Assembly (NCBI GenBank): GCA_005881175.1
Contig: VBEN01000017.1
Location: 1-38,153, forward strand
Length of the DNA stretch: 38,153 bases
From: Chloroflexota bacterium
Lineage (GTDB): Bacteria; Chloroflexota; Dormibacteria; CF-121
Direction: 5' to 3'
The translations under genes were made by a program, and so were the position numbers. The notes below the pieces were generated by a model, which was not told the DNA's origin, did no database searches, and saw only the letters and a list, made by a program, of their open reading frames with translations. Shown one piece after another: positions 1 to 38,153 of this stretch (position 1 is its first letter; the number at the start of each line of letters is the position of its first letter).

Positions 1-664
1 TCGGGATATAGACCAGGAAAGCCAGCACCGCCAGGATGTGAATCCAGTAAAAAGCCTCGTGCGCCGCGATGGCCGCCGTCCCCAGCCAGCCAAGGGATTC
101 AAAGAGACGGGCGATGGCCGAGGCGACCGGCCGCCAGCTTGCCGAGGGGTCGCCGCCCTGTGCGATCCGGGCCGCGTTCTGCCCGAGCATCCCGACCATG
201 ATGGTGGCGATCAGGCCGAGGATGATGAGGGCGTCGACTTCATTGCTCTCCTGGAACTGGCGCGGCCGGATGATGAGCCGGTTTACGAGCGCCATCACGA
301 CGCCGACCAGGACCAGGACGCCAAACAGGTCTTGAAGGAAGGCGATCCAGCTGTTCCCGCCGATCACCGCCAGGCTGAAGCCGGGAATCATGCCTTCCCC
401 GAACGCCTGAATGATCGCGGTCAACAGGACGACGAATCCCCAGAAGATGAAGAAGTGGAGAATGCCCGAGTAGAGGTTGCGGAACATACGGGTGTGCAGG
501 CCGACGTAGCTGAGAACTCCGCGGATGCGCTCGGGAATGCGGTCGAACCGGTTCTCGTGAGGGCCGAGCCGCAACATGCGGTAAAGCCGGCGCGCCCTGA
601 AGCCAAAGTAGGTGATCGCGGCCAGCAGCACCGCCAGCACGGCGATCGACTTGACCAGCGTCAT
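1..664 (-). CDS. Membrane-bound (Fe-S)-binding oxidoreductase, HdrD/FadF-like, N-terminal part (3' end beyond window)
   Basis: The minus frame is open from an ATG at 664 to the left edge (221 codons) with no stop. The visible part is a polytopic membrane domain with about five hydrophobic helices, motifs such as HFFIFWGFVVLL and FLQDLFGVLVLVG, and a helix near the edge containing AHEAFYWIHILAVLAFLVY. This order matches the NarI-like N-terminal membrane domain of actinobacterial/Chloroflexi Fe-S proteins of the Rv0338c/FadF type, which pass electrons from ETF or another donor to (mena)quinone in fatty-acid oxidation. In those proteins the 4Fe-4S and CCG (HdrD-like) domains follow; here they would lie outside the window, so the catalytic part is not seen. 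No Shine-Dalgarno precedes the ATG; a TACGAT hexamer sits 8 nt upstream, suggesting a leaderless mRNA. It is divergent from coaE. An isolated cytochrome b-type (NarI-like) subunit is the alternative. Confidence 0.7.
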   Translation of the reverse strand, partial: MTLVKSIAVLAVLLAAITYFGFRARRLYRMLRLGPHENRFDRIPERIRGVLSYVGLHTRMFRNLYSGILHFFIFWGFVVLLTAIIQAFGEGMIPGFSLAVIGGNSWIAFLQDLFGVLVLVGVVMALVNRLIIRPRQFQESNEVDALIILGLIATIMVGMLGQNAARIAQGGDPSASWRPVASAIARLFESLGWLGTAAIAAHEAFYWIHILAVLAFLVYIP

Positions 665-692
665 CTCTGGTAATCGTACGGTCTAACTGACG
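665..692. promoter_or_regulatory. Overlapping divergent -10 elements (Fe-S oxidoreductase / coaE)
   Basis: Only 28 bp separate the two start codons. On the minus strand TACGAT (678-673) lies 8 nt before the ATG at 664. On the plus strand TACGGT (677-682) lies 10 nt before the ATG at 693. The hexamers overlap within a CGTACG palindrome (675-680). Neither start has a Shine-Dalgarno. This fits a bidirectional promoter making two leaderless or near-leaderless transcripts. It is inferred from sequence only, and no clear -35 was identified. Confidence 0.45.
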
Positions 693-1289
693 ATGCGGGT
701 ATTAGGTCTTACCGGCGGGATCGGCACGGGCAAGTCCCTGGTGGCGAAGATGTTCCGCGAGCTCGGAGCTGAGGTGATCGATGCCGACCAGCTCGCCCGC
801 GACGTCGTGGAACCCGGTCAACCGGCTCTCGACGAGATCGTCGAGGCTTTCGGCCGGGACATTCTGCTACCGGATGGCCGTCTCAACCGGAGCAGGTTGG
901 CCGCCGCCATCTTCGCGGACCCCGCGGCCCGCCAACGGCTCAACGCCATCACCCATCCGCGGATCCGGGCACGGATGGATACCGAGGTGGCAGCTCGGAC
1001 GCAGCGTTCGGGCGTGCTGATCCTGGACATCCCGCTCCTCTACGAGAACGGTCGGGCCGGCATCGTTGAGAAGGTCATCGTGGTCTGGGTCGACCCTGCA
1101 ACGCAGCTCCAGCGCCTCACGGAGCGCGACGGGCTCAGCGTCCAGGATGCCCGCCAGCGGATCGCGGCCCAGATGCCGCTCGATGACAAGCGCGCCCGGG
1201 CAGACTACGTCATCGACAACACCGGCAGCCGCGAGGCAACGCGTCGCCAGGTCGAGGCCATCTTCCGGCAATATGCGGCGGCGCGGTAA
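693..1289 (+). CDS. coaE: Dephospho-CoA kinase
   Basis: Cytosolic enzyme for the last step of coenzyme A synthesis: ATP-dependent phosphorylation of the 3'-hydroxyl of the ribose of dephospho-CoA. The 198-residue length is typical. The N-terminus carries the P-loop GGIGTGKS (residues 8-15), followed by the DADQLAR segment (about 30-36), the substrate-side region containing THPRIRARM, and an arginine-rich lid near the C-terminus. The ATG is well placed for the family because the P-loop normally begins about eight residues in. There is no Shine-Dalgarno; see the overlapping divergent -10 elements just upstream. The gene converges on a small membrane protein gene 27 bp downstream. Confidence 0.96.
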   Translation: MRVLGLTGGIGTGKSLVAKMFRELGAEVIDADQLARDVVEPGQPALDEIVEAFGRDILLPDGRLNRSRLAAAIFADPAARQRLNAITHPRIRARMDTEVAARTQRSGVLILDIPLLYENGRAGIVEKVIVVWVDPATQLQRLTERDGLSVQDARQRIAAQMPLDDKRARADYVIDNTGSREATRRQVEAIFRQYAAAR

Positions 1290-1316
1290 CCGCCCGGGGT
1301 GACGCCAGCCGACCGT

Positions 1317-1703
1317 TTAACCCGCCTTGCGACGGCGATCCGGCATGTCCCGCCGATCTGAGAGGTCGATCTCGATCGGTTGCCGCACCCGCACCGTGAA
1401 GCGGGTCAAAAAGACGACGGCAAGGCCGACGACGAAGAGCACGGTGCCAGGCGCGGCGTCGGACAGCTTGCTTTTGACACCGATGACCTCGCCAACCCAG
1501 CTACTCGAACCAACCACACCATGGAAGAAGAGCAGGGTGCCCCCGATGACGCAGGCCAACCCCAGCACGAGCCCGGCGAGTGAGTAGATGAGCTGCAGCA
1601 TCGCCAGTCGGCTCCAGAAATGCCGCTCCCGCGGGTCGGGCGGCAACTCCAGCGCGACGAGCGTGAACTGCAGCCCGGTCACGAGCCATTGCAGAAGCTT
1701 CAA
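1317..1703 (-). CDS. Small membrane protein of unknown function
   Basis: A 128-residue protein with two predicted transmembrane helices (about residues 33-60 and 84-101) separated by a short polar segment, and a strongly basic C-terminal tail (RRDMPDRRRKAG) likely on the cytoplasmic side. The start appears to be TTG at 1703, preceded by GGGAGGAG, although spacing to the TTG is short (about 4 nt after GGAGG). I do not recognise the family. It lies alone between coaE (convergent) and an exported protein gene transcribed in the same direction 108 bp upstream. That 1704-1811 gap contains only small GC-rich inverted repeats. Confidence 0.65.
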   Translation of the reverse strand: MKLLQWLVTGLQFTLVALELPPDPRERHFWSRLAMLQLIYSLAGLVLGLACVIGGTLLFFHGVVGSSSWVGEVIGVKSKLSDAAPGTVLFVVGLAVVFLTRFTVRVRQPIEIDLSDRRDMPDRRRKAG

Positions 1704-1811
1704 GACTCCTCCCGGTTCTCAGCTTAGGCATCAAACGCTACGGCACTGAAGCGTGCGGGCGTTCGTCGCCGGGATGTTCCCGCTTCGTGTCGAAATCGTC
1801 GCGGAGGTGGC

Positions 1812-2516
1812 CTAGATGGTGGAGTAGAAGGCGGCCGGAGTCGGCGCCGGCGATTGGCCTGGAGTTGCACCTGGTGCCCCGGGGCGCGGTCCCTTGTGGC
1901 CGAAGGGGAACTTGAGACCGGATCCAACGCGGGACAAGATCGCATCTTCCTGGGCCTGCGTGATCGTCCCGGCCTTGACAGCCTTGTCGAGCACACCCTT
2001 GGCGGCGCTCTTCACGGCGGCCTTGACGGCGCCATCGCTCACCTTTTGCTGGGCCTCGAGATCACTGAGCGACTTCCCCGACCTCAGGGCACTCTTCAAA
2101 TCCGCCGGGCTCATATGGAGGGCACTGGCGACGGCATTCGCTTCGGCGGTGGCCAGCTCCTGCATCAGGGCCCGATCCCCTTTGAAGCCTCCGGGACGAA
2201 GGCCGAAACCGCCCATCGGGCCAAGGCCCTGGCCGGCATTGATCCTCGCCTTCATGGCGTCCGCCTGCTGCTGGGTGATCTTGCCGTCCTTCAGCATCTG
2301 ATCGACGGTCTGCAACTCCGCCTGCTTCAACGCATCCTTCGTCTGGGTGGAGTTCAGATGCAGGATGGCGGCCAGCTTGTCGACGAAAACCTGGGCATAA
2401 TTCTTCGCTCCGCTCGCGGATGGTGATGGCGAGGGGGCGGCCTCGACCGCAACGATCCCGATGATGACCGCCGCCAGCCCGGCCACCGGTAGCACCACCC
2501 AGCGCTTTCCCTTCAT
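1812..2516 (-). CDS. Exported helical protein with internal repeats, unknown function
   Basis: About 234 residues. The N-terminus is a signal peptide or anchor (basic KGKR, then a hydrophobic stretch of about 20 residues ending VEAA), followed by a Ser/Pro linker, a helical body and a Pro/Gly-rich tail. Two copies of a short motif are visible, DGKITQQQADAMKARI and AGTITQAQEDAILSRV, each inside a helical module. The arrangement recalls the small exported DUF2680/YckD-type helical proteins, but I cannot assign it firmly. An upstream in-frame ATG (2525) directly abuts the Shine-Dalgarno, so I chose the ATG at 2516, which puts AAGGAG at 9-nt spacing. It is divergent from the TIGR03118-type gene. 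Confidence 0.7.
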   Translation of the reverse strand: MKGKRWVVLPVAGLAAVIIGIVAVEAAPSPSPSASGAKNYAQVFVDKLAAILHLNSTQTKDALKQAELQTVDQMLKDGKITQQQADAMKARINAGQGLGPMGGFGLRPGGFKGDRALMQELATAEANAVASALHMSPADLKSALRSGKSLSDLEAQQKVSDGAVKAAVKSAAKGVLDKAVKAGTITQAQEDAILSRVGSGLKFPFGHKGPRPGAPGATPGQSPAPTPAAFYSTI

Positions 2517-2691
2517 CTGTGACATCTCCTTCCCGGGATTTTGACCCTACTATGCTCGCCGATCTCGATGAAGCGCCGCTGAGAGCCGGCTTAGAAAGCG
2601 GTAAGAGATCGTCGGGCCGGGCGTAACGTCGCCCGGTACAAGTCTGAAAGGGGCTTTTTCTGGCCCTCCAACGGACGCAAGGAGGCAAGGC

Positions 2692-3753
2692 ATGCGACTC
2701 AGACGGTTAACCCTAACAACCGCTCTGGCGACGGGGCTCGTCAGCCTTTCAGCCATTGGCGCCGGTGCGGGCGCCGGCAAGACGGCGTTCACCCAAACCA
2801 ATCTGGTATCGAATCGGGCGGACCAGGGCGCCGGCGTCATTGACCCCAGCTTGCAGAACCCCTGGGGGATCTCCGCCAGCAGCACCAGCCCGATGTGGGT
2901 GTCGGACAACGGCGCCGGCGTCACCACCCTCTATCGCGGCGACGGTTCAAAAGTGCCGTTGACGGTCGTCATTCCGCCCGGCGCGGGCTCCGGCGAGGCG
3001 CAGGGAACCCCGACCGGCACCGTCTTCAACGGGAACATGGCCGAGTTCCGAGGTGACCGCTTCCTCTTCGCGACGGAGGATGGCACACTGGCCGGCTGGC
3101 AGCCGGCCTTCGGTGGCGTCGCCAGGACCGAGGTCGACAATTCGCTCCCGGCGCCGGGCGCCGTCTACAAGGGTCTCGCGCTCGGCTCGACCACGACCGG
3201 CGACCGGCTGTACGCCGCCAACTTCCGGGGCGGCGCGATCGACGTCTTCGATAGCAGCTACAACCCGGCCGGCTCCTTCACCGATCCAAAGATCCCGGCG
3301 AACTACGCGCCCTTCAACGTCCAGAACCTCGGCGGCGTCCTCTATGTCACCTTCGCCATGCGGGACGCCACCGGCCACGACGACGTGGCCGGCCAAGGGC
3401 ATGGTTTCGTCGACGCCTTCGACGTCAACGGCAACCTGATTCGCCGGCTGGTCTCGCACGGGCGGCTGGACTCTCCCTGGGGACTCGCGATCGCACCCGC
3501 CAGCTTCGGGGATTTCGCCGGCGACCTACTGGTTGGAAACTTCGGCGATGGCCGCATCAACGCCTACACGGTCGATAAGGGGAACTTCCGCGGCGTGCTG
3601 ACCCGAACAAGCGGATCCCCGATCACCATCGATGGACTGTGGGCGCTCCGAGTGGGCAACGCTGCCGCCGACCCCAACGCCGTGTACTTCACCGCCGGCA
3701 TCAACGACGAGGCTGACGGCCTCTTCGGCAAAATCGCCAACGCTCAGAGCTGA
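2692..3753 (+). CDS. Secreted beta-propeller-like protein, TIGR03118 family
   Basis: A 353-residue protein with a clear Sec signal peptide (MRLRRLTLTTALATG then a hydrophobic core to about residue 28). The mature part begins with a segment like FTQTNLVSNR and DPSLQNPWGIS, then repeated blade-like units (NPWGIS near the start, SPWGLAIAP near the C-terminus, FRGGAIDVFDSSYNPAGSF in the middle). These are hallmarks of the TIGR03118 family, a conserved extracellular protein of unknown biochemical role. A good Shine-Dalgarno (aaggagg) lies 6-7 nt upstream of the ATG. The gene ends 6 nt before a perfect inverted repeat shared with the convergent CoA-transferase gene. The 175-bp divergent intergenic stretch upstream contains a GC-rich hairpin but no regulatory RNA I can recognise. 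Confidence 0.85.
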   Translation: MRLRRLTLTTALATGLVSLSAIGAGAGAGKTAFTQTNLVSNRADQGAGVIDPSLQNPWGISASSTSPMWVSDNGAGVTTLYRGDGSKVPLTVVIPPGAGSGEAQGTPTGTVFNGNMAEFRGDRFLFATEDGTLAGWQPAFGGVARTEVDNSLPAPGAVYKGLALGSTTTGDRLYAANFRGGAIDVFDSSYNPAGSFTDPKIPANYAPFNVQNLGGVLYVTFAMRDATGHDDVAGQGHGFVDAFDVNGNLIRRLVSHGRLDSPWGLAIAPASFGDFAGDLLVGNFGDGRINAYTVDKGNFRGVLTRTSGSPITIDGLWALRVGNAAADPNAVYFTAGINDEADGLFGKIANAQS

Positions 3754-3759
3754 AACCAC

Positions 3760-3793
3760 GAGGACTGAGGCGGCAGCGGTCGCCTCAGTCCTC
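3760..3793. terminator. Perfect 13-bp inverted repeat between convergent genes
   Basis: GAGGACTGAGGCG (3760-3772), an 8-nt loop, then its exact complement (3781-3793). The left arm starts 6 nt after the stop of the secreted-protein gene. The right arm encodes the last two codons and the TGA of the minus-strand CoA-transferase gene. There is no U-tract on either side, so this is a bidirectional terminator-like or 3'-end-protecting hairpin rather than a canonical intrinsic terminator. Confidence 0.6.
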
Positions 3794-4696
3794 GCTCGCG
3801 TCGGCCAGTCCCACCACCGGCTCAACGCACACGTCGCCATCTCCAAAACGCGCCATCCACTCGTCGAGCCTGGCGGGCGCCAGGACCGACTGGACCTCAT
3901 CGACCGCAGAGCGATCGAACTGTCGAGACGCCAGGTCGTCGCGACCGATCGCCCGGCAGAACGCCTGCCAGAAGTCGGGCTCGAGCGCCGCCACCGTGAG
4001 GTGGCCATCTCGAACCGGGTAGACGTGGTAGCAGGGCAGTTCGCCCGTGAGCGGCAAGCCGGCAACGCCAGCTTTCAGCGCCGCCCGGGGTAGCGCTGTC
4101 CAGCTGTGCATCAGACTGGTCATCGAAACTTCGACCCTGCTGCCGCGTCCGGTCTGGGCGCGCCCCGCGAGCGCGGCGGCGATCAGGAAGGCGGCCTGGA
4201 GCCCGCCGGCAAGATCGGCGACCTGCAATCCGGGGATGGTCGGGACACCGTCGCGCTGCGGCATCAGCGACAGTGCGCCGCTCCGCGCGAGGTAGCTGAG
4301 GTCGTGACCGGCGCGGCGCGCTATCGGGCCGCTCGAGCCATAGCCCGTGATGGCGCAATAGACGAGCGCCGGATTGATGGCAGACAGCGCGGCATAGCCG
4401 AGTTCGATCCGGTCGAGGACGCCGGGCCGAAAGCCCTCCACCAGGACGTCTGCATCGACGATTCGCCGCCGGAGCGCCCGATGTCCGCTCTCGGTCCGCA
4501 GGTCGATCGTCAGGACCTGTTGGCCGCGATGCAGGGCGTCGAAATACACCTCGCCGCCGGGCAGCCGTCGAATGGGGTCACCGGCCGGCGGCTCGAGCTT
4601 GGTCACTTGCGCACCCTGCGCCTGGAGCAGCTGGGTGCAGTACGCGCCCGGGAGCAGACGGGAAAGATCGACGACACGGACGCCGGAAAGCGGCAT
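3785..4696 (-). CDS. CaiB/BaiF family CoA-transferase or alpha-methylacyl-CoA racemase-like protein
   Basis: Family III CoA-transferase fold. The protein begins MPLSGVRVVDLSRLLPGAYC, then shows GDPIRRLPGGE, the GYGSSGP loop, GHDLSYLARSGALSL and GLQVADLAGG. The His of GHDLSYLA and the Asp of ADLAGG correspond to the catalytic His/Asp pair of alpha-methylacyl-CoA racemases, so epimerisation of 2-methyl-branched acyl-CoA is more likely than oxalate- or carnitine-type CoA transfer. At 303 residues it is shorter than the usual 360-400, and the shortening is at the C-terminus. A much longer antisense frame continues through polX, but homology begins at the ATG at 4696. There is no Shine-Dalgarno; TAACCT lies 7 nt upstream. 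It is divergent from polX by only 18 bp. Confidence 0.88.
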   Translation of the reverse strand: MPLSGVRVVDLSRLLPGAYCTQLLQAQGAQVTKLEPPAGDPIRRLPGGEVYFDALHRGQQVLTIDLRTESGHRALRRRIVDADVLVEGFRPGVLDRIELGYAALSAINPALVYCAITGYGSSGPIARRAGHDLSYLARSGALSLMPQRDGVPTIPGLQVADLAGGLQAAFLIAAALAGRAQTGRGSRVEVSMTSLMHSWTALPRAALKAGVAGLPLTGELPCYHVYPVRDGHLTVAALEPDFWQAFCRAIGRDDLASRQFDRSAVDEVQSVLAPARLDEWMARFGDGDVCVEPVVGLADASED

Positions 4697-4714
4697 GCCT
4701 GCTAGGTTAGCGAC
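4697..4714. promoter_or_regulatory. Overlapping divergent -10 elements (CoA-transferase / polX)
   Basis: The 18-bp space between start codons contains TAGGTT on the plus strand (4703-4708), 6 nt before the polX GTG, and TAACCT on the minus strand (4709-4704), 7 nt before the CoA-transferase ATG. The two hexamers overlap over 5 bp. There is no room for ribosome binding sites, so both mRNAs are likely leaderless. This is a sequence-based inference, strengthened by the same arrangement at 665-692. Confidence 0.5.
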
Positions 4715-6460
4715 GTGCGGAATGCCGACGTTGCAGCCATGCTCAACCGGGTGGCCGACCTGCTCGAGATCAAGGGTGAGAACTTCTTCAAGATCCGCGC
4801 CTACCGCGAGGCTGTCCGGCAGCTCGACAACCTGACCACCGAGGTCGAGGACCTGATCAAGGACGGGCGGCTCAAGGACATTCCTGGCATCGGGGAGGCG
4901 ATGGAGAAAAAGATCGTCGAATTCGTCACCACCGGACGGCTGGAATTCCTGACTCGGCTCGAGGGCGAGGTCCCGCCGGCGCTGCTCGAGCTGACCCGGG
5001 TTCCTGGCCTGGGACCCCGAACGGCCAAGGACATCTACGACGCGCTCGGCATCCTCAGCATCGATGCGCTGGAGGAGGCGGCGCAAGCGCATCGGCTGCT
5101 CCTCGTGCGGGGCATCAAGGCCAAAACGGAGGAGAACATCCTCAGGGGGATCGCCATGCTCAAGCGCACCGAGGGCCGCCGGTTCTTTCCCGAAGGTTGG
5201 ATCCTGGCCGATTCCCTGCTGACGACACTTGGCTCGATGCCGGGCGTCCTTCGCGCGGAGATCGCCGGAAGCTTGCGACGCGCCCGCGAGACGATCAGCG
5301 ACCTCGACCTGCTCGTCGCCGCGAACGATCCAGATGCGATCTGCCGGGAGTTCGCGCATTTACCGCAGGTCAATGAGGTGGTCGCGCAGGGCGGCACCAA
5401 GACGTCCATCCGCGTCCGTTCGGGGATGGAGGTCGACTTGCGCGCCGTGAAGCCGGAAAGCTTTGGCGCCGCCTGGCAGTACTTCACCGGGTCCCAGGCC
5501 CACAACATTCAGCTGCGCGGCCGCTCGGAGCGCAGGGGCAAGCTCAAGATCAACGAATATGGCGTCTTCAAGGAAGACGGCACAAAAATCGCCGGCGAGA
5601 CCGAAGAGGAGGTCTATGCCGCCGTCGGGTGCGCCTGGATACCGCCGGAGTTGCGGGAGGGCCGTGGCGAGATCGAGCTGGCCGCGCAGGGACCGCTGCC
5701 CCAACTGGTCCAGCAGCGGGATCTTCGCGGCGATCTGCATACCCACAGCAACTGGAGTGACGGCCGCAATGAGATCGCCGTCATGGCGCGGGCTGCCAGG
5801 GAGCGCGGTTACAGCTACCTGGTGATGACTGACCATACACAGTCGTTGCTGATCGCCCAGGGATTGACACCGCAGCGATTTAATGAGCGGGCCGCCGAGA
5901 TCACGTCGGTCAATGCCAGTCCCGGGACGGCGCGGGTCTTGAATGGTGCCGAGGTCGACATTCTGCCCGACGGCAGCCTCGATCTTCCGGACGACTGCCT
6001 CGCCGAGCTCGACGTCGTCGTTGCCTCGGTCCATACGGCGTTGGACCAGCCGAAAGATCTCATCACGCAACGGGTCCTGGCCGCGCTACGATCGCCGCAC
6101 GTGGACGTGCTCGCTCATCCCACGTCGCGCCGGCTGGACCGCCGTGGAGAGACGAACCTCGATATCGACGCGGTGATCGCCGAGGCGGCGAGGACCGGCA
6201 CGGCCCTGGAGATCAACAGCAGCCCCTGGCGCCTCGATCTCAACGACACCTGGGCGCGCAAGGCTCGGGACGCCGGGGTCATCCTCGCCATCGACACCGA
6301 CGCGCACTACCCCGCCGAATTCGACTCGGTCCGCTATGGCTGCGCGATCGGCCGCCGCGCCGGCCTGACCACCGATCGGGTGCTGAATACGGGCGACGCC
6401 GACGCCGTGTTGGCACATTGCCGCGCAAAAGAAGCAAGAGCCGTGGCGAATTTCCGTTGA
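4715..6460 (+). CDS. polX: DNA polymerase/3'-5' exonuclease PolX
   Basis: Family X repair polymerase fused to a PHP exonuclease, 581 residues (family about 570). Order: N-terminal helical 8-kDa-type domain with helix-hairpin-helix motifs (IPGIGEAMEKK near 57-66, VPGLGPRTAKD near 96-106); nucleotidyltransferase motif GSLRRARETISDLDLLVA (185-202) with metal-binding D196 and D198 and a third carboxylate at D241; then the PHP domain with DLHTHSNWSDG (340-350), MTDHTQ (371-376), a DVLAHP-type motif and DTDAH near the C-terminus. It acts in base-excision and gap-filling repair. The start is GTG at 4715, giving the family-typical N-terminus MRNADVAAML. There is no Shine-Dalgarno and the gene is divergent from the CoA-transferase gene. 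Confidence 0.96.
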   Translation: MRNADVAAMLNRVADLLEIKGENFFKIRAYREAVRQLDNLTTEVEDLIKDGRLKDIPGIGEAMEKKIVEFVTTGRLEFLTRLEGEVPPALLELTRVPGLGPRTAKDIYDALGILSIDALEEAAQAHRLLLVRGIKAKTEENILRGIAMLKRTEGRRFFPEGWILADSLLTTLGSMPGVLRAEIAGSLRRARETISDLDLLVAANDPDAICREFAHLPQVNEVVAQGGTKTSIRVRSGMEVDLRAVKPESFGAAWQYFTGSQAHNIQLRGRSERRGKLKINEYGVFKEDGTKIAGETEEEVYAAVGCAWIPPELREGRGEIELAAQGPLPQLVQQRDLRGDLHTHSNWSDGRNEIAVMARAARERGYSYLVMTDHTQSLLIAQGLTPQRFNERAAEITSVNASPGTARVLNGAEVDILPDGSLDLPDDCLAELDVVVASVHTALDQPKDLITQRVLAALRSPHVDVLAHPTSRRLDRRGETNLDIDAVIAEAARTGTALEINSSPWRLDLNDTWARKARDAGVILAIDTDAHYPAEFDSVRYGCAIGRRAGLTTDRVLNTGDADAVLAHCRAKEARAVANFR

Positions 6461-6475
6461 ATGTGTTAACGCCGG

Positions 6476-6481
6476 TATAAT
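6476..6481 (+). promoter_or_regulatory. -10 box (TATAAT) for the 6507 gene
   Basis: A consensus TATAAT lies 25 bp upstream of the ATG at 6507, in an AT-rich gap after polX, and is followed by the Shine-Dalgarno aaggag (6491-6496) at 10-nt spacing. No convincing -35 is seen at 16-18 bp. Confidence 0.5.
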
Positions 6482-6506
6482 CAAAGAGAGAAGGAGATTC
6501 TGGCGA

Positions 6507-7025
6507 ATGCTTCAGGAGCTCGTCATCAAGGTGCCGGCCCCCTTTGCCGGCCGGGCCGATGTCGGGTTCTCGACCCGGTATCCCGCGCAACCCGCCCAGG
6601 CTCCTCTGAAGGATGTTCCCTTCATCATCGAGGGACCATCGGGCCCCATGCGCCAGCTGCAATCGCGGCTGGAGCTCTTCCGCCAGAAGCGCAGTCTGAT
6701 CCCGGACGCGCCCGAGGAAGCCTACAGCTGGACCGATCTGATTTCCCTGAATGACGAGCTGTTCATCCTGGCATTCCGGGATGAAAGCCTGGTCGACCCG
6801 ACCGCCGATCGGGCCTCGGAGCAACGATACATCGTCAACCTGGTCCGGCCGCTGGTCTTCCCCTTCCTGAAAGACTGCGTCCGGATCGGCGAGCTGGCTC
6901 TGCGCGATCACATCCTGCTCGCGGTGCTCGACGACACACGGGTCATGGCCGAGCTCGAACTCCAGCGCGCGCAGATCGTGCCGCGCAACGGCTCGATCGT
7001 GCTGGGCGAGGCGATCGCCGGCTAG
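6507..7025 (+). CDS. Conserved-looking protein of unknown function (172 aa)
   Basis: I do not recognise this family. The protein is soluble, with no signal peptide or membrane segment. It starts with a short hydrophobic beta-like stretch (MLQELVIKVPAPFAGR), contains QLQSRLELFRQKRSLIPDAP and a tryptophan-containing ELFILAFRDESLVDP region, and ends in alternating hydrophobic strands (ELALRDHILLAVLDD, RNGSIVLGEAIAG). Codon use matches the neighbours. The start is supported by TATAAT at 6476-6481 and a Shine-Dalgarno at 6491-6496. It is transcribed in the same direction as polX, 46 bp downstream, with its own promoter. It converges on the Ser/Pro-rich gene. Confidence 0.75.
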   Translation: MLQELVIKVPAPFAGRADVGFSTRYPAQPAQAPLKDVPFIIEGPSGPMRQLQSRLELFRQKRSLIPDAPEEAYSWTDLISLNDELFILAFRDESLVDPTADRASEQRYIVNLVRPLVFPFLKDCVRIGELALRDHILLAVLDDTRVMAELELQRAQIVPRNGSIVLGEAIAG

Positions 7026-7037
7026 GTCGACCTCATC

Positions 7038-7361
7038 CTACGGCGAGGCGGATGGTTTTGGGCTGCCGCTCGGCGAGGGGGACGCGGTTGGACTCGGTGA
7101 TGGGCACGGTGTCGGCGATGCGCTCGCAACCGCGGTTGCCGATGGACTGACGGATCCGGATGCCGAGGGCTTCGGCGTTGGTGCAGGCGTCGCGCTGGCG
7201 CTCGCGGTCGCCGACCCGGACGGGGTGGAGACTGCTGGCAGGCAGCTCGGGGTGGGCGTCGGCTGCAGCAGCGTCTGGTTCGTCTGGGTGGTTGATCGGC
7301 TGCTGCCTTCGAGAAACAGTGCGGCCGGCACCACCAGCAAGCCGACGATGACCGTGACCAC
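7038..7361 (-). CDS. Membrane-anchored Ser/Pro/Ala-rich low-complexity protein
   Basis: A hydrophobic helix (VTVIVGLLVVPAALFLEG) is followed by about 85 residues dominated by Ser, Pro, Ala and Thr (runs such as PSPTASPSPSGSPKPS). This suggests an extracellular, wall-spanning or flexible linker region attached by an N-terminal anchor. The other two minus frames are also open here because of the low-complexity DNA; only this one gives a sensible membrane anchor. The GTG at 7361 falls in the middle of the hydrophobic helix, and the frame stays open upstream to 7434 (RNSSRAFWLHEWGALAF precedes it). The real start may therefore be a non-standard codon further up, for example the CTG at 7418 that overlaps the TGA of the upstream gene. 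Function unknown. Confidence 0.5.
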   Translation of the reverse strand: MVTVIVGLLVVPAALFLEGSSRSTTQTNQTLLQPTPTPSCLPAVSTPSGSATASASATPAPTPKPSASGSVSPSATAVASASPTPCPSPSPTASPSPSGSPKPSASP

Positions 7362-7414
7362 GAAGGCAAGCGCGCCCCATTCGTGGAGCCAGAAGGCCCG
7401 GGACGAGTTACGGA

Positions 7415-7702
7415 TCAGGGCTCGTCGTCCGATTCAGGCTGGGGCTTGTTACGGGTGTTGAGGATGCGGACGAAGTCCTGCGCCCGCGCCAGCGCCTTCC
7501 ACCGCTCCGGGAAGAAGTCTTGGGCGACCACCTGCTTCGATGGCAGCTGAAAGACGGTGACACACCACTTGTTCAGTGTGTGTGACACCTCGACCTCGAA
7601 GTCGCCCTCGGTGTTCAAATACCGGACGACCCGGTCCTCGTCGGATCTGCGTCTCCCTGAAACTGCCATGTCTGGACCTGATTGCGGTATCGCTAAAGCC
7701 AT
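7415..7702 (-). CDS. Small protein of unknown function (95 aa)
   Basis: A compact acidic/basic protein with a central alternating pattern (VRYLNTEGDFEVEV, LNKWCVTVFQLPS) and a predicted helix (FPERWKALARAQDFVRILN), ending in an acidic tail (ESDDEP). I do not recognise the family. Either the ATG at 7702 or the in-frame ATG at 7669 could be the start: the first lies only about 8 nt after the probable transcription start, the second has a weak Shine-Dalgarno-like CAGG. A consensus TATAAT lies upstream. The downstream Ser/Pro-rich gene frame overlaps its stop. Confidence 0.6.
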   Translation of the reverse strand: MALAIPQSGPDMAVSGRRRSDEDRVVRYLNTEGDFEVEVSHTLNKWCVTVFQLPSKQVVAQDFFPERWKALARAQDFVRILNTRNKPQPESDDEP

Positions 7703-7716
7703 TCAACGGACCCCTC

Positions 7717-7722
7717 ATTATA
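7717..7722 (-). promoter_or_regulatory. -10 box (TATAAT) for the 7415-7702 gene
   Basis: On the minus strand TATAAT lies 14 nt upstream of the ATG at 7702, between this gene and galU, indicating separate initiation downstream of the galU operon. The -35 region (TATCGG at 17 bp) is poor. Confidence 0.45.
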
Positions 7723-7766
7723 GGCTCGGAACCGGCCCTCCGATAACGTCTGGGGCGGCGGATCCG

Positions 7767-8645
7767 CTAGGCGGGCTGCACGCCGTTCAGGCTCTTTAGG
7801 AAGCTCAACAGCTCTTCGCGGAGCCCGGGCCGCTCCAGGGCGAACGCGATCGAGGTCTTGAGGAAGCCGCTGACGGTGCCCACATCGTGGTAGGTGCCCT
7901 CGAATTCGAGTCCGAGCACCTTCTCCTGTTGGGCCATACTGCGCAGCGCGTCGGTCAGCTGGATCTCGCCACCGACACCTTCGTGGGTCGTCTCCAGGAT
8001 GCCGAAAATGGACGGCTTGAGCAGATAGCGCCCCAGGATGGCGAGGTTGGAGGGAGCTTTGCTGGGCTCCGGCTTCTCCACCATGTCGACCACCTCATGG
8101 ATTCGGCCATCGCTCGTTGCCACCTTGACCACGCCGTAGCGGGAAACCTGTTCCGGCTCGACCCGCTGCAGGGCGAGCACCGACACCTGGTGCTGGGCAT
8201 AGACCTCCATCATCTGTTTGATCACCGGTGTCTGCGACCGGATGATGTCGTCCGCCAGAAAGACCGCGAACGGCTCGTTACCCACCACGTCTTTTGCCAT
8301 CAGCACGGCGTGGCCGAGGCCGAGCGGCTCCTTTTGATGGATGTAGGTGATGTCGACCATGTCAGAGATCTTGCGTACCACCTGAAGCTCGCGCGTCTTG
8401 CCCCGATCCTTGAGGTAGTGCTCGAGCTCGAAGGAGATGTCGAAATGGTCCACAATCGCGCGTTTGTCGCGGCCGGTGACCACGATGATCTGGTCGATGC
8501 CGGCGGCAACCGCCTCCTCAACCCCATATTGGATGATCGGTTTGTCCACCACCGGCAGCATCTCTTTCGGTTGCGCCTTGGTCGCCGGCAGGAAGCGGGT
8601 GCCCAGTCCGGCGGCCGGGAACACCGCTTTGCGGATGGCGGTCAC
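7767..8645 (-). CDS. galU: UTP--glucose-1-phosphate uridylyltransferase
   Basis: Converts UTP plus glucose-1-phosphate to UDP-glucose for polysaccharide, glycolipid and trehalose synthesis. The 292-residue length is typical of bacterial GalU. The N-terminus reads AVFPAAGLGTRFLPATKAQPKEMLPVVDKP, here as shorter motifs GLGTRFLPATKA and PKEMLPVVDKP, the nucleotide-binding signature. It continues with GHAVL, the FAVFLADDI metal site, VDMVEKP and GRYLL. The start codon is 9 nt downstream of the 50-aa gene, so the gene probably belongs to the operon headed by the ECF sigma factor. Confidence 0.96.
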   Translation of the reverse strand: MTAIRKAVFPAAGLGTRFLPATKAQPKEMLPVVDKPIIQYGVEEAVAAGIDQIIVVTGRDKRAIVDHFDISFELEHYLKDRGKTRELQVVRKISDMVDITYIHQKEPLGLGHAVLMAKDVVGNEPFAVFLADDIIRSQTPVIKQMMEVYAQHQVSVLALQRVEPEQVSRYGVVKVATSDGRIHEVVDMVEKPEPSKAPSNLAILGRYLLKPSIFGILETTHEGVGGEIQLTDALRSMAQQEKVLGLEFEGTYHDVGTVSGFLKTSIAFALERPGLREELLSFLKSLNGVQPA

Positions 8646-8654
8646 GGGTCTACT

Positions 8655-8807
8655 TTACTTTTTCTTCTTTTTTGCCCGGTCGCGCAGGGACAGCTGGATC
8701 TGCTTGACCCCCGCATTATCAATGACCATCTTCGGAGGCCTCGCCTTGCGCTCCCGCGCTCGGATGCGGGCGGCCTCCCGGGGGGACAGCTCGTCGTCAG
8801 CGGTCAT
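8655..8807 (-). CDS. Small basic protein (50 aa), unknown function
   Basis: Too short for most gene finders but well positioned. It begins with ATG at 8807 and ends with TAA 9 nt before galU; the upstream membrane-protein gene ends 18 nt before it. The translation begins MTADDELSPREAARIRARER, continues with KARPPKMVIDNAGVK, and ends in five lysines. It is highly charged with a helical N-terminus, which could mean RNA or protein binding. I do not recognise it. Its position between the anti-sigma-like gene and galU with small gaps on both sides supports its being a real operon member. Confidence 0.6.
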   Translation of the reverse strand: MTADDELSPREAARIRARERKARPPKMVIDNAGVKQIQLSLRDRAKKKKK

Positions 8808-8825
8808 TCCCCAGGACTCCGGGTT

Positions 8826-9215
8826 TCAGCGAATAGAGGCGGTCGCCGGCTTCACGGCGCCGCGCCGCCACACGGCAAAGCCAACCACGCCCAGCAACAC
8901 CAGGGCGGCGCCACCCACCACGGGCGTCCACTTTGGATCGAGGTTGCCAAGCCGGCGGTTCATCTCCGACTCCAGCCGCACCCAGCCGGCCGGCGAAGGG
9001 CTGGCCGGGATCCCAAGCGCCCGCATCACCCGCCGCTGCACCCGATCCCGCCGGGCGCTCGCGATCGTCATCCGGGGAAAGCTGTCATTGAGGTGGGACA
9101 CCAGCGCTAACGACGCGGATGGGACTTCGGGGCCCGCGGCGCCGGAATCGGCGAAGACCACCCGGTCGATCGCCTTCGCCAGCGCGTCGATATCCTCTGG
9201 ACGCGGATTCATCAC
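8826..9215 (-). CDS. Putative anti-sigma factor, single-pass membrane protein
   Basis: A 129-residue protein with an N-terminal cytoplasmic domain of about 95 residues and one transmembrane helix (about 97-116, WTPVVGGAALVLLGVVGFAVW), then a short basic tail. The start overlaps the stop of the ECF sigma gene by 4 nt (ATGA), the classic arrangement for a sigma factor and its antagonist. No zinc-binding His-x3-Cys-x2-Cys motif is present, so if it is an anti-sigma it belongs to a non-ZAS class. The cytoplasmic part has two arginine-rich helical segments, ASARRDRVQRRVMRALG being one. Assignment rests on context more than sequence. Confidence 0.6.
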   Translation of the reverse strand: MMNPRPEDIDALAKAIDRVVFADSGAAGPEVPSASLALVSHLNDSFPRMTIASARRDRVQRRVMRALGIPASPSPAGWVRLESEMNRRLGNLDPKWTPVVGGAALVLLGVVGFAVWRRGAVKPATASIR

Positions 9216-9769
9216 CGCTTCTCCTGTTCGTGAAGTCGCCGACGCAGGCCGTGTACCGCCCGGAACAGCAACAGCTTGACCGCGCCTTCGCTTCGACCCA
9301 TGATCACGCCGATCTCCTTGTTCTTGAGCCGCCCTTCGAATTTGAGCAGGACCGCATCGCGTTGGTCGAGCGGCAGGGTGCGGACGGCTTTGTGCAGCTC
9401 ATCGCCTTGCTCCCGCCGAAGCCACAGCCGTTCTGGATCGTTCTCGCCGCTGCCGGCGATCGGATCGGGCAGCTCGATCCAGGGCGGCCGGCGCCGCCGC
9501 TTGGACATCAGGTTTGACGCGACCTTGTACAACCATGCTGAGTATGGGATGCCTCGCCATTCAAAATCCTCCAGCCCCTCGAGCGCCCGCTGGAAGGTTT
9601 CGCTCGCCAGGTCCTCCGCCTCCTCACGCCGGCCGGAGTGGTAGTAGCAGTACGAGTAGATCTGATCGAAGTATCGCTCGTAAAGCGCCGCAAACGCGTT
9701 GCGGTCCCGCTTGGCGGCTTCGATCATGCGCGCCTCGTCTTGCAGCTCCGCAGCCGAACGCTCGGTCAC
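9212..9769 (-). CDS. ECF-type RNA polymerase sigma factor (sigma-70 family)
   Basis: 185 residues. Region 2 (about 25-95) contains FAALYERYFDQIYSYCYY, AEDLASETFQRALEGL and the tryptophan-bearing AWLYKVASNLMSKRRRR. Region 4 (about 128-178) contains LPLDQRDAVLLKFEGRLKNK and the helix-turn-helix IGVIMGRSEGAVKLLLFRA. There is no long C-terminal extension. The start is taken as GTG at 9769; an internal ATG at 9727 would remove the first 14 residues, which are not essential to the fold. It is cotranscribed with an overlapping membrane protein, a 50-aa protein and galU, so the regulon may involve envelope glycans. Confidence 0.92.
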   Translation of the reverse strand: MTERSAAELQDEARMIEAAKRDRNAFAALYERYFDQIYSYCYYHSGRREEAEDLASETFQRALEGLEDFEWRGIPYSAWLYKVASNLMSKRRRRPPWIELPDPIAGSGENDPERLWLRREQGDELHKAVRTLPLDQRDAVLLKFEGRLKNKEIGVIMGRSEGAVKLLLFRAVHGLRRRLHEQEKR

Positions 9770-9809
9770 GCCGATGACCTACTCATATATGTGGCTTCGC
9801 TGATGAAGG

Positions 9810-10877
9810 TTACGGGATAACCCCAAGTTCCTTACCGCCCTTTTCGAAGGCCTCCAGCGCCCGATCGAGCTGCTGATCGGTATGAACGCTGGTCACAATC
9901 GTCCGGATCCGGGCGCGGCCCTCCGGCACGGTCGGGTAGCCGATTCCCTGGGCAAAGACCCCCCGGCTGAACAGGCGATCGGACAAGTCCATCGCCACCG
10001 AGCCCTTGCCGACGAGCACCGGAGTGATAGGCGTCTCACTGGCGCCCGTCTCGAACTTAAGACGCTTGAGTCCGTCCTTTCGGGCTCGGTGGATCAGGAA
10101 GTCGCGGACCGGTTGGGGCGCCGCGACGTACCCGCCCAGGACGCCGATCGCCTTCGACAGCGTTCCCATCTGCAAGTCGACCCGGCCATCGAGGCCGAAA
10201 TGATTGACCGAACCGCGGCCATTCTTGCCCAGCACGCCACTGGCGTGGGCGTCGTCGACCATGACCAGGGCGCCGAAACGCTCGGCCCGTTCCACGATGC
10301 CGGCCAGGGGAGCGATGTCGCCGTCCATGCTGAAGACGCCATCGGTGACGACCAGCTTCACGCGCTTGTCACGATGTCTTTCGAGATGGCGCTCGAGGTC
10401 GTCCAGATCGCGGTGCTTGAAGATCGAGCGCTCGGCCTTCGAGAGCCGGATGCCGTCGATGATGGAAGCATGGTTCAGTTCGTCGCTGATGATGACGTCG
10501 CCCTCTTTCACCAGCGATTGCAGTACACCGAGGTTCGCGGTGAAGCCCGACTGAAAAACCAGCGACGCCTCGGTGTGCTTGAACTCGGCCAGCCGGCGCT
10601 CAAGTTCTTCATGGACGGTCATGGTCCCGGCGATGGTGCGCACCGCCCCCGAGCCGGCCCCCCACTCTTCGGTGGCCGTGACCATGGCGCTCTTCAGTCG
10701 TGGATGCGTCGTGAGGCCAAGGTAGTTGTTCGAGGACAGGTTGAGCACGCGCTTGCCATCGACGAGCACTTCGGTGTCCTGCGCCGATCCCAGCACCCGC
10801 AGCGGGCGGAAAAGACCGTCTTTTCGCAGCTGATCGAGTTCATCAACCAGGAATTGCGTTTTCTTCTCGGTGATCAT
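9810..10877 (-). CDS. kbl: Glycine C-acetyltransferase (2-amino-3-ketobutyrate CoA ligase) with internal deletion
   Basis: PLP-dependent alpha-oxoamine synthase family. It cleaves 2-amino-3-oxobutyrate with CoA to glycine and acetyl-CoA, the second step of threonine degradation. Conserved parts present: [15 protein letters not shown], the [12 protein letters not shown] loop, [17 protein letters not shown], and the Schiff-base lysine K242 in [12 protein letters not shown]. The protein has 355 residues against about 396 for the family. The gap is a single in-frame block of about 40 residues between R266 and K267 (at about 10080). The missing block normally carries the PFLFSTSHPP motif and the helix ending ERLWENTxYF. 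FSTSHPP contributes to the active site, so this protein may be inactive, or the deletion may be an assembly error. The Shine-Dalgarno ggagg is embedded in the last codons of tdh. Confidence 0.88.
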
Positions 10878-10881
10878 GTGG

Positions 10882-11934
10882 TTATCCTCCGTTTGGCAGG
10901 AGCACGACTTTTCCCGAGCGGCCGCTCTTCATCTGTGCCATCGCCTCCTGGAAGTCACCCAATGGATACCGGTGGGTGATGAGCGGCGACACATCTACCT
11001 TGCCGGTGCTCAGATACTGTGAAGTGCGCTCCCACGTCTCCCAGATACGTCGGCCGAAAATGCCGTAGATCGTGATCCCCTTGGTCACGACGAGATCGTT
11101 GAGGTCGAGCGTCACCGTCCGGTCGCCGAGCCCGAGCAAGCTGATCCAGCCACCGCTGTGCAGCGCCTGCAAGCCCTGCTCGATCGCCACAGGGTGGCCC
11201 GACATCTCGAGGACGACATCGACGCCAACGCCGCCGTTGACCCGCCGCATCTCCTGCACCGTCGAATCGCCGGGCGCGAAGACCGCAGTCGCACCCATCC
11301 GCTCAGCCAGCGAACGGCGATATGGATTGGGCTCGACCCCGTAGACCGCCGCCGCCCCCTCGGCCCGCGCGATGCCGACGGCACAGAGGCCGATCGGCCC
11401 CAGGCCGAAAACCGCGACGGCATTGTCTTTCAGGGGACCGGCAAGCGCGGCGTGGACCGCATTGCCAAAGGGCTCCTGCAGCGCGGCCACTTCGGGACTG
11501 AGCCCGGGCGCATTGCGCCAGCAATTTTCGGCGGGGAGGAGAACGTAGCGGGCGAACGATCCGTCGCGATCGACACCAAGCACCCGCACGTTCTCGCACA
11601 AATGATAGAGACCCCGCTCACACTGCCGGCAGGTGTGGTCGACGACGTGCGTTTCGGCGGCCACGTAGGTCCCCGGTTCAAGTCCTCGAACCTCGGGCCC
11701 GGCGGCGACGACGCGCCCCGCCATTTCATGCCCGAACACCCGGGGTGGGTGGATATGGCGGCGAGCCCAGTCGTTCCAATCGAAAATGTGGACGTCAGTC
11801 CCGCAAATCGAAGAGGCGGCCACCTCGATCAAAACATCCTTGCCAGTTGGCTCGGGGATGGCGATCTGGTCGATCTCGGCGCCCGGGCCGGCAGCGGCCT
11901 TCACCACTGCCGTCATGGACGTCATGGCTTCCAT
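10882..11934 (-). CDS. tdh: L-threonine 3-dehydrogenase
   Basis: Zinc-dependent MDR dehydrogenase: NAD+-dependent oxidation of threonine to 2-amino-3-ketobutyrate. The Tdh signature [21 protein letters not shown] is seen in two parts ([18 protein letters not shown]), with catalytic zinc ligands C44, H69 and E70 (counting from 11934). The Rossmann motif [14 protein letters not shown] and a YGVEPNPYR segment follow. In the structural zinc lobe the usual four Cys are D99, C102, C105 and C113, so the first Cys is replaced by Asp. Three in-frame ATGs (11934, 11925, 11916) are possible; MTAVVK at 11916 looks most like family N-termini. The gap to kbl is 4 nt and the pair forms the classic threonine-to-glycine operon. 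It is divergent from the Lrp-type gene. Confidence 0.92.
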
Positions 11935-11989
11935 CTTAGCGTCGGCCAAACCCGTATTCTGAAGATCGAAATTCGTCCAGGAGGGTGCA

Positions 11990-12217
11990 ATGCGAGCGTA
12001 CGTCCTTATCAATGCGTCGGCGGGTAAAGCTATCGAGGTTGCCAGGTCGCTTCAGGGGGTCAAGGGCATCGAACTGGCGGACGCGATCACCGGGGAATAC
12101 GACGTCATCGCCGCGGTGGAGGCTCCCGACGTCGCCGGCATCGGCTCGATCATCGTGGAGAAGATCCAGAAGATCGACGGCGTCTTCAAGACGGTCACCT
12201 GCCTGGCGGTTCGCTAG
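11990..12217 (+). CDS. Lrp/AsnC ligand-binding (RAM) domain protein without DNA-binding domain
   Basis: 75 residues forming one RAM/ACT-like beta-alpha-beta-beta-alpha-beta unit: MRAYVLINASAGKA, VARSLQGVKGI, ADAITGEYDVIAAVEAPDV, GSIIVEKIQKIDGV, TVTCLAV. The GEYDVIA core and the IDGV..T end are typical of the stand-alone SMB (small RAM) proteins, which bind amino acids and oligomerise without a helix-turn-helix. A strong Shine-Dalgarno (aggaggg) lies 4-5 nt upstream. Divergent location from tdh-kbl suggests, but does not show, an amino-acid-sensing link. Its TAG overlaps the stop of the convergent PPOX gene within a shared CTAG. Confidence 0.9.
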   Translation: MRAYVLINASAGKAIEVARSLQGVKGIELADAITGEYDVIAAVEAPDVAGIGSIIVEKIQKIDGVFKTVTCLAVR

Positions 12218-12621
12218 CGCAGCTGGCCGTAGGCGCGGTCGACGGAGATCGACAGCAGGAGGCGCTGCTCGTTGACCATGGCCGCGTCGTATTCTGCCCA
12301 GTTTGGGTGCTCGCCGCGGACTTTGCGGTAATAGTGCCGCAAGGCTTCCGCCAGGCCCTCCCCCTCGACGAGCTGGGCGGCTCCCTCGGCGACCAGGTAC
12401 TCGTAACGGTCGCGCCCCTGGACATGGAGACTGGCCCGCGGGTCGCGGCGGAGGTTGAGCGTTTTCGCCCTTGTCTGTGTGGCCGAGATTTTGATTCGGC
12501 CGTCGTCGTCGAGGAAGTAGAGGATGTTCGAGAGTTGCGGCCGCCCGTCACGCTTGATGGTGGCGAGGATGCCGTCGTGCCGCACCCTGAGGAAGTGATG
12601 GGCGCGATCGAGATCGGTCAT
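12214..12621 (-). CDS. PPOX-class, probably F420-dependent, flavin/deazaflavin oxidoreductase
   Basis: Split-barrel FMN-binding fold of the Rv1155-like PPOX class. Visible landmarks are an N-terminal helix followed by HDGILATIKRDGRPQLSNI, then FLDDDGRIKISATQTRAKTLN, NLRRDPRASLHV, and EYLVAEGAAQLVEGE, ending with a short helix. The pattern matches TIGR03618-type proteins that use F420 or FMN. The substrate cannot be predicted. The longer frame starts at a TTG (12630); I prefer the ATG at 12621, which gives MTDLDRAHHFL. It lies downstream of the lysine-rich microprotein on the same strand, separated by a stable hairpin. Confidence 0.88.
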   Translation of the reverse strand: MTDLDRAHHFLRVRHDGILATIKRDGRPQLSNILYFLDDDGRIKISATQTRAKTLNLRRDPRASLHVQGRDRYEYLVAEGAAQLVEGEGLAEALRHYYRKVRGEHPNWAEYDAAMVNEQRLLLSISVDRAYGQLR

Positions 12622-12636
12622 GCCCACCAATGCTAC

Positions 12637-12660
12637 AGCCGGCGCCCGAAGGCACCGGCT
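12637..12660 (-). terminator. Strand-specific C(UUCG)G tetraloop hairpin upstream of the PPOX gene
   Basis: On the minus strand AGCCGGTGCC-TTCG-GGCGCCGGCT forms a 10-bp stem with one U.G wobble and the very stable cUUCGg tetraloop. On the plus strand the same position would be a C.A mismatch with a CGAA loop. The structure is therefore built for a minus-strand RNA. No U-run follows, so it may be a weak terminator, processing site or 3'-end stabiliser for the lysine-rich gene upstream. A second small hairpin (AGCTC/GAGCT) sits at 12674-12686. Confidence 0.5.
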
Positions 12661-12688
12661 GTATTTTGAAGTCAGCTCAAAGAGCTAA

Positions 12689-12754
12689 CTACTTCTTCTT
12701 CGACGACTTCTTCGCAGCTTTCTTCTTTCCGCCTGCTTTCTTCTTTGCGGCCAT
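12689..12754 (-). CDS. Lysine-rich 21-residue microprotein
   Basis: ATG at 12754, TAG at 12689. The composition is 12 Lys, 4 Ala, 2 Gly, 2 Ser plus the initiator Met, arranged as lysine triplets and pairs (MAAKKKAGG..., ...SSKKK). Immediately upstream on the minus strand is AAGGAGGTGA (12771-12762), a full-length match to the 16S rRNA anti-Shine-Dalgarno, 7 nt from the ATG. That is the strongest ribosome binding site seen in the window and the best argument that this tiny frame is translated. The sequence resembles histone-H1-like or nucleoid-associated lysine-rich tails, so nucleic-acid binding is a reasonable inference. Function is otherwise unknown. Confidence 0.6.
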   Translation of the reverse strand: MAAKKKAGGKKKAAKKSSKKK

Positions 12755-13167
12755 CCGGGGCTCACCTCCTTCTTAGTCAGATTCTCCCGGTCGGCCGCTT
12801 GTACGCCGCCGCCGAACGCGCGTGAGCGCCACGGGTGCCGTGGACGCGCGGGCGCCGACGAGGCCGGGTACCGGAAGCAAAGAGGAAAAAGAAAAACGAG
12901 GGGACCGACGGCTGGTCGCGATCGACCCTCGGAGTCCGCGATCCCACGCGATGGTCACCATCGACATGGACCTCGGAAATTTGTGAGTGTTGCCCTTCTT
13001 CAGCTCCTCGCCCTGATCGCTTCGACGATGATCAGAGCGCGGCTCAGCGCTCATTAACTGCGACCATAGCATGAATTGCGTCGCTTTGCACAGTCGCCGG
13101 ACCAAAAATTTCGCGAGGGCGGCAGTGATGAGGCTCAGCGCGGGCCGATCAGCAGAATTTTCGCGGA
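12755..13167 (-). other. Intergenic stretch with candidate structured transcript
   Basis: About 410 bp without a convincing gene; the open frames in it have no homology-like features. On the minus strand a TATGGT hexamer (13068-13063) is followed by two adjacent hairpins: 13052-13035 (GAGCGC/GCGCTC) and 13034-13014 (TGATC/GATCA). Then comes a compound GC-rich stem (12937-12902), then CGTTTTTCTTTTT. This could be a small RNA of about 180 nt, or the 5' leader of the lysine-rich microprotein gene, whose strong ribosome binding site lies at its end. It does not match RNase P, tmRNA, SRP or 6S RNA signatures that I know. Confidence 0.3.
12884..12937 (-). terminator. Candidate intrinsic terminator
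   Basis: On the minus strand a stem GGAC(TC)CGA...TCGGTCC encloses a second hairpin (GGTCG-ATCG-CGACC). It is followed by CCCTCG and a T-rich run of TTTTTCTTTTT (12896-12886). It would end a short transcript initiated near 13060. There is a 6-nt gap between stem and T-run, which weakens the call. Confidence 0.4.
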
Positions 13168-13308
13168 TCAAGGGCAACGACCGCCGTCACAGCAGGTTTC
13201 GTAATAGAGGCCGCATCCTCGACAACGAAATTTGCGTCCGTCCCAGTCCGTCGGGCCTCCGCAAGGACATTCCGGACCGTCGTGCGACCACGATGGATGC
13301 ATTTGCAT
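13168..13308 (-). CDS. Cys-rich mini-protein (zinc-ribbon-like), unknown function
   Basis: 44-46 residues. The frame starts at ATG 13308 or, more likely, ATG 13302, which gives a GAGG Shine-Dalgarno at 9-nt spacing and the N-terminus MHPSWSHDG. The second half carries seven cysteines as CPCGG, then FRCRGCGLYY, then ETCCDGGRCP, consistent with one zinc ribbon plus an extra Cys cluster at the end. It lies directly downstream of nrdJ on the same strand (53 bp between), whose own C-terminus is also a zinc-ribbon-like Cys motif. Longer upstream in-frame codons have no support. The function is unknown; a metal-binding accessory protein is inference. Confidence 0.6.
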   Translation of the reverse strand: MQMHPSWSHDGPECPCGGPTDWDGRKFRCRGCGLYYETCCDGGRCP

Positions 13309-13326
13309 CGTCCTCGACGGTCGAGA

Positions 13327-13351
13327 GGAAGAGGCTACGCGCACCTCTTCC
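13327..13351 (-). terminator. Hairpin after nrdJ
   Basis: GGAAGAGG and its exact complement CCTCTTCC (8 bp, 9-nt loop) begin about 10 nt after the nrdJ stop. No U-tract follows, so termination would be partial, with readthrough into the Cys-rich mini-protein gene. Confidence 0.45.
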
Positions 13352-13361
13352 TGGTTATTGC

Positions 13362-16160
13362 TTAGGAGCAGCCGCTCGTGCTGCCGCAGTTGAGGCACTT
13401 GTAGCAGGTGCCGTTGCGAATCATGATCGAGCCACAGTCGGAGCAGGCCGGGGCGTCCTCCTGGCCTTGAAAACTGATCTTGATCGCGCTGGATTCGACG
13501 GTCGTGGGCTTTGCCGGCGTGACGGGAGTTGCCGGCGAAGTCTCAACCTCGACGATTGGCTCTCGGCGGACGATGCCGATCGCCTCTTGCTGCGTCCCGC
13601 TGAGGAATTTCGAGGCGAGCCAGCGGAAGATGTAGTCGGTGATGGACTTGGCGATCGGGATTTCAGGGTTCTTCGTGAAGCCCGACGGCTCGAAGCGGGT
13701 ATGCGCGAATTTCTTGACCAGCACTTCCAGCGGAACCCCGTACTGGAGTGCCAGTGAGATGCTCGTCGCGAAAGCATCCATCAGGCCGGAGATCGTGCTG
13801 CCTTCCTTTGACATGACCAGGAAGATCTCGCCGGGCGTTCCGTCCTCGTAGATGCCAACCGTGATGTAGCCCTCGTGACCCTGGATATCGAACTTGTGAG
13901 TGATCGCCCGGCGCTCGTCGGGCAGCTTGCGGCGCACGGCCCGGGCCGGCTCGCTCGGCGCGACATCCCTGGTCGAAGAGACCTGAGCGATCGCGCTCTT
14001 CTTGCTGTCCAGCGCCGTGTTCAGCGGCTGGGAACGCTTGGAGCCATCGCGGTAGATGGCGATTGCCTTGAGGCCCATCCGCCACCCTTCCAGATAGACC
14101 TCCATGATGTCCTCCGTAGTCGCCAGCTCGGGCATGTTGACCGTCTTGGAGATGGCGCCGGAGATGAACGGCTGGGCTGCGGCCATCATCTTGACGTGGC
14201 CCATATAGTGGATCGTCCGCGAGCCCTTGGCCGGCTTGAAGGCGCAGTCGAACACCGCCAGGTCATCGGTACGCAGGTGCGGGGCCCCCTCGATCGTGTC
14301 GTTCTCATCGATGTACTGGAGGATCTCCGAGACCTGGGGCTCGGGATAGCCCAGGCGCCGCAAGGCGATCGGGACGGTCTGGTTCACGATCTTCAGCATG
14401 CCGCCGCCGACCAGCTTCTTGTACTTGACCAGAGCGATGTCAGGCTCGATCCCGGTGGTATCGCAGTCCATCATGAAGCCGATCGTCCCGGTGGGCGCGA
14501 TCACGGTCGCCTGCGAGTTGCGGTATCCATAGAGGTCCCCCAGCTGGCAGGCCTTGTCCCAGGCGTCCCGCGCGGCGCTCAGCAGCGGCAGCGGAACATG
14601 CGCCGGGTTGATGTGGTCGACGGAGCGTCGGTGCTGGTCCATGACCCGCAGCATCGGCTCGCGGTTGATCGCAAAGCCGTGGAATGGTCCCTTCTTCTGG
14701 GCGATGCGAGCCGATTGGGCATAGGCCTCGCCGGTCATCATTGCGGTGAGCGCCGCGGCCACGTCGCGGCCGGCGTCGCTATCGTAGGGCAGGCCTGACG
14801 CCATCAGCAGCGCGCCCAGGTTGGCATAGCCGAGCCCGAGCGGCCGGAAGTCGCGGCTATTCTGGGTGATCGCCTCCGTCGGGTAGCTGGCGTTGTCGAC
14901 GAGGATCTCCTGGGCGGTGATCAAGATCCGGCACGCTTCCCGATAGGCCTCGACGTCGAACTCGCCGCGCTCGTCCAGGAACTTCATCAGGTTGATCGAG
15001 GCGAGGTTGCAGGAGGTGTTATCGAGGAACATGTACTCGGAACACGGGTTGGATGCGTTGATCCGGTCCGTGTTCGGGCAGGTATGCCAGTGGTTGACCG
15101 TGGTGTCGTACTGCAGCCCCGGATCGCCGCATGCCCAGGCCGCCTCCGCCATCATGCGCATCAGGTCGCGAGCCTTGTAGGTGTCCATGATCTGGCCCGA
15201 CGTGATGGCGAAGGTATGCCACTCGCCATCCTCTTCCACTGCCTTCATGAAGTCGTCTTTGACCCGGACACTGTTGTTGGAGTTCTGGAAGAAGATCGAG
15301 CTGTAGGCCGGGCCGTTGAAGGACGGGTCGTACCCACCCTCGATCAGCGTCCACGCCTTGCGCTCCTCCTCGACCTTGCAGTTGATGAACTCGACGATGT
15401 CGGGATGGTCGGCGTTGAGGATCACCATCTTGGCCGCCCGTCGCGTCTTGCCGCCGGATTTGATCACGCCGGCGAAGGCGTCGAAGCCCTTCATGAAGGA
15501 GACGGGGCCGGATGCCGTGCCGCCGCCCGCGAGGAGCTCACGCGAGGAACGAAGTGGCGAGAGGTTCGTGCCGGTGCCCGAGCCGTACTTGAAGAGCATC
15601 CCCTCGGTCTTGGCCAGGGTGAGGATCGACTCCATCCTGTCCTCGACTTTGTTGATAAAGCAAGCTGAAAGCTGAGGGCGCTGTTCGATACCGGCGTTGA
15701 ACCAGACCGGGCTGTTGAAGGCAGCTTTCTGGTGCACCAGCAAATGGGTCAGCTCGTCACGGAAGATTTCCGACGCTTCGGGGGTCGCGAAATACCCCTG
15801 CTTGTTGGCCCACCCATGGATGGTGCGAACCACGCGCCCGATCAATTGCTTGACGCTGCGCTCGCGCTCGGGCGTCCCGAGCACCCCACGGAAATACTTC
15901 GAAACCACTACATTCGTGGCGACCTGCGACCAGGTGGTCGGGATCTCGACGTCATGTTGTTCGAAGACGACCTCACCCTTCTCATTGGTGATGCTGGCCT
16001 CGCGCGTCTCCCATTGGACCTCGTCGAATGGGGCCACGCCGGGACGGGTGAAGTAGCGCTTCCAGGGAAGCCCGTTGCGGTTGCGTTTGGGCGTATTGCT
16101 CGGAGCCGCCGCAATCAAGTTGGGTCGGTCAGTCGAAGTCTTCTGGGTGGATCGGGCCAT
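13362..16160 (-). CDS. nrdJ: Vitamin B12-dependent (class II) ribonucleoside-diphosphate reductase
   Basis: Adenosylcobalamin-dependent reduction of ribonucleotides to deoxyribonucleotides. 932 residues, within the 850-1200 range of bacterial NrdJ. The N-terminal third contains the substrate/effector loops. NPCSEYMFLDNTSCNLASIN carries the conserved finger-loop Cys and Glu of the catalytic barrel. The later APTGTIGFMMDCDTTGIEP segment is diagnostic for this class. The C-terminal tail is a ribbon of Cys motifs (CSDCGS, CYKCLNCG, GCS) used to re-reduce the active site or bind zinc. The start ATG at 16160 has the ggagg Shine-Dalgarno upstream. A textbook promoter (TTGACA-17-TACGAT) and two NrdR-like boxes precede it. 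I looked for a B12 riboswitch in the 5' leader and saw none. Confidence 0.97.
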   Translation of the reverse strand: MARSTQKTSTDRPNLIAAAPSNTPKRNRNGLPWKRYFTRPGVAPFDEVQWETREASITNEKGEVVFEQHDVEIPTTWSQVATNVVVSKYFRGVLGTPERERSVKQLIGRVVRTIHGWANKQGYFATPEASEIFRDELTHLLVHQKAAFNSPVWFNAGIEQRPQLSACFINKVEDRMESILTLAKTEGMLFKYGSGTGTNLSPLRSSRELLAGGGTASGPVSFMKGFDAFAGVIKSGGKTRRAAKMVILNADHPDIVEFINCKVEEERKAWTLIEGGYDPSFNGPAYSSIFFQNSNNSVRVKDDFMKAVEEDGEWHTFAITSGQIMDTYKARDLMRMMAEAAWACGDPGLQYDTTVNHWHTCPNTDRINASNPCSEYMFLDNTSCNLASINLMKFLDERGEFDVEAYREACRILITAQEILVDNASYPTEAITQNSRDFRPLGLGYANLGALLMASGLPYDSDAGRDVAAALTAMMTGEAYAQSARIAQKKGPFHGFAINREPMLRVMDQHRRSVDHINPAHVPLPLLSAARDAWDKACQLGDLYGYRNSQATVIAPTGTIGFMMDCDTTGIEPDIALVKYKKLVGGGMLKIVNQTVPIALRRLGYPEPQVSEILQYIDENDTIEGAPHLRTDDLAVFDCAFKPAKGSRTIHYMGHVKMMAAAQPFISGAISKTVNMPELATTEDIMEVYLEGWRMGLKAIAIYRDGSKRSQPLNTALDSKKSAIAQVSSTRDVAPSEPARAVRRKLPDERRAITHKFDIQGHEGYITVGIYEDGTPGEIFLVMSKEGSTISGLMDAFATSISLALQYGVPLEVLVKKFAHTRFEPSGFTKNPEIPIAKSITDYIFRWLASKFLSGTQQEAIGIVRREPIVEVETSPATPVTPAKPTTVESSAIKISFQGQEDAPACSDCGSIMIRNGTCYKCLNCGSTSGCS

Positions 16161-16198
16161 CGATGAACCTCCGTAGGGTGGGGTGGAGAGCGGCCCAC

Positions 16199-16227
16199 AT
16201 CGTATGCCGTAGGATGAAGCCTGTCAA
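16199..16227 (-). promoter_or_regulatory. Sigma-70-type promoter of nrdJ
   Basis: Minus strand: TTGACA (16227-16222), 17-bp spacer, TACGAT (16204-16199). The -35 is perfect and the -10 matches 4 of 6. The predicted transcription start is about 16192, giving a leader of about 32 nt before the nrdJ ATG. Confidence 0.75.
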
Positions 16228-16235
16228 GCAGTTTA

Positions 16236-16251
16236 CCACAGCCTGTAGGGT
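16236..16251. promoter_or_regulatory. Candidate NrdR box 1
   Basis: CCACAGCCTGTAGGGT matches about 10 of 16 positions of the NrdR consensus acaCwAtATaTwGtgt, including the outer CACA and T-T-w-G contacts. It lies just upstream of the nrdJ -35. Taken alone it is weak; its value comes from the second box one standard distance away. Confidence 0.4.
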
Positions 16252-16267
16252 TTCCCAGGTGCTTCGG

Positions 16268-16283
16268 CCACAACATATAAGGG
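16268..16283. promoter_or_regulatory. Candidate NrdR box 2
   Basis: CCACAACATATAAGGG matches about 11 of 16 consensus positions with an intact left half and AT-rich centre. It begins exactly 32 bp after box 1 (16-bp separation), the spacing typical of paired NrdR boxes upstream of ribonucleotide reductase genes. Confidence 0.45.
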
Positions 16284-16293
16284 TACCAGCCTG

Positions 16294-16551
16294 ATGCTGA
16301 TCTTGGGCCTCGGACTCTGTCTTGCCGGTATCCTCGTGCTTCGAATCGCGCTTCGACAGGCCCGCCGGATGGCCCTCTTCTCCACCGCCTTCTGGGCCAC
16401 CTTTCGCGAGTTCGCCCGCTACCGGTTCAAGCGGCTCTGGCCGGCCCCGCTTGGGCTGGCCGGCGCCATCCTACTTATATGGGGGCTGGTTTTGCTATTC
16501 AGCTGGCTGCTCGCGTACTACGCGGCCAGGCTCGGTCACCCGCTGGGCTAG
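16294..16551 (+). CDS. Small two-helix membrane protein, unknown function
   Basis: 85 residues with two predicted transmembrane helices (1-20 and 51-76) and a basic, aromatic cytoplasmic loop between them (FREFARYRFKRLW). It is divergent from nrdJ, and its upstream region contains the candidate NrdR boxes. There is a weak Shine-Dalgarno (aaggg) about 10 nt from the ATG. The stop TAG shares a CTAG with the stop of the convergent coiled-coil gene. I do not recognise the family. Confidence 0.65.
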   Translation: MLILGLGLCLAGILVLRIALRQARRMALFSTAFWATFREFARYRFKRLWPAPLGLAGAILLIWGLVLLFSWLLAYYAARLGHPLG

Positions 16552-16946
16552 TCGGAGGGCTCCTCCCTCTCGCGGTCGATTTCCGCCTGGTCGCGCGAGG
16601 CATCCGCATCGCCGCGCTCGAGCCTGGCATCCTGCCGGTTGGCGTCAGCCTCCGAGCGATCCAGCGACTGGCGAGAATGCTCGATCCGTTGACGAGTTGA
16701 CCGGATTGCCTCTCTGGCCGATTCCTGAGAGCTCACGGCATCCAAACCCAGGCGGGCCGACCGTTCCCGTACCCGCTGCTCTCGGGCCTCGATCTGCCGC
16801 TCTCGGGCATCGAGGGCCGCCTCCCGATCGTCCGCGAGGCGCTCGCGCTCGTCGGCCAGCTGCTCGCGTTCGTTGGCCAGTCGTTCCCGCTCGTCGGCCG
16901 TTCGATCGCGCTTATCCGTGATCGGCGCCTTCTCCTCTGCGGTCAC
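16548..16946 (-). CDS. Charged coiled-coil protein with tandem heptads
   Basis: 132 residues, almost wholly Arg/Glu/Asp/Ala. From about residue 17 a seven-residue unit repeats at least six times (TADERER, LANEREQ, LADERER, LADDREA, ALDARER, QIEAREQ), giving a long continuous helix with Leu/Ala at core positions. A second helical region (SRQSLDRSEADANRQDARLE) follows. There is no signal peptide or membrane segment. Such proteins occur in actinobacteria and Chloroflexi without known function; oligomeric scaffold is the natural inference. The 21-bp periodicity in the DNA suggests expansion by slippage. Confidence 0.7.
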   Translation of the reverse strand: MTAEEKAPITDKRDRTADERERLANEREQLADERERLADDREAALDARERQIEAREQRVRERSARLGLDAVSSQESAREAIRSTRQRIEHSRQSLDRSEADANRQDARLERGDADASRDQAEIDREREEPSD

Positions 16947-16992
16947 AACTCCAGCTTAGGGCTCGCCGCTGCCTGCCGTCGCCGGCTTTCTG

Positions 16993-18825
16993 CTAGCCGG
17001 CTGCAGGCAATTCGCGCTTCCGAAGCTTGATCCGCTCGCTCGCGATCAGCACCCGCTTTCGCATCCGGATCCCCTTGGGCGTGACCTCCACCAGCTCGTC
17101 ATCCTCGATGAAGTCGAGGCATTCCTCCAGCGACATCTGGCGGGGTGGGACCAGCTTGACGGTGGCATCCTCGGTCGAGGCGCGCATGTTCGTCTTCTGC
17201 TTCTGCTTGGTAGCGTTCACGTCGATGTCCCCCCCTCGCCGGTTGAGCCCAATGATCATGCCCTCATAGACTTGTGTCCCCGGACCAATAAAGGGCTGAC
17301 CGCGTTCCTGGACGCCCTGCAAGCCGTAGGCGACGGCCATGCCGGTCTGGCTTGCGGTGAGCACCCCATTGCGCGTTCGCGATGGCAGGGTCCGCCACCG
17401 CTCCCAGCCGACGAGCCTGGTGGACATCACGCCGGTTCCACGGGTCAGGGTCAAGATCAGGCTGCGCAACCCGATCAGCGCCCGGGTTGGGGCGAGGTAG
17501 GTGAGCCGGGCTCCGCTGCCAGCATCGGTCCGCATGGTCTGCAACTGCGCGCCCCGTGAGCCGAGCGCCTCGGTGATGGCCCCCACGGCATCGAGGCTGC
17601 AGTCGATGATGCACTCCTCGACCGGTTCGTGCCGCTGGCCGTCGATGTCGCGCGTGATGACGGCCGGACGTGAGACCTCGAACTCATAGCCCTCCCGTCG
17701 CATGGTCTCGATCAGGATCGCCAGATGCAGCTCGCCTCGGCCGCTGACCTCGAAGATGTCGGCGGTCGCCCCGTCCGCGACTTTGAGCGCAATGTTGGTC
17801 TGCAATTCGCGCGCCAATCGGGCGCGGAGCTGGCGCGAGGTGCTGCTGGTGGTAGCCTCGCGACCAGCGAAGGGCGATTGGTTCACCGAGAATTGCATCC
17901 GCAGCGTCGGCTGGCTGACCTCGAGCCGGGGCAGCGGTTGCGGATGCTCGGCATCCGCTACGGTGTCTCCCACCGCGATGTCGGGTAGGCCGGCGAGGTA
18001 CACGATCTCTCCCGCCTCCGCGCTGTCGGCCTCGCGCCGCTGCAACGCCTCAACGGTCAGCAGCGTGGTGATGCGCTGCGGCGGGCCGATGCCGGCCTCG
18101 CTGCATCTGACCACGTCTTGCCCCTGCCGGATGGTGCCCCGCGCGATCCGGCCGATCGCCAGCCGTCCGATGTGGTTGTCGTGATCCAGGTTGCTGACGA
18201 GCAGTTGCAACGGGCCCAGTGGGTCGCCCCTTGGCGGCGGAACCTGAGCGAGCAGCGCGTCGAGGAGCGGTTCGAGCGTTGACCCTGGATGGCGCAGGTC
18301 GACCGTCGCCGTGCCGGCTCGCGCGTTCGTGTAAATCACCGGAGCGTTGAGCTGATCGGGATGCTTTGCCAGCTCGAGGAGCAGGTCGTGCGTCATTTCC
18401 ACCGTCTCCGCCGGCCGCGCGTTGACGCGATCGATCTTGTTGACGACGATGATCGGCATCAGCCCGAGCTCGAGCGCGAGCCGAAGCACGACCCGAGTTT
18501 GCGGCATCGGCCCTTCGAGCGCGTCCACCAGCAGCAGGCAGCCATCAGCCATTCCCAGCACACGCTCGACCTCGCCGCCGAAGTCAGCATGGCCTGGGGT
18601 GTCGATGATGTTGATCTTGATTCCCCGATAGCGGATCGAGGTGGTCTTGGCCAGGATGGTGATGCCCTTCTCTCGCTCCAGCACGTTGGAGTCCATGATC
18701 AGCTCGCCCACCTGCTCGTGCGCAGCGAACACATGCGACTGCTTCAGCAGCGCATCCACCAGCGTGGTCTTCCCGTGGTCGACGTGCGCGATGATCGCCA
18801 CGTTTCGAAGATCGTCGCGATGCAT
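16993..18825 (-). CDS. typA: Translational GTPase TypA/BipA
   Basis: Ribosome-associated GTPase of the elongation-factor family, involved in ribosome assembly and stress responses. 610 residues, typical length. G1 AHVDHGKT (13-20), switch region [14 protein letters not shown]3 DTPGH (75-79) and G4 NKID are intact. The domain II barrel, EF-G-like domains III and V, and the TypA-specific C-terminal domain ([19 protein letters not shown] region) all follow. The stop of the upstream hydrolase gene is 17 nt before the ATG, so the two may be cotranscribed. No strong Shine-Dalgarno is seen. Confidence 0.97.
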
Positions 18826-18842
18826 CGATTGGCCGCCGACGC

Positions 18843-19754
18843 TCAGGCGACTCCTTCGCCGCGCCGGCTCGCCGGCTCGCTGAGAAAGTCCAGCACGAGT
18901 CTGTTGAAGCGGTCCGGCTCTTCCATCTGGGGCGTATGGCCACTATTCTCGAAGATCTCCACCCGGCCGTTGCGCAGTTTATCCTTCGCGATCTCGGCGT
19001 GACTCGCCGGAAAGATGTGGTCGTGCCGACCCCATATCAGGAGCGTCGGCATCAGCAGCTCTGAAAGACGATCCTCGACGGTGATCCCATCTCGCAGTTG
19101 GCCCATCCTGGCGATCGAACGCAGCGCGGACAGATAGGCCGCCCGGTACTCCGGCGTCGATAGCAGCGTGCCGTGGTTGGCGATCCGTTCGTCGCTCAGA
19201 ATCGTATCTACCCGCCCGGGCCGCCGTAGGTACCAGCCCCAGAACCGTCGAATCGTCGCCGGGTTCATGCGGCGCAACGCGCGGGCTGTCCCGCTGAGGG
19301 TGAGCTCGCCCAGGCCTTTCGTCAGCAGAATGCGGTAGGCGAGCACCCGCCGCGGCGGGCCAACCCCCAGCGCATCCACCAGCACCAGACGCGCAACGAG
19401 ATCTGGTGATTCGAGTGCGAGACCGAGCGCGACCCGCCCTCCCATCGAAACACCCATGACCGCGGCCCGCTCCAGCGTTTCGCAAGCCATCAGGTCGCGA
19501 ACGGCCTTCACGAAGAGCTCGATCGTGTATGCCAGGACCGGCTTGTCGGAGTGGCCAAAGCCCGGAAGATCGATGGCGAAGACGCGATGGTTCGCCGCGA
19601 GCGGCTCGAGGTTGAAATAGAACTCGACCGCGGCCGAGCTGCCCAGGCCGTGCACCAGAACCACGGGCGAGCCGCTTCCGCCGCAGACGTAGTGAATGTT
19701 GACCCCGTCGATCGCCACCATGCGGCTTTCGAAGGAAGGGAACAGCGCCGCCAT
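18843..19754 (-). CDS. Alpha/beta hydrolase
   Basis: 303-residue alpha/beta-hydrolase-fold enzyme. The oxyanion region VVLVHGLGSS (31-40), the LPGFGHSDKP turn, the nucleophile elbow GVSMGG with S103, an acidic residue in LIWGRHDHIFP and the catalytic His in NSGHTPQMEEPDRF make a complete triad. A cap region of about 90 residues lies between strands 6 and 7. Substrate unknown; the family includes esterases, epoxide hydrolases and meta-cleavage product hydrolases, and nothing here separates them. It is cotranscribed with typA and possibly with the DUF4383 gene 18 bp upstream. Confidence 0.9.
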   Translation of the reverse strand: MAALFPSFESRMVAIDGVNIHYVCGGSGSPVVLVHGLGSSAAVEFYFNLEPLAANHRVFAIDLPGFGHSDKPVLAYTIELFVKAVRDLMACETLERAAVMGVSMGGRVALGLALESPDLVARLVLVDALGVGPPRRVLAYRILLTKGLGELTLSGTARALRRMNPATIRRFWGWYLRRPGRVDTILSDERIANHGTLLSTPEYRAAYLSALRSIARMGQLRDGITVEDRLSELLMPTLLIWGRHDHIFPASHAEIAKDKLRNGRVEIFENSGHTPQMEEPDRFNRLVLDFLSEPASRRGEGVA

Positions 19755-19772
19755 GACCTGAGTGTATCGGCG

Positions 19773-20186
19773 TCAGGCTCGGCTGCGGACCGAGATCGTC
19801 GCCGCAAACCCAAAGTAGGCGAGCACGGCGCCGGTGACCAGGTGCAGGGGGATGTCGAAGCCGGCGAGAGGAAGAATGCCGAACAGGTTGCCAACGAAAA
19901 CTCCCAGCAGCCCAACGATGAGCAGGATCACACCGACCACCTGGCAGAAGGTCCGCGAGTTGGCCACGCTGCTGGCGGCGGCAAGACCCGCGAGGCCGAT
20001 CGCCAGGTGCACCAGGTTGTGGAGCAGATTGATGTCCGCGAGCCCCAGCAGGGCGTGCTTGTCCTGCGTGATCGTGATGAAGCTGCTTGTCCCTATGAGC
20101 GGGCCGATAAAGCCGAGCACGCCGACGAGAAAATAGATGACTCCGAAGATCAAGGCGACGGTTTGGACGACCGCTCGATTCCCCAT
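19773..20186 (-). CDS. DUF4383 family membrane protein
   Basis: 137 residues with four transmembrane helices. The first carries VALIFGVIYFLVGVLGFI, the second follows INLLHNLVHLAIGLAGL, whose NLVHL motif is characteristic of DUF4383, then two more helices with VGVILLIVGLLGVFVGN and LHLVTGAVLAYFGFAA. Function unknown; common in actinobacteria and Chloroflexi. The start has a GGGGTGAT-type Shine-Dalgarno, and a TACCAT hexamer lies in the 52-bp gap after the cyclodeaminase gene. Confidence 0.85.
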   Translation of the reverse strand: MGNRAVVQTVALIFGVIYFLVGVLGFIGPLIGTSSFITITQDKHALLGLADINLLHNLVHLAIGLAGLAAASSVANSRTFCQVVGVILLIVGLLGVFVGNLFGILPLAGFDIPLHLVTGAVLAYFGFAATISVRSRA

Positions 20187-20238
20187 TGCATCACCCCTGT
20201 GCTCAGTTGGTCACATGGTACGTCGGCGATCGATGGTA

Positions 20239-20796
20239 TTACGCCTTCGCCAGCAGTTCGTGGTAGGCGCGCTCGATCCGGGTGGCCGCCTCTCCCTGCA
20301 GCTCGGGCAGGTTGACGGCGACATTGGCGAGCGCACCATCGAGACCGGTCTGCAACAGCTTGCTGCCCGCCGCCAGGTCGGAGGCCGCCATGTCCCAGGC
20401 GTTCTTGCTCGTTTCCGCAGCCAGCGCAAGCCCGCGCGCGGCCGCCGACGCGGTCGCCAGCGGCACTTCGGCCGCCCGTTCGTAAGCTCGCTCGAGGAGA
20501 GTATCCGCGGCGCCGGACTTGCGCCCATCGATCACCGCCCGATAGGCATCGATATCGTCCTGGCTCAGTTCGAGCAGGCGCTCGGCAAGCTCATCCAGCT
20601 CAGGGACCAGTCCGCTCAGAGCCGCGCGAATCTCGTCCGTCCTGGCCTTTTTGGCGCTGAGCTTTGCCACCATGCTCACCAATGCCGCGCCCATCGCCGC
20701 GGCGAGCGCGGCCGCACTCCCGCCACCTGGCACCGCCGCCGTCGATGCCAGCGCCTGCAGGTAGTTGCCGATGGTCTGCTCTTTGACGCGTGTCAT
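20239..20796 (-). CDS. Formiminotetrahydrofolate cyclodeaminase (cyclodeaminase/cyclohydrolase family)
   Basis: Releases ammonia from 5-formimino-tetrahydrofolate to give 5,10-methenyl-tetrahydrofolate, following FtcD. 185 residues, all-helical FTCD_C fold. The family signature is the N-terminal PGGGSAAALAAAMGAAL (folate-binding glycine-rich turn at 23-27), then MVAKLSAKK and a helical bundle. The ATG at 20796 overlaps the ftcD stop by 4 nt (ATGA). An upstream in-frame ATG at 20808 is less likely. In vertebrates this domain is fused to the formiminotransferase; here they are separate, adjacent, coupled genes. A methenyl-THF cyclohydrolase (FchA) activity is the alternative for the family, but the operon favours the cyclodeaminase role. 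Confidence 0.9.
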   Translation of the reverse strand: MTRVKEQTIGNYLQALASTAAVPGGGSAAALAAAMGAALVSMVAKLSAKKARTDEIRAALSGLVPELDELAERLLELSQDDIDAYRAVIDGRKSGAADTLLERAYERAAEVPLATASAAARGLALAAETSKNAWDMAASDLAAGSKLLQTGLDGALANVAVNLPELQGEAATRIERAYHELLAKA

Positions 20797-21692
20797 TCGC
20801 CCGCCCACACGCGTTTCTCCAGAATCTGGTCCATGCGGAACGCCGGCTCGATGACCGCGTCCTTGATCACACCTACGGCCGCGGCCAGGGGGATCGTGCC
20901 GACGATCTCAGAAGCGTCGACGTCCACGCCTCGGCGCCGAGCCTCGTCGCGGATGACGGTGAAGACCTTCCAGATGTTCGTCACCCGGTAGTCGGTGAGA
21001 TTCATGGAGACCTGCACCAGGCCGCGGTCGGCAAGCTCGAAGCCGAGGGCCTTCACGTTGGGCAGGCCGCCCGACGAGGCGCGAATCGTCTTCGCGATGT
21101 CCTTGGCCACCTGCAGGTCGGTCGTCTTCAGGTTCACGTTGTAGGCAATCAGGGGAATGCGGGCGCCCACCGCCGTCGCCCCGGCAGTCGGATGCACCTG
21201 GGCCCGCCCTTCGTCCGGCGCCCGATCGGGATCACCGATGTGCGCGACCAGGTCTTCGAAGCCACCCCGGCGGACCCGTTCCAGCTCACGGCGATCGGGC
21301 CGGGTGGCCGCCTCGCTGTAGTAGTAAACCGGGACCCGGAGTTCCTTCCAGAGCCGTGTGCCGAAGAGGCGGGCCAGCTCGACACAGACGCTCATCGGCA
21401 GGTCCGCGAACGGTACGAAGGGGACGACGTCGGTGGCTCCCATTCGCGGATGTTCACCGCGATGCTGGCGCAGGTCGATGCGTTTCGTCGCCACCGCGGC
21501 GCCCGCGAACGCGGCGTCGACCGCGAGATCGGGGGCCGCGACGAATGTGACCACCATCCGGTTATGCGCGGCATCAGCCTGGACGTCGATGACCCGGGCG
21601 CCGGTACCGCGGATCGCGTCCGCGATCGCGGTGATCACGTCCGTCTGGCGGCCCTCGGAAAAATTCGGGACGCACTCTACCAGGGCCGCCAG
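20793..21692 (-). CDS. ftcD: Glutamate formimidoyltransferase, with CTG start
   Basis: Transfers the formimino group from N-formimino-L-glutamate to tetrahydrofolate, releasing glutamate. The 299-residue monofunctional form. The N-terminus AALVECVPNFSEGRQ is the family signature. ADAAHNRMVVTFV, RQHRGEHPRMGATDVVPF and the C-terminal TDYRVTNIWKVF segments are also conserved. No ATG, GTG or TTG exists at the right place. The frame does have CTG at 21692, preceded by GGAGG at 6-nt spacing, giving (M)AALVECVPNFSEG, and a second CTG at 21683. The start lies within the end of hutI, so translation is probably coupled. A much longer in-frame extension into hutI is antisense-free but non-homologous and is rejected. 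Confidence 0.92.
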   Translation of the reverse strand: MAALVECVPNFSEGRQTDVITAIADAIRGTGARVIDVQADAAHNRMVVTFVAAPDLAVDAAFAGAAVATKRIDLRQHRGEHPRMGATDVVPFVPFADLPMSVCVELARLFGTRLWKELRVPVYYYSEAATRPDRRELERVRRGGFEDLVAHIGDPDRAPDEGRAQVHPTAGATAVGARIPLIAYNVNLKTTDLQVAKDIAKTIRASSGGLPNVKALGFELADRGLVQVSMNLTDYRVTNIWKVFTVIRDEARRRGVDVDASEIVGTIPLAAAVGVIKDAVIEPAFRMDQILEKRVWAGE

Positions 21693-22897
21693 ACCGCGCC
21701 TCCGGCAACCGTCTGGAGCACCCGGTTCACGCCGACATAGTAGGGAATGGCTTCCGGCGCTTCGACGTCGAGCACGATGCAGTCGGCAAAGCTCCCGGGC
21801 CGAAGACATCCGGCGAGCCCTTCGAGCCCGAGCGAGCTCGCCGCGTGCACCGTCGCACCCACCAGCGCCTCCTGGGGAGTCACGCCCCATGCCACGCAGG
21901 CGAGGCTCATGGCGTGCGGCAGGCTCTCCGAATTGCTTGTGCCGGGATTGAGGTCGGATGCAATCGCCATCGGGAGTTTCGCATCGCGCATCGCCTCGAT
22001 CGGTGGGCGGGGACCATGTGTCGTGAAGTTGGCGCCGGGACAGAGCACCGCGACCGTCCCCGCCCTGGCCAGCGCCTTGAGCTGCGCCGGCGTGGCAAAT
22101 TCCAGGTGGTCGGCGCTGCGGGCGCCAAGCTCGGCAGCAATCTCCGGCCCCTCGCCGGCCGCCAGTTGCGCTGCATGGATGCGCAGCTGGTATCCAAGGG
22201 CCTTCGCTCGCCCAAGGATCGCCCGCGTTTCCGACGGCGTGAACGCTGGCTCGTCGCACCAGGCGTCGCAGAAGACGGCCTGTGCCTTGAAGGCGGGCAA
22301 CATCTCCTCCATCAGGGCTCGCAGATACGCCGCCCGGTCGATGTTCGCAGGAACGACATGGGCGCCGAGAAACGTTGGAATGATCCGAAGCGGCGTCCGG
22401 GCGGCAAGCTGCCGCAGGACGTCGAAGGACTTCGCCTCGTTGGACAGGTCCAGGCCATAGCCCGTCTTTGCCTCGATGGTGGTGGTGCCGTTGACGAGGA
22501 ACCGGTTCGCCCGAGCTTCGGTGAGCGCCAACAAGCTGGCCGGATCGGCCTCCCGCGTCGCCCGCACTGTACTCGCAATGCCGCGCTCGCCCGATTGCTG
22601 TGCCCGGTAGTCACCGCCGCTCACCCGCTCAGCGAACTCATCCGCTCGGGAGCCGGCGAAGACCGGGTGGGTGTGGGCATCGACCAGTCCGGGGATGACG
22701 CATGCGCCCGCGGCATCGAGCTGGTCACCGTCCAGCTCGACCTGGGCGTCGAGCTCGCGATCCTGCCCGATCCAGACCACTCGTCCCTGGCGCGCCGCCA
22801 GGGCGCCGTCGGTGATGCGGCCAAGCGGATCGCCGTTATTCGGCACCATGGTGGCCAGTTGACCGGCATGCCGAAGTGCGAAGTCGGCGTGGATCAC
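21677..22897 (-). CDS. hutI: Imidazolonepropionase
   Basis: Third step of histidine degradation: hydrolysis of 4-imidazolone-5-propionate to N-formimino-L-glutamate. 406 residues. Amidohydrolase fold with metal motif DAHTHPVFAGSRADEF (H75, H77), GYGLD and later metal-ligand His/Asp, and the signature DLNPGTSNSES near the C-terminus. The stop overlaps the ftcD start by 16 nt. It follows hutU with a 12-nt gap. Confidence 0.96.
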   Translation of the reverse strand: MIHADFALRHAGQLATMVPNNGDPLGRITDGALAARQGRVVWIGQDRELDAQVELDGDQLDAAGACVIPGLVDAHTHPVFAGSRADEFAERVSGGDYRAQQSGERGIASTVRATREADPASLLALTEARANRFLVNGTTTIEAKTGYGLDLSNEAKSFDVLRQLAARTPLRIIPTFLGAHVVPANIDRAAYLRALMEEMLPAFKAQAVFCDAWCDEPAFTPSETRAILGRAKALGYQLRIHAAQLAAGEGPEIAAELGARSADHLEFATPAQLKALARAGTVAVLCPGANFTTHGPRPPIEAMRDAKLPMAIASDLNPGTSNSESLPHAMSLACVAWGVTPQEALVGATVHAASSLGLEGLAGCLRPGSFADCIVLDVEAPEAIPYYVGVNRVLQTVAGGAVWRPW

Positions 22898-22909
22898 GTC
22901 GCCTTCACG

Positions 22910-24559
22910 TCAGATCGCGCGATCGATGCCGTGCTCGCGGGCGAAGTCGATGGCAGTCTCATAGCCGGCGTCGGCATGGCGGATCACCCCCATCCCCGGG
23001 TCGGTGGTGAGCACGCGCTCCAGCCGGTCCGCCATCATCACCGTGCCGTCGGCAACCACCACCATGCCAGCATGGATAGAGTTTCCGATGCCAACCCCAC
23101 CGCCGTGATGGACCGAGACCCAGCTGGCCCCGGCGGCGGTGTTCACCAGCGCGTTCAGGATGGGCCAATCGGCAATGGCGTCGCTGCCATCACGCATCCC
23201 CTCGGTTTCGCGATAGGGGGACGCGACCGAGCCGGCATCGAGATGATCCCGCCCGATGACGATCGGGGCACGCAGCTCGCCCGCCTTCACCAGCTCGTTG
23301 AAGCGTAGCCCGACCTTGGCGCGCTCGCCGTAGCCGAGCCAGCAGATCCGGGCCGGCAGACCCTGGAACTGGACGCGCTCGCGCGCCAGCCGCAACCAGC
23401 GGTGCAGGTGGTCATTGTCGGGCAGCGTCTCCATAACCGCGCGGTCGGTGCGATAGATATCCTCCGGTTCGCCGCTCAGCGCCACCCAGCGGAAGGGCCC
23501 TTTGCCCTCGCAGAAGAGAGGCCGGATGTAGGCGGGAACGAACCCGGGGATCGTAAAGGCGTTCGTGACTCCCGCCTCGAGCGCCTGTCCGCGCAGATTG
23601 TTGCCATAGTCGAAGGTTTCAACGCCCTTGCCCCGGAAGCCCAGCATGGCGCCCACGTGATCTCGCACCGAGTGCTTGACCATCTCCAGGTACTCCAGCG
23701 GGTCGCGTGCGCGCAGGTCGGCCGCCTCGTCGACCGTCAGTGGCGCCGGGATGTAGCCGCGGAGGGGATCGTGGGCCGAGGTCTGGTCAGTGACAACGTC
23801 CGGTTCGAAACCGCGGCGCAGCAATTCAGGGTAAACCTCCGCCGCGTTACCAACCAGGCCAATCGATGCCGGTGATTTTTTGGCACGTGCCTCTTCCGCC
23901 CACGCCACCGCCTCGTCGAGCTTGGCCGTCGCTCGGTCGAGATAGTGCGTCTTGAGCCGGCGCTCGATGCGCGACGGGTCCACGTCGACGCATAGGGCGA
24001 CGCCTTCGTTCATGGTCACCGCCAGCGGCTGCGCGCCACCCATCCCGCCCAGCCCGCTGGTCAGAACGATCCGGCCGCGGAGCGTCCCGTCGAAGCGCTT
24101 CGCCGCCAGCGCCCCAAACGTCTCGTAGGTACCCTGCAAGATCCCCTGGCTGCCGATATAGATCCAACTGCCGGCCGTCATCTGACCGTACATGATCAGG
24201 CCGAGCCGCTCCAGCTCCCAGAACGTTTCCCAGGTCGCCCAGTGCGGCACCAGCAGGCTGTTGGCGATCAACACCCGCGGCGCGTACTCGTGGGTCCGAA
24301 AGACCCCTACCGCTTTCCCGGACTGAACGAGGAGCGTCTCATCGTCCTTCAATCGCTCGAGGGCAGCGACGATCGCGTGAAAGGCCGGCCAGTCGCGCGC
24401 CGCCTTGCCGGTACCGCCGTAGACGACGAGATCCTGTGGCCGCTCGGCAACCTCGGGATCCAGGTTGTTGCAGAGCATGCGCAATGCCGCCTCCTGCTGC
24501 CAGCCGCGGGTACTGAGCTGGGTTCCTCGCGCGGCGCGGATCGGGGTCGAGATGGTCAT
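22910..24559 (-). CDS. hutU: Urocanate hydratase
   Basis: Second step: urocanate plus water to 4-imidazolone-5-propionate, using tightly bound NAD+. 549 residues, typical. Family motifs include [11 protein letters not shown] and [12 protein letters not shown] near the N-terminus, the Rossmann [10 protein letters not shown] motif, [13 protein letters not shown] and, toward the C-terminus, [20 protein letters not shown]. The ATG overlaps the hutH stop by 4 nt (ATGA), indicating translational coupling. Confidence 0.97.
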
Positions 24560-26085
24560 GCTGGAATTAAAGGCCCCGCTTTGGCTGCGACCTTCGCCAG
24601 CTTCCCGCTGTGAACCAGCTCGATGGCGGCCTCGATCTCCGGCTGCAGCACACGATCGTGGTCAAGCGGCGGCGCCTTCTCACGGATCGCGGCATGGGCT
24701 TCCGCGGTCAACGTTCCCGGCCGCAGCGGTGAAAGCAGGTCAACGCCCTGGGCCGCGCCCAGCGCCTCGAGAGCCAGGATCGCCTCGACGTTGGTCGCCA
24801 CCTGGCGGGCGCGTTGGGCGCTGTGCCAACCCATGCTGTTGTGATCTTCCTGGTCGGCCGAGGTCGGCAGGGAGTGCACGCTGGCCGGCATGGCCAGCAG
24901 CTGGTTATCGGTAGCCAGCGCGGCGGCGGTGTACTGCAACAGCATGTAGCCGGAGTCGAGGCCAGAGTGCCGCGTAAGGAACGGCGGCAGCTCTGAAAGG
25001 AAACCACTGAGCATCCGAAACAGTCGCCGCTCCGAGATACTGCCGAGCTCGCTGAGGCCCATTGCCGCGGTGTCAAGGGCGAGCGCCAGCGGCTCACCAT
25101 GAAAGTTGCCGCCGGAAAGAACGGCCTCATCGCTGGCGAACACAAGCGGGTTGTCCGTCCCGGCGTTGAGCTCGATGTCCAGTACCCGTCGCAGGTAATC
25201 GATCGCATCCGCACAGGCCCCGTGCACCTGGGCGGCACACCGTAGCGAATAGGCGTCCTGGACACGGTCGCAGAGCACGTGTGACTCGACGATTCCGCTG
25301 CCTTCGGTCAGCGCGAAGATCCGCGCCGCCGATGCCAGCTGGCCGGGATGGGGACGTACCCCATGGATTCGCGGATCGAAGGCGGTGCGCGAACCGCGCA
25401 AGGCTTCGAGGCTGAGGGCGGCCACCACGTCGGCGGTCAGCAAGAGCCGCTGCGCGTCCTGCAGCAGCAGGCTGGCCGCGCCGGCCATGAAGTGCGTGCC
25501 GTTGAGGATGCTGAGCGCATCCTTGGCCTGCAGCTCCAGGGGTTGGATGTCCAGCGCGCGCAGCGCTTCCGCGCCGCTCTTTCGCTGACCCTTGAGGAGC
25601 ACGTCTCCCTCGCCGATCAGCAAGAGACCGACGTGCGCGGAGGGCGCCAGGTCACCGCTGGCACCGAGCGAGCCCTTCTCAGGCACCCAGGCGTAGACGT
25701 CGCGATTCAGCAGCTCCACCAATCGTTCGGCGACCTTCGGGCTCACGCCCGACGTGCCCTGACAGAACTGATTGACCCGGACCAGCATCCCGGCGCGCAC
25801 CAGCTCCTCGGGCAAGGGCGGCCCAACGCCGACCGCGTGGCTCATCAGCAGGTTGCGCTGCAACTGGCGGCCATCGGCCGGCGGGATCCGGACGTTCTTC
25901 AGCGCCCCAACGCCGGTCGTCAGTCCGTAGACCACCCGATCCTCGCGCACCAGCCGGTCGACGAGGTCGCGGGCCGACTGAAGCCGGCGTGCCGCTTCCG
26001 GACCAAGGCGCACCCGCTCGCCATGGCGCGCCACGGCCACCACATCGGCAGGGCGCAGCGACTGGCCGTCGAGCGTGAGGCTCAA
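24556..26085 (-). CDS. hutH: Histidine ammonia-lyase
   Basis: First step of histidine degradation: non-oxidative deamination to urocanate. 509 residues, typical. The self-forming MIO cofactor triad is A142-S143-G144 in [14 protein letters not shown], and the Tyr-containing [12 protein letters not shown] loop and the QDxxS-type segment [12 protein letters not shown] are present. The start is TTG at 26085 without a Shine-Dalgarno. On the minus strand TAACAT (26100-26095) lies 9 nt upstream with TTGGGG at 16-bp spacing, consistent with a promoter producing a nearly leaderless mRNA. It heads the five-gene hutH-hutU-hutI-ftcD-cyclodeaminase operon. No HutC, HutP or other hut regulator is in the window. 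Confidence 0.97.
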
Positions 26086-26094
26086 GTTCAGCCC

Positions 26095-26122
26095 ATGTTA
26101 CCCATGGCGAGCGGCCCCCCAA
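26095..26122 (-). promoter_or_regulatory. Candidate promoter of the hut operon
   Basis: Minus strand TTGGGG (26122-26117), 16-bp spacer, TAACAT (26100-26095), predicted start about 26088, about 3 nt before the hutH TTG codon. The match is moderate and no operator palindrome is obvious. Confidence 0.35.
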
Positions 26123-26236
26123 CGGGGAGGAATGAGTAAGGTGACAGCCTTGAACGCGCCGGAGCGCGCAACCGGACGTAGAATTGGGTCGCAAATTTTG
26201 GCCATGTTCAATACCCCGCCAGGGCGAGTGGCGGGG

Positions 26237-27151
26237 ATGACCACCGCGTCCGTAGGACGCCTTGCGCTGAGCGCCCTCCTCGCCACGACGCTCGGTGCGT
26301 GCGCCCTTTCCGGTCCCGGGGCGGTCAAGGCGACGCCCTCGACCTCGGCGTTCGCCATTGTCAGTCCAACGCCGCCTAACATCACCCCGCCGACCAACCT
26401 GGTGCGGCCCGGCACCATCACCTTCCTCTCCGACACGACCTACCCGCCCCAGGAATCGACTGATCCCGCCACTCAGCAGGCGGTCGGCTTTGACATCGAT
26501 ATTGCCCAGGCGATCGCGGCGAAGATGGGGCTCTCCGCCACCATCCAGAAGACCGATTCGCCGCAGATCGTCGGCGCGCTGCTCGCCAAGAAGGGCGATG
26601 CCATCATCTCCGCACTGCAGATCACGCCGGACCTCGAGCGCCAGGTGGCGCTCGTTGCCTATTTTCGAGCGGGCCAGGCAATCCTGGTGCGCAAAGGCAA
26701 CCCGTCCGGCATCGGCGGACTGACCGACCTCTGCGGGAAGAATGTCTCGGTCCAGGTGCAGAGCCCGGAGGAAAACACGGTCGATGAGGCGAACGGTGGC
26801 GTGTGCAAGGGCAACCCGATCAAGAAGCACGTCTATCCAACGGACCTGCAGGCCGTCCTGATCCTCAAACAACGTGGCGTCGATGCCGCGCTCGACGATT
26901 CGCCGGTCGCCGCGTACTTCGTCAAGCAGACGCCGGACCAACTCGAACTGGCCGGCGGTCCATTCAAGACCAATCCTGAGGGGATTGCGATTGATCCCAA
27001 GAACGGCGAGTTGCTCAAAGCCATCCAGCAGGCCATGATGGCGATCTACCAGGACGGCAGCTACCGGCAGATCCTCACCAAGTGGAACCTCCTCGACGGC
27101 GAGATTCCGGCGTCGCAGATTGTCGTGAATCCCAGCCCGACGACGTCGTAG
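26237..27151 (+). CDS. Polar amino-acid ABC transporter substrate-binding lipoprotein (SBP_bac_3)
   Basis: Periplasmic/cell-surface binding protein. From ATG 26237 the N-terminus MTTASVGRLALSALLATTLGAC is a lipoprotein signal with lipobox LGAC. A Ser/Thr/Pro linker follows, then the family-3 binding fold: FLSDTTYPPQES, AVGFDIDIAQAIAAKMG, GDAIISALQITPDLERQ, LCGKNVSVQVQSPEENTV, the DAALDDSPVAAYFV hinge region and a C-terminal YQDGSYRQILTKWNL. Longer in-frame starts exist (26132, 26204) but would bury the signal peptide. A perfect 7-bp hairpin abuts the ATG. No permease or ATPase genes are adjacent. It is divergent from hutH, so a role in histidine uptake is possible but unproven. Confidence 0.88.
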   Translation: MTTASVGRLALSALLATTLGACALSGPGAVKATPSTSAFAIVSPTPPNITPPTNLVRPGTITFLSDTTYPPQESTDPATQQAVGFDIDIAQAIAAKMGLSATIQKTDSPQIVGALLAKKGDAIISALQITPDLERQVALVAYFRAGQAILVRKGNPSGIGGLTDLCGKNVSVQVQSPEENTVDEANGGVCKGNPIKKHVYPTDLQAVLILKQRGVDAALDDSPVAAYFVKQTPDQLELAGGPFKTNPEGIAIDPKNGELLKAIQQAMMAIYQDGSYRQILTKWNLLDGEIPASQIVVNPSPTTS

Positions 27152-27571
27152 CTAGCGCCGACCGGCGACCTCGGGGGGTTCCACCTTCCAGTCGGCATCC
27201 TCTTCTTGAGTGGGCGGACTGACGAGCCGCCGATGGTACATCTCGATCCGAATGATGCCGACGATCGTCACCGCCAGCGCCAACCCGATCCCCAGGACCG
27301 CCTGGTTACGGGCCGCAACCGGCGAGATGGTGTTGTCGGAGAAGGCGGCGCCTTGCACCAGGTTGAGGATCACCCCGCTCAAGCCGCCGACGGCGACGGA
27401 CGCCAGCACGACCGCGGCCGCCAATCGGGCGAGCAGCGATTCGGTGGTCCCCAACGTGTGCCATCGATCCCGCGCGATCACCGTGAGGGTGCCGAAGGCG
27501 AGAAGGAAGAGCAGCAGCAGGATGATCGCCTCGAATAGGCCGATCCGATAACCCTGGGCGATCTGGTCCAT
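27152..27571 (-). CDS. Three-helix membrane protein, unknown function
   Basis: 139 residues with predicted helices at about 10-32, 48-72 and 88-108, a short charged loop after the first (ARDRWHTLG) and an acidic/basic cytoplasmic tail (TQEEDADWKVEPPEVAGRR). It does not resemble an ABC permease. The stop is directly adjacent to the stop of the convergent binding-protein gene. It follows the sugar-type binding-protein gene by 24 nt on the same strand, so the two may be cotranscribed. Confidence 0.7.
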   Translation of the reverse strand: MDQIAQGYRIGLFEAIILLLLFLLAFGTLTVIARDRWHTLGTTESLLARLAAAVVLASVAVGGLSGVILNLVQGAAFSDNTISPVAARNQAVLGIGLALAVTIVGIIRIEMYHRRLVSPPTQEEDADWKVEPPEVAGRR

Positions 27572-27595
27572 GCCGTCATCGTAGGCCCGAAGGCG

Positions 27596-28942
27596 TCAGT
27601 TCGAGAAGCGCGCCTGAAGGGCCAGCAGCTCAGCCTGCGCGTCGGCCATCGCGAGACCAGGGCTGGCGGCCCCAAGGACCAGGTCGTGGAGATGTCGCTG
27701 AAGCACGGCTGACGCCTCCACATAGTGCACCAGCTTGGGGCGGGGCCGCGCATTCGCCAGGTTGGTGAGAAAGACGCCGATCTGTGGGTTCGCCTTTCGA
27801 ACCTCTGCCGAATTCTGCAGCGAGGTCCAGATCGGCAGCTCGCCAGCCTGCTGCGCCTGGACTTCAGGACTGGTCAGGTAGCGCAGCCAGGCCACCGCCA
27901 GGTCGGGATGAGCGCTATTGGCGAGCACGCCCAGACCGAGGAAACCGCTGACCGACGCCGCCGCCGCCCCGGTCGAGGCGGCGGCTGGGATGGGCGCCAC
28001 CGCACCCTGTCCGGTGATCTGGGAGTAGACCGGATCGTCCATGGCCCCCCAAACGAAATTCCAGTTGGTGGTGAACGTGACCCCGCCGGCCAGGAAGGCG
28101 CGCATCGCGTCCGGTTCGGTGCTGGCGGCGATCTCAGCGCGCACCAGGTGTTCATCGACCAGCTGCCGCATGAAGGCTGCCGCTCGCTGCGCCGGCTGCT
28201 GCAGGAGCTGCGGCTTGCCGGCCGCGTCGAAGAGATCGCCGCCAAACTGGCCTACGATCCGAACGAAGTCAGAAACCAGGCCTTCGTCCTGGGCCCAGGA
28301 GTCGGCATACGGGGTGACGCGCCGGCGCAGCGCCGTCATCTGCTGATACCAGTCTTCCAACGTCTTCGGCGGTTGACTGAAGCCGGCGGTGCGCAACTGG
28401 CTCTTGTTGTAGTAGAGGCTCTGGACGTTCAACACGTGAGGCATCGCCCAGTTGGTGCCGTTGTAGGAGAAGGTCTCAAGGAGGCTCGGCATCAGATCGG
28501 ATCGGGCGTCGTCGGGGATCTGGTCCTTCAGGCTGAGCAATTGCTTGCGGGTGGCGAACTCCGGTACCCATACCTGGTCGAGCGCCACCACGTCAAAGGG
28601 CGCGGGCTTCGACAGTCCGGCCGCGAGGATGCTCTCGTACAGCTCGCGGTAGTGCGCGGTCTCGATCGAGACAAAGACCTTGTCGTCGTGCAGGGCGCGG
28701 AACCTGTTGGCCAGCGTCTGCAAAACGGTTGGGTCGTATCCGACCTGATCGAAGAGGCGCGCCCGGATAACCGTCGCTCCGGGCGGTGGGGTGGGCGCAA
28801 CCGCGCCGGCCCCGTTGCCACAGGCATCCAGGAGTGAGGCCAAGGCGGCACTGCCGCCGATGCCCATGGCGAGCCGCAGACCGTGGTCGAGGACGGAGCG
28901 ACGAGTGTAGCGGCGTGGCAAAGCGGAAGGCGTGTCGCGCAC
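27596..28942 (-). CDS. Family 1 extracellular solute-binding protein (sugar type), lipoprotein
   Basis: 448 residues. The N-terminus has a twin-arginine-like RRYTRRSVLDHGLRLAMG followed by a hydrophobic stretch and the lipobox LLDAC, so it may be a Tat-exported lipoprotein. The mature part is a MalE-like two-lobe fold: FDVVALDQVWVPEFA, LLSLKDQIP, NVQSLYYNKSQLRTAGF, PPKTLEDWYQQ, GVTFTTNWNF and a C-terminal SAHPDLAVAWLRYLTSPEVQ. The start is GTG at 28942. No permease or ATPase gene is next to it. Substrate cannot be told; carbohydrates are usual for the family. Confidence 0.88.
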   Translation of the reverse strand: MRDTPSALPRRYTRRSVLDHGLRLAMGIGGSAALASLLDACGNGAGAVAPTPPPGATVIRARLFDQVGYDPTVLQTLANRFRALHDDKVFVSIETAHYRELYESILAAGLSKPAPFDVVALDQVWVPEFATRKQLLSLKDQIPDDARSDLMPSLLETFSYNGTNWAMPHVLNVQSLYYNKSQLRTAGFSQPPKTLEDWYQQMTALRRRVTPYADSWAQDEGLVSDFVRIVGQFGGDLFDAAGKPQLLQQPAQRAAAFMRQLVDEHLVRAEIAASTEPDAMRAFLAGGVTFTTNWNFVWGAMDDPVYSQITGQGAVAPIPAAASTGAAAASVSGFLGLGVLANSAHPDLAVAWLRYLTSPEVQAQQAGELPIWTSLQNSAEVRKANPQIGVFLTNLANARPRPKLVHYVEASAVLQRHLHDLVLGAASPGLAMADAQAELLALQARFSN

Positions 28943-29039
28943 GTCGCTGTGAGGCTATCAGCGGTTTGTTAACAGGCTCATCGGGAGAAGTCGGCGGCCG
29001 GCGACAATGCCGTCACGGCAGGGTAACAAGCGCTGACCA

Positions 29040-29045
29040 TAGAAT
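29040..29045 (+). promoter_or_regulatory. -10 box for the aldolase-rhomboid pair
   Basis: TAGAAT is 6 nt upstream of the ATG at 29052, the spacing expected for a leaderless transcript. No Shine-Dalgarno and no convincing -35 are present. Confidence 0.45.
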
Positions 29046-29051
29046 CGCGAG

Positions 29052-29960
29052 ATGGGCGTGGCGTGGCTCCGCGGCATCTTTCCGCCGATCGCAACCGCCT
29101 TTACGGCGGACGGTGGCCTCCGGCCGCCTCCCTTAGGCTTTTTGGCGCACCTGCGCGACGGCGGGCTCAACGGCGTGGTCGCGCTGGGCTCCAACGGTGA
29201 GGCGACCCATCTCACCGAGACGGAACGGCTGCAGTGGATTCGATCGGTGCGCGCTGGTTTGCCGGCTCCACTTCGCCTCATCGTCGGAACCGGGGCGGAG
29301 TCGACCCCCGCGACCATCGACCGGACGCGCGCCGCCGCGGCGGAAGGCGCCGAAGCTGCCCTGGTCATCGCGCCCAGCTACTTTCGCGCGCAGCTCACCG
29401 CCGACGCGCTGCGCGCCCATTACCATGCGGTCGCCGACGCTAGCCCGATTCCAATTCTCATCTACAACGTGCCGGTGCATATGGGCTACGACCTCGGGGC
29501 CGAGTGGATCGTGCGCTTGACGGGACATCGCAACATCGCCGGGCTGAAGGACTCATCGGGAGACATTGCCAGGCTGCCCGGGCTGCGCGCCCAGCTTGGT
29601 CCGGATTTCGTGTTGCTGGCAGGCGCCGGCGAAAAGATGGTCGACGCGCTTTCGGCCGGCGCAGACGGCGCGATCGCCGCGCTGGCCAACCTGGCGCCGG
29701 CGGCCTCCGCCGGCATCGCGAAGGCGTGGTCGGAGGGCCGGGCTGATCAGGCCCGCCAACAGCAACGGACGATCGCCCCGCTCGGCGAGGCTTTGACCCG
29801 CGGGTATGGCGTGCCCGGGCTCAAGGCGGCTCTGCGAATGCTGGGCTACGACCACGGCGATCCGCGGCCGCCGCTGCCGCCGCTGCCGTCCGCGGAGCTG
29901 CCCAACCTTCGCCGCCTGCTCGAGGAGGCGCAGTTGATGCCCCGCGCCCTTGCCTCATGA
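29052..29960 (+). CDS. DapA-family aldolase, closest in appearance to 4-hydroxy-2-oxoglutarate aldolase
   Basis: TIM-barrel class I aldolase, 302 residues. The Schiff-base lysine is K166 in IAGLKDSSGD, and the catalytic Tyr is Y138 in ILIYNVP. ALGSNGEATHLTETER occupies the position of the GTTGE motif of true dihydrodipicolinate synthases. The SNGE variant, GAESTPATIDRT, SPIPILIYNVP and the RGYGVPGLKAALRMLGY tail match mitochondrial/bacterial HOGA-type enzymes (4-hydroxy-2-oxoglutarate to pyruvate and glyoxylate) better than DapA. Other keto-acid aldolases of the family remain possible. It starts with a leaderless-type promoter and its stop overlaps the rhomboid start by 4 nt. Confidence 0.85.
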   Translation: MGVAWLRGIFPPIATAFTADGGLRPPPLGFLAHLRDGGLNGVVALGSNGEATHLTETERLQWIRSVRAGLPAPLRLIVGTGAESTPATIDRTRAAAAEGAEAALVIAPSYFRAQLTADALRAHYHAVADASPIPILIYNVPVHMGYDLGAEWIVRLTGHRNIAGLKDSSGDIARLPGLRAQLGPDFVLLAGAGEKMVDALSAGADGAIAALANLAPAASAGIAKAWSEGRADQARQQQRTIAPLGEALTRGYGVPGLKAALRMLGYDHGDPRPPLPPLPSAELPNLRRLLEEAQLMPRALAS

Positions 29961-30622
29961 TCCCGATTCGCGATTACAACCCGACCCGCCGCCCCTCGCT
30001 GCTGACCTGGGGCCTGATCCTTATCAATTTCGCCGTCTACTTCTATCTGGCGCAGAACCCCGTGATGGATGAGAATGCCATCGCCCGGTACGCGGTCGTC
30101 CCGGCCGATATCTCGGCCGGCCGTCATCTGGGCACCCTCATCACCTCGTTGTTCCTGCACGCCAACCTGCTCCATGTGGCGGGCAACATGCTGTTCCTGT
30201 GGATCTTTGGGAACAACGTCGAGGACCGCATCGGTGAGATCAAGTTCCTCATCATCTATTTCGCGGCCGGGATGGGCGGCAGTCTGCTTCAGGTGTTCAT
30301 CACGCCGACCTCCACGGTGCCCATGCTGGGCGCGAGTGGCGCCATCTCCGGCCTGCTGGCCGCCTACGTCGTCTACTTCCCGAAGGCACGCGTGCTGACG
30401 TTCATCGTGCCCATCTTCTTCGTAACGCTATCCGCCTACGTCTTTATCGGCTATTGGATCGCCCTGCAAGCCCTCAACGCCTTTCTGAATCTAGGCGTCA
30501 TCGGCGGTGGGGTCGCGTTCTTCGCCCATGTGGGGGGCTTCGTAACCGGGCTGATCCTGGCCATCCTGCTCCGCCCGCGCCTGCACCCCGACCCGCATCC
30601 AGGCTACGGAGGCTACTCCTAG
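29957..30622 (+). CDS. Rhomboid family intramembrane serine protease
   Basis: 221 residues, six predicted transmembrane helices. The catalytic Ser is S127 in GASGAISG and the catalytic His is H191 in FFAHVGGF. The L1-loop/helix-2 segment HANLLHVAGNMLFLWIFGNNVED, with its conserved HxxxN, is intact. The N-terminus is short and cytoplasmic (IPIRDYNPTRRPS, as in many bacterial rhomboids). It cleaves membrane-anchored proteins within or near the bilayer; no substrate is evident. Overlap (ATGA) with the upstream aldolase gene indicates translational coupling despite no functional link that I know. Confidence 0.93.
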   Translation: MIPIRDYNPTRRPSLLTWGLILINFAVYFYLAQNPVMDENAIARYAVVPADISAGRHLGTLITSLFLHANLLHVAGNMLFLWIFGNNVEDRIGEIKFLIIYFAAGMGGSLLQVFITPTSTVPMLGASGAISGLLAAYVVYFPKARVLTFIVPIFFVTLSAYVFIGYWIALQALNAFLNLGVIGGGVAFFAHVGGFVTGLILAILLRPRLHPDPHPGYGGYS

Positions 30623-30647
30623 TGGCGGCGGCCGGCAGCCAGCCCGG

Positions 30648-31433
30648 CTAGCGGGCGTACTGCCGAATGCGACCGTTCTCGACGCAAAACAGGTGGTCGG
30701 ACACCGGAATGGCCGCCTCCCGGTGACGCTCCTGGACGTCGTGCCGCAGTCGTCCCAGCAACTGCGCCTGCTGACCGGCGGCGATCAACGACCCACGCTC
30801 CGGTACGCCCACGACCGGCACGTCCTCGAGCATCTCTTCCAGCCAGGCCCAGACCTCTGGCAGCAGCATCAACGCCGCGCCGTACGGCCGGGGGTCCACA
30901 TAGCTCAGCATCAGCATCCGGGGCCGCCCGTTTTTGTCGGTTTCCAGTCCGGTGAACTTCATTCCGTTGCGGAACATCAGGGCCAGGTTGGTGAGCGCGA
31001 TCACCTCGACGTGGTCCCGGCCGACGTTCCAGGCGGCCAGGTCCTGGGGCAGCAAGAACCGCATTCCCTGCGCGTAGTGAGCCGCGTAGGTCACCACCAT
31101 GTCGGTCAGCATCCGGCGATAGACGACCGGGCCGCCCGCCGAGTCCAGAAACGTGGCCGGCCGCAGCACCGGAAGAATCAGCGGCGCCCCGAACAGGGCT
31201 TCGCTGTCGCACTCCTGGTCGAGCCGGCGCAGCCGCGCCGCGAAGAGCCGGTCGAGCGCGGCCGGTTGTTCACGATACTGCTGGTAGAAGCTGTCCAGGT
31301 TGAAGCGCAGGTCCGTTTCCCGCACCCGGCGGATGGTCAACTGAAACGGCTCCGGTCCTTTCTTGACCGTCCAACCTGGACGCAGCGCGGTCAAGCGCTT
31401 GAGCACATGGTTCTGGAAGTCGTGGGCGTTCAT
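30648..31433 (-). CDS. DUF1444-like protein (YtpQ type)
   Basis: 262 residues from ATG 31433; an ATG at 31451 is an alternative. The larger open frame to 31619 overlaps the divergent gene and is rejected. Features are an N-terminal helix HDFQNHVLKRLTALRPGW, TIRRVRETDLRFNLDSFYQQY, LILPVLRPATFLDSAG and a C-terminal beta-rich part ending HLFCVENGRIRQYAR. The overall layout resembles DUF1444/YtpQ proteins of unknown role. It has no signal peptide or membrane helix. It is divergent from the TPR-zincin gene (74 bp between starts). Confidence 0.7.
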   Translation of the reverse strand: MNAHDFQNHVLKRLTALRPGWTVKKGPEPFQLTIRRVRETDLRFNLDSFYQQYREQPAALDRLFAARLRRLDQECDSEALFGAPLILPVLRPATFLDSAGGPVVYRRMLTDMVVTYAAHYAQGMRFLLPQDLAAWNVGRDHVEVIALTNLALMFRNGMKFTGLETDKNGRPRMLMLSYVDPRPYGAALMLLPEVWAWLEEMLEDVPVVGVPERGSLIAAGQQAQLLGRLRHDVQERHREAAIPVSDHLFCVENGRIRQYAR

Positions 31434-31506
31434 CGCCGTTTGCTGGCCCATTGCCGATGTAACGGGGGGCTTCAGGCAGGCTTGCAGGCTGCCGGCCGGC
31501 GACGCC

Positions 31507-32220
31507 ATGCCGCTTAGCCGATGGTTTTCCGGTGGGCGGCCGAGGCTCAGGGAGCGGGTGGTGAAGGGATTACAACAGGCTCGCGACGGTGACGTGGATG
31601 GCGCGATCGAAACGATCACCGAAAGGTTTCATGACGCGCTGACCGAACTGCAGGCCCTGCAACCACCGCAAGACGACGGATGGCTCCGGCTCGCGGCTCG
31701 GCTTGCATACCGCGCCGGCGACATGCCCGCCGCAGCAGATTATGCCGAGCGCGCGCTTGACCACGGTGAGGATGCGGCCACCTGGCACCTGCTGGGGCGG
31801 CTCCGGGTCTGGCTCAAACGTAGCGATGCGGTGGCCGCGTTTCGACGCGCAGCGTCCCTGGATCCCGATCGGTTCGTCCTCCCCTATCGGGTCAGCCGCG
31901 ACCGGTTCGCCCGGCTGGCTGAGCTCGCTCTGGATGGCGTTCCCGACACATTCCAGGCGAAGATGTCCAACACGATGATCGTGGTCGATGACCTTCCCGA
32001 CCTGGAGGCAGTCCGCGAGGGAGAGGATCCCGATCTGCTTGGGCTGTACGAGGGCGCCACCGTGCTGGAGCATGGCCTTCCCGAACGGATCGTGCTCTAC
32101 CAGCGCAATCACGAGAACATCGCCGCTGATGAGCGGGAGTTGGAGCGCGAGGTGCAGGAGACGATGCGGCACGAAATTGGCCACCACTTCGGCATGGAGG
32201 AGGACGAGCTGCCTTATTGA
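31507..32220 (+). CDS. TPR-containing zincin-like metallopeptidase
   Basis: 237 residues. The N-terminal half has tetratricopeptide-like helices (about 18-125; ARLAYRAGDMPAAADYAERAL and the LKRSDAVAAFRRAASLDP unit are the clearest). The C-terminal half is a minimal zincin domain with HEIGH at 222-226 in MRHEIGHHFGMEEDEL, with PDLLGLYEG and ERIVLYQRNHENIA before it, as in the DUF1025/metallopeptidase family of about 130 residues. The family is usually a stand-alone domain, so the TPR fusion is unusual. There is no signal peptide; the location is cytosolic. Substrate unknown. No Shine-Dalgarno is seen before the ATG. Confidence 0.85.
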   Translation: MPLSRWFSGGRPRLRERVVKGLQQARDGDVDGAIETITERFHDALTELQALQPPQDDGWLRLAARLAYRAGDMPAAADYAERALDHGEDAATWHLLGRLRVWLKRSDAVAAFRRAASLDPDRFVLPYRVSRDRFARLAELALDGVPDTFQAKMSNTMIVVDDLPDLEAVREGEDPDLLGLYEGATVLEHGLPERIVLYQRNHENIAADERELEREVQETMRHEIGHHFGMEEDELPY

Positions 32221-32226
32221 GTTGCG

Positions 32227-33039
32227 TCAGCTCTTGACCGGGAAAGGATTTCCCGACGGAGGCAGGATCAGACTGCCGCCCTGGTCGATCGTGTTGAGCG
32301 CGGCGATGAAGTCCCGGAAGCCTTGCGCAGGATCGTAGCCGGTTAGCGACCGGTAACAGGCGCCCAGCGTTCGTCCGCCCGTCGAGCAGATCGCGGGCCA
32401 GTCGAAGGTCAACTGCGAGTGCAGGTAATAGAGGAAGAGGTCACCGCAGCCCGACGCAATCTGGTCGGTGTCACCTGCGGAGTTGTCGTTGACGTAGTCG
32501 CGATGCCCGGATGCCCACCAATCCTGCTCGGTCTGGTTGAACTCGCCGGCGATCTCCGGATGCCGCTCGAAGGCCAGGACCCGCGAGAGGGACTCACCGT
32601 TGGTGAATCCGCAATCCCAGCCGTTGCTGATATCGGCTTCGAAGACCTCGACGACCTCAGCCATCAAGAACCCGGGGGCGAGGACTGGGTCGGAGAGGAC
32701 GTGCACGTCGGTGCCGGCACAGGTCATGTGGTAGGCGCCGCCCGCGTTCGGATCGGCATAAACGTAGAAGGGAAGGCTGGACGGGGTCAGGCCGCCGAAC
32801 CACTGCCGGGCCGCCTGAAAGTCCGCTTCGGCGCTGGCCAGCATCGCCCGCGCGGCGGCATCACCGTTCGCCGTGCCGTCGCTGAAGACGATGAAATTTG
32901 TGGTCTGCCCGGCTTTGCGCTCGCGAAGCGCCGCGGGGTGGCGCAGTCGATGAGCCCGCAGGATCTCCTTCGGAACAGCAGCGCCCGGGCGTAGAAAGAC
33001 ACGCACTGGCGCGCCGGAGCCAAAGAGGCCTCGGAACAT
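32227..33039 (-). CDS. Protein of unknown function, zincin-like in layout but lacking HExxH
   Basis: 270 residues. After about 45 basic N-terminal residues without a signal peptide, a folded domain begins with TTNFIVFSDG and a helix AEADFQAARQWFGG. Then come PFYVYADPNAGGAYHMTCAGT, LMAEVVEVFEADI, the Cys-containing GWDCGFTNGESLSRVLAFE and a C-terminal LFLYYLHSQLTFDWPAIC. The order of beta-strands and helices resembles clan-MA peptidases, with MAEVVEVFEA (126-135) where HExxH would be; the metal-binding His residues are missing. This is a weak structural analogy, not a family assignment. It starts 15 nt after the dodecin stop and has no Shine-Dalgarno. Confidence 0.7.
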   Translation of the reverse strand: MFRGLFGSGAPVRVFLRPGAAVPKEILRAHRLRHPAALRERKAGQTTNFIVFSDGTANGDAAARAMLASAEADFQAARQWFGGLTPSSLPFYVYADPNAGGAYHMTCAGTDVHVLSDPVLAPGFLMAEVVEVFEADISNGWDCGFTNGESLSRVLAFERHPEIAGEFNQTEQDWWASGHRDYVNDNSAGDTDQIASGCGDLFLYYLHSQLTFDWPAICSTGGRTLGACYRSLTGYDPAQGFRDFIAALNTIDQGGSLILPPSGNPFPVKS

Positions 33040-33054
33040 GCGAGCCGCCGCCCG

Positions 33055-33288
33055 TTAAGCCTTCTTTTTCGTCGGGGTGGCGCCGGTACCCTCGATCCGA
33101 AATCCGATCCGGACCAGTACCTGATACTCCGTGAGCTTGTTGTTCTGGACGACGGCCTTCGACTCGGCGACTTCCACGGTCTCGATCCCGCGGACCGTTT
33201 TCGCCGCCTCATTGACGGCCTCCCGCGCTGCATCGCTCCAACTCTGCTTCGAGGTTCCTACCAGCTCGAGAATTTTCAGAACTGCCAT
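33055..33288 (-). CDS. Dodecin
   Basis: Small flavin- (and in some bacteria CoA-) binding dodecameric storage protein, 77 residues. The sequence has the dodecin pattern of strand-helix-two strands: VLKILELVGTSKQSWSDAAREAV, with the S-x-x-S-W-x-x-A motif, NEAAKTVRGIETVEVAES, NKLTEYQVLVRIGFRIEG, and a lysine-rich C-terminal tail slightly longer than usual. A strong Shine-Dalgarno (taggagg) is 4-5 nt upstream. It lies 9 nt downstream of the transketolase stop and 15 nt upstream of the unknown gene, so all three probably share an mRNA. Confidence 0.94.
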   Translation of the reverse strand: MAVLKILELVGTSKQSWSDAAREAVNEAAKTVRGIETVEVAESKAVVQNNKLTEYQVLVRIGFRIEGTGATPTKKKA

Positions 33289-33297
33289 CCCTGCCTC

Positions 33298-35172
33298 CTA
33301 TAGCCCATAGAGTCGCTTGGCCGCCGCCACGATATGCCGCGGTGAAATCTCCGCCTTGTCCATCAACTCCGCCGGCTTGCCCGATCCGGGAAGGTGCCGG
33401 ACCGCAAGATGCACGATGCGCGGAGGATCCATATCCGCCGCCAGCGCCTCCATCACGGCGGCACCGAGTCCCCCCTCCGGATAGTGGTCTTCAACGACGA
33501 TCAACCGGCCGCGTGTCATGGCCGCCGCCTCTCGCAGGGTGACCCGGTCGACCGGCTTGACGCTGTACAGGTCGATCACCCGGCTCTTGATGCCTTCGCG
33601 TTCCAGATCGTCGGCGGCCGCCAGGCAGTTGTGCAGCGTCACGCCGGCGCCGATCAGCGTCACCCGATCGTTGGGGTCGCTGCGAACCAGCTTTGAGCCG
33701 CCGATATGGAATTCGACGTCGTCCTCATAGAGCACGGGATAGGCGCCCCTGGTCGTGCGGATGTAGCTGATGCCGGATTGATCAGCCATGGCCTTCACCA
33801 GATGCGCGGTCGATGTCGCGTCCGACGGGTACAGGACCGTCGAGCCATGCACGGCCCGCATCGCGGCCAGGTCCTCGAGTGCCATCTGCGACGGACCGTC
33901 CTCACCGATCTCGACGCCGGCGTGTGAACCGCAGAGGCGGATGTTGGCTTCCGAGATCGCCGCCATTCGGATGAAGTCATAAGCCCTAGAAAGAAAGGCG
34001 GCAAAGGTGGATGCGAAGGGGATGTAATGGCGCGCGCTCATACCAACCGCCGCGGCGACCAGCTGCTGCTCGGCGATGAACATTTCGAAGTAGCGCTCCG
34101 GATAGGCCTTCGCGAACTCCTCGGCGAAGGTGGAGTTGCCCACTTCTCCGTCCATCGCCACCACCGTGGGCCGGGCAGCGAGAGCTTTGAGCGCATCCCC
34201 GTAGGCTTTGCGGGTCGCCACCTTGTCCCCTTTCTTATAGGTAGGGAGGGTGACGTTGACCTTGCCATCCTTGATGGCTGGCTCGCCCGGCTCTGGTTTC
34301 AGTCCATCGATCCGGAGATGACGGACCCCGCCCAGCTCCGCGATGGCACGCTCCGCCATATCGGGGGGCAACGCCTTGCCATGCCAGCCATCCTTGTTCT
34401 CGATCTCAGTGAAGCCCTTTCCCTTGACGGTGCGTGCGATCACCACCGTCGGCTTAGCGGTAGCCTCCCGCGCCTGCTCCAGGGCCTGATCGATCTGCTC
34501 CAGGTCGTGGCCATCGATCACGACGGCGCGGCATCCGAACGCCTGGACCCGGTCGCGATAATGGTCGGTCTCCCATTCGTATTCGGTTGGGCCCCGCTGG
34601 CCGAGCCGGTTGATATCGAAGATCGCGGTGAAGTTCGAGAGGCCGTAGTAGCCGGCCTTGTCGAGGCCCTCCCAGATGGAGCCCTCCGTCAGCTCGCTGT
34701 CGCCGGTGAGGGTCCATACGTGATACGGCAGCTGATCCAGTTTGCGGCCGGCGAGCGCCACGCCTACCGCGATCGGCAGCCCTTGCCCCAGCGAGCCGGT
34801 GGCGACATCGACCCAGGGCAGCGCCGGGGTGGGATGGCCCTGCAGGCGCGAACCGAACTTGCGAAACGTCAGCATCTCGTCGTCGGTGATCACACCGACC
34901 GCCTTGAAGATGGCGTAGAGCAGCGGCGACGCATGGCCTTTAGAGAAGATCAGGTGGTCGTTGTTCGGCTGTTGCGGATCGTTCCAGTCATAGAGGAAGT
35001 ACCGCGTGATCAGCACCGCCATCAGGTCGGCGGCCGACATCGATGAGGTGGGATGGCCGGAGCCCGCGGTGGTGCTCGATCGGATGCTGTCGACCCGCAG
35101 CTGTTGACCGAGCTCCCGGATGAAGTCGAAGCCCTGGCTTGTGCGGACCTCTGTTACGGAACTCTTTACCAT
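33298..35172 (-). CDS. tkt: Transketolase
   Basis: ThDP-dependent transfer of two-carbon ketol units in the pentose phosphate pathway. 624 residues, full three-domain chain, similar in size to the short animal-type enzymes rather than to E. coli TktA. SGHPTSSMSAADLMAVL, FSKGHASPLLYA (His near 80), ThDP-binding GDSE (157-160, where GDGE is usual) through DIN (186-188), and in the Pyr domain AEQQLVAAAVG with its conserved Glu and RTTRGAYPV. The start ATG at 35172 has GGGGTGA Shine-Dalgarno. The longer upstream frame is non-homologous. It is followed by dodecin after 9 nt and preceded by the helicase gene after 40 bp. Confidence 0.96.
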   Translation of the reverse strand: MVKSSVTEVRTSQGFDFIRELGQQLRVDSIRSSTTAGSGHPTSSMSAADLMAVLITRYFLYDWNDPQQPNNDHLIFSKGHASPLLYAIFKAVGVITDDEMLTFRKFGSRLQGHPTPALPWVDVATGSLGQGLPIAVGVALAGRKLDQLPYHVWTLTGDSELTEGSIWEGLDKAGYYGLSNFTAIFDINRLGQRGPTEYEWETDHYRDRVQAFGCRAVVIDGHDLEQIDQALEQAREATAKPTVVIARTVKGKGFTEIENKDGWHGKALPPDMAERAIAELGGVRHLRIDGLKPEPGEPAIKDGKVNVTLPTYKKGDKVATRKAYGDALKALAARPTVVAMDGEVGNSTFAEEFAKAYPERYFEMFIAEQQLVAAAVGMSARHYIPFASTFAAFLSRAYDFIRMAAISEANIRLCGSHAGVEIGEDGPSQMALEDLAAMRAVHGSTVLYPSDATSTAHLVKAMADQSGISYIRTTRGAYPVLYEDDVEFHIGGSKLVRSDPNDRVTLIGAGVTLHNCLAAADDLEREGIKSRVIDLYSVKPVDRVTLREAAAMTRGRLIVVEDHYPEGGLGAAVMEALAADMDPPRIVHLAVRHLPGSGKPAELMDKAEISPRHIVAAAKRLYGL

Positions 35173-35212
35173 CGGCTCACCCCGTTTCGGATTGGACGTC
35201 CCTTGCCCTAGA

Positions 35213-36499
35213 TTAGCCTCCCGCGGATGCGCGATGCTGGTCGGAGCGATACGGTCGGCCTCCCCGCGGACGGCGGCGACGGCGGTTCCACGGCTCGGCA
35301 GGCCGAGTGTCGCGCCGCGCGGCGCCCGCCTGGCTGTGGCCGTTGGGATGAGCTTCGACGAGCGACGCGGCAACATAGCGCCAGTCGCCCTCGGTCAGCA
35401 GGTGCTTGACGTCAACCTCCGGCAGCGCGGGCGCACCCTGGCGGCGCAGCATGCGCCAGGCCGGCTCGTCCTCGGGGGTGAGAAACGTCAGCGCCCGGCC
35501 TTTGACGCCCATGCGCGCGGTGCGCCCGACGCGGTGAGTCAGCCACTGCGGAGAGTCAGGCAGGTCGTAGTTGATCACCAGGTCCACATGGCTGATGTCG
35601 AGGCCGCGGGCCGCCACGTTGGTCGCCACGAGGACATTCGTGCGGAGCCCACGAAAGGCATCCATGGTGCGATCACGAACGTTCTGGGACAGATTGCCCT
35701 GCAGGTCCGCGCTGTCGTGGCCCAGGTTGCGGAGCTCGCGGCTCAACTTGCGCACACCATATTTGGTCCGACCAAAGACGATGGCTGAACCCCGATGGTT
35801 GCGAAGCAGCCGGCTCAATGTCCGGAGCTTTTCGGGACGAGCGACTCGAAGCAGCCCGTGCTCGAGCGCGTCCTCGGCGGGGGCGGCGATCGAAATCCGG
35901 ACCGGGTTATCGAGGTGCCGTTGAATCATGCGCGTAACCCAGTCAGGCATCGTGGCCGAGGCCAGGACGATCTGGGGTTCGTAGGTCAGTTCGATAATCC
36001 GCTCGACATCTGGCGCGAACCCGGCATCCAGCATCTCATCACCCTCATCGAGGACCAGGAGCTGGACCCGGCTCAGGGACAGCCGGCGACGAGACACCAT
36101 GTCGAGGATGCGGCCGGGAGTGCCAATCACGAGGTCGACGCCATTCCGTAAGGCCTGCTCCTGGGTGACGTAGCCGACACCGCCGTAGACCAGCGCGGAT
36201 TTCAGCCCGGTGCTGAGCGATTGGAAGACACGCTCCACCTGAATCGCCAGCTCACGAGTCGGCGTGACGACAAGAGCGCGCGGCCCCGGCCCGTTCACCG
36301 CCAGCAGCCGTTCCACGAGCGGGAGGATGAAGGCCAGCGTCTTCCCGGACCCGGTGGGCGCCTGGATGACGACGTCGCGGCCGAGCCGCAGCGGCGGGAT
36401 GGCCTCGAGCTGGACGGTCACGGGAGTGTCGATCGAATTGCGGGCGAGCGCGGTGAGTAGGCGGGCACTCAGGCCCAGGTCAGCAAACGTTGCGGTCAA
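35213..36499 (-). CDS. DEAD-box-type ATP-dependent RNA helicase with DEGD motif II
   Basis: 428 residues, two RecA-like domains plus a basic tail. Q-motif region with TPVTVQLEAIP, motif I APTGSGKT (47-54), Ia PTRELAIQ, GTPGR, motif II DEGD (151-154) in place of DEAD, motif III SAT (181-183), motif IV IVFGRTK, motif V NVAARGLDI and motif VI HRVGRTARMG. The tail is rich in Arg/Gly/Asn (NRRRRRPRGGRPYR) and probably binds RNA. The likely roles are ribosome assembly and mRNA remodelling in the cold. The start is TTG at 36499 with GAGGAG at 8-nt spacing, and the Shine-Dalgarno lies in a hairpin loop. It probably shares an operon with tkt. Confidence 0.93.
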   Translation of the reverse strand: MTATFADLGLSARLLTALARNSIDTPVTVQLEAIPPLRLGRDVVIQAPTGSGKTLAFILPLVERLLAVNGPGPRALVVTPTRELAIQVERVFQSLSTGLKSALVYGGVGYVTQEQALRNGVDLVIGTPGRILDMVSRRRLSLSRVQLLVLDEGDEMLDAGFAPDVERIIELTYEPQIVLASATMPDWVTRMIQRHLDNPVRISIAAPAEDALEHGLLRVARPEKLRTLSRLLRNHRGSAIVFGRTKYGVRKLSRELRNLGHDSADLQGNLSQNVRDRTMDAFRGLRTNVLVATNVAARGLDISHVDLVINYDLPDSPQWLTHRVGRTARMGVKGRALTFLTPEDEPAWRMLRRQGAPALPEVDVKHLLTEGDWRYVAASLVEAHPNGHSQAGAARRDTRPAEPWNRRRRRPRGGRPYRSDQHRASAGG

Positions 36500-36523
36500 G
36501 AGGGATACTCCTCGGTCCCCTCT
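36499..36523 (-). promoter_or_regulatory. Hairpin presenting the helicase ribosome binding site
   Basis: On the minus strand AGAGGG (36523-36518) pairs with CCCTCT (36504-36499). The 13-nt loop contains the Shine-Dalgarno GAGGAG (36513-36508), and the last stem base is the first base of the TTG start. This could act as a temperature-sensitive or protein-controlled translation switch. It is inferred from base pairing only. Confidence 0.4.
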
Positions 36524-36654
36524 ACCTTTCTTTTGATTGCCGCGATCTTCAGGACACCGTTCTAAGACGGGGAGGAGAACCGAGAGCGGGCGACCTGTTA
36601 TCTAATGAGGTCCCTGGTAGTGTACCAGCTTTAGCGACGACCTAAACCCCCGTG

Positions 36655-37191
36655 TTACGGCGTCGCTTCCGGGAGACAGGTCCATGTGCCGCTCAATGTG
36701 CGATCGGGCAAGTCGATTCGCAATGCGCCCGACGTTTCGCCGTGGTCGACCGTCAGGGTCACGGTTTTCGTCTGAGCGAGACGGTCCGGAGCCGGTACCA
36801 GGTAGACGTCGCCAAGAACGATTCCCCCCTTGGCGGGGTCGTACTTGAGCTGCTGATTGAGGTCGCTGGAGAACGTCCCCGGACCGGGATAGCCGCTCAC
36901 CCTCAATACCAGCTTGTAGTGGGGGGATGAGGCCGGCACCCAGAGTTGGAGAACAAAAACTTTTACGTGCCTGATCTCGTTGTTCAGGCCCTCGGTGCTC
37001 TGAGACGTCTGGCAGCTGCCGTGACCGTCCGAAAACGACCGCTCGTCGGCTCCGGTCACTGCCATGTTCTGCTCGCTGACTCGGACGCTGGCGTATCCGC
37101 AACCCGAGCTGCCGATGCAGTCCTCGTGGATCGGGGCCGGGATACATGATGACGCGATCAGTGCCACGATGGCGGCGAGCAACATCCGCAC
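36655..37191 (-). CDS. Putative lipoprotein, unknown function
   Basis: 178 residues. Short lipoprotein signal (MLLAAIVALIASSC, lipobox IASSC). The mature part is Cys-containing near the N-terminus (EDCIGSSGCGYAS), then predominantly beta (HVKVFVLQLWVPASS, YKLVLRVSGYPGPG, IVLGDVYLVPAP, KTVTLTVDHGE, GTWTCLPEA), suggesting an Ig-like or lipocalin-like surface domain. The start is GTG at 37191 or ATG at 37185; the latter gives a more compact signal. No Shine-Dalgarno is seen. It lies on the same strand 47 bp after tRNA-Glu. Family not recognised. The 155-bp gap from 36500 to 36654 downstream holds the helicase leader and a small hairpin (36614-36628). Confidence 0.7.
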   Translation of the reverse strand: MRMLLAAIVALIASSCIPAPIHEDCIGSSGCGYASVRVSEQNMAVTGADERSFSDGHGSCQTSQSTEGLNNEIRHVKVFVLQLWVPASSPHYKLVLRVSGYPGPGTFSSDLNQQLKYDPAKGGIVLGDVYLVPAPDRLAQTKTVTLTVDHGETSGALRIDLPDRTLSGTWTCLPEATP

Positions 37192-37238
37192 AACGGAGCA
37201 ACGCCCGGTCTTTGGCGCACTTGCCTGCTGGGCGGGGT

Positions 37239-37310
37239 TACCCCCAGGCGGAATCGAACCGCCGTTCCGGCCTTGAAAGGGCCGTGTCCTAGCCGCTAGA
37301 CGATGGGGGC
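37239..37310 (-). tRNA. tRNA-Glu (TTC)
   Basis: A complete cloverleaf on the minus strand. Acceptor GCCCCCA pairs with TGGGGGT (first pair a G.U wobble, seen in other high-GC Gram-positives), discriminator A. The D-arm contains GTCTAGCGGCTAGGAC. Anticodon stem CGGCC/GGCCG with loop CTTTCAA, anticodon TTC at 37277-37275. T-arm GGCGG-TTCGATT-CCGCC. CCA is not encoded. The gene ends within a GGGG-rich region before the lipoprotein gene. Confidence 0.95.
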
Positions 37311-37357
37311 CTCGGGAGCATCCATGCTAGCAAGGCACGCCGACTGGGTCGCCTCTG

Positions 37358-38153
37358 TTACTCGCCCCAGCGAGTCTTGAGCCGCTCGTAGGCGAGGGCA
37401 ATCAAAGTCTGGGCGGTGTATTCCCAGTTCCGGCTCTGCGACCAGGTCACCACCAGGGCTCGGGTGGCCAGCGACAAGGCCTCATAGATGGGGAAGCGCG
37501 CTCCCAGGTAATCCGGGCAGACGGCCAGATAGGCATCGAGGAAAATCCGCCGAGCTTCCGCAGCCGCCGCCGTGTCTGACCAATCTTTTGGCACCGATGG
37601 CGCAAGATGCCCGCAGTACTTGCCCAGGTCAAAGCTGGGCTCCGCCTGGACGAAGTACTCCACATCGATAAGGCCGAAGTGGGTCCCGTCGTACAGAAAC
37701 TGGTTGTATTTGTAGTCACCGTGGGAGGGGACGGGTGCCTCCGGCGGCACACGGTCAGCTTTAGCGCTGATTTGCCTGAGGAGATCGCGGAGTGCCAGGT
37801 AGACGCTGGGCGACGACATCTTGAATTCCTCAAGGCGGTTCAGAAGGCGATCGATTTCCACATTCACCGTATGCGGGGTGCCAGCGGTGATGCCGGAGCT
37901 GTGAATGTGTCCGATGGTCCGCCCCGCCGCTTCACATTGCGCCAGGAAGATATCCGAACCGCGATCGCCCTCGATCTCCTCTCCGAAAACCTCCGATTGC
38001 AGTAGAAGGTCGAACTTTGGGTAATAACCCAGCGGCTCAGACAGGACGAGCTCGCCGCTTGCGCGGGCAGGGAGATCCCAGAGCGCTTTCATGACGTCAT
38101 AGGTCAGTTTTCCGCGGCGACTGTGCTGGACCTTTCCGTACACGTTTAGCGGT
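37358..38153 (-). CDS. Aminoglycoside phosphotransferase (APH)-family kinase, partial
   Basis: The frame is open from the right edge (5' end missing) to a TGA at 37358, about 265 codons visible. The C-lobe of the APH/choline kinase fold is intact: catalytic loop HGDYKYNQFL (about 141-150 counting from the GTG at 38143), metal-binding Asp in GLIDVEYFVQAEPSFDLGKY, and a helical tail. Upstream, helical regions such as EAAGRTIGHIHSSG correspond to the hinge and core. The family phosphorylates small hydroxylated molecules (sugars, antibiotics, amino alcohols); nothing here reveals the substrate, and resistance should not be assumed. It lies upstream of tRNA-Glu on the same strand. Confidence 0.85.
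   Translation of the reverse strand, partial: PLNVYGKVQHSRRGKLTYDVMKALWDLPARASGELVLSEPLGYYPKFDLLLQSEVFGEEIEGDRGSDIFLAQCEAAGRTIGHIHSSGITAGTPHTVNVEIDRLLNRLEEFKMSSPSVYLALRDLLRQISAKADRVPPEAPVPSHGDYKYNQFLYDGTHFGLIDVEYFVQAEPSFDLGKYCGHLAPSVPKDWSDTAAAAEARRIFLDAYLAVCPDYLGARFPIYEALSLATRALVVTWSQSRNWEYTAQTLIALAYERLKTRWGE

Follow-up and report, generated by a model that had tools for sequence, protein, structure and literature searches.

Lysine-rich basic tails are already known. PhaF of Pseudomonas, Hc1 of Chlamydia and the tail of mycobacterial HupB are all lysine-rich and histone H1-like, and among the very short basic proteins the ribosomal microproteins such as bTHX and bL37 have a defined, arginine-containing sequence and an rRNA site. 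AlgP (PMC9239181) and Hc2 (PMC2848022) have likewise been described as lysine-rich H1-like proteins; KPAA-repeat peptides of AlgP bind DNA in vitro and the protein localises to polyP granules (PMC9239181). Here we describe a gene of only 21 codons plus stop, lying in a 38,153-nt (38-kb) stretch of DNA from a Chloroflexota bacterium (the window), whose product consists of little but lysine and small residues.

Results

An initial annotation of the window had proposed a 21-residue lysine-rich microprotein behind a perfect Shine-Dalgarno sequence at 7-nt spacing. The ORF was found as proposed, starting with an ATG at 12754 and running on the minus strand to a TAG stop that ends at 12689. The span given for it, 12689-12771, takes in the ribosome binding site as well as the ORF, and its lysines number 11 among 21 residues instead of the 12 that had been counted.

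12689-12754, minus strand: microORF of 21 aa, MAAKKKAGGKKKAAKKSSKKK, and its TAG stop; present in 18/18 family genomes, with synonymous-biased variation
12762-12771, minus strand: Shine-Dalgarno sequence AAGGAGGTGA, 7 nt before the ATG; none of its 10 bases varies across the family alignment
12214-12621, minus strand: gene for a TIGR03618 F420-dependent PPOX-class oxidoreductase, flanking the microORF downstream

The ribosome site had been singled out as the strongest in the window, and AAGGAGGTGA has no second exact copy there; in the 2.88-Mb genome the pattern AAGGAGGTGA-N7-ATG occurred exactly twice, and its reversed control 0 times. As had been predicted, the gene was missed by ordinary annotation. 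Its product falls under the usual size cut-offs, and low-complexity filters conceal it from homology searches.

The corresponding loci of relatives were found using the neighbouring PPOX-type gene as an anchor. The same microORF lay upstream of this gene in each of the genus's 14 other genomes and again in three more genera of the family (f1), and microORF, locus and ribosome site were all shared by the 18 family genomes, which represent four genera. The order of genes from the ribonucleotide reductase gene to threonine dehydrogenase/KBL was kept in the 5/5 genomes checked (four genera). Presence at the same locus in related genomes, together with a conserved length, ribosome site and lysine pattern, was the support that the initial annotation had asked of relatives, and all of it was found in this family.

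The peptide was identical in 13 of the 14 other genus genomes, and in the remaining one AS replaced AGG. A GTG start was the sole difference from MAAKKKAGGKKKAAKKSSKKK in two of the three other genera, and the third showed A2P and K21R besides the GTG start. Variable sites in the family ORF were distributed over codon positions 1, 2 and 3 as 1, 1 and 8 (8/10 at position 3), and in four orthologous sets as 3, 1 and 20 (20/24; binomial P = 7e-7), so that the peptide sequence, and not the RNA alone, is under selection. The synonymous changes were in Ala, Gly and Ser codons, and conservation across the four genera was not confined to the lysines. Codons 3-5 were invariant and Ala and Gly codons further on varied, which fits an extra RNA constraint at the start of the ORF, although AAG is in any case the usual lysine codon of these genes. 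Judged on the sequences compared, the microORF is a real, lysine-rich and translated-looking gene.

Three further elements were recognised around the ORF.

12756-12883, minus strand: GC-rich, foldable and conserved leader, with a predicted hairpin CGCGCGTCCACGG..CGTGGCGCTCACGCGCG and a predicted hairpin GCGGCCGACCGGG..CCCGGATGGCCGC
12634-12663, minus strand: stable GC hairpin TACAGCCGGTGCCTTCGGGCGCCGGCTGTA, separated from the stop codon by about 25 nt; it resembles a terminator but its T tract is poor
13063-13068, minus strand: possible -10 element TATGGT, proposed by sequence inspection only; it lies within the conserved string ATTCATGCTATGGTCGC, some 300 nt ahead of the start codon

The final ~125 nt upstream of the start codon were conserved far above the remaining intergenic DNA, and length changes in the leader were restricted to predicted loops or unpaired stretches. 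In the predicted consensus fold the Shine-Dalgarno sequence is placed in the loop of hairpin GCGGCCGACCGGG..CCCGGATGGCCGC and the start codon in its stem, an arrangement that suggests regulated translation. The stretch from leader to downstream hairpin folded better than 200/200 shuffles in the window (fold z-score -4) and better than 198/200 in a relative (G017). There was almost no covariation in the leader because its sequence hardly varies, and its structure is therefore a prediction. The GC hairpin 3' of the stop codon was present in all family members and stronger than 95% of shuffles. The candidate -10 string ATTCATGCTATGGTCGC was conserved across the genus, and a scan of both strands of the window for the sigma-70 consensus gave no match.

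In Rfam, the window stretch gave only a sub-threshold match to sX6 and 11 relative loci gave nothing above the gathering threshold; a known cis-regulatory or small RNA was discarded, since no family reached the gathering score. The matches of a covariance model of the leader (R1) were confined to the f1 family. A Myxococcales locus (L067) matching the pattern of leader and ribosome site was without a lysine-rich ORF and was taken as a chance match. A mobile-element origin was also rejected, given that no plasmid or phage match was obtained and that the leader pattern was absent from viral contigs.

The upstream-leader unit was tandemly duplicated in one genome (G002:C14:76713-77600; L009 and L113), where the extra leader copy joins the tail of an upstream Cys-rich small ORF at the microhomology GGATGGCCGCAAA and hence has no lysine ORF. 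In the window this Cys-rich ORF (13168-13398, minus strand; 76 aa by its first start) sits between the ribonucleotide reductase gene and the microORF unit; it has zinc-ribbon-like cysteines, 33-79% identity in the relatives checked and no Pfam match.

Pattern searches for lysine-rich microORFs behind AGGAGG sites were run over Chloroflexi genomes. Within the same class they were found in 32 of 42 genomes of family f3, and in another class in 27/28 sampled genomes of f32 and in 1/1 of f45, with near-zero counts for the reversed-pattern controls. The 54 distinct peptides, comprising MAAKKKAGGKKKAAKKSSKKK and about 50 further ones (for example MMAKKKAAKKPAKKAAKKTSKKK, MAAKKKAVKKAVKKAVKKATKKKK, MPAKKKAKKSSKKKH, MPKKKKAAKKKH and VAAKKKSKKGGKKK), were 12-27 aa long and made up of 56% K and 27% A, the rest being mainly Ser, Pro, Thr, Val and Gly; they had no D or E and, bar rare His, no aromatic residues. 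The resemblance to a free histone-tail-like peptide that had been noticed in the window fits the composition of MAAKKKAGGKKKAAKKSSKKK and these relatives. That such peptides recur in several Chloroflexi families goes beyond the initial annotation, as do the conserved leader and the terminator-like hairpin. The microORFs of the other families sat behind ribosome sites as strong as that of the MAAKKKAGGKKKAAKKSSKKK gene, and some genomes carried two copies, sometimes in tandem.

The microORF loci differed between families and had no common downstream gene. In f32 the neighbouring genes were ECF sigma/anti-sigma-like and endonuclease III-like, or the microORF followed a uracil-DNA-glycosylase-like gene; in f3 it lay between alpha/beta-hydrolase-like and FAD-oxidase-like genes (neighbour names were read off the translations, with no profile scan). 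Within ~110 nt downstream, all f1 and f3 copies and 72% of the f32/f45 copies had a hairpin that outdid 95% of its shuffles, so that the copies look monocistronic; a T tract was common at these hairpins. Many f32 copies had TTGACA boxes ~55-65 nt ahead of the start codon, and f32 was the only family among the relatives with clear boxes of this kind. Paralogous f3 copies at unrelated loci had a common leader motif. At several f3 loci (e.g. L157, L196 and L205) the terminator hairpin downstream of the microORF kept an arm and the loop, CCGGGGTTCTGTGGAGCCCCGG, nearly unchanged. After the first hairpin, f32/f45 loci (e.g. L129, L131 and L137) had a second conserved element, CACCTTTCGCGAAC, followed by the hairpin CCGATCCGCG..CGCGGATCGG and a T tract; this second element may be a small RNA or may belong to the unit that follows.

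No copy was detected by these patterns in f2 and f4, both of the same class, or in ten f3 genomes, and the function is therefore not universal. Ribosomal-protein-like N-termini, presumably of S11, also fit a looser lysine pattern and were set aside, as were other matches without a short lysine-rich ORF. We propose that the lysine-rich mini-genes of these soil-Chloroflexi families are of the same kind, and make no claim of one ancestry, because the sequences are too low in complexity to tell homology from convergence.

Replacement of HU by the peptide was considered as a rule and rejected, since it fits the class of the window but fails in the second class, HU presence complementing the peptide inconsistently. 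In the first class, the sampled f3 genomes were without HU and most had the peptide, f2 and f4 had HU and no peptide, and f1 mostly had a divergent HU-like protein together with the peptide. In the second class, f32 and f45 carried both, and families f11, f21 and f30 had neither. The anticorrelation in the first class goes back to a small number of independent events and does not hold generally. The HU tails were inspected, and a clean swap of a tail for the microprotein was not found. The HU-like protein encoded at G000:C97:18123-18383 (L256) is highly divergent (E about 1e-8 to PF00216) and was present in nearly all f1 genomes.

Discussion

The reading that we prefer, with a probability of roughly 0.6, is that the gene encodes a free-standing, strongly translated, polycationic and 'histone-tail-like' microprotein that binds polyanions. 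High translation is inferred from the ribosome site; disorder, polyanion binding and the ligand are inferred too, the ligand from charge alone. The gene would be a self-contained unit, in which a possible promoter is followed by a 5' UTR of about 300 nt whose last ~125 nt form the conserved structured leader, then by the near-perfect ribosome binding site, the 21-codon ORF and the GC hairpin. Its product would be intrinsically disordered and would carry about 11 positive side chains, a polycation acting through electrostatic binding to polyanions. The most likely ligand would be nucleic acid (nucleoid DNA, or RNA or the ribosome surface), bound much as a histone H1-like tail would bind it if detached; polyphosphate is ranked second. 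The start codon, if held in the leader stem, would point to regulated translation. No match at E <= 1, to an HU/H1-like family or any other, came from the Pfam and NCBIfam profiles, which have little power on a low-complexity query of 21 aa.

More tentatively, the peptides of several Chloroflexi lineages might constitute a distinct class of counter-ion proteins that bind chromatin or RNA. They would be dedicated, free-standing polylysine microproteins of 12-27 aa, with a monocistronic mini-gene for each and a leader that sets the dose, possibly by autogenous control. Neither the lysine-rich microprotein nor recurrent free-standing lysine microproteins of 12-27 aa, each with a leader and a terminator-like hairpin of its own, were described in the literature searched, and to our knowledge such a recurrent class has no known description. 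If its signals are a guide to its expression, the MAAKKKAGGKKKAAKKSSKKK microprotein would rank with the smallest conserved proteins of bacteria and would be a natural, genome-encoded minimal 'histone tail' of little but lysine and small spacers. It would also offer a testable system for the dosing of a polycationic peptide by a structured mRNA leader.

A structural ribosomal microprotein like bTHX or bL37, filling an rRNA pocket, would likewise be small, very basic and served by a strong ribosome site, and the structured leader could be autogenously regulated. We consider this unlikely, as a fixed rRNA site would normally preserve a specific sequence, whereas here the length varies from 12 to 27 aa, the sequence is repeat-like, two different copies occur per genome in places and the distribution across families is patchy.

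It also seems improbable that the peptide is a polycation associated with polyphosphate or storage granules in the manner of AlgP/PhaF tails, since polyP or PHA genes were not seen in the neighbourhoods inspected. The composition does resemble that of KPAA-type tails, most clearly in f3 (AAKKPAAKKAAKK), and AlgP localises to polyP granules (PMC9239181).

In f1 the PPOX gene always follows directly, with a conserved stable hairpin in between, and the leader is predicted to be structured; the lysine-rich ORF could thus be a leader peptide that senses lysyl-tRNA or the ribosome state and controls the PPOX gene through the intervening hairpin. This is quite improbable in view of the conservation of all residues over four genera, and not of the lysines alone, with Ala, Gly and Ser codons changing synonymously. 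The f3 and f32 ORFs, moreover, are at different loci with terminator-like hairpins; no downstream gene was constant across lineages, the PPOX gene following only in f1, and PPOX genes of other families are without such an upstream ORF. The PPOX gene is probably outside the function of the microprotein.

That the structured RNA is the functional product and the ORF incidental is very improbable, because the third-position bias, the retained frame and stop codon, the perfect ribosome site and the recurrence of such ORFs with unrelated leaders weigh against it, in spite of a leader that folds strongly and is better conserved than other intergenic DNA and of the one tandem leader-unit copy without an ORF in G002.

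Under the preferred reading of a free polycation, the closest described systems are the histone H1-like tails and proteins (the KPAA tails of AlgP and PhaF in Pseudomonas, Hc1 and Hc2 of Chlamydia and the HupB tail of mycobacteria). They are Lys/Ala-rich with short spacers like the microprotein, which would share their disorder, and polyanion binding would be expected for both; the 54 peptides share the Lys/Ala(/Pro) richness, low complexity and absence of acidic residues that mark H1-like sequences. The H1-like systems, however, are either long proteins or tails attached to folded domains (AlgP has 352 aa and Hc2 165-237 aa), whereas in Chloroflexi 12-27 aa are the whole protein, served by a leader and a terminator-like hairpin of its own. 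The microprotein resembles bTHX, bL37 and bS22 in being very short, basic, free-standing and of a kind often missed by annotation, and differs from them in its low complexity, its variable length, its occurrence sometimes as two per genome and its lack of an HMM match. With attenuator leader peptides the microORF shares a tiny ORF, a structured mRNA and a hairpin after the stop codon; in contrast to them, its peptide is conserved beyond a regulatory codon, and the units of its relatives stand alone, with no common target gene.
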